Below, in pieces: positions 1 to 64,000 of a DNA stretch of 64,000 bases (position 1 is its first letter; each line of letters opens with the position of its first letter). Origin of the DNA: an uncultured Pelagibacteraceae bacterium (lineage in GTDB: Bacteria; Pseudomonadota; Alphaproteobacteria; Pelagibacterales; Pelagibacteraceae). Below the pieces are notes generated by a model. The model did no database searches and was not told the origin of the DNA. It saw only the letters and a list, made by a program, of their open reading frames with translations. The position numbers were made by a program, and so were the translations under genes. Location of the stretch: the NCBI GenBank assembly GCA_902590395.1, contig CACIWQ010000004.1, forward strand, positions 5,001 to 69,000, given 5' to 3'.

Positions 1-57
1 TTTTCCTTGTAATCTTGAAGATTTATATCTGGCCGGAATAACAACAATATAATTCAT
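1..57 (-). CDS. N-terminus (partial) of a sugar cytidylyltransferase (KdsB/NeuA/PseF-like)
   Basis: Reverse complement translates MNYIVVIPARYKSSRLQGK; the IPARxxSxRLxGK motif is typical of CMP-sugar cytidylyltransferases. Runs off the window edge. Confidence 0.75.
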   Translation of the reverse strand, partial: MNYIVVIPARYKSSRLQGK

Positions 58-95
58 TAAATTTATAATCTAAATATATACGTTTTTTGATAATA

Positions 96-112
96 TGTTC
101 AAATTTTGAACA
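96..112. promoter_or_regulatory. Operator-like palindrome TGTTCA-AATTT-TGAACA (site 1)
   Basis: Perfect inverted repeat in the divergent intergenic region between the 1..57(-) cytidylyltransferase and the 208(+) CDS; one of five copies. Confidence 0.8.
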
Positions 113-207
113 TAATATAATATACAGTGATTAGGATTTCTGTAAAGTGTAATTTTCTGCTAGTTTGCTTTTTGCATTAATTTAGTAAAAAAGCGGAAAT
201 CATGTAA

Positions 208-1977
208 ATGAAAATATTAGTAACAACAAGTTTAGAAGAAACACACGGGAAAGCAGAAGAGATTCTTTTTGCTGGAGACTGGGTAAAATCTAGCTTAAAT
301 TTTGAAAAAGATTTTAGTAACAGAAAATTTAGTTTTTTCGACTCAATTTGGAAAAATGAAGAAGATATCAAAAAATTTCATTACTACTTAAGCGAACTAA
401 GGGACGGATTAGTAGAAAAATTATCTTTTAATTTAAATAAAATTCACAAAACAAATTATCCTAATAGATTTTGGAAAATATTAATTAATCCTTGGCTACA
501 TTATTATTTAGAAGGAACTTATACAAGATTTGAAACTATAAATAGAATTTTAGATAAAAAAGAATATTTTAATTTTATTTATCTTAATAATTTAAAAAGT
601 TTAGACGCTCCATTTGATGTAAGAGATTATAGCGATTATAATAGAGATTCAGATATTTATAATCAGTTTATTTTTCAAAAAATAATTAGTTATTTTAATG
701 ATATTAAAAAAAATAAATTTTTAAAGTTAATTTATTCAAATAAAGAAATAGCAAGAAAAGAAAATCTAAATTATTTAAACCAAAATGAAAAACAAAATTT
801 ATTGAGAAAATCTTTAAATTTTTTTTTAAAGAGATTATCAAAAAATAACAGATTTTTTATTGAGCTTAATTCAATGGGATCCTATTTTGTGCTTTTGAAT
901 CTTAAATTAGGACAAATACCATTTAAAGATTATGAGTTTTTTAATTATAAAAATTATTATCAATTATTAAAAAATAAAAGTAAATCAGATTTTAAACTTA
1001 GAAAAAAAATTTTAATTGATTTTAACAAAAATAATGAATTTGAAAATTATTTAAATGAAAACTTTTTTCAAGACATTCCAACTTTTTTATTAGAGGATTT
1101 TTCTTCTTTCCAAAAATTTACAAAAAAAATTCCATATAAATCAGAAGTAATTGTTTCTGATATAAAGCATGAGCATGACACAATATTTAAATTTTGGATG
1201 GCAAATAGTGTAGTTAATGGTTCAAAATTAATAACATCTGATCACGGCGGAAACTATGGTGGAATATTTTGGCATTCAATAATGCACGAGGATATTTCTG
1301 ACTTTACAATTAGATGGTTTAAACCCATCAAAAAAAATAATATTCAATTGCCGGTTCTGCATCTTCTGAGCAAGCAAAGAAAAAATAAAAATAATAGAAA
1401 ATATTTATTGACTATAGGCTTCGGGGGAACAAAATATCCCAAAGATATCTTCATCGGACCTATTTCTGGACAAATCTTATACCAAGTAGATCAATTAGAT
1501 AGTTTTTATAAAAACTTGAATATTGAATTAAAAAATAGTTTTTTTTATAGACCAAATAGATATGACCATGATTGGAACTTTCAAAAAAGGCTAGAGCCAT
1601 TATTTAAAAATAAAATAATACCCTCTACAAAAAAATATTTACATTATTTTAAAATGTCTAAAGTTATAGTTTGCACTCAACCAAAAACGGCTTTTTGTGA
1701 GTCAATGGTAACGGGACCTACCGTCTTACTCACAAAAGAAAAATATCATAAAAATAGAGACGAGTTTAAAGAATTGCACGAAAGTTTACGCAAAGCAAAA
1801 ATTTTGTTTGAAGATCCAATTGAGGCATCAAAGCATTTAAACAATGTGTGGAAAAATGTAGATGATTGGTGGGAAAGCGAAGTTGTGGTAGATGCTAGAA
1901 AAAAATTTATGAAAGAAGCTGCTCTTATAGAAACAAATGCTTTAGAAAAATGGAAAAATTTTTTTCAAAGTTTATAA
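208..1977 (+). CDS. Putative surface-polysaccharide transferase (LIC12162-like family)
   Basis: 589 aa ORF; N-terminus MKILVTTSLEETHGKAEEILFAGDW resembles the LIC12162-type putative transferases of O-antigen/capsule loci. Confidence 0.6.
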   Translation: MKILVTTSLEETHGKAEEILFAGDWVKSSLNFEKDFSNRKFSFFDSIWKNEEDIKKFHYYLSELRDGLVEKLSFNLNKIHKTNYPNRFWKILINPWLHYYLEGTYTRFETINRILDKKEYFNFIYLNNLKSLDAPFDVRDYSDYNRDSDIYNQFIFQKIISYFNDIKKNKFLKLIYSNKEIARKENLNYLNQNEKQNLLRKSLNFFLKRLSKNNRFFIELNSMGSYFVLLNLKLGQIPFKDYEFFNYKNYYQLLKNKSKSDFKLRKKILIDFNKNNEFENYLNENFFQDIPTFLLEDFSSFQKFTKKIPYKSEVIVSDIKHEHDTIFKFWMANSVVNGSKLITSDHGGNYGGIFWHSIMHEDISDFTIRWFKPIKKNNIQLPVLHLLSKQRKNKNNRKYLLTIGFGGTKYPKDIFIGPISGQILYQVDQLDSFYKNLNIELKNSFFYRPNRYDHDWNFQKRLEPLFKNKIIPSTKKYLHYFKMSKVIVCTQPKTAFCESMVTGPTVLLTKEKYHKNRDEFKELHESLRKAKILFEDPIEASKHLNNVWKNVDDWWESEVVVDARKKFMKEAALIETNALEKWKNFFQSL

Positions 1978-1980
1978 ATT

Positions 1981-3177
1981 TTATTTTGTTGAGATAATCG
2001 AATTTACCTTATTTATCACATAGTTTACTTCGTTTTTTTTCAAATTTGCAAAAATTGGTAAACTTAAACATCTATCATAATATTTTTCTGCAAAAGGAAA
2101 TTGCCCCCTTTTAAAACCATATTTTTTTAAGTAATAAGGCTGTAAATGAACCGGTATGTACAATACTTGCGTTCCAATATTATTTTTCTTTAAAACTTTC
2201 ATGATTTCATTTCTACTTTTACCCAATTTTTTAAAATTTATTAATATTGTGTATAAATGATAAGCATGTTTTACATCAGAATTTTCAATTGGTGTTTCAA
2301 TCAAATCATTTTTAGCAAAACCTTCGTTGTATATTTTTGCAACTTTTCTTCTTAAGTTTATAAATTTATTGATTTTTTTAAGCTGACTTTCTCCTAGCGC
2401 GGATTGTATATCTGTAATTCGATAATTATAGCCCAATTCATTCATTTCATAATACCACATGTTTGGATTACCTTTTTTGTCAAAAGCTATTTTTTTGTTA
2501 TAAAAATCGTTTGTATTTTTGTGTATGCCATGACTTCTTAAATTTAATAATTTTTTATAAGTATTTTTATTATTTGTTGTTATCATTCCTCCCTCACCCG
2601 TTGTTATTGATTTTATGGGGTGAAAACTAAAAGTAGATAAATCGGAATATTTACAAGATCCAATTTTAGTATTTTTGTAGAAACCACCTAAAGCGTGACA
2701 AGCGTCTTCAATAACATGAAAATCGTATTTTTTTTTTAATTTGTAAATTTCTTGTAAGTTTGCTGGATGGCCTGACATATGAACAACAACAACAGCATCA
2801 ACCTTTTTTTTTATAAGAATTTTCTTTAGAGATTCAATCGAAATACAAAAAGTTGAAGGATCTATATCTGCAAAAAGAGTTTCAGCTCCTACATACTGAG
2901 CGCAATTTGCTGAAGCAACAAATGTAATTGTTGAAGTAAGTAATTTTTTTCCGGGGCCTAAATTCAATGCCAAACATGATAGATGTAAGGCCGCTGTTCC
3001 ATTGGAACATGCAACTGCATATTTGGCACCGACATATTTTGCAAATTTTATTTCAAAATTTTTAACATTTGGTCCTTGGGTAATAAAATCATTCTTTAAC
3101 ACCCTAGATACTTTTTTTATATCACTTTGATCTATTGATTGACGGCCATATGGTAAAAATCTTTTACTTTTTTTCAT
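1981..3177 (-). CDS. DegT/DnrJ/EryC1 sugar aminotransferase (PseC-like)
   Basis: 398 aa; motifs VACSNGTAALHL, EDACHALGG, SFHPIKSITTGEGGMI (PLP lysine). Start overlaps the NeuB-like gene stop. Confidence 0.85.
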   Translation of the reverse strand: MKKSKRFLPYGRQSIDQSDIKKVSRVLKNDFITQGPNVKNFEIKFAKYVGAKYAVACSNGTAALHLSCLALNLGPGKKLLTSTITFVASANCAQYVGAETLFADIDPSTFCISIESLKKILIKKKVDAVVVVHMSGHPANLQEIYKLKKKYDFHVIEDACHALGGFYKNTKIGSCKYSDLSTFSFHPIKSITTGEGGMITTNNKNTYKKLLNLRSHGIHKNTNDFYNKKIAFDKKGNPNMWYYEMNELGYNYRITDIQSALGESQLKKINKFINLRRKVAKIYNEGFAKNDLIETPIENSDVKHAYHLYTILINFKKLGKSRNEIMKVLKKNNIGTQVLYIPVHLQPYYLKKYGFKRGQFPFAEKYYDRCLSLPIFANLKKNEVNYVINKVNSIISTK

Positions 3178-4187
3178 TTGTCATTAAAAACGTTTTTTTT
3201 AATTGGGTTTCCATAACTAATATTTATAGGAGATTTTTTATTTAGTAATTTTTCATAATAGATAGGAGGCAGACCATAACCTGGCCTAATTCTTCTCACG
3301 TTTTTCTTGGTAAATTTTTCTCCTTTTCTAATATTTTTTGATGCAAAAATTGAACGTCTAAAAACTTTGCTTTTATTCTCAGATTTATTTCTATAAAAAT
3401 ATTTTTTACCCATCAGTTTATAAACTTCATTTATTTTAGATCTAAATTTTTTAATTTCTTTACCTTTTAACGAAAAAGCTATATCGATTCCTTTTTTCTG
3501 ATTATCAAGAGCTATGTGTTTTTCAATTATTTCTGCTCCAGCCGCAACAGCAGCGACCGCAACCTTATCATCTTTTGAATGATCAGAAAGACCAATTCTA
3601 CATTTAAATCTTTCTTTTAATATTTTTATATTATTTAAATTGAAATCTTCGTTACTAGATGGATAATTACTAACACAGTATAATAACGTAATATCTTTGG
3701 CCCCGTATTTTTTGGCTATTTTAACGGTTCTATCTATATCGTGAAGACTTGCCATTCCAGTAGAAATAATCATTGGCTTTTTTGTTTTAGCAATTTTTTT
3801 AATTAAAGGAATGTCGGTCATTTCAAATGAAGCAACTTTATATATTGGGCATTTTAATTTTTCTAAAAAATCTACCGCAGTTTCATCGAATGGAGTGCTA
3901 AATATTTTTATCTTAATTTTTTTTGCATATCGAAAAAGTTTTTTATGCCAAGCTAAAGGCGTTTTTGCTTTATTGTACAAATCCCACAAATTATAACCCT
4001 TCCACAGACCGTGTTTTATTTTAAAATATTTTTTGTTTGATCTTAAAGTCATAGTATCTGCAGTGTAGGTTTGCAATTTTACGGCGTCCGCTCCATTAAT
4101 CTTTGCGCATTTAATCAATTTAATGGCTTTCTTTAAGCTTCCGTTATGGTTTGCTGATATTTCTGCTACTAAAAGGGGTTTTTGCAT
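3174..4187 (-). CDS. NeuB/PseI-family nonulosonic acid synthase
   Basis: 337 aa; VAEISANHNG, KLQTY, STPFDETAVDFLE, IGLSDHS motifs plus C-terminal SAF/AFP-like domain (RRSIFASKNIRKGE). Confidence 0.88.
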   Translation of the reverse strand: MQKPLLVAEISANHNGSLKKAIKLIKCAKINGADAVKLQTYTADTMTLRSNKKYFKIKHGLWKGYNLWDLYNKAKTPLAWHKKLFRYAKKIKIKIFSTPFDETAVDFLEKLKCPIYKVASFEMTDIPLIKKIAKTKKPMIISTGMASLHDIDRTVKIAKKYGAKDITLLYCVSNYPSSNEDFNLNNIKILKERFKCRIGLSDHSKDDKVAVAAVAAGAEIIEKHIALDNQKKGIDIAFSLKGKEIKKFRSKINEVYKLMGKKYFYRNKSENKSKVFRRSIFASKNIRKGEKFTKKNVRRIRPGYGLPPIYYEKLLNKKSPINISYGNPIKKNVFNDK

Positions 4188-4239
4188 ATTACTAGATAAA
4201 AGTTCTAAAAACTCTACACTTTTGTTAAATTCTTTAGTA

Positions 4240-4256
4240 TGTTCATTATTTGAACA
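4240..4256. promoter_or_regulatory. Operator-like palindrome TGTTCA-TTATT-TGAACA (site 2)
   Basis: Perfect inverted repeat in the divergent intergenic region between the NeuB-like gene (-) and the GNAT-pepM operon (+). Confidence 0.85.
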
Positions 4257-4321
4257 TTAAATTAATTATATAGATATAACAATAAGAATCTTAAATAATA
4301 TAGCTGAGATTAGTCATTTAA

Positions 4322-4963
4322 ATGGAACTAAAAATTAGAAATGCTCGATTAAAGGATACTAGATTTATATACAATCTTAGGAACGACATTATTTCCAGAA
4401 AACATTCTTTAAATAAAAAAAAGATAAAATATAAAGACCATTTTTTTTGGTTGAAAAAAAAAATAAATAAAAAAAGAGATAAAATTTTCATAATTTGCAA
4501 CAAAACAGCAAACAAAAATATTGCTTATGTAAGATTCGACAAAATGGATTTATTTACGAGAGTATCAATAGCTATAGACAAAAAGTTTAGAGGAAGGGGT
4601 TTTTCCAAAAACATTTTAAGTATGGCAGAAAACCAATTAAATAAAGTTTCAATTTTGTTTGCGGAAGTAAACAAAAAAAATATAGCATCTTATAAATTGT
4701 TTGAAAAAAATAATTACGTTCTTTTAAATAAGAAAAAAAATTTTTTCCAATTTATTAAAATATTAAACAAAGACCATCAGAATAAAATTTTTATGGAGAC
4801 CATCGACAGAATCCAAAATACTAGAAAAAAGAACAACGTTAACTGGATGGATATTTTGAGAATTGCTTTCACAAATTCACCCAAGGCAACATCTATAATT
4901 TTTAAAAGAATAACATCTTGTGACAATGAAATTAACAATTTATCAAAAAAATTATCAAAATAA
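4322..4963 (+). CDS. GNAT N-acetyltransferase with an extra C-terminal helical domain
   Basis: 213 aa; N-terminal ~150 aa GNAT-like (RGRGFSKNIL, NIASYKLFEKNNY); separate C-terminal segment IQNTRKKNNVNWMDILRIAFTNSPKATSIIFKRITSCDNEINNLSKKL. Confidence 0.7.
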   Translation: MELKIRNARLKDTRFIYNLRNDIISRKHSLNKKKIKYKDHFFWLKKKINKKRDKIFIICNKTANKNIAYVRFDKMDLFTRVSIAIDKKFRGRGFSKNILSMAENQLNKVSILFAEVNKKNIASYKLFEKNNYVLLNKKKNFFQFIKILNKDHQNKIFMETIDRIQNTRKKNNVNWMDILRIAFTNSPKATSIIFKRITSCDNEINNLSKKLSK

Positions 4964-4966
4964 TAA

Positions 4967-6265
4967 ATGAAAAAAAATAGAAAAAAAGTTTACGTAGGTT
5001 TATCCGCAGATATATTACATAATGGTCACATAAATATTTTAAAAGTTGCCAATAAACTTGGCGACGTAACTGTGGGTTTGTTAACCGATACAGCTATTTC
5101 AGAATATAAAAAATTCCCTCATTTAAACTACAAACAAAGATTGACAGTACTCAAAAGTGTAAAATATATTAAAAAAATTATTCCGCAAGAAACTCTAGAT
5201 TATTCAAAAAATTTAATAAAATTAAAACCAGATTTTCTAGTTCATGGTGATGATTGGAAAAAAGGAATCCAAAAATTAACAAGAACAAAAGCAATAGCTT
5301 GTCTTAAAAAATGGAGAGGTAAATTAATTGAACCTAAATATACTAAAAATATTTCATCATCCTTAATCAAAAAAAAATTATCTGATTTAGGAACTACGCC
5401 GGATGTTAGACGAGCTAAGCTAAAAAGATTAATTCATGCCAAAGATATAGTAAGAATTATAGAAACACATAGTGCCCTATCTGGTTTGATAATTGAGAAA
5501 TTAAATTATAATAAAAGAAATAAGTATATTGAATTTGACGGTTTTTGGTCATCAAGCTTAACTGATTCAGCCTTACGAGGAAAACCTGATAATCAATCAG
5601 TAGATTACTCAACAAGAATGTTAGGCTTAAATGAAATTTTTGAAGTAACAACTAAACCATTAATTTTTGATGCAGATAATGGAGGTAGAGTAGAGCATCT
5701 ACCTTATTTAGTTAAATCACTAGAAAGGATAGGTGTTTCAGCAATAGTTTTAGAAGATAAAATAGGTCTTAAAAGAAACTCTTTATTTCAAGACCAACAA
5801 AAAACAAAGCAGGATACAGTCAAAGGATTTTGTAAGAAAATTGAAATTTCAAAAAAATCTAAAGTAACAGATGATCTTATGATAGTTGCTAGAATCGAAA
5901 GTTTTATACTAGGAAAAACACTTAATGACGCTTTAAAAAGAGCAGAAGCTTATTCTAGAGCTGGTGCAGATGCGATTTTAATTCACAGTAAAGAAAAAAA
6001 TGCCAATCAAATATTTACATTTTCCAAAAAATTTTTGAAAAGCAAATATTACAAACCCCTAATAGCCGTTCCCTCTACATATTCAAAAACATATGAACGT
6101 GACTTAATAAACAACGGATTTAAGGTTGTTATTTATGCCAATCATCTTTTGAGAGCGTCTTACCCAGCAATGCTAGATGCTGCTAAAAAAATCTTAATAA
6201 AGCAAAGATCTTTTGAGGCCGAAAGAAAAATAAGCCCAATAAACAAAGTACTAAATCTTATTTAG
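4967..6265 (+). CDS. pepM: Phosphoenolpyruvate mutase with N-terminal cytidylyltransferase-like domain
   Basis: 432 aa; N-term VGLSADILHNGHI (HxGH nucleotidyltransferase), C-term PEP mutase signature VLEDKIGLKRNS and FDADNGG. Confidence 0.92.
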   Translation: MKKNRKKVYVGLSADILHNGHINILKVANKLGDVTVGLLTDTAISEYKKFPHLNYKQRLTVLKSVKYIKKIIPQETLDYSKNLIKLKPDFLVHGDDWKKGIQKLTRTKAIACLKKWRGKLIEPKYTKNISSSLIKKKLSDLGTTPDVRRAKLKRLIHAKDIVRIIETHSALSGLIIEKLNYNKRNKYIEFDGFWSSSLTDSALRGKPDNQSVDYSTRMLGLNEIFEVTTKPLIFDADNGGRVEHLPYLVKSLERIGVSAIVLEDKIGLKRNSLFQDQQKTKQDTVKGFCKKIEISKKSKVTDDLMIVARIESFILGKTLNDALKRAEAYSRAGADAILIHSKEKNANQIFTFSKKFLKSKYYKPLIAVPSTYSKTYERDLINNGFKVVIYANHLLRASYPAMLDAAKKILIKQRSFEAERKISPINKVLNLI

Positions 6266-6267
6266 CT

Positions 6268-7371
6268 ATGATTTTTGTTAAAGAACTATTAGCTACATTG
6301 AAAAAAAATAAAGTTAATTTTTATGCCGGTGTTCCTGATAGTGTTTTAAAAAATTTATCAATTTATTTCAATAAGTTGGGTAAAAACAAACATATTATAG
6401 CGGCAAATGAGGGGTCAGCCGTTTCCCTAGGCATAGGTCATTATTTGGCTACAAAAAAAATTCCTTGTGTGTATTTACAAAACTCCGGTTTAGGAAATGC
6501 AATAAATCCAATAATTTCTATAGCACACAAAAAAGTTTACTCAATTCCATTGCTACTTATGATTGGGTGGAGGGGATCTTATGGTCAAAAAGATGAACCA
6601 CAGCACGAAGCAAAAGGTAAAATTACCCCAAGCCTGCTAAAATTACTGGGTATAAAATATTGTGTATTACAGAAAAAAAAGGATTTAACCAAGCTTAATA
6701 AATTAATAAAAGGGGCATATAAAACTAAAAAAATTGTTGCATGCTTAATTGAGAGAAATATTCTTAAAACAGATTTAAAAGAAAATATATCAAAAAAAAC
6801 TAAAAGTTCTTTTTTAAGAAAAGATTTTATAACTGAACTTTTAAAACAAATTTCAGTAAATTCAAAAATAATTTCTACAACAGGGTATACATCTAGAGAA
6901 CTAATGCAAATTAGAAAAGAAAAAAAATTATTCAAAGGACAGGATTTTTATATGGTAGGTGGTATGGGACATGCCTCAATGGTTAGTTTAGGATTTTCAA
7001 TGAATTCAAAAAAACAAACTATTTGTTTAGATGGAGACGGTTCAATCCTTATGCACCTAGGATCTCTAAGAACTTTAGGATATTTAGGTAATTCTAATTT
7101 AAAACACATATTACTAAATAATAATTCACACGAATCTGTAGGAGGCCAGCCTACTACAGCAAAAGGAATTGATTTTAAAAAATTATCAAAAACTTTTGGT
7201 TATAAAAAATATTATAAAATTTTAAAAAGAGAAAATGTTAAGCGAGAAATTAAAAATTTTCTTAAATCTGAAGGTCCAAGTTTTCTAGAGGTAATAATTT
7301 CTACCGGCACCTTAAAAAATTTATCCAGACCAAATAATTTAATTAAAATAAAAAAAAAATTTATGGAGTAA
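6268..7371 (+). CDS. ppd: Phosphonopyruvate decarboxylase (ThDP-dependent)
   Basis: 367 aa directly after pepM; FYAGVPDSVLK, AANEGSAVSLGIGHYLAT, QNSGLGNAINP, ThDP motif GDGSILMHLGSLRTLG. Confidence 0.92.
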   Translation: MIFVKELLATLKKNKVNFYAGVPDSVLKNLSIYFNKLGKNKHIIAANEGSAVSLGIGHYLATKKIPCVYLQNSGLGNAINPIISIAHKKVYSIPLLLMIGWRGSYGQKDEPQHEAKGKITPSLLKLLGIKYCVLQKKKDLTKLNKLIKGAYKTKKIVACLIERNILKTDLKENISKKTKSSFLRKDFITELLKQISVNSKIISTTGYTSRELMQIRKEKKLFKGQDFYMVGGMGHASMVSLGFSMNSKKQTICLDGDGSILMHLGSLRTLGYLGNSNLKHILLNNNSHESVGGQPTTAKGIDFKKLSKTFGYKKYYKILKRENVKREIKNFLKSEGPSFLEVIISTGTLKNLSRPNNLIKIKKKFME

Positions 7372-7374
7372 AAT

Positions 7375-8490
7375 TTGAAAAATTTAACATTATCAACTGA
7401 AAATGATCTAGAAAATTTTATTAAAAGCAAAAAATATATGAAAGTTTTTGTTATATCAGGAAAGAAATCTTATACAATTTCTGGAGCAAGTCATCTTTTA
7501 AAAAAAATTTTAAAAAAAAAAATAGTAAAATTTTACTTAAAAAATTCCTCATATCCTGAAATTTCTGAACTTAAAAAAATAGTTTTTTCAATAAAAGATT
7601 TTTTGCCTGATTTGATATTAGCTGTCGGAGGAGGCTCGGTTATTGATTATGGAAAAATAGCAAATGTAGTGCAAAATATTACAAATTTAGAAAAACATAT
7701 AATTAATTCGAGCTTTAAATTTAAAAAAAAATATACCCAATTAGTTGCAATTCCAACAACTGCTGGCTCAGGCGCCGAAGTAACATCAAATGCTGTTATT
7801 TATATTGATAAAATAAAATATTCTTTAGAAAACAAATTAATAAAACCTGATCGTTTTTTTTTAATACCTGAGCTGGTAGTTAACTCTTCAAAAAAAATAA
7901 AAGCGGCAGCGGGTTTTGATGCTATTGCTCAAGCAGTTGAGTCCCTTATTTCAAAAAAATCAAATTATCAAAGTGCTTACTATGCAAAAAAATCTTTAAA
8001 TATTTCACTTAAGTATTATCTAGAGTATTTAAAAAGGCCAAATATTGAAAATTCAACGGCAATGTGTCTGGCTGCTAACTTAGCAGGTAAAGCAATCAAT
8101 ATTTCAAAAACTACAGCTCCTCATGCGGTCTCCTATCCTTTTGCATCTTTATATGGCTTAAGTCATGGACACGCTGTTTCTCTTACAATTGAGAAATTTC
8201 TTAAGTTTAATTACGTCAACCATAACTCCGCGAAATGCAATTTTGATTTACAATCAAGATATAAAAATATTTTCGAAATATTTAAAGTTAAAAATATTCT
8301 TGAATTGGAAAAATTATTTATAGATATGAAAAGTAAAGCTAATTTAATAGATGATTTCAAAAAGCTTAAAATTAATTTGAATACTCAATTAGATAAAATA
8401 ATCGATGGTGTAAATTTACAAAGATTAAGAAATAATCCTGTAGATTTGAACAAAAAGGACGTAAAAACAATATTGCTTGGATTTAATTAA
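7375..8490 (+). CDS. Iron-containing alcohol dehydrogenase, probable phosphonoacetaldehyde reductase
   Basis: 371 aa; GGGSVIDYGK, PTTAGSGAEVTSNAV, GLSHGHAVSL motifs; third gene of the pepM-ppd operon. Confidence 0.8.
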   Translation: MKNLTLSTENDLENFIKSKKYMKVFVISGKKSYTISGASHLLKKILKKKIVKFYLKNSSYPEISELKKIVFSIKDFLPDLILAVGGGSVIDYGKIANVVQNITNLEKHIINSSFKFKKKYTQLVAIPTTAGSGAEVTSNAVIYIDKIKYSLENKLIKPDRFFLIPELVVNSSKKIKAAAGFDAIAQAVESLISKKSNYQSAYYAKKSLNISLKYYLEYLKRPNIENSTAMCLAANLAGKAINISKTTAPHAVSYPFASLYGLSHGHAVSLTIEKFLKFNYVNHNSAKCNFDLQSRYKNIFEIFKVKNILELEKLFIDMKSKANLIDDFKKLKINLNTQLDKIIDGVNLQRLRNNPVDLNKKDVKTILLGFN

Positions 8491-8520
8491 ATTGTTGCCT
8501 ATAGGGCTTTTAAATGCTAG

Positions 8521-8537
8521 TGTTCAAATATTGAACA
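8521..8537. promoter_or_regulatory. Operator-like palindrome TGTTCA-AATAT-TGAACA (site 3)
   Basis: Ends 12 nt before the ATG (8550) of the MarR-like gene. Confidence 0.85.
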
Positions 8538-8549
8538 TTAAATAATAAT

Positions 8550-8876
8550 ATGGAAAACGATAAAGATAAAGACGGTTTTAATATATTAAGGAAGATACAT
8601 AAAAAACCTCACTACTCTCAAAGAGATATAGCTAATGATCTCGGTTTGAGTTTGGGAAAAATAAACTATTGTTTAAAAGAATTAAAGAAAAAGGGACTAA
8701 TCAAAATTAATAATTTTAAAAAAAATAAAAAAAAAATTAATTATATTTATTTACTTACACCTAAAGGCATAGCCTTTAAAACAAAAACTACAGTAAATTT
8801 TATGAAGTTAAAAATGAAAGAGTATGACGAGCTTAAAAAAGAAATAAAGACTGACAAAAAAAACTTATCAAATTAA
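8550..8876 (+). CDS. MarR-like winged-helix regulator (EPS-associated type)
   Basis: 108 aa; ILRKIHKKPHYSQRDIANDLGLSLGKINYCLKELKKKGLIKINNF...YLLTPKGIAFK: winged HTH with short C-terminal helix, as in the EPS-associated MarR family. Confidence 0.8.
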   Translation: MENDKDKDGFNILRKIHKKPHYSQRDIANDLGLSLGKINYCLKELKKKGLIKINNFKKNKKKINYIYLLTPKGIAFKTKTTVNFMKLKMKEYDELKKEIKTDKKNLSN

Positions 8877-8905
8877 AAAACTTAGAAAATTAGTTTTCTT
8901 AAATT

Positions 8906-10645
8906 ATGCAAAAAATTTATAAAGCTTGGGGAATACTTTCATCAAGTGAAAGGAAAATATTTATATTTTTGGTTATAATGAAAATTATAGGCATGTGCTT
9001 AGAAGTATTTGGTATTGCACTTATTATTCCCTTAATTTCAATTATATTAAAAGAAGATACAGAATTTTTTAACATAGATTTTTTTGATTTTTTTGAATCA
9101 TTTGGCTTTGCAGGCCAGGACAATCTTACAACTTCAATAATTTTTTTTATAGTATTTGTTTATTTAATCAAAAATTTATTTTTAATGTTTTTGGCTTGGA
9201 CAGATTCTAAATTTGCTTATGGAGTTGCAGCAAGACTTTCTAGAGATCTTTTTAAAGGTTATATAAATCTGCCTTATAATTTTTATCTTAAAAGAAATAC
9301 ATCTAAGTTTGTTTATAACGCCACATCAGCAGTTGATTTATACAAATATGCCCTGACTCATTTAGCTACACTTGTATCAGAATTATTTATTTTAATTGGT
9401 TTATCTACTTTTTTAATAATTATAGAACCTTTCGGTTTTGTATGCGCTTCGTTACTAATCGGATTAATTTCTGTAATTTATTACAAGATTCACAAGAAAA
9501 AGGTTGCTGATTGGGGTGAAAAAACTCAATTTCACCAAAAATCGAGAATAAAAAATTTGATGCAAGGTTTCGGTGCTATTAAGGATATAATTATATTAGG
9601 TCTTCAAGATTTTTTTACAAAAATGTACGATATCCATAATATTGGGACCGCTAAAATGACTCAAAAAAATCACGTAATAAGTGCTTATCCAAAATACATC
9701 TTAGAAGTTTTTGGCGTTATAGGAATTTTGTCTTTACTTATGATACTTCAAGCTAAAACAGAAAATGTTGAAAATATAATTATCATACTTGGAGTTTTTG
9801 CAGCTGCATCATTTAGACTTATGCCTTCAGCAAATAGGATATTATACGCATTACAAGGATTTCGTTTTTCTATTGCAACGGTAGATAATTTAAGTAATGA
9901 ATTAAATTTATTTAATAAATATAATTTAAATAAAAAAAACAATATAAAATTAAACGATTTTAATAAACGTTTATCAAATTTTCAAAAATTTGAAATAAAT
10001 AATGTAAGTTACAAATATCCCGACACAGAAAAAAAAATTTTAACTAATATTTCTCTAACAATGAACAAAGGAGAAATACTAGGCATATCGGGAAAAACAG
10101 GATCAGGAAAGAGCACCTTGGTAGATATTATCACGGGCCTGTTAGAAGATTACGATGGTCAAATAACGATAGATAAAAAAACTTATGATAAAGTTCCAAT
10201 CTTTTGGCAAAGAAATATTGGTTACGTTCCGCAAAATATATATTTATTGGATGATTCTTTAAAAAAAAATATAGCACTTGGTATTGATGATAAAGATATA
10301 GACAATCTTAAAATAAACGAAATAATAAATTTATCTGAACTCAATACGCTTGTAGAAAGTTTACCTCAAGGATTAAATACAGAAGTAGGGGAAAGAGGCA
10401 CAAGATTATCAGGGGGAGAAAAACAAAGAATTGGAATTGCACGAGCGTTATACAATAATCCAAAAGTACTTATATTTGATGAAGCAACAAATGCTTTAGA
10501 TATTAAAACTGAGGAATCAATAATGTCGTCGATATGTAAAATAAAAAAAGAAAAAGCTATACTTTTTATTTCACATAAAAAAGTAACATTAAGTTTTTGT
10601 GATAGAGTAGTGGAGTTAAAAAATGGACTACTTCAAAATAATTAA
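8906..10645 (+). CDS. ABC transporter, fused permease/ATPase, glycan flippase-like (PglK/MsbA type)
   Basis: 579 aa; TM domain followed by Walker A GKTGSGKST, signature LSGGEKQR, Walker B VLIFDEAT. Confidence 0.85.
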   Translation: MQKIYKAWGILSSSERKIFIFLVIMKIIGMCLEVFGIALIIPLISIILKEDTEFFNIDFFDFFESFGFAGQDNLTTSIIFFIVFVYLIKNLFLMFLAWTDSKFAYGVAARLSRDLFKGYINLPYNFYLKRNTSKFVYNATSAVDLYKYALTHLATLVSELFILIGLSTFLIIIEPFGFVCASLLIGLISVIYYKIHKKKVADWGEKTQFHQKSRIKNLMQGFGAIKDIIILGLQDFFTKMYDIHNIGTAKMTQKNHVISAYPKYILEVFGVIGILSLLMILQAKTENVENIIIILGVFAAASFRLMPSANRILYALQGFRFSIATVDNLSNELNLFNKYNLNKKNNIKLNDFNKRLSNFQKFEINNVSYKYPDTEKKILTNISLTMNKGEILGISGKTGSGKSTLVDIITGLLEDYDGQITIDKKTYDKVPIFWQRNIGYVPQNIYLLDDSLKKNIALGIDDKDIDNLKINEIINLSELNTLVESLPQGLNTEVGERGTRLSGGEKQRIGIARALYNNPKVLIFDEATNALDIKTEESIMSSICKIKKEKAILFISHKKVTLSFCDRVVELKNGLLQNN

Positions 10646-10646
10646 G

Positions 10647-11477
10647 TTATTTGATTTTTAAAACTAATTTTTCGATAAATTTTTTAAAGTACACTAAATA
10701 AAAACCACCCAAGAAAATCATAATTAATCTAAAAAGTATTAAATAGTATATAAAGTTTGAAAGAATAATTTTATCATAACCAATTTCTATTAAAATTATC
10801 AATCCGATGAAATCTACTGTTCTAGCTCTATCATCAAGGAAACTTTGAAAAAAATTTTTTAAAAAAATTAAAAAACCTGAAATTTCATTTTCTTTATTGC
10901 TAATTTTATTTTTTATATTTTTAGATTTTACAATGGATTTTTTATTTTTATAAAATTTATACATTAAGTGATGGTAAGTATAATCTTTTATATCAAGAGC
11001 TTTAGTTGTGATTATCAATATCATGCAATATACAAAATGAATTTCTTGTGTAGAATTATACAAATACATTCCTAAACCGATTAAAAAACTAAACGACCCT
11101 ACAAGTCCACCCCACGAATCTAAAACATCACCCAACTCAGAAGTTTGTTTTTTTAATCTTGCTAAGAGTCCATCACTCCAATCAAATATTCCTTTAAAAA
11201 AAAATACAATTACACCAGTTACAATCATAATTTTTGATTCTGAACTTAATAAAATACCACCGATGACTCCTGACAAGGCGTAAGACAAAGAAATCCAATT
11301 TGGTTTTATTGGAGTATGTTGTATAAAAAACACAAAAAGAGCAGAAAGTTCAATTATGATTCTCGACTTGAGCGCGTTATAAGGAGAATGTAACCAGTCA
11401 TCAATATCTGCATTAGCTTCCCTGGTCAGTTTTCTTTGGGTTTTATAGTGAGCTTTTCTAATATTAATATAATTCAT
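10647..11477 (-). CDS. CDP-alcohol phosphatidyltransferase family membrane protein
   Basis: 276 aa; motif DWSDGLLARLKKQTSELGDVLDSWGG matches D-x2-DG-x2-AR-x8-G-x3-D-x3-[D] except the last position is Gly; multiple TM segments. Confidence 0.75.
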   Translation of the reverse strand: MNYINIRKAHYKTQRKLTREANADIDDWLHSPYNALKSRIIIELSALFVFFIQHTPIKPNWISLSYALSGVIGGILLSSESKIMIVTGVIVFFFKGIFDWSDGLLARLKKQTSELGDVLDSWGGLVGSFSFLIGLGMYLYNSTQEIHFVYCMILIITTKALDIKDYTYHHLMYKFYKNKKSIVKSKNIKNKISNKENEISGFLIFLKNFFQSFLDDRARTVDFIGLIILIEIGYDKIILSNFIYYLILFRLIMIFLGGFYLVYFKKFIEKLVLKIK

Positions 11478-11523
11478 TGCAAATGTTTTTTTAACTTTAA
11501 CTATTTTAATAAATCCCTTAGTA

Positions 11524-11540
11524 TGTTCATTATTTGAACA
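11524..11540. promoter_or_regulatory. Operator-like palindrome TGTTCA-TTATT-TGAACA (site 4)
   Basis: Divergent intergenic region between the CDP-alcohol phosphotransferase (-) and the CDP-glucose dehydratase operon (+). Confidence 0.85.
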
Positions 11541-11599
11541 TTAAATGAACTATATAGATATAATAAAAAAATTCAATAATTTAGAAAAAGAAAAAAGCT

Positions 11600-12670
11600 T
11601 TGATAAAAACATTTAGGAATAAAAATGTTGTTGTAACTGGGCATACCGGATTTAAGGGATCATGGTTAGTGGCCTGGCTACACTTGTTGGGGGCAAATAT
11701 AATGGGCATATCACTAGATCCCACCTCTAAACCATCTCACTTTGAATCTTTAAAAATTTCAAAAAAAATAATTGATGTAAGACTAAATTTATTAAATTTA
11801 AAACAACTTAAGAAAAAAATTTCAAATTTTAAACCAGATTTCGTTTTTCATTTGGCAGCACAATCAATTGTAAGTAAATCTTATAAAGAACCCTTATTGA
11901 CCTGGCATACAAATTTAATTGGTACTTTAAATGTTTTGGAGGCTTTAAAAAGTTTAAATAAATTCTGCGTTGGCGTAATAATAACGAGCGATAAGTGCTA
12001 TAAAAATTTCGAAATTTCAAAAGGTTACAAAGAAACAGATATACTTGGTGGCGACGATCCCTATAGCGCATCAAAAGGAGCTGCTGAAATTGCAATTAAT
12101 TCATATATTAAATCTTTTTTATACAATAACAAAAAATTTAGAATCGCTAGCGCAAGAGCAGGAAATGTTATTGGCGGGGGAGACTGGAATTCAAGCAGAA
12201 TTATTCCCGATTGTATTAGAGCAGCAATAAAAAACGATACTGTAAAAATTCGCAATTTAAATGCAACCAGACCTTGGCAGCATGTAATAGAGTTAATTTA
12301 TGGATATCTTCTTTTAGCAAAAAAATTAAAAAATAATTCTAATATTCATGGAGAATCATTTAATTTTGGTCCACGCGAAAATTTAAATTATTCAGTTTTA
12401 GATGTTTTGAAAGAAATTAAAAAAAATTGGAAAAATTTTAAATGGAAAAAAATTAAATTTAAAAAAAATAAACTCAAAGAAGCTAAATTATTAAGTCTTA
12501 ATTGCAAAAAAGTTAATAAAATTTTAAAATGGAAACTATCTATGAATTTTTCTCAAACAATTAAAACTACAATAGAATGGTATAAAAATTACTACAATAA
12601 AAAAGAAAATGCTTTTTTAATTACATCTAAACAAATTAAAGAATATCAAAAAAAAATAGAAAAATTTTAA
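11600..12670 (+). CDS. rfbG: CDP-glucose 4,6-dehydratase
   Basis: 356 aa; VVVTGHTGFKGSWLVAWLHLLGA, FHLAAQSIVSKSYKEPLLTWHTNLIGTLNVLEA, YSASKGAAE. Confidence 0.9.
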   Translation: MIKTFRNKNVVVTGHTGFKGSWLVAWLHLLGANIMGISLDPTSKPSHFESLKISKKIIDVRLNLLNLKQLKKKISNFKPDFVFHLAAQSIVSKSYKEPLLTWHTNLIGTLNVLEALKSLNKFCVGVIITSDKCYKNFEISKGYKETDILGGDDPYSASKGAAEIAINSYIKSFLYNNKKFRIASARAGNVIGGGDWNSSRIIPDCIRAAIKNDTVKIRNLNATRPWQHVIELIYGYLLLAKKLKNNSNIHGESFNFGPRENLNYSVLDVLKEIKKNWKNFKWKKIKFKKNKLKEAKLLSLNCKKVNKILKWKLSMNFSQTIKTTIEWYKNYYNKKENAFLITSKQIKEYQKKIEKF

Positions 12671-12683
12671 AAAATAGAAATAC

Positions 12684-13400
12684 ATGTTAAACGAAAAAAT
12701 TGCAGAAAAAAAAATAGATAATAACTTGGTATTAGCGGCTAATATTTTTTACAAACATAAAATAGATTATTGGTTTTGTCACGGAACACTTTTGGGTATT
12801 GTTAGGGACAAACAATTAATTGAGTGGGACCCAGACATTGACGTTGCTATTTGGGAAGAATCGGTTTCTAGAAGAAAAATCACAGAAATTATGACTATAA
12901 ATAATTTTAAACTTAAGACAGATTCTTTTTTTATTGGAGATAATTTATTAAGCTTTACTAAAGAAGGTGGAAGAAAAGTAGATATTCATTTCTATAAAAA
13001 AATGTATGATAAAATTAAGAATCAACATATGGCTGTTGTTTACATGTCATATTTACCGAAAAATATTTTTTTTAAAGTTTTGGATGTTCTTTCTATTGCT
13101 AAAACATATAGAGGAAAATATAAACTTTTTGTAAAAATATTTGGTATTTTTCAATCTTTCTTCTTATTTTTTAAAACAAAGCTAGTAAAAAAAAATATTT
13201 TTTACAAATCAGCTGGTTATTGTGAACCAATGGAACTTTTAAATGAATTCAAAGAAATTGAATTTTTTAATACTAAAGTAATTATACCTTCTAAATCCGA
13301 AGAGTGTTTGGAGTATATATATGGACAAGATTGGAAGATTCCAAAAAAAGACTTTTATTATGCGGAAGAGCGAAAAAATAGCCCAACAACAATAACTTGA
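12684..13400 (+). CDS. LicD/fukutin-like nucleotidyltransferase-fold phosphotransferase
   Basis: 238 aa; IDYWFCHGTLLGIVRDKQLIEWDPDIDVAIW matches the LicD-type GTLLG...R...WDxDID core. Confidence 0.7.
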   Translation: MLNEKIAEKKIDNNLVLAANIFYKHKIDYWFCHGTLLGIVRDKQLIEWDPDIDVAIWEESVSRRKITEIMTINNFKLKTDSFFIGDNLLSFTKEGGRKVDIHFYKKMYDKIKNQHMAVVYMSYLPKNIFFKVLDVLSIAKTYRGKYKLFVKIFGIFQSFFLFFKTKLVKKNIFYKSAGYCEPMELLNEFKEIEFFNTKVIIPSKSEECLEYIYGQDWKIPKKDFYYAEERKNSPTTIT

Positions 13401-13401
13401 C

Positions 13402-14115
13402 ATGCAAAATAAATATAAAAATATGAAAGTTGTTATACTAGCAGGTGGTTTTGGCACCAGACTATCAGAATATACAAAAACAATTCCAAAACCCATGATT
13501 AATGTTGGTGGCAAGCCAATACTTTTACATATTATGAAAATGTATGCCAAATATGGCTTTAAAGACTTTTACATTGCATTGGGATACAAGGGAAAAATAA
13601 TCAGAAATTTTTTTAAGAAAAGTATTTATGACTGGAATATTAATCTTATAGATACTGGAAAAAACACCATGACTGGCGGAAGATTAAAAAAATTAAAAAA
13701 ATATATTGGGAAAGAAACTTTTTTTATGACCTACGGAGATGGATTGTCAAATATAAACTTAAAAAAATTATTGAAATTTCATAAGAAAAAGAAAAAGTTG
13801 GTAACGTTAACCGCTGTAAGACCACCAGCTAGATTTGGAGCTCTTAAACTTAAAGGTCAGAACGTAAGTTATTTTAAAGAAAAATCAAGGGTCGACGAAG
13901 GATGGATAAACGGTGGTTTTTTTGTCATGGAGCCTGAATTTTTAAAGTTTATTAAAAGTGATAGCACTTATCTTGAACGTGAACCTTTGGAAAAAGCAAC
14001 TAAAAAAAAGGAATTAGTTGCATATAGACATGAAGGATTTTGGCAGTGCATGGACACAAAAAGAGATATGGATAAGTTAAATCAAATTATAAAAAAAAAG
14101 AAAATTAAATTTTGA
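13402..14115 (+). CDS. rfbF: Glucose-1-phosphate cytidylyltransferase (probable true start ATGAAAGTTGTT at 13423)
   Basis: MKVVILAGGFGTRLSEYTKTIPKPMINVGGKPILLHIMK...MTGGRLKKLKKYIG...MTYGDGLSNI. Confidence 0.92.
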   Translation: MQNKYKNMKVVILAGGFGTRLSEYTKTIPKPMINVGGKPILLHIMKMYAKYGFKDFYIALGYKGKIIRNFFKKSIYDWNINLIDTGKNTMTGGRLKKLKKYIGKETFFMTYGDGLSNINLKKLLKFHKKKKKLVTLTAVRPPARFGALKLKGQNVSYFKEKSRVDEGWINGGFFVMEPEFLKFIKSDSTYLEREPLEKATKKKELVAYRHEGFWQCMDTKRDMDKLNQIIKKKKIKF

Positions 14116-15026
14116 ATCCAAAAAAAGAAATATTGATTGTAGGTGGTACTGGTTTTATTGGCTATCATTTAGCTAAAAAAGCTCTAAAAAAAGGGTGGAC
14201 AGTCACTAGCATATCATCAAAGAAACCAAAAAAAATAAGATACTTACCAAAAATTAAATATATAATTTGCGATATTACAAAAAAACAACTTTTAAAAAAA
14301 AAAATTAATAAAAATTTTGACTATGTGGTAAATCTCGGTGGTTATGTAGATCATAAGAATAAAAGTAAAACTTTCAAAAGTCATTATATAGGTTGTAAAA
14401 ATTTAGTACAAATCTTTTTAGAAAGACCACCAAAAAATTTTATTCAAATGGGTAGTAGTGTAGAATATGGAAACTTAAAGTCACCTCAAAGGGAAAATTT
14501 TAAATTTAATACGAAATCAATTAAGTCGACATATGGAAAAGCTAAATTATTATCATCTAAATATCTTACAGATTTAAACAAAAAAAAACTTTTCCCATCT
14601 ACAATTTTACGTTTGTATTTAGCCTATGGTCCCAGGCAAGACATAAATCGATTTCTTCCAATTATAATAGCTGGGTGTTTAAAAAATAAAAAATTTCCAT
14701 GCTCTAATGGAAATCAGTTAAGAGACTTTGTACACGTAGATGATGTTGTAGAAGCGATAATCAAATCATTAAATAGCAAAAAAGGGGTAGGGCAAATAAT
14801 TAATATAGGATCAGGAAAACCAAAAAAAATTAAAAATATAATTGAAAATATAAGAAAAATTTTAATGAGAGGGAGACCTCAATATGGAAAAATTAAATTA
14901 AGAAGAGATGAAATTTTAAAACTATACCCAAGCATAGCAAAAGCTAAGCAAAAGATTAACTGGAGGCCAAAAATTTCTTTTGAACAAGGCCTTAAATCAA
15001 CAATTAAATTTTATGCAAACCAATAA
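14112..15026 (+). CDS. NAD-dependent epimerase/dehydratase (SDR)
   Basis: 304 aa; ILIVGGTGFIGYHLAKKA, YGKAKLLSSKYL, LRLYLAYGPRQD, DFVHVDDVVEAI. Confidence 0.85.
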   Translation: MNPKKEILIVGGTGFIGYHLAKKALKKGWTVTSISSKKPKKIRYLPKIKYIICDITKKQLLKKKINKNFDYVVNLGGYVDHKNKSKTFKSHYIGCKNLVQIFLERPPKNFIQMGSSVEYGNLKSPQRENFKFNTKSIKSTYGKAKLLSSKYLTDLNKKKLFPSTILRLYLAYGPRQDINRFLPIIIAGCLKNKKFPCSNGNQLRDFVHVDDVVEAIIKSLNSKKGVGQIINIGSGKPKKIKNIIENIRKILMRGRPQYGKIKLRRDEILKLYPSIAKAKQKINWRPKISFEQGLKSTIKFYANQ

Positions 15027-15924
15027 ATTTAAAGATCAAAGTTTAGTTAGCGTCATAATGAATTGTTATAATGGAGAAACTTACCTTACCGAAAGCATTA
15101 AAAGTGTCATAAATCAAACTTACAAAAATTGGGAGTTAATTTTTTGGGATAATAGATCAACAGATAAAAGCGCAGAAATATTTAAAAGTTTTGATGACCC
15201 AAGATTAAAATATTTTCAATCAGAAGAGCATACAACTTTATATTTAGCTCGAGATCTAGCCATAAAGAAAACCAAAGGAGAATTTATAGCTTTTCTAGAT
15301 ACTGATGATTGGTGGTATCATCAGAAATTAGAGAAACAATTAACTAGATTTAATAAAGATAATATAGGGTTAGTTTTTTCTAATTTATTTTTTTATTATC
15401 AAAAAAGTGGAAAAAAAAAAATTTTTTCAAAAAAAAAATTGTATACAGGATCTGTTAGAAATAAAATTATTAAAGATTATCAAGTTGGACTCCAAAGCGT
15501 GATAATAAGAAAAAAAGCTTACGTAAATGCCCCAAATGGTTTTGACAGTAAATATAATATTATAGGGGATTTTGATTTTTTTGTTAGGTTAAGCGAAAGC
15601 TGGAATTTTGATTGTGTCCAAGAACCTTTAGCATATTACCGCATTCATGATAAAAATTTTTCTGATAAGAATATTGATTTAGAAATTAATGAACTTAAAT
15701 ACTGGCACGATAAATATATTGCTAATAATTTTTTAAATAAATCTGAATCTAACTATTTGATATCTAATATTGAGTATCTAAAATGTAAAAAATTAATTTC
15801 AAAAGGCAAAAGATTAAATGCACTATTTGGCATTTTTTTAATGAAAAATATTTCTTTTAAAATAAAACTATTATTAAGAATTTTGTTGCCCAATTTCTTA
15901 ATTATATGGTTTCAGAAATTTTAA
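14980..15924 (+). CDS. Family 2 glycosyltransferase
   Basis: VSVIMNCYNGETYLTESIKSVINQTYKNWELIFWDNRSTDKS; DTDDWW. True start probably downstream of 14980. Confidence 0.88.
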   Translation: MNKALNQQLNFMQTNKFKDQSLVSVIMNCYNGETYLTESIKSVINQTYKNWELIFWDNRSTDKSAEIFKSFDDPRLKYFQSEEHTTLYLARDLAIKKTKGEFIAFLDTDDWWYHQKLEKQLTRFNKDNIGLVFSNLFFYYQKSGKKKIFSKKKLYTGSVRNKIIKDYQVGLQSVIIRKKAYVNAPNGFDSKYNIIGDFDFFVRLSESWNFDCVQEPLAYYRIHDKNFSDKNIDLEINELKYWHDKYIANNFLNKSESNYLISNIEYLKCKKLISKGKRLNALFGIFLMKNISFKIKLLLRILLPNFLIIWFQKF

Positions 15925-15929
15925 ATTTT

Positions 15930-16499
15930 TTAACTTGGCAAATATTCACGTTTTCCAATAATTAAATCGACAATTGTTAGCAGCCATATTTGATGGACAT
16001 TTTCAACGAAGTTATAAGCCTTGCTTTCTATCCAAAAATTTATATTACCAAGTTTTGAGAGCGGGTTATCTTTATCATGGCCAGTAAAAGTTATTATCTT
16101 TGACATTTTTTTATTTTTTGCAGCTTTGCAAGCATTAACCATATTTTGTGATTTACCACTTGATGAGATTAAAATTAATACGTCATCTGGATCGCCATAA
16201 AAATCTATTGCTTTTTCAACCCATCTTTCATAGCCGTAGTCATTTGAAAAACAGGTAATCAGGTCAGCCTCATTATAATTTACACATCTAATATTTGCAT
16301 TTTTGGTCAAGTCCACGCTCACGTGACTCGCGATTGCAGCACTACCTCCATTTCCAAATATCATAATTTTATTTTTTTTTTTTTGAGCATCAATCAATAT
16401 ATTTTTTGTCTGAATTATTTTTTCAATTATTTTTTTATCCGGTGTTATGATTGATGAAAGATCTTTTAAGTATTTTTCTACAAAATTAAATTCAGACAT
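15930..16499 (-). CDS. SIS-domain sugar-phosphate isomerase (GmhA-like)
   Basis: 189 aa; IMIFGNGGSAAIASHVSVDLTKNA, VLILISSSGKSQNMVNA. Confidence 0.8.
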   Translation of the reverse strand: MSEFNFVEKYLKDLSSIITPDKKIIEKIIQTKNILIDAQKKKNKIMIFGNGGSAAIASHVSVDLTKNANIRCVNYNEADLITCFSNDYGYERWVEKAIDFYGDPDDVLILISSSGKSQNMVNACKAAKNKKMSKIITFTGHDKDNPLSKLGNINFWIESKAYNFVENVHQIWLLTIVDLIIGKREYLPS

Positions 16500-16502
16500 A
16501 AT

Positions 16503-16877
16503 TTATTTTAATTTTCCTTCCTTTCGCATTTCTTTTCTAATTTTAGTCGCAGAAATTTTTTGAATATTATCTGGCAAAATTACCTCTTCTATCGTATAGC
16601 CGACGCCTCTTCCATAGCTAATATTGGTTATATTAGGAACCAGCATTACTTTAAATCTATTTTTATATTTTGGTTCCAATCTTTCTATGATCTTAGATTT
16701 AACATATTCAAAATCGAAAGGATTGTCATCTACGCCCTGAACATCTCTTACTTGAATGCACACTTGTCCTGTTTTTTTTATAATTTCTTCAAAAAGAGCG
16801 TAGTGCCCATCATGAAAAGGCTGCCATCTTCCTAACATTTGTGCAGTAGGTTTTTTGTTATCCCATTCGTACGACAT
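16503..16877 (-). CDS. Small nucleotidyltransferase (HxGH type)
   Basis: MSYEWDNKKPTAQMLGRWQPFHDGHYALFEEII...ISATKIRKEMR; start set to the ATG overlapping the upstream stop. Confidence 0.75.
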   Translation of the reverse strand: MSYEWDNKKPTAQMLGRWQPFHDGHYALFEEIIKKTGQVCIQVRDVQGVDDNPFDFEYVKSKIIERLEPKYKNRFKVMLVPNITNISYGRGVGYTIEEVILPDNIQKISATKIRKEMRKEGKLK

Positions 16878-17089
16878 TATTTTATTTTCTCCGCTATTTT
16901 TATTGCCCATTGTTTAGCATTTTGAGTTGTAACGTGGCAATCGAATTTTTCAGGTTTTACAAACATAGCATTAGTATCATCATACCGACCTTTCTTAATA
17001 GTATCTATCCAAACAATATAATACGGACTTAGTATACGCTTGACCTTATTCTTGTAAAAGTTAAATTTATACAATGCCAGTCCTTTCAA
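16877..17089 (-). CDS. Short protein, weak resemblance to the C-terminal part of adenylylsulfate-kinase-like proteins
   Basis: 70 aa; IVWIDTIKKGRYDDTNAMFVKPEKFDCHVTTQNAKQWA; no P-loop kinase N-terminus; TTG start overlaps the divergent gene. Confidence 0.4.
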   Translation of the reverse strand: MKGLALYKFNFYKNKVKRILSPYYIVWIDTIKKGRYDDTNAMFVKPEKFDCHVTTQNAKQWAIKIAEKIK

Positions 17090-18708
17090 TTTTAAATAAA
17101 AAAATATTTATTTTCACATTTTTTTTAATTTTTTTCATATTAGGAGTCTATATTTTTCCTAATTATGGAATATCGATAGATGAAGATAATACTAGGGATA
17201 TTGGTTTTCTTTCTTTAGAAGCTATATTAAAAGTTTTTGCGCCCGAATATTTACCTAGTGTATTTGAGATTGCTGGTAAAAAATTAGAACATCCAGATTT
17301 AAGTATTGTTCCAAGTTCTGGAATAGTTTTTGATCTTCCAATGGCTTTCTTAGAATATATTTTTGAGATTAAAGATAGCAGAGATTATTATTTATTAAGA
17401 CACTTTTTTAATTTTTTATTTTTTTTTATATCATCGTATTTTTTTTATTTAATATTACAAAAAAGATATGATTCCTGGTTGATTGGAATTTTAGGTACCG
17501 CAATGTTGATTGCTAGTCCAAGAATATTTGCAAACAGCTTTTATAATAATAAAGATATAATTTTCATGTCTTTATTTATAATTAATCTTTATTACTCTAT
17601 AAACTTTTTAGAAAAGCAAAATTATCTAAGCGCACTTATATTAGCTGTTATATCAGCCCTTATGATTAATGTAAGAATTTTGGGATTGATTTTACCTATA
17701 TTAGTTTTATTTATTTATACAATAATTATTTTACGTGAAGAAAAGAATCAAATAAAGACACTCAAGCCATTAATAGTATTTATTTTTTTAATACCTTTAT
17801 TTTTATATTTATTTTGGCCTTTCATGTGGGTTAATCCTATAGAAAATTTTTTATATTTTTTTAAATATTTAAATAATCATTTACTAACAATTTATACATT
17901 TTATTTAGGTCAATATATTTTTCCAACTAATCCACCATGGCATTACCATATTGTTTGGATTTTAGTTAGCACACCAATTTTATATATTTTTTTATTTTTT
18001 GTAGGTTTTGTTCTAATTTTATTAAGATCTTCTAAAAGATTATTAAAAATAGAAAAAAATAATTCTTACACTGATCTATGGAGGGGAAATAAGGAGTTAT
18101 ACGATTTATTTTTCTTTTTAAGTTTTTCTATCCCACTATTAATTGCCATAAATTTTAAGTCAATTTCTTACGATAGCTGGAGACATCTTTTTTTTATTTA
18201 TCCAAGTTTTTTATTAATTTCTTTTTTGGGAGTTCATTTTATAAAAATTTCTTTTTTTAAAAAAAAAATTAAATTTTTTTACACTTCTATTTTATTACTA
18301 ATTTTGCCAACAGTTTTTTGGATGTTCAAAAACCATCCTAATGAAAATGTCTATTTTAATTTAATTGCTGGGAAAAATTTCAATGAAAAATTTGAAATGG
18401 ATTTTTCTGGTGTCTCAAACACACAAGCTTTGAAATATATAATCCAAAATGAAAATAAAAAAGTAAAAGTATTTAATCTTGGTACCACTGATCTAAAATT
18501 AAGTAAAAAAATGATCAAAAAAGAAAATAGAGATAAAATTACTGTTACACCTGATATAAATAGTGCCGACTATATCATAAATAATTATAGAGATTGGAGA
18601 GGAGAAACTTTACCAACAAATTTCATAACTCCCGAAGGCTTTAACGTATTATATGAAATAAAAGTTGACAATATTTCAATAAACACAATTTATAAAAAAA
18701 ACAAATGA
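17074..18708 (+). CDS. Polytopic membrane glycosyltransferase (GT39/ArnT-like)
   Basis: 544 aa, many TM segments, N-terminal YGISIDEDNTRD acidic loop typical of GT-C enzymes. Confidence 0.65.
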   Translation: MPVLSILNKKIFIFTFFLIFFILGVYIFPNYGISIDEDNTRDIGFLSLEAILKVFAPEYLPSVFEIAGKKLEHPDLSIVPSSGIVFDLPMAFLEYIFEIKDSRDYYLLRHFFNFLFFFISSYFFYLILQKRYDSWLIGILGTAMLIASPRIFANSFYNNKDIIFMSLFIINLYYSINFLEKQNYLSALILAVISALMINVRILGLILPILVLFIYTIIILREEKNQIKTLKPLIVFIFLIPLFLYLFWPFMWVNPIENFLYFFKYLNNHLLTIYTFYLGQYIFPTNPPWHYHIVWILVSTPILYIFLFFVGFVLILLRSSKRLLKIEKNNSYTDLWRGNKELYDLFFFLSFSIPLLIAINFKSISYDSWRHLFFIYPSFLLISFLGVHFIKISFFKKKIKFFYTSILLLILPTVFWMFKNHPNENVYFNLIAGKNFNEKFEMDFSGVSNTQALKYIIQNENKKVKVFNLGTTDLKLSKKMIKKENRDKITVTPDINSADYIINNYRDWRGETLPTNFITPEGFNVLYEIKVDNISINTIYKKNK

Positions 18709-18758
18709 GATTTGAATTAAATATAAATGTAATGTAGCTTGAGGCATTAGAAATTTTC

Positions 18759-19025
18759 ATGAAATTATTTATTTATAAAACCTTAATTGTGGCTGTTACG
18801 GCTTTTTTACTTTTTCAGTTTACTATAGGACAAAAAATAAGCAGTTATGAATCTAAAATAGAAAACATATTGCACAACAAACAAAAAAGAGAAGAAATTT
18901 TAAATAAAATTAAAGAAGAGATTAGATCGGCCAATCAAAAGGAAAAACTTTTTACTGAAGAAGAAAGAGATCTTTTATCCAATTTCATTAAAAAAATACA
19001 AAATGAGCTAGATGAGGCAAATTAA
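18759..19025 (+). CDS. Small membrane-anchored coiled-coil protein
   Basis: 88 aa; one N-terminal TM segment followed by a charged helix. Confidence 0.5.
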   Translation: MKLFIYKTLIVAVTAFLLFQFTIGQKISSYESKIENILHNKQKREEILNKIKEEIRSANQKEKLFTEEERDLLSNFIKKIQNELDEAN

Positions 19026-19045
19026 AAACAGCAATTATTCTAGTT

Positions 19046-20443
19046 TTAATTAATTTTTTCTTTTCCTTTATTTGCCAGAAGTAAGGAAATGATCAGCCAT
19101 ATAAATGTTGCATTCCAGGTAGAAAAAAAACTTCCAGAAGATCTTAAAGGCCAAATTTCAAGAAAAATAGTAATTACAAGAGGTGCCAAAAAAAACATTT
19201 CAAAATTTGTCCTTCGACCATATCTCATAAAGTAGTAGAAAAAATCTTTCCAAAAGATTATAAAAAGAATCAATAATAAACCTCCACCAATAACTCCTGA
19301 CTCGGCCAAAAGTTCCAGATAATAATTGTGAGGATGGTTAGAACAAGCTAAGTATTTTTTGCTACTTTTCATAATATTATAGGTACCATCAGTTAAGTTG
19401 TGCCAACACTTAACTCTAAAAGATTTTAAACCAAATCCAAATAAAGGCTGGTCTTTCCAAACCAATACAGCATTACTAAAAATATAATAATGTCCACTGC
19501 CTCGCAGAAGCGAAAGTTTCTTTTTGCTTCTTGTTTTTTCTGACTGTTCCAACTCCTCTTGTTGTTGCTCTATTACTTTCTTGCTTATTTCTTCGCGTTC
19601 TATAAAATTAAACCTGACATTATCGTAAAAACTTCTGTAACTTTTTTTAATATGAGCATCATTTTGAGCAATAACAAAAGACACACCCACAAATCCAATC
19701 ATTCCCAAAATCATCGCAATTCTTAAATTTTTTATAAACAAAAATGTTAGACCACATCCAAACAAGAACAACAAAGTAGACATTCTATTACCCGCTAATA
19801 GCATAGCAACTGCATGAACTATTATTACCAAGATCAATAAAGGGTTTTTATATTTTTTATTTTCAAAAATAATTAAGAGTGAAAAAAAGGAAAAAAATGA
19901 AAATCTCTGTAAATATCCACCTGCAATAGTTTCCTCTCCAAATGGACCAGAATTTCTATTTCCAACACTTTTGAATCCGAACAAGTCAGTCCCGGTTATG
20001 TATTGTAATATGATGTCTAGGCTTACAAAAGTTGTAAAACACAGAGTAAATAAAAATAATTTTTTTAAATTAATTATTTTATTTAAAAATAAAGTATCAA
20101 CAATTAATATTAAAATTGGAAATCTAAATAAAAGAAAGGCTTTAAAAATTGGATTGTCCTCTAGTGAAGTTCCTTCATATTTATGGAATAATCCGGGACT
20201 TTGATAAAGCAAAGGTTTAAGTAAAATAATGTTTTGATATTGAATCGCAGTTATCAAAAAGAAATATAAAAAAAAGATAATTGCTATCCAAGAGGTAATT
20301 TTAAATCTTAAAGCTAATTTATCTTTTTTTATTAAAAATAAAGATAAAATTATAAAAAGTAATAAATGCGCACTTACAACTAAATTTCCAAGTATAAATG
20401 TAACAGGAAAGATGTAGAATAAAATTTCGACTATTTTACGCAT
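19046..20443 (-). CDS. O-antigen ligase (WaaL/Wzy-like)
   Basis: 465 aa, polytopic; FGFGLKSFRVKCWHNLTDG...CSNHPHNYYLELLAESGVIGGGLLL. Confidence 0.85.
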   Translation of the reverse strand: MRKIVEILFYIFPVTFILGNLVVSAHLLLFIILSLFLIKKDKLALRFKITSWIAIIFFLYFFLITAIQYQNIILLKPLLYQSPGLFHKYEGTSLEDNPIFKAFLLFRFPILILIVDTLFLNKIINLKKLFLFTLCFTTFVSLDIILQYITGTDLFGFKSVGNRNSGPFGEETIAGGYLQRFSFFSFFSLLIIFENKKYKNPLLILVIIVHAVAMLLAGNRMSTLLFLFGCGLTFLFIKNLRIAMILGMIGFVGVSFVIAQNDAHIKKSYRSFYDNVRFNFIEREEISKKVIEQQQEELEQSEKTRSKKKLSLLRGSGHYYIFSNAVLVWKDQPLFGFGLKSFRVKCWHNLTDGTYNIMKSSKKYLACSNHPHNYYLELLAESGVIGGGLLLILFIIFWKDFFYYFMRYGRRTNFEMFFLAPLVITIFLEIWPLRSSGSFFSTWNATFIWLIISLLLANKGKEKIN

Positions 20444-20470
20444 TTGTTATTATTTTAAAAATCTTTATTT

Positions 20471-21169
20471 TTATATTTTAAAATTTGCTTTTTTACTATC
20501 TTTAAGGAACTTTTTAACGGTATCTAAGGACAAATCGTTTAACGATTTTCCAAACTTCGATATTTTTTCAATTATGGCGGGTGGCATAGTTATTATTGAA
20601 CATCCACAATTTTTTGCTTGTATATAATTATAAGGCTCTCTTGTGCTGGCCCAAAGTATTTCTATATTATTTCTTTTTTTGGTTAATCTCACACTTTTCC
20701 TAATTATCGGCAAGGGGTCTTTACCCGCATCACCCATTCTTCCTGAGAAAATTGAAATTATCACTTTAGTCTTTTTGTCTACGTTTTTAATTATTTTCCG
20801 AACTTGGGATACAGTATATACTGCAGTTATATTAAGTTTTACTCCATTGTTATTTAGTTTTCTAATTACCTTTCCTGTAAAAAGTCCCTTACTATTGATC
20901 ACAGGTATTTTGACATAAATATTTCTTCCCCAGGAATTTATAATGTCAGCCTGTTTTTTCATTTGAAGAAATTCGTCAGCAAAAACTTCAAAGGAAATAG
21001 GTTTTGAAGCACATGAACTTAAAAGTTTTAACGAATATTTTTTGTAATTTTTTGCATTAGACAATCTCATTAAACTCGGATTAGTTGTAAATCCTTTTAC
21101 CAATGAATTTTTAGAATATTTTTTGATTGTTTTAAAATCCGCGCTATCACAAAAAATTTTTATGCTCAT
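20471..21169 (-). CDS. Transaldolase-family protein
   Basis: 232 aa; IFCDSADFKTIKKY...GFTTNPSLMR, ISFEVFADE, YVKIPVINSKG, NITAVYTVSQ, ISIFSGRMGDAGKDP. Confidence 0.85.
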   Translation of the reverse strand: MSIKIFCDSADFKTIKKYSKNSLVKGFTTNPSLMRLSNAKNYKKYSLKLLSSCASKPISFEVFADEFLQMKKQADIINSWGRNIYVKIPVINSKGLFTGKVIRKLNNNGVKLNITAVYTVSQVRKIIKNVDKKTKVIISIFSGRMGDAGKDPLPIIRKSVRLTKKRNNIEILWASTREPYNYIQAKNCGCSIITMPPAIIEKISKFGKSLNDLSLDTVKKFLKDSKKANFKI

Positions 21170-21188
21170 AATAATTTAATAAATTAAT

Positions 21189-22508
21189 TTACTGTACTTG
21201 ACAAGCGGCCTTCATGAAATATAAGGAACAAACGCTTCGATAATATACAGCCCCAATCAGCAAAAACAAATAGAACAGGAAATATGAGTAAATATATTTT
21301 TTGTTAATTATTTTGATTTCATCAATAAAATTAAAATAACAAAATATAAGTAAGAAAAATAAAGGATCGACATACTGTTGATACACTATGTATGTCCACA
21401 TAAAACCTAAACCATAAACAAGAAAAAAGACGTAATTTTTTATAGTTTTTTTAAATAAAATTAGCACCAGGAAAAGAAAAAATAAATTAAAGATATAATA
21501 AGTAGTTAAAATTAAATTCCAATTAATATCCAGTTTATCATTAGCCAAACTTAGAAATTTGAACACAATTCCAACTCCATTAAATTTCGGTTCATTTGGC
21601 AATGCAAAAAATAATGTTATGGCTAAAAATAAGAAAATAACTAAATCAATTATTTTTAAGTTTTTGAATAAACTTATAAATTTTTTTTCTATTATTAGGA
21701 CAACAAAGATTGGTAAGAGGTATATTCCTATTATAGAAAAAAAATAATTTATACCGCTTGGCGAGAAAATTAATCTAAATTGAGTATCAATTGGTACGAG
21801 GCCTCCCCAGATATAAAATAGGTAAAAAGCAGGTACGGCACATAATGTACAAATAACACTATATTTAATAAAAAATTTTAAATTATTTTCTAAGATCAGC
21901 GTTAAATAAATAAATAGTGATAAAAAAATATACTTTTGATCCGAATAAAAACTTAATGAACTTAAAATTATGGTTAATGTAGCAAAAAAATAATATTTTT
22001 TTAGATTAATTTCACAACTTAGTTTTGAGAGATAATTAAAAGATATTAGTGATAAAAGCAGAAAGAAAATAGCCAGTCCTTCTTGGTCTGCCCAGAAAGA
22101 CATAGTTCTAAAATATGGGCTCAACATTAATATAGACGATAAAAAAATTAAAATACCTACATTTTCATTATTAAATTTTTTCTTAAGGAACATAAAAAAA
22201 AGAATAGGTATTGTTATTGCAAAGGCAAAATAACTTCTTCTAAATTCTTCTATATCTGTCGTAAATGGATTAAATTTATTTAAAATTAAGTAAAGTGGTG
22301 TACGACCCGATCTAAACTCTAAGTCAGTTAGTGCGGACGAAAGTTTAGAATTTTTAAATAAATTTATATTTCCCCACTCGTGCTCATAAAAATCAATTTT
22401 TCCTCCGCCTGCAGAATTTTCATCTAAATAAAAACCAAAAAAATATGTAAATATAATTACCAGGGATATGAAAAGATAAATTAAATTATAATTGGATTCG
22501 TGTTTCAT
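21189..22508 (-). CDS. Polytopic membrane protein, possible GT-C glycosyltransferase
   Basis: 439 aa, about ten hydrophobic segments; located among surface-glycan genes. Confidence 0.5.
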   Translation of the reverse strand: MKHESNYNLIYLFISLVIIFTYFFGFYLDENSAGGGKIDFYEHEWGNINLFKNSKLSSALTDLEFRSGRTPLYLILNKFNPFTTDIEEFRRSYFAFAITIPILFFMFLKKKFNNENVGILIFLSSILMLSPYFRTMSFWADQEGLAIFFLLLSLISFNYLSKLSCEINLKKYYFFATLTIILSSLSFYSDQKYIFLSLFIYLTLILENNLKFFIKYSVICTLCAVPAFYLFYIWGGLVPIDTQFRLIFSPSGINYFFSIIGIYLLPIFVVLIIEKKFISLFKNLKIIDLVIFLFLAITLFFALPNEPKFNGVGIVFKFLSLANDKLDINWNLILTTYYIFNLFFLFLVLILFKKTIKNYVFFLVYGLGFMWTYIVYQQYVDPLFFLLIFCYFNFIDEIKIINKKYIYSYFLFYLFLLIGAVYYRSVCSLYFMKAACQVQ

Positions 22509-22535
22509 TTACAAAAGTTTTATTAAGATAAATAT

Positions 22536-23930
22536 TTAACCTAAATTTTTCACTATTTCTTCAGTCATTTTTTTTGCATCAGCGAATAGCATTAAGGTAT
22601 TATCTCTATAAAATAATTCATTATCAATCCCAGCATAACCAGGAGACAAGCTTCTTTTGACAAAAAGAACTGATTTTGATTTTTCAACATCTAATATAGG
22701 CATTCCGTAAATTGGGCTTTTAGGATCTGTCTTAGCAACAGGATTTGTTACGTCATTTGCTCCAATTACAAATGCAACGTCTGTATTAGCAAAATCATTA
22801 TTTATGTTTTCTTGTTCAAAAACTTCGTCATAAGGAACGTTTGCTTCAGCTAATAAAACATTCATATGACCTGGCATTCTTCCTGCTACTGGATGAACAG
22901 CATAGGAAACTTTTACTCCATTTTTTTTTAAGTTATCTGCCATTTCTCTTACCACATGCTGAGCTTGAGCAACGGCCATTCCATAACCTGGAACAATTAT
23001 TACCGATGAAGCATTTTTCATTAAAAATGCGGCGTCTTCTGCATTTCCGCTCTTGACTGGTTTTTTATTTTGATTCTTATCTATTGACGAATTTGTTGTT
23101 CCAAACCCACCTAGAATAACACTAACAAATGAACGATTCATTCCTTTACACATAATGTAAGATAAAATGGCTCCTGAAGAACCTACAAGCGCACCAGTAA
23201 TTATTAATGCTGTATTTTCTAAAGTAAAACCAATTCCTGCAGCAGCCCATCCTGAATAAGAATTAAGCATAGAAATAACAACCGGCATATCCGCGCCTCC
23301 AATTGGTATAATTAATAAAAGCCCTAACAAAAAAGATATTTCAATTATTCTCCAAAAGATGCTGTCAGACTGTGTTCTACAAAGATAAAAAATTAATACT
23401 ATAATTGATATACCGAGTAATAAATTAATATAATGCTGCCCCTTAAAGGTAATTGGTGAGCCTGACATTATTCCTCGTAGTTTTAAAAAAGCTATTATTG
23501 ATCCTGAAAAAGTAATTGCACCTACAGCAGCGCCAATCGACATCTCAATTAAACTCGAAACTTTAATATCTCCTGGCGAACCAAGATTAAAAGCTAGTGG
23601 ATTTAAAAAAGCTGATATTGCCACGAAAACCGCAGCAAGACCCACAAGACTATGAAAGCCAGCGACTAGTTCTGGCATTGCCGTCATTGGTATTTTATAC
23701 GCTATGAAAGCTCCTATTGTTGCACCCACCAGCAAGAAAATTAACACGTAAATGAAACCAGTAGAAAAATTTCCTATAGACAAAAAAGTTACAGTTATAG
23801 CAATTATCATTCCTAAAATTCCAAATAAATTTCCTCTTCTAGAAGTTTCTGGTGATGATAGTCCTCTTAAGGCTAAAACAAATAATATGCCAGAAATCAG
23901 ATAAAATATTGCTAATAAATTTGCCGACAT
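22536..23930 (-). CDS. pntB: NAD(P) transhydrogenase subunit beta
   Basis: 464 aa; VIIVPGYGMAVAQAQHVVREMADNLKKNGVKVSYAVHPVAGRMPGHMNVLLAEANVPYD, VIGANDVTNPVA. Confidence 0.96.
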   Translation of the reverse strand: MSANLLAIFYLISGILFVLALRGLSSPETSRRGNLFGILGMIIAITVTFLSIGNFSTGFIYVLIFLLVGATIGAFIAYKIPMTAMPELVAGFHSLVGLAAVFVAISAFLNPLAFNLGSPGDIKVSSLIEMSIGAAVGAITFSGSIIAFLKLRGIMSGSPITFKGQHYINLLLGISIIVLIFYLCRTQSDSIFWRIIEISFLLGLLLIIPIGGADMPVVISMLNSYSGWAAAGIGFTLENTALIITGALVGSSGAILSYIMCKGMNRSFVSVILGGFGTTNSSIDKNQNKKPVKSGNAEDAAFLMKNASSVIIVPGYGMAVAQAQHVVREMADNLKKNGVKVSYAVHPVAGRMPGHMNVLLAEANVPYDEVFEQENINNDFANTDVAFVIGANDVTNPVAKTDPKSPIYGMPILDVEKSKSVLFVKRSLSPGYAGIDNELFYRDNTLMLFADAKKMTEEIVKNLG

Positions 23931-23932
23931 AT

Positions 23933-24241
23933 TTATTTATTTTTTTTCTTCTTTTTATACATTTGAAGCATCCTTTGTGTTACCAAGAAGCCTCCAAAAA
24001 TATTTATCGCAGCTAAAAATATTGCCAGAAAGCCAAATATATTTGATGTATTAAAAATACTTTCTATATTACCTGACAATCCAGCAATTATAGCTCCCAC
24101 AATAATTACCGATGAAATTGCATTTGTCACAGACATCAAAGGAGTATGTAATGAAGGCGTAACACTCCAAACTACATAATAACCAATAAATATAGATAGT
24201 ACAAAAATGCTCAATCTAAATATAAATGGATCTATTTCCAT
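23933..24241 (-). CDS. NAD(P) transhydrogenase subunit alpha, membrane part
   Basis: 102 aa; VWSVTPSLHTPLMSVTNAISSVIIVGAI, GGFLVTQRMLQMYKKK. Confidence 0.93.
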   Translation of the reverse strand: MEIDPFIFRLSIFVLSIFIGYYVVWSVTPSLHTPLMSVTNAISSVIIVGAIIAGLSGNIESIFNTSNIFGFLAIFLAAINIFGGFLVTQRMLQMYKKKKKNK

Positions 24242-24243
24242 AA

Positions 24244-25344
24244 TTACAACTCTTTATCGATTAATGTTTTTTTTATAATTTCATCTTCTTCATTAATGTA
24301 AATATCTTTTTTATCTTTGCTATAAAGATTATTTACAAAATTAAATAAATTTTTTGCATATAAACTTGACGCAGTTGATGCTAAACTATTTAAAATATTT
24401 TTCGAACCCATTATTTTTACACCACTTACTACTTTTATTTTATCTGGCTCAGAAAAAGCTGAATTTCCACCTTGAGATACTGCTAAATCATATATTATAG
24501 AACCAGGCTTCATACTTTTTACCATTTCCTCAGAAATAATTCTTGGGGCCTGTTTGCCCGGAATCAAAGCAGTACAAATAACTATATCGTTTTTTTTAAT
24601 AGAATTTTTTAATAATTCTTCCTGTTTTTTTTTAAAATCTTTTCCTGCTTCTTTAGCGTAACCACTACTTGTTTCTAGATTTTCAGAGCCCTCAACCATT
24701 AAAAATTTGCCTCCTAAACTTTCTACTTGTTCTTTAACTGCTGTTCTAACATCTGTAGCAGATACTATAGCACCTAATCTTTTTGCGGTAGCAATAGCTT
24801 GGAGTCCAGCTACACCGGCTCCTATTATTAATACTTTTGCAGGCGTAATAGTTCCAGCAGCTGTCATCATCATAGGAATAGCTTTTTCAAATTCTTTAAC
24901 AGATTCAATTACAGCCCTATAACCCGCTAAATTAGCTTGAGACGACAGAACATCCATAGATTGCGCTCTTGTAATTCTAGGCAATAGGCTAAGTGAAAAA
25001 ATTTTGATATTTTTTTTAATCAATTTATTAATAGATTCTTTGTCTAGCAAAGAGTCAAATTGCCCAATTAATATTGATTTTTCTTTAATTAAACTTATTT
25101 CATTAACACTAGGGCAGCTGACTCTTAAAATTATTTCAGATTTTTCTAAAATTTCTTTGGGGGAGCTGTAAAATTTTGCACCATTGTTTTCATAATCTTT
25201 ATCATCAAAACCTAGATGTTTTCCGTAATTTTTTTCTAAATAAACGTTAAATTTTAGATTAATAATTTTTTTTGTGGTTTCCGGGGTAATAGCAATTCTT
25301 TTCTCTGTATTAATAGTTTCACTTACAGATCCAATACCTTTCAT
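24244..25344 (-). CDS. NAD(P) transhydrogenase subunit alpha, soluble part
   Basis: 366 aa; RIAITPETTKKI, VLIIGAGVAGLQAIATAKRLGAIVSATDVR, CTALIPGKQAP. Confidence 0.93.
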   Translation of the reverse strand: MKGIGSVSETINTEKRIAITPETTKKIINLKFNVYLEKNYGKHLGFDDKDYENNGAKFYSSPKEILEKSEIILRVSCPSVNEISLIKEKSILIGQFDSLLDKESINKLIKKNIKIFSLSLLPRITRAQSMDVLSSQANLAGYRAVIESVKEFEKAIPMMMTAAGTITPAKVLIIGAGVAGLQAIATAKRLGAIVSATDVRTAVKEQVESLGGKFLMVEGSENLETSSGYAKEAGKDFKKKQEELLKNSIKKNDIVICTALIPGKQAPRIISEEMVKSMKPGSIIYDLAVSQGGNSAFSEPDKIKVVSGVKIMGSKNILNSLASTASSLYAKNLFNFVNNLYSKDKKDIYINEEDEIIKKTLIDKEL

Positions 25345-25349
25345 TATTT

Positions 25350-25475
25350 TTATCTTTGTCTTGCTTTATATTTTGGATTTTTTTTGTTAATTATATAGAC
25401 ACGTCCTCTTCTTCGAACAAGTTTCGAATTTAGATCTCTTTTCTTATGTGACTTCAGGGAACTTACTACTTTCAT
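25350..25475 (-). CDS. rpmJ: 50S ribosomal protein L36 (not in supplied ORF track)
   Basis: Reverse complement translates [41 protein letters not shown] (41 aa). Confidence 0.93.
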
Positions 25476-25496
25476 AATATAAAAAATTTGTGTTTA

Positions 25497-25612
25497 GCCT
25501 GGCAACGTCCTACTCTCCCATGCCTTAAGACAAAGTACCATCGGCGCTGAAGGGCTTGACTTCCGAGTTCGGAATGGGATCGGGTATTGCCCCTTCGCAA
25601 TAATCACCAGGC
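25497..25612 (-). rRNA. rrf: 5S ribosomal RNA
   Basis: Reverse complement GCCTGGTGATTATTGCGAAGGGGCAATACCCGATCCCATTCCGAACTCGGAAGTCAAGC...GGGAGAGTAGGACGTTGCCAGGC; closed terminal helix GCCTGG/CCAGGC. No 16S/23S in window. Confidence 0.95.
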
Positions 25613-25687
25613 AGAATAGGGTATATATTTATTAAAGTTTTTTGTAAATAGTTAAATTGTTCAAATAATTACCAAAACTAATATTTT

Positions 25688-25762
25688 TGGTGGGTGCGAT
25701 AAGAATTGAACTTATGACCTCTACGATGTCAACGTAGCGTTCTACCACTGAACTACGCACCC
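25688..25762 (-). tRNA. tRNA-Val (GAC), CCA encoded
   Basis: Reverse complement GGGTGCGTAGTTCAGTGGTAGAACGCTACGTTGACATCGTAGAGGTCATAAGTTCAATTCTTATCGCACCCACCA; anticodon stem CTACG/CGTAG, loop TTGACAT. Confidence 0.95.
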
Positions 25763-25784
25763 AATTAAAATTCACAAAGTAATT

Positions 25785-26843
25785 TTAAAATATCTTCTTT
25801 AGAAACATTCTATATAAGTAAATATATATTACTAAAAGTAATAAAAAATAATATCTACAAAATACACCATCATCCATGAAAAAAATCCCGGGTATTATTA
25901 ATAGTAAATAAATTAAATTTATGTAAATCGAAGACATATAATTAGAATTTAATTTTATTTTACTTTTTTTTAACAATATATTGTAAATCAACATATGCAG
26001 GTGTTTATTGTCAGGTAAAAGTGGGTTTTTTTTAGTTACCAATAATTTTCTAAAAAAAGAAAAAAATACCTCAAAAAATATATAAAATAATAAAATACAA
26101 AAAAAGAATGGACTGATATAAGGATTTAGAATACTTGTTTTTATTGCTGAAATCGCAATTAATGTTCCTACAAGGTAAGCTCCACTGTCACCTAAAAAAA
26201 TTTGCGCTTTAGGAAAATTAAACTTAAGAAAAATTAAAGTTAATAATCCGAAATAAAATAATGTATATGCAAAATCACTATTGTTGTTAGTTAAATTAAT
26301 TATAAATAGGACAGTAAAAATAATTAATGCGTGGATACCCAATAAACCATTAAATCCATCAATTAGATTCGATCCATTGATAGTAAATAAAAAACATAAA
26401 ACAATAAAAGATATAGACCAAAATTTTATTTGTAATAAATTATTTAAAAATTCTAAGCCAGTTTTTTCTATATAAAAATTATTTGATATTATTAGAGTTA
26501 TAAGAAATATAAACATAAGCAAAAGCCTAATATTTGGCTTAATATTTATTTTTAAATCATCTACTAAACCAAGTAGAAAAAATAATATACAAAACGAAAC
26601 ATATTCCGGATAAAAAATATTTTCTGATAAAAACAAATATATAAAAGAAATAACCAATAAAACGAAAATTATTAGACCTCCAATTCTATAAGTAGAATTT
26701 TCATGAAATGCTTGAGGTTTTTCAAATTGGTTGTCAATTAATTGATTTAATTTGATTTTTTTAAAAATTACTAAAATATATTTGCTAAAAAAATAACTAA
26801 AAATTAATAATAAAACGGGAAATATGATTTTACTTGATTCCAT
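25785..26843 (-). CDS. WecA/MraY-like UDP-sugar:undecaprenyl-P sugar-1-P transferase
   Basis: 352 aa polytopic; FLLGLVDDLK, NGSNLIDGFNGLLG, FPKAQIFLGDSGAYLVG, LLPDNKHLHMLIY. Confidence 0.88.
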   Translation of the reverse strand: MESSKIIFPVLLLIFSYFFSKYILVIFKKIKLNQLIDNQFEKPQAFHENSTYRIGGLIIFVLLVISFIYLFLSENIFYPEYVSFCILFFLLGLVDDLKINIKPNIRLLLMFIFLITLIISNNFYIEKTGLEFLNNLLQIKFWSISFIVLCFLFTINGSNLIDGFNGLLGIHALIIFTVLFIINLTNNNSDFAYTLFYFGLLTLIFLKFNFPKAQIFLGDSGAYLVGTLIAISAIKTSILNPYISPFFFCILLFYIFFEVFFSFFRKLLVTKKNPLLPDNKHLHMLIYNILLKKSKIKLNSNYMSSIYINLIYLLLIIPGIFFMDDGVFCRYYFLLLLVIYIYLYRMFLKKIF

Positions 26844-27606
26844 ATTTTTTTATCGAATTTATTGCAATAAAAAGAATCGAGATAACATTGTGGTAAAAAT
26901 TCAATTTATTATAATGTTTATTAATATGCCAAAGCCAATAAATATTTTTTAATCTTTGGCTTGAACGAGATTTGCTCAAAACTCTGTAAGAAGCTAAATT
27001 TTCATCAAGCTTTTTTGCAACATTGTTATTTTTTAACAACTGACATTTAAACAAATAGTCTTCACACAGCTTAATTTTTCGAAATTTATGGTTACCTAAA
27101 ATAGATCTTGCAATTATCATGGTAGTGGTATTAATAGACGAATTTTTTATAAATGTATCATAATTAAAATGATCGCTAAGAAATGTTCTTCTTTTGGTTT
27201 TTCTTTTCCCATTTTTTTCGAAAAATGTCGTATAATCTGTATAAGTGAAACTTAAATTATTTTTTTCCATAAAATCTATTTGTTTTTCTAATTTGTCGTC
27301 TGACCAACAATCATCAGAATCTATAAAGGATATATATTTTGATTTTGATATTCTCATTGCGTAATTTCTACAAAATGACGGACCTTTGTTTTTATCTAAT
27401 TTAATGATGGTTATCTTTTTCAAATTTGTTAATTTATCAATTATTTTACAGGAATCATCAGAAGAATGATCGTCTACAATGTATAGATGCCAATTTTTGT
27501 ATGTTTGATTAATTACAGAATTAATAGCCTCTTCCAAAAATTTATCCTTATTATAATTTGGTAAAATTATATCAACACTAGGTTTTTCTCTAACAAATGT
27601 TTCCAT
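26830..27606 (-). CDS. Family 2 glycosyltransferase
   Basis: VDIILPNYNKDKFLEEAINSVINQTYKNWHLYIVDDHSSDDS; SFIDSDDCW. Confidence 0.9.
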   Translation of the reverse strand: METFVREKPSVDIILPNYNKDKFLEEAINSVINQTYKNWHLYIVDDHSSDDSCKIIDKLTNLKKITIIKLDKNKGPSFCRNYAMRISKSKYISFIDSDDCWSDDKLEKQIDFMEKNNLSFTYTDYTTFFEKNGKRKTKRRTFLSDHFNYDTFIKNSSINTTTMIIARSILGNHKFRKIKLCEDYLFKCQLLKNNNVAKKLDENLASYRVLSKSRSSQRLKNIYWLWHINKHYNKLNFYHNVISILFIAINSIKKYGIK

Positions 27607-27659
27607 TAATAAGTTGTTTTTTTATTATAAAATAAGTAATTTGTTTTTAAATTAAAAAA

Positions 27660-28625
27660 ATGTCCATTGCAATTACAACTAATAATATTGATAACGATAG
27701 AATACGCTGGCCAGATAAAAAAAGGTTCGCATTTACAATTTTTGATGATACAGACGGGGCAAATTTAAAAGACAATCAATTAGTATATGATTATTTAAAT
27801 GAATTAAATTTTAAAACAACCAAGTCTGTATGGATAAAAAATGGCAATCACAAAGAAAAAAAATATCCTGGAATTACTTGCGAAGATAAAGCTTACTTAA
27901 ATTGGTTGTTAGAGTTAAAAAATAAGGGATTCGAAATAGGTTATCATAATACAACTTATAGAAGTTCATATCGTGAACAAACCAAGCTGGGTTTAGAAAA
28001 ATTTAAAGAATTATTTAGCCAACTTCCGATTGTTATGGCCAATCATGATTCAAACAAAGAAAATATTTATTGGGGCTCTTATAGATTGTCTGAATTTCGA
28101 AGAACAATTTATAATACTCTTACCTTCTTCAAAAAAAATCAATATTATGAAGGCCATCAAGAAAAATCCCCTTATTTTTGGGGAGACTTATGCAAACAAT
28201 ATATTACTTATGTAAGAAATTTTGTTTTTTCAGACATTAATACACTTAAATATTGTCCCTACATGCCCTACCATGATCCTGCAAAACCTTTTGTGAATTA
28301 CTGGTTTGCTTCCTCAGATGGAAATAATGTTAAAAAATTTAACAAGTGTATTTCAGATAAAAATCAAGATCGATTAGAAGAAGAGGGAGGTGCCTGCATC
28401 ATGTATACTCACTTTTCAGATAGATTTTGTGATAATGGAAAACTTTCTGAACAATTCAAGGTTCAAATGGAACGTTTAAGTAAAAAAGATGGTTGGTTCG
28501 TGCCAGTATCTACATTATTAGAATTTTTAAAAAAGAAAAACAAAACACATATTATTAATGATGAGCAAAAAAAGGCACTTGAATGGAAATGGTTGCTTAA
28601 TAAAATAATTTCAGGCATACAGTAA
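27660..28625 (+). CDS. Hypothetical protein, possible polysaccharide-deacetylase-like fold
   Basis: 321 aa; KKRFAFTIFDDTDGAN, GFEIGYHNTTYRSS, IMYTHFSDRF: arrangement suggestive of CE4/NodB-like proteins. Confidence 0.45.
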   Translation: MSIAITTNNIDNDRIRWPDKKRFAFTIFDDTDGANLKDNQLVYDYLNELNFKTTKSVWIKNGNHKEKKYPGITCEDKAYLNWLLELKNKGFEIGYHNTTYRSSYREQTKLGLEKFKELFSQLPIVMANHDSNKENIYWGSYRLSEFRRTIYNTLTFFKKNQYYEGHQEKSPYFWGDLCKQYITYVRNFVFSDINTLKYCPYMPYHDPAKPFVNYWFASSDGNNVKKFNKCISDKNQDRLEEEGGACIMYTHFSDRFCDNGKLSEQFKVQMERLSKKDGWFVPVSTLLEFLKKKNKTHIINDEQKKALEWKWLLNKIISGIQ

Positions 28626-28644
28626 TATATTTTTTATTAAGAAC

Positions 28645-29928
28645 TTATTTGATTTCTGAGGAGCTAAATTTTTCTAATATATATTTAATAAAATAACCTA
28701 CGAATATAATTTGTACGGGAGTTATTATCAGTTTGTAACGTGGTAGTATAAAAAATATTGAAAAAATTATAATTGTTGAGATCAGATAAATTTTTAAATA
28801 TCCAATTTTAAATTCTTTTTCTCTTAAAATTAACATTAAACCAGGTAAAGAAAATACCCCAATTATTAAAGCGGGAATAAAGTAGAAAAAATTATAATAA
28901 TTTAAATAAGAAGAATTTAAATCAATGAAGTAAAAAGATAATATTTTTTTAAAAAAAAGAGTTAAATAATTTAGTGGGTCATCATTTAAGTTTTTTATAG
29001 CCTCTTTTAAAAAAATTTTATCTTTATTTAATTCGTAAAATTTATCCTTTTCTAAAGAGTCAATTTCATCATTTAAATTTTTGAAAATAGGATTTTCAAA
29101 ATTGGGATTTGTGGCATTTCTTACCACAGTAAATTTATAAAAATCTAAGTTAAAATCACCATAGCCTTCAACTTCGGACAACTGATTATTTCCTTTCCAT
29201 AGATTGAAGCCTAATGATTTAACTAAAATTATTTTGTTAAAGGTAGTGTAATTTCTAATCAAATAGGGAGATACAACTAAAAGAGTAAATAAAATTATTG
29301 TAATTATATTAAATACTTTTATTTTATTTTTTACCAAAAGATATAATAAAGTAATTATGTATATTAAAATAAACTCGCCCCTAGCCAGAATTAAGAGGCC
29401 AGAAATTAAGGAAAAAAGGAAAAATTTTTTGTTAGTTTGATATTTATTTAAATCAAATAGAAATAACAAGAATAATAAAGATAGGAAGATTTGTAGAGTA
29501 ATCGATGATGTCTGGCCAGCAGCATAAATATTCAGAGGAAAAAAAGAAAAAATAAATGAGTTAATCAAAGATATTTTGTTTGAAAATATTTTTTGATTTA
29601 TTTTAAAAAATATATAGACAGAGATTGTAGAAAGTATTATTTGAACGAATATTAAAGTGCTTAAAAAATTTATTTTATCAAAAGTCAAAATTTTTAAAAA
29701 ATATAAAAAAAAGGGATAAAGAGGTGGTAGTATTACACTAGGTATAGGCGGACCATAATATGAGTAAGTTTTGTTTTCGATCAGGTTGTCAAGCAGTATT
29801 CTCCATTCTTGGTCTAGTCGATTGTCATGATAAATATATATTATAACTACCCGAATTATAAAGGACAGTCCGATTAATAAAAAAATATAATTTTTTTTAT
29901 CTAAAATTTGATTAATATTTTTTTTCAT
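28645..29928 (-). CDS. GT-C membrane glycosyltransferase (ArnT/GT39-like)
   Basis: 427 aa polytopic; YSYYGPPIPSVILPPLYPFFLYFLK loop, NLWKGNNQLSEVEGYGDFN. Confidence 0.65.
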   Translation of the reverse strand: MKKNINQILDKKNYIFLLIGLSFIIRVVIIYIYHDNRLDQEWRILLDNLIENKTYSYYGPPIPSVILPPLYPFFLYFLKILTFDKINFLSTLIFVQIILSTISVYIFFKINQKIFSNKISLINSFIFSFFPLNIYAAGQTSSITLQIFLSLLFLLFLFDLNKYQTNKKFFLFSLISGLLILARGEFILIYIITLLYLLVKNKIKVFNIITIILFTLLVVSPYLIRNYTTFNKIILVKSLGFNLWKGNNQLSEVEGYGDFNLDFYKFTVVRNATNPNFENPIFKNLNDEIDSLEKDKFYELNKDKIFLKEAIKNLNDDPLNYLTLFFKKILSFYFIDLNSSYLNYYNFFYFIPALIIGVFSLPGLMLILREKEFKIGYLKIYLISTIIIFSIFFILPRYKLIITPVQIIFVGYFIKYILEKFSSSEIK

Positions 29929-29963
29929 GTAAATTCATAATAAACATTAATAATCAAGATTAA

Positions 29964-31208
29964 ATGATAAAGACATCATATTCTTCAAATATTATAAACA
30001 ACAAGCTTTGTATTTGTAAAAATAAACTAAAAAAAAAAATTAATTTTGGAAATTTACCATTAATTAATAATTATAAAAGTAAAATAAGTTTCAAAAAATA
30101 CCCCGTTATAATTTCACAATGTGAAAAATGTTTATTAATTCAACTAAAGTATTCAATTTCTGATAAGTTGTTATTTCCTAGCAATTATTCTTATTTAAGT
30201 GGAAATTCAAAAGAAAAGATAAATAATTTTGAGACAATACTTAAAAAAATACAAAAATTTTCAAAAAAAAAAAATATAAAGATTTTAGATATAGGCAGTA
30301 ATGATGGTTCTTTTTTAAATTTAGCTAAAAATAAATATTTAAATATATTAGGTATCGAACCAACTAATTCAGCTAATATTGCAATACGAAGGGGAGTAAA
30401 TACAATAAAAAAATCTCTAGATTTTCAACTTGCAAAGAAAATAGTTAAGAAATTTTCAAAATTTGATTTTATTGTGGCTACCAATATTTTTGCACAAACT
30501 AATAATTTGAATGAATTATTGAAATCAACAAAATTTCTTTTAGATGAAAAAGGAGTATTGATTGTTGAAGTTCAATATCTTTACGATTTACTGCAACAAA
30601 AAGGTTTTGATTCATTTCATCCTGAACATATTCAATATTATACTTTGTCTTCAATCATTAAAATTTTATCAAATTTTGGGTTGCACGTTTTTGATGCACA
30701 GAGACTGAGTGTTCATGGTGGGATATTAAGAGTATATATAAGTATAAATAAAAAATCTTTAAATAAAAGAGTTAAAAAAATGTTAAAAAAAGAAAACGAT
30801 AAAAAAATATTTAATAGACTAAGAAGTTTAAATACATTTAGAAAAAAATTTAATTTTGAATTTAATAAATATTTAACAAATTTAAAAAAAAAAGGAAAAA
30901 AGATTTATGGAATAGGTGCTGCTCCAAGATCTTGTGTTATGCTTAATTCATCTAACATAACTAATAAGGAAATCCAATTAGTTGGTGAAGTAGCACAATC
31001 ATTGAAATGCAATAAATACGTGCCAGGAACAAACATAATAGTCAGAAATGAAAACAGAATTATTAAAGATAAACCCGACTATTTAGTCATATTAGCATGG
31101 CATCTAGAAAAACAAATGGTAAAAATTTTTTCTCGCAAAGGTTACAAAGGTCATTTTATAATACCTTTGCCAAAGTTAAGAATATTAAAAGGAAAAAAAT
31201 CGTTATAA
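29964..31208 (+). CDS. C-methyltransferase-type SAM methyltransferase with N-terminal Zn-binding region
   Basis: 414 aa; CICKNKLKKKINFGNLPLINNY...CEKCLLIQL, ILDIGSNDGSFL, FHPEHIQYYTLSSI, GIGAAPRSCVMLN: Methyltransf_13/14 layout. Confidence 0.85.
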   Translation: MIKTSYSSNIINNKLCICKNKLKKKINFGNLPLINNYKSKISFKKYPVIISQCEKCLLIQLKYSISDKLLFPSNYSYLSGNSKEKINNFETILKKIQKFSKKKNIKILDIGSNDGSFLNLAKNKYLNILGIEPTNSANIAIRRGVNTIKKSLDFQLAKKIVKKFSKFDFIVATNIFAQTNNLNELLKSTKFLLDEKGVLIVEVQYLYDLLQQKGFDSFHPEHIQYYTLSSIIKILSNFGLHVFDAQRLSVHGGILRVYISINKKSLNKRVKKMLKKENDKKIFNRLRSLNTFRKKFNFEFNKYLTNLKKKGKKIYGIGAAPRSCVMLNSSNITNKEIQLVGEVAQSLKCNKYVPGTNIIVRNENRIIKDKPDYLVILAWHLEKQMVKIFSRKGYKGHFIIPLPKLRILKGKKSL

Positions 31209-31214
31209 TATTTT

Positions 31215-31934
31215 ATGCAAAATAATGAGCTGGATATTTTAATTCCTGTTTTTAATGAAGATGAAATAATAATAGATACAATTAAAAATATTTCGTCCAC
31301 AGTAGTATCTGATTATAGAATTTTAATATGTTACGATTATGAGGAAGACCCTACTATAAAAATTGTAAAAGAAAATTTTCCAAATAATAAAAAAATAGTT
31401 TTTGTAAAAAATTTATCAAAAGGCTTTAATAAAGCTATAATATCCGGGTTCAAAAAATCTTCAGCTAAGGCTTTGATTATATTTATGGCAGATGATCATA
31501 TTAATCATAATTTGATTAATTTATGTTATAAAAAATTTACTGATGGTTATGATGTTGTATGCCCTAGCAGACTAATCGAAGAAGGAAAAATGATTGGCAA
31601 CCCTCTTTTAAAAGAATTATTAACAAAACTTGTTTCATTTTTTCTATTTAATTTTACTTCTTTCCCAATTAAAGATGCTACAAATTCTTTTAGATTATTT
31701 TCAAAAAAATTAATCGATAATATTCAAATAGAATCTGATAAAGGATTTACTTTAAGTTTAGAATTAACAGCAAAAGCACATCGCCTTGGATATAAAATTA
31801 CAGAAATTCCGTCAACATGGAAGGAAAGAGATAAAGGAAAAAGCAGATTTAAATTATTTTCATTTATTCCACCATATTTAAAGTGGTTTTTTTATATAAT
31901 AGAAACTTCTATTTTTAAGAAAAATGAAAAATAA
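31215..31934 (+). CDS. Family 2 glycosyltransferase (DPM1-like)
   Basis: LDILIPVFNEDEIIIDTIKN, FMADDHINH, STWKERDKGKSRFKLF. Confidence 0.88.
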   Translation: MQNNELDILIPVFNEDEIIIDTIKNISSTVVSDYRILICYDYEEDPTIKIVKENFPNNKKIVFVKNLSKGFNKAIISGFKKSSAKALIIFMADDHINHNLINLCYKKFTDGYDVVCPSRLIEEGKMIGNPLLKELLTKLVSFFLFNFTSFPIKDATNSFRLFSKKLIDNIQIESDKGFTLSLELTAKAHRLGYKITEIPSTWKERDKGKSRFKLFSFIPPYLKWFFYIIETSIFKKNEK

Positions 31935-32919
31935 AATAAATATTGGCATTATAGGTAAAAATTTTGGTTATCAGGTAATATATAAATCTTTTTTAAAAAA
32001 TAAAAATTTCAAAATATCTGGATTTTCTTTTAAGTCGAAAAGAAATAAAAACTTAAAGATAGCAAAAGACATTAAAATATACCCTGATTGGAAAAAGTTA
32101 ATTTTAAATAAAAAAATAAATGCAATAGCGATTGCCACTCCACCCAAGCTCAATTTTAAGATAATTAAATTTGCAATAAAAAATAATAAACATATTTTCT
32201 GCGAAAAACCTTTTACAGTTTCAATAGAAGAAGCTAATTATATTTGCGATCTTATTGAGAAAAAAAAAATATCACATATGGTAAATTATGAATTTATTGA
32301 GATTGATGCGTTTCGTTTTTTTAAAAAAAATTTTTTAAATAAAAAGATAAAAATTGATCAAATTGATTTAAATTGGTTTGTTAAAGCTAGAAAAAGAAAT
32401 AAGTTGAGCTGGAAAGAAGATTTTTCTGCAGGAGGAAGCATAATGTTTAATTATGTTTGTCATGCAATATATTATTTAGAATTTCTTTTTGGTAAAATTA
32501 AATCAATCAAATCAAGTGTTTTTTTGGGAGATAAAAATAATTTTGATTCTGTTGTGAGTTTTGAATCAGGAACGTCAGCAAAAATAAAAGTAAGAACGCT
32601 TGCAAAAAATTCTATTATTAAACCAGTGCATCAATTAAAAGTAAAATCTGGAAAAAACACTTATTTTTTAGAAAGTAAAGTAGACAGTCTATTTAATCAA
32701 TTTGAATTAAAAAAAAATAATAAATTTTTATTTAAAAATAAAGTTAATAAACAAGATTTCAGAATTATGCCTACATACCATAATTCGAAAAAATTTTCTT
32801 CATGGATTTTAGGAAAAAAAATGCAAATACCAAATTTTTTTGATGGAAAAAGAGTTCATTTGATTATTTATAAAATGCTATTATCGTCAAAAAAAAGAAA
32901 AAAAATATTTATTAATTAG
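31924..32919 (+). CDS. Gfo/Idh/MocA-family oxidoreductase
   Basis: IGIIGKNFGYQVIYKSFLKN, IAIATPPKLNFKIIKFAIKNNKHIFCEKPFTVSIEEAN. Confidence 0.85.
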   Translation: MKNKINIGIIGKNFGYQVIYKSFLKNKNFKISGFSFKSKRNKNLKIAKDIKIYPDWKKLILNKKINAIAIATPPKLNFKIIKFAIKNNKHIFCEKPFTVSIEEANYICDLIEKKKISHMVNYEFIEIDAFRFFKKNFLNKKIKIDQIDLNWFVKARKRNKLSWKEDFSAGGSIMFNYVCHAIYYLEFLFGKIKSIKSSVFLGDKNNFDSVVSFESGTSAKIKVRTLAKNSIIKPVHQLKVKSGKNTYFLESKVDSLFNQFELKKNNKFLFKNKVNKQDFRIMPTYHNSKKFSSWILGKKMQIPNFFDGKRVHLIIYKMLLSSKKRKKIFIN

Positions 32920-33958
32920 AATTAATAATATTGGACATATCTTGCAGCATTCTTTTTTTAGTAGGAAGTTTATTTTTTTCCATATCTTTCTGAATTTCTC
33001 TGTAATTTTCGATTATATATTTCACAGTATCAGAAAGAGAATTAATATTTCTTTTTGAGACAAAAATTCCTTTTTTGCCTCTTACTATATAAGAAATGTC
33101 TTCAAATATAATGACTGGTCTTTTACGTGAAAGAGATTCATCGACCACATATGGATACGCTTCCGTAAAAGAAGGTAATATTGTTATATTATGATTATCG
33201 TAAGTATTAATTAAGGATTGCGCATCTGAAATATAACCAAGCAATTTAATATTCTTATTTGGAATTTTTTTGTTTCTTGTATCACCTGCTATCGAAAGTT
33301 CTGCATTCAATTCTATTTTATCAAGCATCTTGAAAAAATCGTAAATACCTTTTTCTTCACTTATTCTTCCAACATACAAAAATTTAATTTTATCAATATA
33401 AGCCTCTTTATGATTTTCAAACCATTCATCATCTAATCTGGAAATTGATATTAGATAAGGCTTTTTTTTATTAAACAATCTTTCGTGACAAACTATAACT
33501 TTTGAATATGAAGTTACTACGGTATACATTAAATGGTAAATCCAAACAGACCAACTTCCTAAAATGTGTTTATATTCTTCATGTCCAGAGCTGTATAAGT
33601 ATATGAAAATTCTTTTTCTAAACAAAAAAAGAAATAAAAAAGAACAAAAAGTGTAAGGTGATACGCTAATTAATAAATAAGTCATATTTGGAATTTTAAA
33701 AGTTTTAAATATATAAAAAATAAACTTAAAAATATTTGATGCTGACTTAATATCTTTTAAATTAATTTTTTGTCCACCTTTTTTCCTAGAACTTCTAACA
33801 ATATAATGTACATCATTATAATTATTTAAACCTTCGGGAATTACTTTTAAATCGAGATTGTCACAATAAAAATCATTGCCTTCTTTGAAAATTTTTTCGT
33901 TATTTATTATAACCAATGGGTTTTTATTCATTGCTAATTTCTTTCTACAAATGTCCAA
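32912..33958 (-). CDS. Group 1/GT4 glycosyltransferase
   Basis: KFLYVGRISEEKGIYDFFKMLDKI, ITILPSFTEAYPYVVDESLSRKRPVII. Confidence 0.85.
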   Translation of the reverse strand: MDICRKKLAMNKNPLVIINNEKIFKEGNDFYCDNLDLKVIPEGLNNYNDVHYIVRSSRKKGGQKINLKDIKSASNIFKFIFYIFKTFKIPNMTYLLISVSPYTFCSFLFLFLFRKRIFIYLYSSGHEEYKHILGSWSVWIYHLMYTVVTSYSKVIVCHERLFNKKKPYLISISRLDDEWFENHKEAYIDKIKFLYVGRISEEKGIYDFFKMLDKIELNAELSIAGDTRNKKIPNKNIKLLGYISDAQSLINTYDNHNITILPSFTEAYPYVVDESLSRKRPVIIFEDISYIVRGKKGIFVSKRNINSLSDTVKYIIENYREIQKDMEKNKLPTKKRMLQDMSNIINSN

Positions 33959-35778
33959 TGTTTAAATTTACTATGAAAAGAATAATTTTTATTTATATAT
34001 TCTATAATTCTGGGAGTACGCTCGAAAACATCGTTATACGGGTCAATTTCCGAGCTATATAAAATGATTTTAGGCTCCAATTTTCTTATTTTATTGATAA
34101 ATTTTTTTTGGTTTGGTCCACTATTCCACATTAAATAATACTTATTGCATGTTGGCATTCTTAGCAAATACGGCAGAGCCGCCTCGTTGGTTAAAATTTG
34201 AACGCATTTTTCTTTATAAATTAATTTTTTATAATATTTAACAAGTTCGTCATAATCTGAAGTTAGGTATTTTGTATCATTATAATTAATAAATTTAGAT
34301 ATTTGATTTGGTGCTGAAAATATATTTTTAAATATAATTGCTTCACTTTTAAATATACTAAAAAAAATTAAAATTAAAATTAAGTATAACTTTAAAAAAT
34401 TTTTTTCGAAAAAATTGAATAATTTATCAATAGGTATTTTTTTCATATTTTTGTTTAACAAAAACGTAAATAAAAAATATAATCCAAGTGAATAAATTAT
34501 AAACAACGTAAAGCCAGAAGCTGATTTAATGTGAGGAGTATCTGTACGTATTAATGCTGTATTAAAAGTTAACAATGCTGAAAAAAAAAGAAATATAAAA
34601 AAAGTTTTGCTATAATAATTTAATTTAATATTTCTATTAAAATTAATTGTAATTACCATTATACCGGCAGTGATTACAAGCAATAAGGCCCTAGTTGATC
34701 TCGCATCACCCGAAAGGAAAGGCGTGGGGTAAATCAAACCAATAATGTAGTCGTAAGTTGTGTATATTAGCAATGTATTATCAAAAAATTCTTTTAATTC
34801 ATCCGTGGGTAAAATAAATAAAAAGGTCGACCAACCAAATAAAATTCCTAAAAGAATGCTTAAAAATTTTTTAATTTCTCTTCTTATAAAGAAATAAATT
34901 ATTATCAATAAAAGCAGAGCATTAAGATAAGCGCCGACATCAATATACCAGATCATCGAAATATTTGAAAACATTCCAAGCAAGAAAAATAAAAAGGAAA
35001 ATTTATTTTTTTGAAAAAGAGAATGAAAGAAAATTAAGAAAAAGATAAGAAACAAAAATAATCTTGGACCAAATTCAGAAGCCATATCTTCATATCTTAC
35101 CAACGAGATTGATAATAGGGATAAAATTATAAAATAAGATAATCTTACTTTTTCACTAAATAATAAATTTTCAGAAATTTTTTTAGATAGAAAAATTAAT
35201 AAAGTTTTGTTCAACAGTAATATAAACAATCCAAAAAATCTTACTAAGCCAATTGATTTTACGTTAAACAGTTCCCATAAAAACAAAGGTCCAAAATTAC
35301 CAAATAAACCTAACTCAATATATGATGATGTCCATAAACCTCCCAAGATATCCAAATTATTAGATGGAGTTAAATAAGTACCCTCGTGAAAAAAATCTAA
35401 ACCAGCATTAGAAAAAATACTAAAATCCAAACTAAAGAATTCAAGTAGTAAAAAAATAATAAATATAATTAAAAAAAAATTATAATATGAATTATATTTT
35501 ATTTTGAAATCAGGATTCTCTTTATTAAATATTACCTGTTTTAATGAAAAAGTATTTTCTTTATTTAATTTTAAATAGCTAAATAAAAAAATCGATAATG
35601 GAAAAGATACAAAAAATAAAAATCTTAATATATCGTTGCTTGGATTATATTGATTAACAGCATATTCTCCGTAAATTTGATTATTTGAATCATAAGCAAG
35701 AATTATTTTTTCCCAAAAAAATGTAGCAATTACTACAGTTGCCAATGTTAAAATAAGCGGGATGTATTTTTTATTCAT
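33934..35778 (-). CDS. Large polytopic membrane protein, possible GT-C glycosyltransferase
   Basis: 614 aa, about 12 hydrophobic segments, soluble C-terminal region. Confidence 0.5.
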   Translation of the reverse strand: MNKKYIPLILTLATVVIATFFWEKIILAYDSNNQIYGEYAVNQYNPSNDILRFLFFVSFPLSIFLFSYLKLNKENTFSLKQVIFNKENPDFKIKYNSYYNFFLIIFIIFLLLEFFSLDFSIFSNAGLDFFHEGTYLTPSNNLDILGGLWTSSYIELGLFGNFGPLFLWELFNVKSIGLVRFFGLFILLLNKTLLIFLSKKISENLLFSEKVRLSYFIILSLLSISLVRYEDMASEFGPRLFLFLIFFLIFFHSLFQKNKFSFLFFLLGMFSNISMIWYIDVGAYLNALLLLIIIYFFIRREIKKFLSILLGILFGWSTFLFILPTDELKEFFDNTLLIYTTYDYIIGLIYPTPFLSGDARSTRALLLVITAGIMVITINFNRNIKLNYYSKTFFIFLFFSALLTFNTALIRTDTPHIKSASGFTLFIIYSLGLYFLFTFLLNKNMKKIPIDKLFNFFEKNFLKLYLILILIFFSIFKSEAIIFKNIFSAPNQISKFINYNDTKYLTSDYDELVKYYKKLIYKEKCVQILTNEAALPYLLRMPTCNKYYLMWNSGPNQKKFINKIRKLEPKIILYSSEIDPYNDVFERTPRIIEYINKNYSFHSKFKHWTFVERN

Positions 35779-35831
35779 TTAAAAACACATTGAGAAAATT
35801 AATTTATAGTTTATTGTAATATCACACTATC

Positions 35832-36566
35832 ATGAAAAATTACAAAGAAATATTCGAAGATAAAGGTTATTTTATTTTAAAAAAAATCTTTGATGAAAAT
35901 ACAATAAAAAAAGTTTGTACAGAAATACTAGATTTAAACGATACCATTAAATACTTTGATAGAAACGGGTATCCACGAAGAATAGAAAAATTTTATGACA
36001 AAAATTCAACTTTCGAAAATTTAAATAAAAAATTATTGGAAGAGCTGGAGAAAATTTTTGGGGAAAAGTTTACTATTTTTAAAGACAAATACAATGCCAA
36101 GCCCCCCGGAGGCGAGGGTTACTATTCGCATTATGATGGAATTTTTAAATGGAAGGATAAAAATTTAAATTATCGAAAAGGATGGTACGACTATACTGAT
36201 TACTTTATCAATGCGTTGATAGCCCTAGATCCCAATACTAGTGAAAACGGCAGGTTTGAAATTGCGAAAATGCATAATGACACTTTTGAAAAATTGTTAA
36301 AAAACACTAAACAAGACGGAACACCCCATTTACTTCCTGAGATTGAAAATAAATGTGAGTTTGAAAAATTAGATTTAGAACCTGGTGATTTAATTATGTT
36401 CAGCCACAAATGTCCCCACAGATCAAGCAAAAATAAAAGCAAGAACTCTAGAAGAATTTTGATTTTTACCTATACTCGTGTAAGCGATGGTTCTTTTTAT
36501 GATAAATATTACGAAGATAAAAACACAAGCAAAAATACTGATAAAAGTTTGATTGGAGAATATTAA
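35832..36566 (+). CDS. PhyH-like Fe(II)/2-oxoglutarate dioxygenase
   Basis: 244 aa; YFILKKIFDENTIKKVC, HYDG, EPGDLIMFSHKCPHRSSKN..RR. Confidence 0.7.
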   Translation: MKNYKEIFEDKGYFILKKIFDENTIKKVCTEILDLNDTIKYFDRNGYPRRIEKFYDKNSTFENLNKKLLEELEKIFGEKFTIFKDKYNAKPPGGEGYYSHYDGIFKWKDKNLNYRKGWYDYTDYFINALIALDPNTSENGRFEIAKMHNDTFEKLLKNTKQDGTPHLLPEIENKCEFEKLDLEPGDLIMFSHKCPHRSSKNKSKNSRRILIFTYTRVSDGSFYDKYYEDKNTSKNTDKSLIGEY

Positions 36567-36577
36567 TCTGCATTTAA

Positions 36578-37366
36578 ATGAAGAAAATTTTTATCGTACT
36601 TTTATTTATTTTAGCATTTCAAATTAAAACATCAGCTGAATCTTATTATTTTAAAAAATGCAAAATTGATGAAAATTATTCAGCAAATTATATTATAGAT
36701 ATAAACAATAAAAAAATTAATAGAACTTTTGTAAATGAAAAAACAAAATCGGTACGCGAAAAAACAGACAATATAAAAATAGTTAAAAAAGATCAAATTG
36801 TTAGTGAAATATTTCAAAGTGGGACTAACCCAAAACTATACCTGCAATATTATTTAAATGTAAAATCAAAAACAGTATCTATACAAAAATATAACAGAAA
36901 TGAAAATATTAACTTTTTTGCACCGGATGGTCCTAAATACAGAAGTTTTTGTGCCGATGTTAAAGCAGATTGGGATAAGAGCGGAGAGAAAAGTGCTGAA
37001 GAAAAAAAACAAGCAGAATTTAAGGCTAAACAAGATAGAAAAAAACTTGAGGAAAAAAAGAACAGAGCAGAAGAGCTAAGAAAGCAAAAACTCAAAAAAG
37101 AAAAAGAAGAAGAAAATAAACATGAAATTTTAATTAGCGGAGAATTATTTGCAGCAAAAAAACCTAAAAAAAGAATGGAGTCCGAGGAACAGCTAAAAAT
37201 TGATTTTAGGAAGAAAGCCTTTGAAATTTGCTCCAATTCTAAAAACTACAAAATATTGGAACAAAATATAAAGGTAATGGATGTAGGAGAAGTAACTGCA
37301 TTTCCTAAGAAGGGATTTTTGGCGGCAATTAAATTAGGAATTCAAGGAATTATAAAATGCGAGTAG
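36578..37366 (+). CDS. Secreted protein of unknown function with Lys/Glu-rich helix
   Basis: 262 aa; signal peptide MKKIFIVLLFILAFQIKTSAES; central charged coiled-coil. Confidence 0.55.
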   Translation: MKKIFIVLLFILAFQIKTSAESYYFKKCKIDENYSANYIIDINNKKINRTFVNEKTKSVREKTDNIKIVKKDQIVSEIFQSGTNPKLYLQYYLNVKSKTVSIQKYNRNENINFFAPDGPKYRSFCADVKADWDKSGEKSAEEKKQAEFKAKQDRKKLEEKKNRAEELRKQKLKKEKEEENKHEILISGELFAAKKPKKRMESEEQLKIDFRKKAFEICSNSKNYKILEQNIKVMDVGEVTAFPKKGFLAAIKLGIQGIIKCE

Positions 37367-37379
37367 TTTTATTATTAAG

Positions 37380-37502
37380 CTAACTAGATAAATTAACTAT
37401 AAGACCAATTAATCCTATAAAAAATACTCCACCAAATATTGCAGCTAAAGTAATTCCTAATACCAATTTGTCTTTTTCAGTCATTTTATGATCATCGCTC
37501 AT
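37380..37502 (-). CDS. 40-aa single-TM small protein (not in ORF track)
   Basis: Reverse complement translates MSDDHKMTEKDKLVLGITLAAIFGGVFFIGLIGLIVNLSS*. Confidence 0.5.
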   Translation of the reverse strand: MSDDHKMTEKDKLVLGITLAAIFGGVFFIGLIGLIVNLSS

Positions 37503-37515
37503 AGCTATACTTATA

Positions 37516-38661
37516 CTAATTTTTAAACTCATATCCTACTTCAAATTGATTAGAAGGGATAATACATCTATCTTTAAAATGTTCTATCCAGCTATCTTTA
37601 ATGCAATAATCTGATCTTTTGTGAACAGAATAGTATTTATAGAAAGAGTAGGGAAGTCCTGAATTTTCCCAAACTCTAAAGTACAAAAAGTCTGAAACCT
37701 TTTCAAAGATTTTCATGTAATTTGATATTTGATTTTTTTCCATCTCACATAGACATCCAATAGCTAAAGAAATATCAAAAGTTTTTTCTTTAAATAAGTT
37801 TATTTGATGAGGGAAAATGAACAAAACATCATTTTTTTCATATATTTTCATCATTTCATGCTTGTCATTAATTTCAAAAGCCGATGCAATTTTTTTGTTC
37901 GGAAAATAATCTGATAAATTTTTTTTTGAAAAAAATACAGCAGGTGGCAAATCGGCTATAACATATTTAACATCCTTTGATAGAGATAAGACCATGTTTG
38001 CAGTTCTTCCATACCCAGCTCCTAGTTCTAAAACATTTAATGGTTTTTTTATTTTTTTTGTTAAAAGCTTTATTTTTTCGTATTCTAATAATGAAGTTAG
38101 CATATATTGAGTAATGATTTTATCTTCTACTTCTAACGAAGGATTGTATTTAAGATATAATTTTTTTTCTATTTCATTATAACTTTTAAAAATATTTTTA
38201 GATTTAATATTTTCATAAAGAATAAGCAAAACCAAATTGTGATTAATGGATTTAGTTAAAGAAAGTTGAGGATGTTTTTTAAATAAATTTAAGTTTAACT
38301 GAATTTTATCACTAAGTTTTTCACAACTTTTTTCTATTGAATATTCGTCCATAAATGAGTAGCCAGCATAGTCCGACCATGAAATTGCATTTAGAGCATC
38401 TTCAGATGGAGAGGTTCTGATTATATGATTATAGTGATTCATAATGTTATGTCTCCAGAATTTTGAAGTCCATTTGTAACTTTCGGATTTAACAAAGAGG
38501 TCAGTTATATTTACAATTTCTTGTGGTAAGTTTTTTTTATCTAATTTGTACCAAAATTTTTTTAAATTTTTTCTTCTTAAGTAAGCATTTTTGAAAGTGC
38601 TCCAGACAGATCTGGGTTGGTGAATTTCTGTTTTATTAATATTTAATAATTTAGACAACAT
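37516..38661 (-). CDS. Putative sugar O-methyltransferase
   Basis: 381 aa; NVLELGAGYGRTANMVLSL, YVIADLPPAVFFSKKNLS. Confidence 0.7.
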   Translation of the reverse strand: MLSKLLNINKTEIHQPRSVWSTFKNAYLRRKNLKKFWYKLDKKNLPQEIVNITDLFVKSESYKWTSKFWRHNIMNHYNHIIRTSPSEDALNAISWSDYAGYSFMDEYSIEKSCEKLSDKIQLNLNLFKKHPQLSLTKSINHNLVLLILYENIKSKNIFKSYNEIEKKLYLKYNPSLEVEDKIITQYMLTSLLEYEKIKLLTKKIKKPLNVLELGAGYGRTANMVLSLSKDVKYVIADLPPAVFFSKKNLSDYFPNKKIASAFEINDKHEMMKIYEKNDVLFIFPHQINLFKEKTFDISLAIGCLCEMEKNQISNYMKIFEKVSDFLYFRVWENSGLPYSFYKYYSVHKRSDYCIKDSWIEHFKDRCIIPSNQFEVGYEFKN

Positions 38662-38811
38662 TTTAGTAAGAATTTAAATTTAAAGATAAAAAATCCAACT
38701 TGTTTTTAACCTGAATTACCTGCTGTTTCAATAAAATTAAAATAACAAAAAACTCAATTTTTTACTTTGGCTAGTTTTGAAGTAAATTATAATATAATAT
38801 AAAGCAATTGA

Positions 38812-39540
38812 ATGAAAAAAATCATTAAATTATTTATTTTTCTTGCAATACTATTTTCGATTTTTAATAAACAAATTGTTTCATATGCCGCCTTACATTT
38901 TTTTTCTAAATGGATTGATAGAGAAGTTATAGTAGATAAGTTTAAAATAAATTATACCGACAGTTTAATTGTACTTGATAAAGTGCAAATAAAAAATTCA
39001 AAAGAATTTTACTATAATAATTTTGTGGAAATAGATAAAATAATTTTAAATTATAATTTTAAATCATTATTCACAAATTTAATTATTATTAATAATTTAA
39101 TTTTTGAAAACCCTACTTTTTTTCTTGAACTAGTAGAAAAACCTTCAGTAGAACTATCACCTTTCAATACTCAAAAAATGTATGACGATAATGTTGGGGG
39201 TGTTAAAAAGATAGTTAAAACTGGACATGATAAAATTTGGCCTAAAAAAAAAAGAGATGTGAATTTTATAATATCAGAAGTTAAAATAAACGGCACAAAA
39301 GTTTTTTTAAAAACCTTTCTATCTAAAGTTCCTACAGAAATTAAACTTCCAGAAATATTTTATACAAAAGTAGGCAATGGTGCGACCGACGGCAATTATA
39401 TGCATCATAAAGATGCTCTTAAGTTAATTTATTATGATCTAATAAAAATAATACCAGATTTAGAATTAAAAAATTTTTTAAAAAAAATATATAATTATAA
39501 AAGCCTATTAGGTGAGCTCAGCGAAAGTGGTGCTTATTAA
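38812..39540 (+). CDS. AsmA-like membrane-anchored protein
   Basis: 242 aa; N-terminal TM, IDREVIVDKFKINYTDSLIVLDKVQIKN...LIFENPTFFLEL repeats. Confidence 0.5.
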   Translation: MKKIIKLFIFLAILFSIFNKQIVSYAALHFFSKWIDREVIVDKFKINYTDSLIVLDKVQIKNSKEFYYNNFVEIDKIILNYNFKSLFTNLIIINNLIFENPTFFLELVEKPSVELSPFNTQKMYDDNVGGVKKIVKTGHDKIWPKKKRDVNFIISEVKINGTKVFLKTFLSKVPTEIKLPEIFYTKVGNGATDGNYMHHKDALKLIYYDLIKIIPDLELKNFLKKIYNYKSLLGELSESGAY

Positions 39541-39552
39541 TTTTTCAACAAG

Positions 39553-39795
39553 GGGCGTTCTGTTGCCCGGTGCCCCAGACCGCGCTTTCTTAATAAAAAT
39601 TAAGCAGCGAGAGCAAATTTATCATTTGCAATTATAATTTAGCCCGATAACGACGGAACAATCCCGAACGAAAGAATAGCTTTTAGACATCCGTCGAATC
39701 TGATTCACCCCCATTAGTTGTATATGGTGGAGGTGGTGGGTAATGCTCCCACGTCCGCAATGTTTATTACGAAATTCGTTTATCGTTATAGTTGG
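39553..39795 (-). ncRNA. ssrA: tmRNA, permuted alphaproteobacterial two-piece form
   Basis: Minus strand: acceptor piece ...GACGTGGGAGCATTACCCACCACCTCCACCA (CCA at 39727..39725), 12-nt intervening TATACAACTAAT (39724..39713), then coding piece GGGGGTGAATCAGATTCGACGGATGTC (from 39712). GGGGGTG pairs with CACCTCC. Tag ORF 39629..39600 GCA AAT GAT AAA TTT GCT CTC GCT GCT TAA = ANDKFALAA*. Outer ends approximate. Confidence 0.92.
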
Positions 39796-39851
39796 AAAAC
39801 CAACATTTATAATATAAAACTTTATTTTTAAGATTCAATATTATATTAGCC

Positions 39852-40799
39852 ATGACGCTTTCAGATCAACAAAAGAAAGAAATATTAGAACAACAAAATC
39901 AAAAAAATACCACAAAAAGAGTCACATCACCTGAACTTGAAAAAATTCTTTACGAAGCTTTACCAGTTCTCGATCATGGATTTGTGAGAGTAGTAGATTA
40001 TATGGGTGATGATAGTTCTATTGTCCAGGCCGCTAGGGTTTCCTATGGAAAAGGTACAAAAAAAGTTTCAACAGATAGTGGTTTGATAAAATATTTAATG
40101 AGACATAGGCATAGCACTCCATTTGAAATGTGTGAAATAAAATTTCATGTCAAATTACCAATTTTTGTTGCAAGACAATGGATTAGGCACAGAACAGCAA
40201 ATGTTAATGAATATTCTGCCAGATATTCGATTTTGGACAAAGAATTTTATCTGCCTTCCAAAGAAAACCTTGCGGCGCAGTCTACAAGCAACAGACAGGG
40301 TAGAGGAGATTTAATAAATGGAAAACAAGCAGATAATATTTTAAAAATTTTGAAAAAAGATGCAGAACAAACTTATGCAGACTATGAGATTTTGTTAAAT
40401 GAAAAATATGACGGAAGCACAATCGATAAAAATAATAAAGGTTTGGCTAGAGAATTAGCTAGAATGAATTTGACTTTAAATACTTATACTCAATGGTATT
40501 GGAAAACAGATTTATTAAATTTATTAAATTTTTTATCTTTAAGAGCCGACAGCCATGCCCAATATGAAATAAGGGCATATGCGGATGTTATGATTGATTC
40601 TTTAAAAAGATGGGTGCCTATAACTTTTGATGCTTTTATGGATTATAGGATAGGAGGAATGGAATTATCAGCAAAAGGCAAAGCGGTAATCGTTAAAATG
40701 ATGAAAGGACAAAATTGTGATTTTAAATCCTCCAATCTTTCAAAAAGAGAATGGAATGAACTGATGGAGTCTTTCGGTTTTAAAGAAAAGATTTGCTAA
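39852..40799 (+). CDS. thyX: FAD-dependent thymidylate synthase
   Basis: 315 aa; [44 protein letters not shown] (RHR motif). Confidence 0.96.
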
Positions 40800-41194
40800 A
40801 TTAATTTAAAACCACTTCGTGATTTTTTTCTCAATAAACTAGCGCTAACATTTTTTGTTCTCTTTAAAATTTTTACATACTTTTTATCAAGTGAATTTTT
40901 ATTATCCGAGCCGTGTATCATTAGATCAAATTTGTGTTTTTTAAAAAATTTATTGTCTATATTGAAGTTACATTTTATTACGCCAGAGACATATTTAATT
41001 GATGATATAATTTCCTTTCTACTTTTAAAGTTTAACAAAGGGCCATATTTTTTATATTTTTTGATTTCCTTATCTGAGGTAAGCCCAACGTAAACTTTTC
41101 CGTGTGCAGAAGCTTTTTTAAGCAATCTAATATGACCGTGATGTAGAATAGATACAGACATATCTACTAATATTTTTTTTTTCTTTTTTTTCAT
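40796..41194 (-). CDS. Small cytidylyltransferase, candidate phosphonate cytidylyltransferase (PntC-like)
   Basis: 132 aa; [32 protein letters not shown]...LMIHGSDN; paralogous to the N-domain of the pepM product; abuts the AEP-transaminase-like gene. Confidence 0.7.
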
Positions 41195-42177
41195 TATTTA
41201 ATAGAAATTTTTTTTAATATTTCAGCTTTTGCGGCTTTACCCAAATGCGCTTCACCTAAATGACAAACCACGCTACCCGGTAAAGTATTTCTAGCTTTAT
41301 AAAAAATTACTCTTTTATCTTTCGCTTTTAATTTGCAAGTCGTATACGTACAAAGCAAGGGTTGATTTTTTTTGCCAAATATTAATTTACTATCAAAAAT
41401 TTTCATAAATTTATTTTTATTAATCCTAACAGAGTAAGCAAAATTATTATGGTTTGCCAAAATTTTTTCTAATGATTGAATGGAGTGATAAGGTCCTGTC
41501 ATTCTTTTTTGGATATGCGAGTTTATATCTAAATTAAAAGAAGAAACCTCATTTTCAGGATTATGGTTATATGAAACAAAACAAGCTCCAGTTAATCCAA
41601 ATAATCCCTTACAAGAACTAAAAGAAATAACATCAGCTAATTCATGCGACGATTCTAATCCTATTGAAGCAGTTGCATCTAAAGCCAATTTAGCTTTCAC
41701 TTTTTTTGAAAATTTTTTAAGTTCTACAATTGGTATTTTTAAACCGCAACTAGTTTCAGTAGGACATGCCCAGACCCAATCAAATTTCCCAGAAAAATTC
41801 TCTAAATCTTTCCAATGTACTTTTGAGATTTTGCGTATTTTTTTTAAATTTTTTTTAGCATTTAAACACATTTTAAAAAGTCTATCGGAGTAATAACCTG
41901 TAGATACAATTAAAATTTTGCCGTATAAGAAATTTAAGGAAACAACTTCTAAAGCAAAGCTGCCAGAACCCTGCATGCGTACCACTTTTTTTTGTCCACT
42001 AATTTTTTTTAATTTTGAAAGAACTTTTTCCTCGACTTTTATGTACTCTGAATCATTTCGACCAAAACAAGGACCAAGACCTGATAAATTTTCTGCCACT
42101 AGACTGGAGGGTCCAGCAGTAAACAGAAACTTTTTACTGTTTTTATTACTTACAAAATCTTTTAATTTTTTTTCCAC
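41194..42177 (-). CDS. Class V aminotransferase, probable 2-aminoethylphosphonate:pyruvate transaminase
   Basis: 327 aa; FLFTAGPSSLVAENLSGLGPCFGRNDSEYIKVEEKVL...VVRMQGSGSFALEVV (PhnW-type QGSGSxxxE), SFSSCKGLFGLTG PLP lysine. Confidence 0.75.
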   Translation of the reverse strand: MEKKLKDFVSNKNSKKFLFTAGPSSLVAENLSGLGPCFGRNDSEYIKVEEKVLSKLKKISGQKKVVRMQGSGSFALEVVSLNFLYGKILIVSTGYYSDRLFKMCLNAKKNLKKIRKISKVHWKDLENFSGKFDWVWACPTETSCGLKIPIVELKKFSKKVKAKLALDATASIGLESSHELADVISFSSCKGLFGLTGACFVSYNHNPENEVSSFNLDINSHIQKRMTGPYHSIQSLEKILANHNNFAYSVRINKNKFMKIFDSKLIFGKKNQPLLCTYTTCKLKAKDKRVIFYKARNTLPGSVVCHLGEAHLGKAAKAEILKKISIK

Positions 42178-42200
42178 TTAAACTTTTGTTAGTTATTAAA

Positions 42201-42217
42201 TGTTCAATATTTGAACA
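42201..42217. promoter_or_regulatory. Operator-like palindrome TGTTCA-ATATT-TGAACA (site 5)
   Basis: 24 bp upstream of the AEP-transaminase-like start (42177, minus); GTGTTCAAATATTGAACATT on the minus strand is identical to the site-3 core. Confidence 0.85.
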
Positions 42218-42258
42218 CTATCACTAATTTTATATTTGATCAACATATATATTGATAT

Positions 42259-43095
42259 TCACTTAAAAGATTCTTTAATTTTTTCAGCCATATTTATAAA
42301 AATTTTTGATATTTTGTGATTGGGATTTGATTCTACTAAAGGAACACCAGAGTCTGCTGCAATTCTTAAATCAATATTTATAGGTATTTTACCCCAAAAT
42401 TTTTTTTGGTATTCTGTAGCAACTTTTTCTACACCTCCTTGTCCAAAAATATTATGTTTTTCTCCATCGTTGCTTTCAAAAAAACTCATATTGTCTACAA
42501 GGCCTAGAACGGGAACGTTTAGTTTATCAAACATCTTGATTCCTCTTTTTACATCCAACAAGGCAATTTCTTGAGGAGTAGAAATAATTATTGCACCGTC
42601 GAGTTTTATTTCTTGTGCAAAAGTCAATTGTGTATCACCAGTGCCTGGAGGCATGTCTACTACTATAAAATCTAAATTTTTCCATAAAACTTTTTGTGTA
42701 AAAGTTTTGATCGCACTTGTTACCATTGGACCTCTCCAAATCATTGGTGTAGTTTCGTCTACCAAAAATCCTATAGACATACATTGAATTCCATATTTTT
42801 CTATTGGTATTAAATTTTTACCATTATCACTTTTTGGTTTTTCATTTATAGAAATCATTTTTGGTATCGAGGGGCCATATATATCTGCATCAAGTATGCC
42901 TGCTTTAAAGCCTATAGACTTTAAAGATAGTGCCAAGTTTATTGCAAATGTGGATTTGCCAACCCCTCCCTTAGCGCTTGATACTGCTATAGCATGCTTT
43001 GTTCCATTTATTGGATTTTTAATAAATCTTTTTGGAGTCATTTTTTCCTTAAAACCACTGCTTAAATCCTCGGTCTTTTTGTCCATACCATACAT
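42259..43095 (-). CDS. Mrp/NBP35-family iron-sulfur cluster carrier ATPase
   Basis: 278 aa; AVSSAKGGVGKSTFAINLALSL, DADIYGPSIP, VDMPPGTGDTQLT. Confidence 0.93.
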   Translation of the reverse strand: MYGMDKKTEDLSSGFKEKMTPKRFIKNPINGTKHAIAVSSAKGGVGKSTFAINLALSLKSIGFKAGILDADIYGPSIPKMISINEKPKSDNGKNLIPIEKYGIQCMSIGFLVDETTPMIWRGPMVTSAIKTFTQKVLWKNLDFIVVDMPPGTGDTQLTFAQEIKLDGAIIISTPQEIALLDVKRGIKMFDKLNVPVLGLVDNMSFFESNDGEKHNIFGQGGVEKVATEYQKKFWGKIPINIDLRIAADSGVPLVESNPNHKISKIFINMAEKIKESFK

Positions 43096-43136
43096 CTTAG
43101 CTTGTTTTTATCTGTAAAGTAACTATATAGAGTGTC

Positions 43137-44234
43137 ATGGCAAATGGTAATGATTTTAGAGGTGGAGAAAGTCCTTGGGGAAAACCCCCTGGAGGAAATG
43201 GTTCTGGCCGTGGCGGTCAAAGACCACCAAACATTGATGAAGTTATAGAAAAAATTCAAAAAATAATAAATAAATTTATGCCAGGTGGAAAATCTGGAGG
43301 AATCAGACCAGTTATATTTGGACTTATTTTATTAATTGTTGTTTGGGCTTTTAGCGGTTTATACAGAGTGTTGCCAGACGAACAAGGTGTAGTTTTAAGA
43401 TTTGGAAAATTTGTATCTACAACTCAACCAGGTTTAAATTATCATATTCCTTATCCAGTCGAAACTGTTCTTACTCCAAAAGTTACAAAAGTGAATAGGA
43501 TTGATATTGGATTTAGATCAGCAAGTGATTCCGGCAGAACTTCGGGGATAGATGATGTTTCGGAAGAAAGTTTAATGTTAACAGGCGATGAAAATATTGT
43601 TAACATCGATTTTTCAGTTTTTTGGGTAATTAAAGACGCAGGTAAGTTTTTATTTAAAATACAAAGTCCAGTTGAAACAGTCAAAGCCGCAGGGGAAACG
43701 GCAATGAGAGAAGTTATAGCAAAAAGCAATCTCCAGCCAATATTAACAGCGGGAAGATCTAAAATCGAAATAGAAGTACAAGATATTATCCAAAGACTTT
43801 TGGATGAGTACGAATCTGGAATACAAATTACACAAGTACAAACGCAAAAAGCCGACCCGCCAGATCAGGTAATTGATGCTTTTAGAGACGTGCAAGCCGC
43901 AAGAGCAGACATGGTACGTTCCAAGAATGAGGCCGAAGCATATGCTAATGATGTAATACCGAGAGCGCGAGGAGACGCAGCTAAAATTTTACAAGAAGCT
44001 GAAGCTTATAAGAAACAAGTTGTAGCAGCAGCAGAAGGTGAAGCGAGTAGATTTATTGCAATATATAATGAGTATGCAAAAGCTAAACAAGTTACACAAG
44101 AAAGAATGTATCTTGAAACAATGGAAAAGGTTTTGGCAGATATAGACAAGGTAATCATTGATAGAAAGGCTGGAGGTGTGGTTCCTTATTTGCCTCTGCC
44201 CGAATTATCAAAAAAGAAAGGATCTGACTCATAA
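43137..44234 (+). CDS. hflK: HflK, FtsH protease modulator (SPFH)
   Basis: 365 aa; Gly-rich N-term, RVLPDEQGVVLRFGKFVSTTQPGLNYHIPYPVE. Confidence 0.95.
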   Translation: MANGNDFRGGESPWGKPPGGNGSGRGGQRPPNIDEVIEKIQKIINKFMPGGKSGGIRPVIFGLILLIVVWAFSGLYRVLPDEQGVVLRFGKFVSTTQPGLNYHIPYPVETVLTPKVTKVNRIDIGFRSASDSGRTSGIDDVSEESLMLTGDENIVNIDFSVFWVIKDAGKFLFKIQSPVETVKAAGETAMREVIAKSNLQPILTAGRSKIEIEVQDIIQRLLDEYESGIQITQVQTQKADPPDQVIDAFRDVQAARADMVRSKNEAEAYANDVIPRARGDAAKILQEAEAYKKQVVAAAEGEASRFIAIYNEYAKAKQVTQERMYLETMEKVLADIDKVIIDRKAGGVVPYLPLPELSKKKGSDS

Positions 44235-45106
44235 TGAAAATGAATAGATTTTTACTTCCCGTCATGGTTGTTGTGGGACTTGCTATTTACTTGTCGCTTT
44301 TTACAGTAAAGGAAATTAACCAGGCAATAGTATTACAATTTGGTGACCCTAAAAAAATAATTTCTCAACCTGGTCTTCAGGTCAAAATTCCTTTTATTCA
44401 AAATGTCATATTTATAGATCGTAGGATATTAAGTTTAGATCCAGCGCCAGAAGAAGTTATTGCATCAGATCAGAAAAGATTAATTGTTGATGCTTATGCT
44501 AGATTTAAAATTGTAGATCCATTAAAATTTTACATTTCTGTGGGTGACGAAAGAGTAGCAAGATCAAGGTTAGCTACCATCATTAATTCAAGATTAAGAG
44601 GTGTTTTGGGTAAACAAAGTTTAGCAACTTTATTATCTGAAGATAGATCAAAACAAATGGATATTATCCAGAACGACGTTAATGCCGAAGCAGAGAATTT
44701 TGGTATAGAAATTATCGACGTAAGAATTAAAAGAGCAGATCTTCCACAAGCAAATAGCGAAGCCATATTTAAAAGAATGCAAACTGAAAGAGAAAGAGAA
44801 GCTAAAGAATTTAGAGCAAAAGGGGCTGAGATGGCAGTTACAATTACATCTACAGCAGATAAAGAAGTTACAGTGCTGTTAGCAAATGCAAAAAAACAAT
44901 CAGAGATTATGAAAGGTGAAGGAGACGGACAAAGAAATAAAATATTTGCGACCGCATTTGGTAAAGATCCAGAATTTTTTGCTTTCTATAGAGCAATGCA
45001 AGCATACGAAAAAGCTTTAATTGGAGGAGACACCTCTTTAATTTTGTCTCCTGATAGTGATTTTTTTAAGTTTTTTGGTGATACTGGAATTATTAAAAAA
45101 CAATAG
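44234..45106 (+). CDS. hflC: HflC, FtsH protease modulator (SPFH)
   Basis: 290 aa; VKEINQAIVLQFGDPKKIISQPGLQVKIPFIQNVIFIDRRIL. Confidence 0.95.
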   Translation: MKMNRFLLPVMVVVGLAIYLSLFTVKEINQAIVLQFGDPKKIISQPGLQVKIPFIQNVIFIDRRILSLDPAPEEVIASDQKRLIVDAYARFKIVDPLKFYISVGDERVARSRLATIINSRLRGVLGKQSLATLLSEDRSKQMDIIQNDVNAEAENFGIEIIDVRIKRADLPQANSEAIFKRMQTEREREAKEFRAKGAEMAVTITSTADKEVTVLLANAKKQSEIMKGEGDGQRNKIFATAFGKDPEFFAFYRAMQAYEKALIGGDTSLILSPDSDFFKFFGDTGIIKKQ

Positions 45107-45114
45107 TTAATTTA

Positions 45115-45300
45115 ATGAAAGAGCTCATCATTGCGATTGGTCTCTTGTTGTTCATAGAGGGCACGCTATATGCCTTATTTCCATCAAAAATGAAAAATAT
45201 GCTTAAGGCGATCGAAAAGTGGCCAGTTAGCCAGCTTAGAATAAGCGGTTTTATATTTGCCATAATTGGTTTTGCGATTATTTGGTATTTTAAAAGGTAA
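45115..45300 (+). CDS. DUF2065/YjeT-family small membrane protein
   Basis: 61 aa, two TM segments, immediately after hflC. Confidence 0.75.
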   Translation: MKELIIAIGLLLFIEGTLYALFPSKMKNMLKAIEKWPVSQLRISGFIFAIIGFAIIWYFKR

Positions 45301-45305
45301 AATTA

Positions 45306-46730
45306 ATGAAAGCTTATAAAAAATTTATTAATTTCAGCTTAATACTTATTTTGATAAGTTGTCCAATTTCTTTTTCACACAGCAAAACTATACCAAGCTC
45401 TTTTGCTGATCTTGCGGAAAAATTAATGCCCTCGGTTGTTAACATATCGAGCACACAAACAATTAAATCAACTTCTAATCCATTTCCTTTTCAGTTTCCA
45501 CCCGGATCGCCATTTGAAGACATGTTTAAAGAGTTCAATAGACCAACTGAAAGAAAAGCAACAGCTTTGGGTTCTGGTTTTATTATAGATAAAAAAGGAA
45601 TAGTAGTTACAAATAGTCATGTTATTCAAGAAGCGGAAGATATTATTGTTAGTGTAAACGGTTCTACAGAATATAAAGCAAAAGTTTTAGGTAAAGATCC
45701 TTATATGGATCTAGCAGTTTTACAAATAGAGTCTGATGAAGAATTTAAACCAGTTAGTTTTGGAGATTCAGATAAAGCTAGAGTAGGCGATTGGGTCATA
45801 GCAATTGGAAATCCTTTTGGTTTTGGTGGAACAGTAACCACAGGAATTATTTCATCAAGAAATAGAGATATTGGTCTAACTCGTTATGATGATTTTATTC
45901 AAACCGACGCCTCTATAAATGTCGGAAACTCTGGAGGTCCTCTTTTTAATTTAGACGGTAAAGTTATTGGAATAAATACCGCTATAATTGCTCCCGGTTC
46001 ATCTGGCTCGATCGGAATTGGTTTTGCTATACCTTCTAATCCTGCTTCAAACGTAATTGAACAATTAATTAAATTTGGAGAAACAAAAAGAGGATGGTTG
46101 GGTGTAAGAATTCAAGAAGTTACAAAAGAGATTGCTGAAGTAGAAAAATTGAAAAAGGCCGAAGGAGCTTTAGTAGCAAGTGTTGCAGAAAATAGCCCAG
46201 CTTCCAAAGCAGGAATAAAAGCCGGAGATATTATTTTAGAGTTTGATGGAAAAAGAGTCGATACGATGAGAAAATTACCAAAACTAGTTGCACAAACCGC
46301 GGTTGGAAAAAGAGTTGGGCTTAAAATTTGGAGAAATCAAAAACTAATTTCAAAAAAAGTTTTATTAGGAAGATTGGAATCTTCAAAAGAATTCAAAGCA
46401 GAAAATAAAACAGAATCTGAAAAGTTTCAAGATGTTGAAATAACAGATCTAAAAATCTTTGTTAGAAATTTAAATCAGGATGATATTAGTAAACGAGAAT
46501 TGCCAAAAAATACTACCGGGGTAGTTGTAACCAAAATACTAGAAGATAGTCCTTTAAGATTTTTATCAATCAATGATGTAATAGTTGAACTTCAAAAGCA
46601 AAAAATTATGAACGCAAAACAATTTTCTAAATTAGTTACAGATATTATAAATAAAGGTGAAAAGACTTTGTTATTTGCAACTTATAACGAGATAAATCAA
46701 AGAGGCTATTTAACTATAAAGCTTAATTAA
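45306..46730 (+). CDS. degP: Periplasmic serine protease DegP/HtrA
   Basis: 474 aa; signal peptide, NSHVI, DPYMDLAVLQIE, GNSGGPLFN, two PDZ domains. Confidence 0.95.
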   Translation: MKAYKKFINFSLILILISCPISFSHSKTIPSSFADLAEKLMPSVVNISSTQTIKSTSNPFPFQFPPGSPFEDMFKEFNRPTERKATALGSGFIIDKKGIVVTNSHVIQEAEDIIVSVNGSTEYKAKVLGKDPYMDLAVLQIESDEEFKPVSFGDSDKARVGDWVIAIGNPFGFGGTVTTGIISSRNRDIGLTRYDDFIQTDASINVGNSGGPLFNLDGKVIGINTAIIAPGSSGSIGIGFAIPSNPASNVIEQLIKFGETKRGWLGVRIQEVTKEIAEVEKLKKAEGALVASVAENSPASKAGIKAGDIILEFDGKRVDTMRKLPKLVAQTAVGKRVGLKIWRNQKLISKKVLLGRLESSKEFKAENKTESEKFQDVEITDLKIFVRNLNQDDISKRELPKNTTGVVVTKILEDSPLRFLSINDVIVELQKQKIMNAKQFSKLVTDIINKGEKTLLFATYNEINQRGYLTIKLN

Positions 46731-46750
46731 TTTTTCGTTTATATCTTCAG

Positions 46751-47665
46751 ATGAAGTATAAAAAAGTAATTCTTATATTCGGTCCAACTGCATCAGGCAA
46801 ATCCAGACTATCAACTGATATTGCAAAAGAGTTTAACGGGGAAATAATAAATGCTGATAGCATGCAAGTTTATAAAGAAATTAAGGTTTTATCAGCAAGA
46901 CCTAATGACAAAAGCATAAAACATCACTTATACGGATTCGTTTCAGCTCGAGAGAATTTCTCGGTCGGTTCTTGGTATAAATTAGCCGCTGCAAAGATTA
47001 AAGAAATTAATAATAAGGGTAAAATTGCAATTATTACTGGTGGTACAGGTTTATATTTCAAGGTTTTAATTGATGGATTAGCTGATATTCCAGATGTTCC
47101 AAAAATAGATTACAGCTATTTGAATCCTATAGGCAGATCGATGATGAAAAATCATTATGTTAAAATATACCCAAAAATTTTTGAAGGAATAAACATGAAT
47201 GATATACAAAGAGTTTCTCGAGCTATTTCTGTTTATAATGCCACAGGAATAACCTTGAACAATTGGCAAAAAAAGAAAAATAAAAAATATTTTAATTCAA
47301 AAGAATTTGACAAAATATGTCTTATTCCACCCAAACCAGAACTAGAAGAAAGAATTAAAAAAAGATTTACAGAAATGTTAAAAAACGGTGCAATAGAAGA
47401 AACACAAAAATATAGAGAGCTAGATCTATCGTTACGCACATTGCATACTTCAAATTCTATAATAGGACTTAAAGAAATAGGTTTATTTTTAGATAAAAAA
47501 ATTTCAATGAAAGAGCTAAAAGAGCGCGTACTTATAAAAACAAGGCAATACGCTAAGAGACAATTTACTTGGCAAAGAGGCCAGATGAAGAATTGGAAGG
47601 GTTTTACTGATATAAATTATCTTGATTTACGAAAGAAAGTTCTAGGTTATTTATCTAAAACTTGA
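46751..47665 (+). CDS. miaA: tRNA dimethylallyltransferase
   Basis: 304 aa; ILIFGPTASGKSRLS, NADSMQVYKEIKVLSARP, ITGGTGLYFKVLIDGL, RQYAKRQFTWQRGQM. Confidence 0.95.
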   Translation: MKYKKVILIFGPTASGKSRLSTDIAKEFNGEIINADSMQVYKEIKVLSARPNDKSIKHHLYGFVSARENFSVGSWYKLAAAKIKEINNKGKIAIITGGTGLYFKVLIDGLADIPDVPKIDYSYLNPIGRSMMKNHYVKIYPKIFEGINMNDIQRVSRAISVYNATGITLNNWQKKKNKKYFNSKEFDKICLIPPKPELEERIKKRFTEMLKNGAIEETQKYRELDLSLRTLHTSNSIIGLKEIGLFLDKKISMKELKERVLIKTRQYAKRQFTWQRGQMKNWKGFTDINYLDLRKKVLGYLSKT

Positions 47666-47697
47666 CCATCATTAAAACTCAGTTAGATTAGTCTTTA

Positions 47698-49467
47698 ATG
47701 GCAAATTTAATGACCGGAGCTCAAATGGTTTTCCAAGCTCTTGAAGATCAAGGGGTTAAGCATATTTTTGGATATCCTGGTGGAGCGGTTTTACCTATAT
47801 ATGATGAGCTTAAAAATCACAAAAAAATAAAACATATTTTAGTTAGACATGAGCAAGGTGCTGGACATGCAGCCGAAGGATATGCGCGATCTTCTGGTAA
47901 ACCAGGAGTGATACTTGTAACTTCAGGTCCAGGAGCCACTAATACAGTAACTGCTCTAACTGATGCATACATGGATTCTATACCTTTGGTTTGCATTACC
48001 GGACAAGTGCCTACACATCTTATAGGTACAGATGCATTTCAAGAATGTGATACAACTGGGATAACAAGACCATGCACAAAACATAACTGGCTCGTAAAAG
48101 ATATAAATAAACTTTCAACAATTTTACATAAAGCTTTCGAAGTTGCTACAAGCGGAAGACCAGGTCCGGTTTTAGTGGATATACCAAAAGATATTCAATT
48201 TAAAAAAGGAAAATATGTTAAGCCTAAAACACAAAACGAGAATAATAAGAAAAATAATATCAGCTTTAATGGGCAAGATAAAAATATCGATGCCGCTGTA
48301 GAATTATTTAAAAAGTCTTCAAAACCTATTTTATACACTGGAGGAGGAGTCATTAACTCTGGACCCAAAGCTACCCAATTACTTCGAGAGCTAGTTACAT
48401 TAACTGGATTTCCAATTACATCAACTCTACAGGGTCTTGGAGCTTATCCTGGATATGATCAACAATTTTTAGGAATGTTAGGTATGCATGGTACTTATGA
48501 AGCTAATAATGCAATGCACTCTTGTGACTTAATGATAAACATTGGAGCTCGTTTCGATGATAGGATTACAGGAAAAATTGATGAGTTTTCGCCCAAATCA
48601 AAAAAAATACATATTGATATTGATCCCTCATCGATTAACAAAAATATTAAAGTTGACCTTGCCCTAGTTGGTGACGTTAAAGTTGTACTTGAGAAATTAG
48701 TTTCAGTTTTTAAAACACGTGATCCTGATTTTGTAAATTCAAATAAACAAAGAATATCAGCTTGGTGGAGTCAAATTGAAACTTGGAGAAAAAAGAATTC
48801 TCTCGGCTTTGTTAATAGTAAAGATGTTATAAAACCACAATATGCAGTTCAAAGACTGTACGAATTAACAAAAGCGCAAGATACTTTTATAACTACTGAA
48901 GTAGGACAACACCAAATGTGGGCTGCGCAACACTATAAATTTGATAAGCCTAATAGATGGATGACTTCAGGTGGACTAGGAACAATGGGTTATGGTTTAC
49001 CAGCAGCGATAGGAGTACAAGTAGCCAATCCTGATAAATTAGTTATAGATATTGCAGGCGAGGCATCTGTTTTAATGACAATGCAAGAAATGTCGACGGC
49101 AGCACAATATAAATTGCCAATAAAAATATTTATACTTAACAATCAATACATGGGAATGGTAAGGCAATGGCAAGAACTTTTACATGAAAAAAATTATTCA
49201 GAAAGCTATACTGCGGCACTTCCAGATTTTGTAAAATTGGCAGAAGCATATGGCTGCGTTGGAATAAGAGCAAACAAACCGGAAGAGCTAGATAGTAAAA
49301 TTGAACAAATGCTTTCAGTTGATAAACCAGTTATTTTTGACTGTGTTGTTGATAAAATTGAAAATTGCTATCCAATGATACCTTCGGGAAAACCACACAA
49401 TCATATGTTATTAGGTGAACAGGATGAAGATGATGAGGTCTCAGAAGAAGGAAAGGTTTTAGTTTAA
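47698..49467 (+). CDS. ilvB: Acetolactate synthase large subunit
   Basis: 589 aa; HIFGYPGGAVLPIYDEL, VRHEQGAGHAAEGYARSSGKPG, TTEVGQHQMWAAQ. Confidence 0.97.
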   Translation: MANLMTGAQMVFQALEDQGVKHIFGYPGGAVLPIYDELKNHKKIKHILVRHEQGAGHAAEGYARSSGKPGVILVTSGPGATNTVTALTDAYMDSIPLVCITGQVPTHLIGTDAFQECDTTGITRPCTKHNWLVKDINKLSTILHKAFEVATSGRPGPVLVDIPKDIQFKKGKYVKPKTQNENNKKNNISFNGQDKNIDAAVELFKKSSKPILYTGGGVINSGPKATQLLRELVTLTGFPITSTLQGLGAYPGYDQQFLGMLGMHGTYEANNAMHSCDLMINIGARFDDRITGKIDEFSPKSKKIHIDIDPSSINKNIKVDLALVGDVKVVLEKLVSVFKTRDPDFVNSNKQRISAWWSQIETWRKKNSLGFVNSKDVIKPQYAVQRLYELTKAQDTFITTEVGQHQMWAAQHYKFDKPNRWMTSGGLGTMGYGLPAAIGVQVANPDKLVIDIAGEASVLMTMQEMSTAAQYKLPIKIFILNNQYMGMVRQWQELLHEKNYSESYTAALPDFVKLAEAYGCVGIRANKPEELDSKIEQMLSVDKPVIFDCVVDKIENCYPMIPSGKPHNHMLLGEQDEDDEVSEEGKVLV

Positions 49468-49469
49468 TT

Positions 49470-51045
<1,576 letters not shown>

Positions 51046-51147
51046 TAAAATCTGTTAATTTTTTGTTGCCAAAATTAAAAATCTTTTGCATAAAGCGCGC
51101 TTAGGTTGTAGATTAGATCTTAACATAATTTCAAATTTTGAGGGATA

Positions 51148-53771
<2,624 letters not shown>

Positions 53772-53787
53772 TCGTGATTGATGAATT

Positions 53788-54627
53788 ATGCAGACTAGTC
53801 GTGAAGATGTTGGTATAGCGATACGTTCAGCCTTTTTAAGAAAAGGCACACAACAAAGATTTTCATTATTTGCTCTTATTGTATTTTCAATCATACTTAT
53901 ATATTTTGAAACAATAGAGACTAAACCTCTAAATTATGTAAGGTATTTTGTTAAAGACTCAATTTATCGAGGCTCAGTTATTGTTTCTTCACCAGCAAAG
54001 GGATTCAATTTAGTTATAAGATCAATCCAAGATCACCTAAATGTAAAAGATCAAAATGAAAAATTAAAAAGAGAAAATGCCAAGCTTAAAGAAAAGATAT
54101 TTGATCCAGGTTTTTTAATACTTGAGAATACACAATTAAGAAAATTACTTGACGAACAAGTAACAGCTTCTGGCAAATTGATTAGTGCTAGAGTTATACT
54201 TGATAAACAAAGTCCATACTTAAATTCATTCATCCTTAATAGCGGTAGCAATAGAAAAATAAAAAATAGCATGGAAGTACTAGATGGAATAAATTTTATT
54301 GGAAGGATTGTTGATGTTAATTTTTTTTCATCAAGAGTATTACTTGTTACAGACTTAAATAGTAAAATTCCAGTTTTAATAGAACCTTTAGGTTATCACG
54401 CTATAATGAGCGGTCGAGGTGAAAACGAACCTATTTTAGAATATTTACCTGAAAAAAACAAAGTTATAGCAGGTAATAAGGTTTACACTTCAGGAAAGGA
54501 AGGAATATTTGATCCCGGAATTCCTATAGGAGTAGTAAAAATAAATGAAGGAAAAATTCTTGTATCATTATATTCAGACGTCTCGCAAATAATGTTTGTG
54601 AATATTAATTTGGGAGGAAATGATTAA
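53788..54627 (+). CDS. mreC: Rod shape-determining protein MreC
   Basis: 279 aa between mreB and mreD; TM + coiled coil + SRVLLVTDLNSKIPVLIE. Confidence 0.92.
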   Translation: MQTSREDVGIAIRSAFLRKGTQQRFSLFALIVFSIILIYFETIETKPLNYVRYFVKDSIYRGSVIVSSPAKGFNLVIRSIQDHLNVKDQNEKLKRENAKLKEKIFDPGFLILENTQLRKLLDEQVTASGKLISARVILDKQSPYLNSFILNSGSNRKIKNSMEVLDGINFIGRIVDVNFFSSRVLLVTDLNSKIPVLIEPLGYHAIMSGRGENEPILEYLPEKNKVIAGNKVYTSGKEGIFDPGIPIGVVKINEGKILVSLYSDVSQIMFVNINLGGND

Positions 54628-54632
54628 ACTTT

Positions 54633-55139
54633 ATGTCTTACTCAATAAAAGATATTAAATTAAAAATTTTAAATTCAATACCTTTACTATTATTAATTTT
54701 TATTTCTTTAAATGGCAATTCAATAATAAATTTTAAGTTTTTTACAATAAATTTACATTATATTTTAATTTACTATTGGGTTCTAAGAAGACCGCAGGCC
54801 TTGGGATATGGTTTCATATTTTTATCTGGAATAATTACAGATGTAATTTTTGGCCTTCCAATAGGCGTCAATGCTTTAACTTTGTTGGTAATTGCATCAG
54901 TAGCAGCCTACGTTAGAGTTGTTACTGTAAGAATTTCGCTTTTTTACGACTGGATGACTTTTATTCCAGCACTATTATTTGCAAATTTTATTTATTTTAT
55001 AGTTTTATATTTTTCAGAATATTCTGTTGATTATTTATATTTATTTACAAATTCTATTTTCACTTTTATTTTTTATCCAGCATTATGGCTAATTTTTGGA
55101 TTATTAATAAATATTAGCAAGCAGGGGACTCATGTTTAG
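54633..55139 (+). CDS. mreD: Rod shape-determining protein MreD
   Basis: 168 aa polytopic; RRPQALGYGFIFLSGIITDVIFGLPIGVNAL. Confidence 0.88.
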   Translation: MSYSIKDIKLKILNSIPLLLLIFISLNGNSIINFKFFTINLHYILIYYWVLRRPQALGYGFIFLSGIITDVIFGLPIGVNALTLLVIASVAAYVRVVTVRISLFYDWMTFIPALLFANFIYFIVLYFSEYSVDYLYLFTNSIFTFIFYPALWLIFGLLINISKQGTHV

Positions 55140-57081
55140 AAGTAGCGATAATGTGCAAAGCAAAACAACACTAATTAGTAGACGAATGTTTATGTTAGTA
55201 GGTATAAAATTAGCTGTTTTTTTAGCAATTATTAGCCGTTTGTTTTATTTGCAGATTTCTGAAAATATTAAATATAGATCCTTATCTGACAAAAACCGTT
55301 TAAGAGAATGGAAAGTTCCTCCACAAAGAGGCGTAATAGAAGACTTTTTTGGTAAAAAAATTGCAAGTAATACACAAGTATTCCAACTTCATATGATACC
55401 GGAAGATGTCCCAAACCTTGAAGAACTATTCTTTAAATTATCAAGATTAATTGAATTTAATCAAGCCGAACGAAGAAATTTGTATAAAAAAATAAAGAGA
55501 AGAAAACCTTGGGAACCAGTTATAATCTCAGATAATTTAAGTTGGTCTGAATTTTCTAAACTCAATCTTTTTTTACACGATACGCAGGGAATTAAACCAG
55601 TAGTCGCAGTGGCTAGAAAATATATAAAAGACGGTTCTTTTTCTCATTTAATTGGATATGTTTCAGATATAAGTAAATCTGATTTAGAAAATAGTGAGTT
55701 TTTAAGAAAAGTTCATGTCCCAGGACTAAAAACAGGTAAAACAGGTTTAGAAAAATCTTTAAACCATGAAATGATTGGCGAAGTTGGATACCAACGATTT
55801 GAAGTTAATGCATACGGTAAAAGAGTAAAAGAACTAAAATTTATCCAAGGAACATCGGGAAAAAACTTTAGGACGACTTTAGATATAGAAGTGCAAAAGT
55901 ATGCCAATCAATTGCTTAAGGACAAAAGTGGATCAATATGTGTAATGGATATTTTTACTGGCGACATCATTGCAATGACCTCAAGCCCAACATTTGATGC
56001 AAACAAATTTGTTCATGGAATTAATAATGAAGATTGGCAAGATCTAATTAATAATTCCAAAAAACCATTACTAAATAAATCTTTAGCAGGTCTATATCCA
56101 CCAGGATCAACAATAAAACCAATTGTAGCACTTTCTGCATTAGAAAATGATGTTGTGAGTCCAAACACAACGGTTGAGTGTACAGGATCAATTGAGCTCT
56201 ATGGTCACAAGTACCATTGCTGGAAAGAAAAAGGTCATGGATTTACAAGATTAAGAAAAGCAATTAAACAATCTTGCGATATTTACTTTTATGAAGCCGC
56301 AAGAAGATTAGGCGTTGATCGTTTAGCAGTTACAGCTAAAAAATTTGGATTAGGTAATAAAGTTTTTGATATTTTCAACGAAGAAAAAGAAGGTCTTGTT
56401 CCAACGACTAAATGGAAATTAAGAAATATTGGAAGAGGATGGGTATTAGGAGAAACATTACTAACTGGTATTGGTCAGGGCTATTTTCAGACATCGCCCA
56501 TGCAGCTTTGTCTAATGACGGCGCAATTGGCGAATGGTGGTTATAAAATAAAACCAAGAATAATTGATGATAAAGACACTTTAGAACCAATAGTTAAATC
56601 TTGGCGTGAAGTTTTGGTTGCAAAGAACGAAGAAAAAGAAATTAATACAGGTTTTTTACCTGTGCACGAAAGTTCTAACTTAATAAAATTATATCGAAAT
56701 CAAGAAAATATTAAGTTCGTATTAGACGCCCAATTTGGAGCGACCAATGAGCCGATGGGAACATCTTATCGATCAAGACATGTCAAGCCAGAATATGTTT
56801 ATGCTGGTAAAACTGGAACATCCCAGGTAAGACGTGTTACAGCTGAAGAAAGAGAACTAAAATTAAAAGATAAAGATCGTCCTTATGAACAAAGGGATCA
56901 CGCACTCTTCACTGCATTTGCTCCTTACAAAAATCCAAGATATGCATTGAGTATTGTAATTGAACATGGAGGAACGGGAAGTTCAGGTGCGGCTCCGCTC
57001 GGAAAAAAATTAATAAAAAAAATTATTGATCGTCACGAACTAAGAAAAGAATATCAACAAGATTTATACAAGGAGATTTGA
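55132..57081 (+). CDS. mrdA: Penicillin-binding protein 2
   Basis: 649 aa; PPQRGVIEDFFGKKIASNT, LYPPGSTIKP (SxxK), KTGTSQV. Confidence 0.95.
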   Translation: MFRSSDNVQSKTTLISRRMFMLVGIKLAVFLAIISRLFYLQISENIKYRSLSDKNRLREWKVPPQRGVIEDFFGKKIASNTQVFQLHMIPEDVPNLEELFFKLSRLIEFNQAERRNLYKKIKRRKPWEPVIISDNLSWSEFSKLNLFLHDTQGIKPVVAVARKYIKDGSFSHLIGYVSDISKSDLENSEFLRKVHVPGLKTGKTGLEKSLNHEMIGEVGYQRFEVNAYGKRVKELKFIQGTSGKNFRTTLDIEVQKYANQLLKDKSGSICVMDIFTGDIIAMTSSPTFDANKFVHGINNEDWQDLINNSKKPLLNKSLAGLYPPGSTIKPIVALSALENDVVSPNTTVECTGSIELYGHKYHCWKEKGHGFTRLRKAIKQSCDIYFYEAARRLGVDRLAVTAKKFGLGNKVFDIFNEEKEGLVPTTKWKLRNIGRGWVLGETLLTGIGQGYFQTSPMQLCLMTAQLANGGYKIKPRIIDDKDTLEPIVKSWREVLVAKNEEKEINTGFLPVHESSNLIKLYRNQENIKFVLDAQFGATNEPMGTSYRSRHVKPEYVYAGKTGTSQVRRVTAEERELKLKDKDRPYEQRDHALFTAFAPYKNPRYALSIVIEHGGTGSSGAAPLGKKLIKKIIDRHELRKEYQQDLYKEI

Positions 57082-58211
57082 TAATGATAAATAACTATTT
57101 TCATAAAGGTAATTTAAATTTTAGGGATAAATTTTTATCTTTGGACTTCGCATTAATTATTCTTGTTTTATTGTTAGGAATTATAAGTTTTTTTGCCATG
57201 TATTCTACAGCGAGGGGCAACTTTGACTATTACACAAAAAATCATATTTATAGATTTTGTATTTTCTTTGCAGTCTTTATTTCAATTTCATTTATAAATA
57301 TTCAGCTTTGGCATAAATCAGCTTATTTTTTTTATGTCATAGTACTTTTATTGCTGGTAGGAGTTATTTTATTTGGTGTTACTGCGTCAGGATCAACTCG
57401 CTGGATTAGTTTATTTGTTATAAATTTACAACCTTCAGAACTTATGAAGATTGGCATAATTTTGTTTTTGGCAAAGTATTATAATACGATTCCGTCCCGA
57501 GATGTAAATCGTATAAAATTTTTATTTCAACCTTTTTTTGCATTAGCTATCCCCTTTGCTTTAGTTATTATTCAACCCGATTTAGGTACGGCCATACTTA
57601 TAATGGTTAGCGGGCTTTCGGTGGTTTGGTTAGCAGGCTTAAAAATTAAGTATTTTTTATATTCCTTTTTTTTGCACTCGTTACTATGGCTCCTGTAGTA
57701 ATTGCTTTTTTAAAACCTTATCAGAAACTTAGAATTTTAACTTTTTTTAATCCAGAACGAGATCCTTTGGGTGCGGGCTATCAACTCATTCAATCAAAAA
57801 TTGCAATAGGTTCTGGCGGTTTTACAGGAAAAGGTTTTTTTAAAAGGCAGTCAAAGTTATCTAGACTATTTACCAGAAAAACATACAGATTTCATTTTCA
57901 CTTTATTTTCAGAAGAATTTGGATTTTTGGGCTCTGTAAGCTTATTGATAATTTATGGGCTTATTATTCAAAGAATCATTCATATTGGAAACCAATCCAA
58001 AAATAATTTTTCAAAATTATATTGTTTTGGGTTTGCAGCAGCTTTTTTCATTTATGTAGCAGTAAATATGTCGATGGTTTTAGGACTACTCCCGATAGTT
58101 GGAGCCCCACTTCCAATTATGTCTTATGGTGGTTCTGCTATGCTTGCAATGATGTTAGGTTTAGGAATAACGATGAGTTGCAAAGTCCACAGGCAGCACC
58201 AAGCAATGTAA
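57078..58211 (+). pseudogene. rodA: RodA (FtsW/RodA/SpoVE), disrupted by two homopolymer indels
   Basis: Conserved RodA sequence continues across frames: T8 run at 57666-57673 (9 expected) and T7 at 57835-57841 (6 expected). Removing one T at the latter gives [39 protein letters not shown]. Confidence 0.88.
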
Positions 58212-58311
58212 AAAAAAGATTTTCTAGAAACAACCCACGATTGTATTTTAGGGCTTAAAATTATTAATTTTTTAATTGTGAGATGTTGCTACTTTGTGGT
58301 TTAATAAATTA

Positions 58312-58778
58312 ATGTTTAAAACTCTTAGAGCTGTTGAAACAAAAACTCTTAATCATAGTGGCAGATCATATGTTGGTGAAACTCTCCAATTAGAGGGAGA
58401 CTTAAGATCCGCGGGGGAGCATAGATATAGCAGGTTTAATTAATGGAAATGTTTTTGTTTCTGAATTAACAATAAAAGAAACTGGATCAATAAGAGGATC
58501 CCTTGAGGCAACAAACGTTGAAGTTAACGGACATGTGGAAGGTAAAATTACAGCTGACACGATAGTGATAGGAAAAAATGCTGTTATAAAGGGTGACATT
58601 TTTTTTTAAAAATACACTCAAGACGGAAGAGGGAGCGGATATAGACGGCTACATTAAGAGAGTAAACAAAGGCAAATCAAATACTGAGGAAGATATTGCT
58701 ATAGAAGAAATTGTAGAAAGAGAAGAGCATAGAAAACCAGAAATCATTCCAGTAACAACACATAAAGAGGCAGTATAA
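58312..58778 (+). pseudogene. Bactofilin-family protein, disrupted by two homopolymer indels
   Basis: MFKTLRAVETKTLNHSGRSYVGETLQLEGDLRSAG / SIDIAGLINGNVFVSELTIKETGSIRGSLEATNVEVNGHVEGKITADTIVIGKNAVIKGDIFF / KNTLKTEEGADIDGYIKR; breaks at G5 58413-58417 and T9 58599-58607. Confidence 0.82.
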
Positions 58779-58826
58779 ACTGTCGCCTCACATTTAATCT
58801 TACGATAGTATATAATTAATTACGCT

Positions 58827-60081
58827 ATGAAAGAAGATCCTGGCCTTGAATCTTCAGTTGGAATTGTTGGCGCTGGCATACAAGGCGTTTGCACAGCACT
58901 TTGTCTTATTAAAAAAGGTTTTAAGGTAACATTATTAGACCGAGATGAACCAGGAAGCTCCGCTTCATATGGAAACGCTGGACACTTCTCTCCTTACGCT
59001 TCAGTACCAATGAACAGACCAGATATACTCGTAGATGTGCCAGCAATGTTATTAAAAACAACCGGACCACTTGCGCTTAAGTGGAATTATGTACCAAAAA
59101 TGATTCCATGGTTTATAAAATTTATAAAAAATTGCACTAAGAAAAAATGATATACACAGCTAAATACATGCATCAGATTTTAGATTTGGCATTACCGGCT
59201 TACGATGAGTTATTTCAAGATATAGATATTTCTAATTTAATTGAAAATAAGGGTATTATATATTTTTGGACTGATAAAGATTTAAAAAGTAGAGAACTAG
59301 AGATAAATATAAGGAAAGAGCTAGGAGTCGAACAACAGCTTTTAACACCACATGAAATACACGATTTGGAACCACATATTAATAAAATTTATCATGGAGG
59401 AGTTTTGTACCCTCAAGCTAGACATACAAGAAATCCTAAAAAAATTTTAATGAAATTATTTGATAAGTTTATAAAACTTGGAGGACAATTTTTAAAAGAA
59501 GATGTAAAGACAATTAATTTCTCCTCAGATAATAAACCCATAATTAAAACTGATTTAAAAACTTATAATTTTAATAAAGCAGTGATTGCTTGTGGAGCGT
59601 TTTCAAAAAAGTTGACAGATCAAGTTAATGAAAAAATTCCATTAGATACTGAACGTGGATATCATGTGCATTTCAAGAACTATGATCATCTGCTTTCAAG
59701 ACCAGTAATTTTTTTAAATAGAGGCTTTGGTATTACTCCAATGGAACAAGGATTAAGAGTTGTAGGTACAGTTGAATTTGGAGGTTTGAAAAACCCTATT
59801 AGCAAAAGAAGAATTCAGAACTTAGCAGACAATGCGAAATATCTTTTTCCAGAGCTCAGAAAACACGAAGATGAGTGGTTGGGGTTTAGACCAACCTTGC
59901 CTGATTTTTTGCCCGTTATAGGACCCTCAAAAAAAATTATAAAAATTTGTTTTATTCTTTTGGGCATCACCATCTTGGATGGACGTTGGGAGCAATATCA
60001 GGAAAAATTGTAGCAAGTATGATTGCAGAAGAGAAGACCAATTTAGATTTAACTCCCTATAGTTCAGCAAGATTTAGTTAG
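58827..60081 (+). pseudogene. DadA-like FAD-dependent D-amino-acid dehydrogenase/oxidoreductase, disrupted by two homopolymer indels
   Basis: VGIVGAGIQGVCTALCLIKKGFKVTLLDRDEPGSSASYGNAGHFSP...; breaks at A6 59142-59147 and A8 59929-59936. Adding one A at the latter restores NYKNLFYSFGHHHLGWTLGAISGKIVASMIAEEKTNLDLTPYSSARFS*. Confidence 0.85.
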
Positions 60082-60089
60082 GATTTAAT

Positions 60090-60996
60090 TTGTTTTCAAA
60101 AAATAATAAAGCTTACATTTTTTTAATATTGGCAACTTTATTTTGGGCAGGAAATTTTGTTATTGGAAAATTTGCTTTTTTTGGAAGATATACCACCTTA
60201 TTCACTCACATTTTTTAGATGGTTAGCAGTTTGGTTAATTTTATTACCTTTTACCTATAAAGAAATTTTAAAAAATAAAAATGATATATTTAATTCGTTA
60301 CCTTTATTATTTTTTCTTGGTCTAATGACCATTGGTCTTTTTGTTCCTTTTGTTTATACAGCTTTACAATATACTCAGGTAATTAATGCTTCTTTATTTA
60401 ATACAGCAATACCAGCTGCTATTATTCTTTTTTGCTTCATATTTAAATTTGAAAAAACAAACTTTTTCCAGTTGTTAGGTCTTTTAGTTTCTACCCTTGG
60501 GGTTTTAGTTATTATAACTCGTTCAGATCTTAATGTTCTTCTTAATCTTGATTTTAATGTTGGTGACATATGGATGGTTGCAGCAGTTATATGTTGGGGG
60601 CTTTATTCTACTTTTTTAAAAAAATTAAAATTAAAAATATCTTTGTTTAGTACTGTTCAAGTTCTTTGCACATGTGGTTTATTTTTTGCATTTCCTCAAT
60701 TTTTATATGAGTATAGTCAAGGAGCTGTAGTAAATATAAATAAAAATTTTTTATACGTCATAATATACACAGCTATTTTTCCAAGCATTGTATCTTATTC
60801 TTGCTGGACGGGCGCCATATCAATTATTGGAGCAAATAGGGCTGGCATTTTTGTCTCTTTAATACCTTTGTTTAGTACAGGAATGGCAATATTTTTATTT
60901 GATGAGCAATTTAAATTATATCATCTTATAGCTTCTATTTTAATAATAATCGGATTATTCTTATCAAACAAAAAGATTCATAATGTCAAAAGTTGA
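60090..60996 (+). pseudogene. EamA/DMT-family transporter, N-terminus out of frame by one homopolymer indel
   Basis: TTG-start reading FSKNNKAYIFLILATLFWAGNFVIGKFAF then T7 run 60176-60182; with six Ts it continues LEDIPPYSLTFFRWLAVWLILL (ORF 60157-60996). Confidence 0.82.
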
Positions 60997-61360
60997 TAAA
61001 TCAAAACTCACATCTGAACAAAAATTAATTTTATTTGAAGAAGGAACAGAACCTCCTGGAAGTAGCCCGTTGAACTATGAAAAAAGGGAAGGCGATTATC
61101 TTTGTGCTGGATGTGGTGCAAAGCTTTTTGAGTCCAAGACAAAATATGAAAGCGGTAGCGGTTGGCCTTCTTTTTTTGAATCTTTGCCTGGTGCTTTTGA
61201 AACAAAAATTGATAATTTGATCGGATCACCCAGAATCGAGTATCATTGTAGAAAGTGTGGTGGACATCATGGGCATATTTTTGATGACGGACCCAAGCCT
61301 ACAGGCAAAAGATATTGTAACAATGGTATATGTTTAACTTTTGTTCCTAAAAAAAAATAA
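60983..61360 (+). CDS. msrB: Peptide-methionine (R)-S-oxide reductase
   Basis: 125 aa; LCAGCGAKLFESKTKYESGSGWPSFFESL, EYHCRKCGGHHGHIFDDGPKPTGKRYCNNG. Confidence 0.95.
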   Translation: MSKVDKSKLTSEQKLILFEEGTEPPGSSPLNYEKREGDYLCAGCGAKLFESKTKYESGSGWPSFFESLPGAFETKIDNLIGSPRIEYHCRKCGGHHGHIFDDGPKPTGKRYCNNGICLTFVPKKK

Positions 61361-61736
61361 AATGATCAAGCAAATACCAAGCAAAGAAATAAAAGATTAT
61401 ATAAAAAATAATCCAAAATGTATTTTGCTCGACGTAAGAACGAAGGAAGAGTGGAATAAAGGTAAACCTGATGGTGATAAAATTGGATTAAAAACTTATT
61501 TTTTATCCCTGCAATTTGAAGGAAAAATTTTAAACCAAAATTTTTTAGAAGAATTTAAAAATTTAAAAATAGATCAGGATTATGAAATATTAACTTCATG
61601 CGGAACAGGAGGAAGGTCACAAAGAGCGGCCGAGATACTTACAATGCTAGGTTATAAATGTTCTAATATTTCAGATGGTTTTTTAGGAAATAGTGAAAAT
61701 ATTGGATGGAAGAAAAACAATCTACCCTGTAAGTGA
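61341..61736 (+). CDS. Rhodanese-like domain protein
   Basis: ILLDVRTKEEWNKGKPDG, SCGTGGRSQRAAEILTMLGY (active-site Cys). True start probably 61362. Confidence 0.85.
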   Translation: MFLKKNKMIKQIPSKEIKDYIKNNPKCILLDVRTKEEWNKGKPDGDKIGLKTYFLSLQFEGKILNQNFLEEFKNLKIDQDYEILTSCGTGGRSQRAAEILTMLGYKCSNISDGFLGNSENIGWKKNNLPCK

Positions 61737-62378
61737 TTTTTTTTTTAGAGTTGCTTTAAATAATTTTCTTGGAAATTTACCTTCTTCAAATTCTTCAATA
61801 TTTAAAATTTCAAATCCCTTTGAAAGTTGATTTATTTTATCTCTGGAAAAAAAATGAACAATAAAACCATCGTTTTCATAAAGATCTTCACCTATATGGG
61901 TTCCGTTTTTATAGTCGCCATCATTAGTATGACGAACTGTATATATATTAATTCCCTCAGGTTTTAAAATACGTAATATTTCCTTATTTAAATTTTCAAG
62001 ATCATAATTAGATAGCGCCATACAATAAAGCATATGTGAAAAACATCCATCAATGGTATTGTCATCAAAAGGTAATTTTTTTCTTACATCAAAAATTTTT
62101 GTTTTGATAAATTGAGTAAGATTTAATTTTTTAGATTTATTATTAATAATTTCAATTGCTTTTTGGCTATAATCCAAAGCTTCTACTTGAATGGAGTTTT
62201 GAGCGAAAAATATTGTATCCCTGCCAAGACCCGCACCTAGTTCAACAATTTTTTTACCTTTAAAAAAATCTAGCGATTTAACAGCTGCTACGCTTGGTTC
62301 GTTGCCAAACATCCCAGGCTTATTTGAGAAATTTTTTTCCCAATGCTGAGACTGTTGGTCTAATTTATTTTTATCCAA
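61722..62378 (-). CDS. Class I SAM-dependent methyltransferase
   Basis: 218 aa; KIVELGAGLGRDTIFFAQNSIQVEALDYS. Confidence 0.85.
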   Translation of the reverse strand: MDKNKLDQQSQHWEKNFSNKPGMFGNEPSVAAVKSLDFFKGKKIVELGAGLGRDTIFFAQNSIQVEALDYSQKAIEIINNKSKKLNLTQFIKTKIFDVRKKLPFDDNTIDGCFSHMLYCMALSNYDLENLNKEILRILKPEGINIYTVRHTNDGDYKNGTHIGEDLYENDGFIVHFFSRDKINQLSKGFEILNIEEFEEGKFPRKLFKATLKKKSLTG

Positions 62379-62379
62379 T

Positions 62380-63042
62380 CTATTTAGTCGGGTCTGGAAC
62401 TTTACGCAAATAAGGTTTTAAAGCCTTCCATCCTTTTGGATATAGCTTTTTAGCCTCTTCATCTTTAACAGCAGGAACAATAATCACATCTTCACCTTTT
62501 TTCCAATTTGCTGGAGTAGCAACCTTGTGCTTTGCTGTCATTTGCATCGAATCTATAGCTCTTAATATTTCTAAAAAATTTCTACCAGTTGCCATTGGGT
62601 AAGTTAAAAATAACCCAATTCTTTTGTCCGGCCTGATAACAAAAACAGTTCTAACGGTTTGATTGTCTACCGCTGTACGTCCCATTGAAGTAACTCCAGC
62701 ATCGCCTTCAAGCATATTATAAAGTTTTGCAACTTCAAGATTTTCGTCTGCGATAATAGGATAATCAGGTTTGATCCCAGTTACATCTTTAATATCGTCT
62801 AGCCATTTTTTATGATCAGAAACTGGATCAACACTTAGTCCAATAACTTTCACATCTCTTTGTTCAAATTGACCTTTCATGCCACCTAATGCTCCTAATT
62901 CAGTTGTGCAAACCGGTGTAAAATCTTTTGGATGTGAAAATAATACTCCCCAGCTAGTACCCAACCACTCGTGAAAAGATATATCTCCTACAGTAGTTTT
63001 CGCTTTAAAATCTGGTGCCAAACTATTTATTTTTAATGTCAT
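62380..63042 (-). CDS. 1-Cys peroxiredoxin (Prx6/AhpC-TSA)
   Basis: 220 aa; HPKDFTPVCTTELGALG. Confidence 0.93.
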   Translation of the reverse strand: MTLKINSLAPDFKAKTTVGDISFHEWLGTSWGVLFSHPKDFTPVCTTELGALGGMKGQFEQRDVKVIGLSVDPVSDHKKWLDDIKDVTGIKPDYPIIADENLEVAKLYNMLEGDAGVTSMGRTAVDNQTVRTVFVIRPDKRIGLFLTYPMATGRNFLEILRAIDSMQMTAKHKVATPANWKKGEDVIIVPAVKDEEAKKLYPKGWKALKPYLRKVPDPTK

Positions 63043-63128
63043 AATTTTTCCCTCTTTTAATATTTTTAAAAAATACTTATAAGCAAGATTGATTTGCTAT
63101 GCAACTTTTTATAAATTTTTAAAGAAAT

Positions 63129-63830
63129 ATGATTTTTAAACAATTATTTGACAAAAAGTCTTCAACCTACACGTACATAATTTCGAGCGGAAAAGGTAGA
63201 GAAGCTCTAATAATCGATCCAGTAATTGAACATACAGAAAAATATTTAAATTTATTAAAAGAATTAGATTTAAAACTTGTAAAAGTTATAGACACGCATA
63301 TTCACGCTGATCATATTTCTGGTTTAAATGAACTAGCTAAACAAACAAGTTGTTCAAAAATTATGGGTGAGCGTTCAACTTCAGAAGTTTTGGATATTAA
63401 AGTAAAGGATAATGAAAAAATTAAAATTGAAAATATAGAATTAAAATCGATTTATACCCCAGGCCATACAGATTGCTCCTATAGTTTTTTTATGAACGAC
63501 AGAGTTTTTACTGGAGACACTTTGTTGATAAATGGTACTGGAAGAACTGATTTTCAGAATGGTAGTTCCTATGATGCGTATGATTCTTTATTTAAAAAAT
63601 TGCTAAAGTTACCGGAAAAAACTTTGGTATATCCCGCGCATGATTATAATGGAAAAACACATTCAACAATAGAAAATGAAAAAAATAATAACCCAAGACT
63701 TCAAGTTAAGTCAGCAGAAGAATATGCTGACGTAATGAGTAATTTAAAATTATCAAATCCAAAAATGATGGATATTGCAGTTCCTGCTAACAAAAAAGGA
63801 ATTACACTTCAAGATTTAGAAAATAGATGA
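63129..63830 (+). CDS. Metallo-beta-lactamase-fold hydrolase (persulfide dioxygenase/ETHE1-like)
   Basis: 233 aa; DTHIHADHISG, TPGHTDCSYSF, FTGDTLLINGTGRTDFQ, VYPAHDY. Confidence 0.88.
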   Translation: MIFKQLFDKKSSTYTYIISSGKGREALIIDPVIEHTEKYLNLLKELDLKLVKVIDTHIHADHISGLNELAKQTSCSKIMGERSTSEVLDIKVKDNEKIKIENIELKSIYTPGHTDCSYSFFMNDRVFTGDTLLINGTGRTDFQNGSSYDAYDSLFKKLLKLPEKTLVYPAHDYNGKTHSTIENEKNNNPRLQVKSAEEYADVMSNLKLSNPKMMDIAVPANKKGITLQDLENR

Positions 63831-63831
63831 T

Positions 63832-64000
63832 TTAAGCTACAACTTTAATGTTACTTAAAAGTAAAAGTTCTTTTTTTAAAAATTCAGCTATTGATTTCAT
63901 CCCTTTAATTTTAGAATCTTTTTCTGCCACAGAATTGTAGTTTGTATTTGTATTTACGTCGTAAGTGTAAATCGTGCCTTTTTTATCTACAATGTATTCG
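63832..64000 (-). CDS. C-terminus (partial) of an ATP-grasp/RimK-like ligase
   Basis: Reverse complement ends EYIVDKKGTIYTYDVNTNTNYNSVAEKDSKIKGMKSIAEFLKKELLLLSNIKVVA*; runs off the window. Confidence 0.5.
   Translation of the reverse strand, partial: EYIVDKKGTIYTYDVNTNTNYNSVAEKDSKIKGMKSIAEFLKKELLLLSNIKVVA

Follow-up and report, generated by a model that had tools for sequence, protein, structure and literature searches.

The 64,000-nucleotide stretch of DNA that was analysed (the window; assembly GCA_902590395.1, contig CACIWQ010000004.1), which originates from a member of the Pelagibacteraceae (SAR11), probably encodes a cytidylyl-activated surface-phosphonate pathway, made up of an operon at positions 4967-8490 and partner genes scattered over the same contig. 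The case is built on enzyme families, a domain fusion, intact motifs, the operon itself, co-occurrence and synteny. Few ocean bacteria rival SAR11 in abundance, and where marine phosphonates, a feedstock of aerobic methane release, come from and which chemical form they take is an open question. Completeness of the genome is 73%. The contig's left flank reads N, and a look there for an rRNA boundary of the island gave no Rfam match.

The PepM-Ppd-Fe-ADH operon

4322-4963, plus strand: GNAT acetyltransferase (PF00583), first operon gene; candidates are a PseH-like or a phosphonate N-acetyltransferase
4967-6265, plus strand: cytidylyltransferase-PEP mutase (PepM) fusion of Fom1 architecture (432 aa; PF01467 and PF13714)
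6268-7371, plus strand: phosphonopyruvate decarboxylase (Ppd/AepY; 367 aa; TIGR03297)
7375-8490, plus strand: iron-type alcohol dehydrogenase (Fe-ADH; 371 aa; TTG start; PF00465/PF25137), putative phosphonoacetaldehyde reductase

The initial annotation had placed PepM, Ppd and Fe-ADH side by side, and this was borne out: the three ORFs are spaced by 2-3 bp, PepM and Ppd score above the curated cutoffs (356.9 bits on TIGR02320, cutoff 319.55, and 391.2 bits on TIGR03297, cutoff 312.5, respectively) and Fe-ADH is recognized by PF00465 (89 bits) and PF25137 (60 bits). The PEP mutase motif on which that annotation relied is intact as EDK-x5-NS, with E263, D264, K265, K269, N271 and S272 invariant in the alignment. 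An isocitrate or methylisocitrate lyase identity, the confusion of which it had warned, is ruled out by the curated HMM scores and the motif (rather than by a tree), as the methylisocitrate lyase (prpB) model yields only 74.5 bits against 356.9 on TIGR02320. By these family tests the fusion protein is a PEP mutase, with a putative activity from PEP to phosphonopyruvate. Elsewhere in the genome, G000:C7 also matched the PepM model, but at 130.8 bits it stayed below the cutoff and was not counted as PepM.

The mutase occupies residues ~148-432 of the fusion protein and is preceded by a CTP:phosphonate cytidylyltransferase domain (residues ~5-137; PF01467 match at 14-136), whose best PDB match is the Fom1 cytidylyltransferase (5x3d; E 3.5e-45, 52% identity) and whose HxGH, GDD and ISSS motifs are intact. 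This domain is expected to make CMP-2-hydroxyethylphosphonate (CMP-HEP), the compound that Fom1 is reported to make (PMC6697681). As the cytidylyltransferase is fused to PepM, CMP-HEP is a likelier end product than free HEP, and it is a form suited for transfer to a polymer. The initial annotation had the operon yield HEP; HEP as a product is supported, but the statement was incomplete in that the fused domain was missed, and it covers only part of the system since genes for a 2-aminoethylphosphonate (AEP)-type arm and a PhyH oxygenase also lie in the window.

The Fe-ADH scored 117.5 on TIGR03405 (PsrA), the sole curated model of a phosphonate Fe-ADH, far under its cutoff of 423.7; it was therefore not filed as PsrA, and its role as reductase rests on synteny. 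Iron-type alcohol dehydrogenases usually bind their metal via an Asp and three His. The corresponding residues here are D182, Q186, H250 and H264, and the Gln at the second ligand position is shared by 30/30 pelagibacteral and 36/52 other PepM-linked Fe-ADH homologs. Among 80 loci with a fused PepM in other genomes, from many phyla, Ppd was found in 74 and Fe-ADH in 70, so that the grouping is not a matter of chance; the triad recurs in about 90% of these loci. The GNAT gene ends 3 bp upstream of the PepM gene and is probably co-transcribed with it. Its product scored 29.7 on the PseH model (cutoff 93.1), and across the relatives' loci no homolog adjoining PepM, and thus no recurring link, was found.

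Partner genes elsewhere in the window

10647-11477, minus strand: CDP-alcohol phosphotransferase (PF01066, 48.2 bits), candidate CMP-phosphonate:lipid or glycan transferase
11600-12670, plus strand: GDP_Man_Dehyd-family sugar dehydratase (PF16363; TTG start), putatively RfbG (CDP-glucose 4,6-dehydratase)-like
12684-13400, plus strand: LicD-family transferase (PF04991, 47.6 bits), candidate CMP-phosphonate:glycan phosphonyltransferase
13402-14115, plus strand: NTP_transferase-family sugar-1-phosphate nucleotidyltransferase (PF00483), putatively RfbF-like
35832-36566, plus strand: PhyH-family Fe(II)/2-oxoglutarate oxygenase (PF05721), putative phosphonate hydroxylase
40796-41194, minus strand: stand-alone cytidylyltransferase (NTase; PF01467, 52.2 bits), putative CTP:AEP cytidylyltransferase
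41194-42177, minus strand: PhnW-like class V aminotransferase (GTG start), putative phosphonoacetaldehyde to AEP transaminase

The aminotransferase scored 61.3 bits on the AEP transaminase model TIGR03301 (PhnW/AepZ), far under the cutoff of 360.8, so that its PhnW-like working role rests on the linkage to PepM. Its top PDB match is AEP-pyruvate transaminase, and K190 (within an SSCK motif), which we take to be the PLP-binding lysine of the family, is invariant in 12 homologs and aligns with the SGK of AEP transaminase. A homolog adjoins the fused PepM in L033 and L275 (the match near PepM in L054, only 35% identical, was not taken to be this gene). The NTase, with ethanolamine-phosphate cytidylyltransferase and Fom1 as top PDB matches, matched PF01467 only and not the MobA-like domain of PntC (PF12804); it pairs with the aminotransferase in L272-L277, L279 and L232. 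The notion that the fused cytidylyltransferase is dead wherever a stand-alone NTase occurs found no general support: most AEP-type fusions retain HxGH and ISS, although those of L033, L062 and L074 are degraded.

The pair sits in the thyX/mrp junction, which is empty in 18 relatives and carries PepM-Ppd-Fe-ADH, the HEP operon, instead in L049 and L290. Other cargo, for instance a RuBisCO-like gene in G029, is found at this site as well, and in G017 a B12 radical-SAM gene of a P-methyltransferase family adjoins the pair. Since 32-36 kb separate the genes of the AEP arm from pepM, this arm is tied to pepM by comparison and not as one operon.

The PhyH protein scored 40.1 on PF05721 (gathering threshold 22) and 64.6 bits on the methylphosphonate hydroxylase PhnY model NF052437, under the cutoff of 500. 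The residues of its HxD...H...R motif (H100, D102, H196 and R207) are conserved, its AlphaFold model (pLDDT 90.5) has the Fe/2OG hydroxylase fold, and in L037 and L283 a homolog is flanked by PepM and Ppd. For LicD, the score on PF04991 exceeds the gathering threshold of 22.6 with a match to only positions 3-42 of the 227 in the profile; the GTLLG..R and D-x-D-x-D residues (D49, D51, D53) are invariant. The top fold match of its model was FKRP at ~14% identity, a model of low confidence (pLDDT 62) that was used as support only. A LicD homolog adjoins Ppd in L032, where the RfbF-like gene (75% identity) is syntenic with LicD-Ppd. Homologs of the sugar dehydratase occur in the AEP-type and mixed cassettes of L274, L275, L284, L285 and L287, and a homolog of the CDP-alcohol phosphotransferase is the next gene after the fused PepM in L033.

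Co-occurrence and cassette types

To specify these associations we used 296 relatives, 36 of which are PepM-positive; the relatives were treated as independent in all p-values, thus ignoring shared ancestry. On this basis, PepM was present in 9/9 relatives with a PhyH homolog (p 2e-9), 10/11 with a CDP-alcohol phosphotransferase homolog (p 2e-9), 8/9 with an aminotransferase homolog (p 2e-7) and 7/9 with a LicD homolog (p 7e-6). A control glycan gene (208-1977) gave 8/35 PepM-positive versus 4/45 others (p 0.12), in a set smaller than that of the test genes. Judged by co-occurrence and synteny, the loci of the aminotransferase and NTase, PhyH, LicD and the CDP-alcohol phosphotransferase belong to the predicted phosphonate system. 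The presence of two candidate transferases that co-occur with pepM also supports the surface-linked fate proposed in the initial annotation.

The AEP-type cassettes of relatives consist of PepM-Ppd-aminotransferase-NTase, the aminotransferase taking the place of Fe-ADH, to which PhyH, CDP-alcohol phosphotransferase, LicD and RfbF/G-like genes are added in varying sets. At the genome level the aminotransferase and Fe-ADH tend to be mutually exclusive (aminotransferase only 6, Fe-ADH only 22, both 3, neither 6; p 0.036). In the PepM tree HEP-type and AEP-type cassettes split with full support, the PepM of the window being placed in the HEP-type clade. Most relatives carry genes for one phosphonate only; the window genome has both Fe-ADH and aminotransferase, from which two arms drawing on one phosphonoacetaldehyde pool are predicted.

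Proposed pathway

The substrates, the order of steps, the acceptor and the final location are those that we infer from the gene families. The C-terminal domain of the PepM fusion would convert PEP to phosphonopyruvate, and Ppd would decarboxylate the latter to phosphonoacetaldehyde, driving the PepM reaction forward. In the HEP arm, Fe-ADH would reduce phosphonoacetaldehyde to HEP, which the N-terminal domain of the fusion would turn into CMP-HEP with CTP. In the AEP arm, the PhnW-like transaminase would form AEP from phosphonoacetaldehyde and the neighbouring NTase would form CMP-AEP. The PhyH oxygenase probably hydroxylates a compound of either arm, most likely at C1. Finally, the LicD/FKRP-like protein, the CDP-alcohol phosphotransferase of the membrane or both would transfer the phosphonate from CMP to a surface-glycan sugar or a lipid, the acceptor glycan stemming from the block that surrounds the operon. 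In its most specific and still tentative form, which we rate at somewhat below even chances, a SAR11 cell would run parallel CMP-HEP and CMP-AEP arms from one PepM/Ppd pool, with C1 hydroxylation by PhyH and LicD/FKRP-type mounting on one glycan, and strains would swap HEP and AEP cassettes at the pntAB flank and the thyX/mrp junction, resulting in a switchable surface phosphonate chemotype.

Several other readings were weighed. It is unlikely, at perhaps a quarter of our belief, that only the HEP arm is active and that the pair at 40796-42177 has nothing to do with phosphonates, serving for instance amino-alcohol or phospho-alcohol activation at an insertion hotspot. The distance of 32 kb to pepM, the low transaminase score, the NTase match to ethanolamine-phosphate cytidylyltransferase and the other cargo at the thyX/mrp site (as in G029) would fit such a scenario, but the pair resides within the PepM cassettes of L272-L277, eight of the nine relatives with the aminotransferase are PepM-positive and the site itself carries PepM-Ppd-Fe-ADH in L049 and L290. 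Rather improbable is a catabolic (PhnW/PhnY-type) role of transaminase and PhyH next to a biosynthetic PepM operon, by which scavenged AEP is converted to phosphonoacetaldehyde. In its favour are the similarity of PhyH to the model of the catabolic methylphosphonate hydroxylase, that of the transaminase to PhnW, and the proposal of Lockwood et al. that PhnW and PhpC can turn scavenged 2-AEP into 2-HEP (PMC9381506); yet relatives carry both genes inside PepM-Ppd-cytidylyltransferase-LicD cassettes, and production and degradation seldom occur in one genome according to Acker et al. (PMC8931226).

A free small molecule (fosfomycin-like or another secreted phosphonate), with CMP activation for tailoring instead of surface attachment, is the least probable and would be a considerable surprise. 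Its appeal lies in Fom1, which serves fosfomycin synthesis with CMP-HEP as a transient intermediate (title of a reference cited in PMC6697681), and in the radical-SAM gene next to the pair in G017. Among the window proteins scanned, however, no P-methyltransferase-type or epoxidase gene was present, LicD and the CDP-alcohol phosphotransferase track PepM among relatives, and the Prochlorococcus phosphonates sat in a high-molecular-weight protein fraction (PMC8931226). Methylphosphonate synthase (MpnS), which the initial annotation had not seen in the window, was likewise not found among the proteins scanned by HMM, a scan covering part of the window ORFs. The surface-bound CMP-activated route remains the preferred reading.

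Comparison with known systems

Earlier publications already describe PepM in the glycan islands of SAR11 as well as fusions of PepM with a cytidylyltransferase. The operon shares pepM, decarboxylase and reductase, occurrence in Pelagibacterales, proximity to glycan genes and patchiness with the pepM clusters that Acker et al. (2022; PMC8931226) report from SAR11 and Prochlorococcus and with the pepM-aepY-phpC sets found by Lockwood et al. (2022; PMC9381506); the former paper names the SAR11 isolate HTCC7217 as a producer. The parts of the two main texts that were covered mention neither a pair of exchangeable cassette types nor a both-arm genome or a PepM-linked PhyH, and within the literature searched the two-cassette organisation appears new. 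Fom1 of Streptomyces wedmorensis (fosfomycin) has the same domain order, 52% identity in the cytidylyltransferase domain, intact motifs and a PepM domain above cutoff; whereas Fom1 is part of an antibiotic cluster, the putatively bifunctional fusion of the window belongs to a block of surface-glycan genes that includes LicD-type transferases. The Pnt/PntC pathway (Rice et al. 2019, PMC6697681) has in common the CMP activation of AEP, after which a LicD-like transfer onto a cell-surface glycan is proposed, but PntC belongs to PF12804 whereas both cytidylyltransferases of the window belong to PF01467. FKRP uses CDP-ribitol, and its structures include one with CMP and one with both CDP-ribitol and a sugar acceptor; the LicD-like protein, of which it is the top fold match (~14% identity, low-confidence model), would be expected to perform analogous chemistry, moving a phospho-alcohol from a CMP conjugate to a sugar.

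Together with the LicD and CDP-alcohol transferases linked to PepM, the fused cytidylyltransferase provides a concrete putative path that leads from PEP to a phosphonate ester bound at the surface, in keeping with the 2-HEP esters on dissolved polysaccharides described in PMC9381506. Beyond the counting of pepM, the phosphonate of a strain could be predicted from gene markers that the split between HEP-type and AEP-type cassettes supplies, and the swapping of cassettes at fixed sites suggests a variation in surface chemistry as might arise under phage or grazer pressure.

Two types of phosphonate cassette

Comparison of the loci of relatives showed that the PepM neighbourhoods of the Pelagibacteraceae are of two kinds. 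The HEP type (2-hydroxyethylphosphonate) consists of PepM-Ppd-FeADH and the AEP type (2-aminoethylphosphonate) of PepM-Ppd-aminotransferase with a stand-alone cytidylyltransferase and without Fe-ADH, in many cases accompanied by PhyH, CDP-alcohol phosphotransferase, LicD and RfbF/G-like genes; loci L285 and L287 are mixed. Of 37 PepM-positive genomes, the Fe-ADH occurred alone in 22 and the aminotransferase alone in 6; both genes were present in 3 and absent from 6 (Fisher p 0.036). One of the three with both is the window genome (926 kb, 73% complete; window G000:C4:5001-69000), which, like genome G278, combines a single PepM with a detached aminotransferase-NTase pair, while G028 has both genes through two PepM loci. 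The nearest named hits to the window genome all belong to the Pelagibacteraceae, and it is accordingly assigned to this family (SAR11). An APS-kinase-like gene (PF01583) was repeatedly found beside the HEP-type operon (L038 11105-11632, L283 12707-13225, L286 6665-7210). The relevant window genes are:

4967-6265 (+), PEP mutase (PepM) with fused cytidylyltransferase
6268-7371 (+), phosphonopyruvate decarboxylase (Ppd)
7375-8490 (+), iron-type alcohol dehydrogenase (Fe-ADH)
10647-11477 (-), CDP-alcohol phosphotransferase
11600-12670 and 13402-14115 (+), RfbG-like and RfbF-like sugar-nucleotide genes, respectively
12684-13400 (+), LicD-family transferase
35832-36566 (+), PhyH oxygenase
40796-41194 (-), stand-alone cytidylyltransferase (NTase)
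41194-42177 (-), PhnW-like aminotransferase

Close homologs of four window genes were counted in 296 relatives, 36 of which were PepM-positive. The bearers were PepM-positive in 9/9 cases for PhyH, 10/11 for the CDP-alcohol phosphotransferase, 8/9 for the aminotransferase and 7/9 for LicD (hypergeometric p 2e-9 to 7e-6, ignoring kinship among relatives). The sole PepM-negative aminotransferase bearer, G017, is a genome that is 55% complete. A control gene from the window's glycan block (208-1977) occurred in 8/35 PepM-positive versus 4/45 PepM-negative genomes (p 0.12, kinship likewise ignored).

The operon and its fused domain

ORF calling recovered, intact and closely packed, all three genes of the operon for which the initial annotation had proposed HEP as product. 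PepM and Ppd scored above curated HMM cutoffs; the third gene is an Fe-ADH by domain search, but falls outside PsrA, the sole curated phosphonate Fe-ADH model. Its second metal ligand is Gln186 instead of His. Since this Gln is common to 30/30 pelagibacteral and 36/52 other PepM-linked homologs in the alignment (the remainder having His), it is, judged by sequence, a subfamily trait and not damage to the window gene.

The enzyme identity of PepM had been assigned correctly, but its fused domain had been overlooked: the protein measures 432 aa because residues 5-137 add a cytidylyltransferase domain (domain search). Among solved structures its best match is Fom1's cytidylyltransferase domain (5x3d, E 3.5e-45, 52% identity). 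This domain is reported to make CMP-HEP, and PF01467 is reported in 23.6% of PepM proteins (Rice et al. 2019, PMC6697681). The catalytic motifs are whole (H18-x-G-H21, G94-D-D and ISSS). Additional stand-alone Fom1-like ORFs lie near PepM in L062 (9971-11730), L058, L060, L285 and L287. In L062 HxGH is gone from the fused domain and kept in the stand-alone copy, which suggests that the latter replaces the degraded domain.

Elsewhere in the window, the pseudaminic acid genes PseC and PseI (1981-4187, over curated cutoffs) lie on the strand opposite the operon. A short nucleotidyltransferase (16503-16910; weak PF01467 match, NMN-adenylyltransferase-like score below cutoff) adjoins a GmhA-like sugar isomerase gene; L074 carries a homolog of 83% identity close to PepM. 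Left of the window, contig bases 1-600 (locus L040) of the 73%-complete assembly were N wherever read, and this flank yielded no ORFs.

Insertion sites

In 18 relatives thyX directly adjoins mrp and the two genes overlap at their 3' ends. The window has the NTase-aminotransferase pair between thyX and mrp. The same site holds PepM-Ppd-FeADH in AG-920-L18 (L049) and G149 (L290), and in G017 (L232 4332-7773) a GNAT, a B12 radical-SAM gene, aminotransferase and NTase. The radical-SAM gene is closest to the Sden_1168 P-methyltransferase family (231 bits, below the cutoff of 575), and this cargo hints at a methylated phosphonate product. Other cargo includes a RuBisCO-like gene (G029) and a PhnE-type permease (G020), so that thyX/mrp is, by synteny, a general hotspot, used repeatedly by phosphonate cassettes. 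The G020 permease (L215; 283.5 bits, over cutoff) lies with an ABC ATPase beside mrp in a PepM-positive genome, possibly a phosphonate producer that also takes phosphonates up. PepM loci L273, L274, L285, L287 and L291 are near pntAB, as is the window's block, at 22536-25344.

Proposed pathway

From gene families, fusion, motifs, operon spacing, synteny and co-occurrence we infer a shared route that would lead from PEP via phosphonopyruvate to phosphonoacetaldehyde, which would yield HEP and CMP-HEP in one arm and AEP and CMP-AEP in the other. LicD or the CDP-alcohol phosphotransferase might then transfer the CMP-activated phosphonate. The top fold match of the weak LicD model is FKRP, for which structures with CMP and with CDP-ribitol have been solved. 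In the alignment PhyH keeps the residues of the metal and 2-oxoglutarate sites, and its predicted structure is confident and of hydroxylase type; its closest curated name is methylphosphonate hydroxylase, at a score far below cutoff, and both its substrate and the position it attacks are guesswork.

Already published are pepM in SAR11 glycan islands, including its horizontal spread and the surface fate that was proposed (PMC8931226), pepM-aepY-phpC together in Pelagibacterales (PMC9381506), CMP-activation (PMC6697681) and LicD-like neighbours (PMC6697681, PMC9381506). In the passages covered by a limited literature search, neither the division into HEP and AEP cassettes, nor a genome with both arms, nor a PhyH gene linked to PepM was described.

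Distribution of the module

Scanning one genome per bacterial or archaeal species gave >500 relatives. Within the fetched flanks (<=10 kb) of the best 80 loci, Ppd homologs were present in 74 and Fe-ADH homologs in 70; PepM-Ppd-Fe-ADH is therefore a module that is conserved between phyla as far apart as Bacteroidota and Woesearchaeota. The Pelagibacteraceae sequences in the PepM tree form two supported groups and one outlier (L032), separate from other phyla. The window falls in the group with HEP-type neighbours and the other group is mostly AEP-type. L054 owes its AEP-type label in the tree solely to a distant aminotransferase match (35% identity).

Nearly 30 viral-classed IMG/VR contigs (L122-L150, L155) carry the full-length cytidylyltransferase-PepM fusion, most of them with Ppd as two split ORFs and an Fe-ADH homolog. 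Among INPHARED phage records, most of the fusion was covered in only two, both unannotated faecal phage. Given a phage-type Holliday junction resolvase in L123 and a weak late-sigma-factor match in L137, at least some of the IMG/VR contigs may be true phage.
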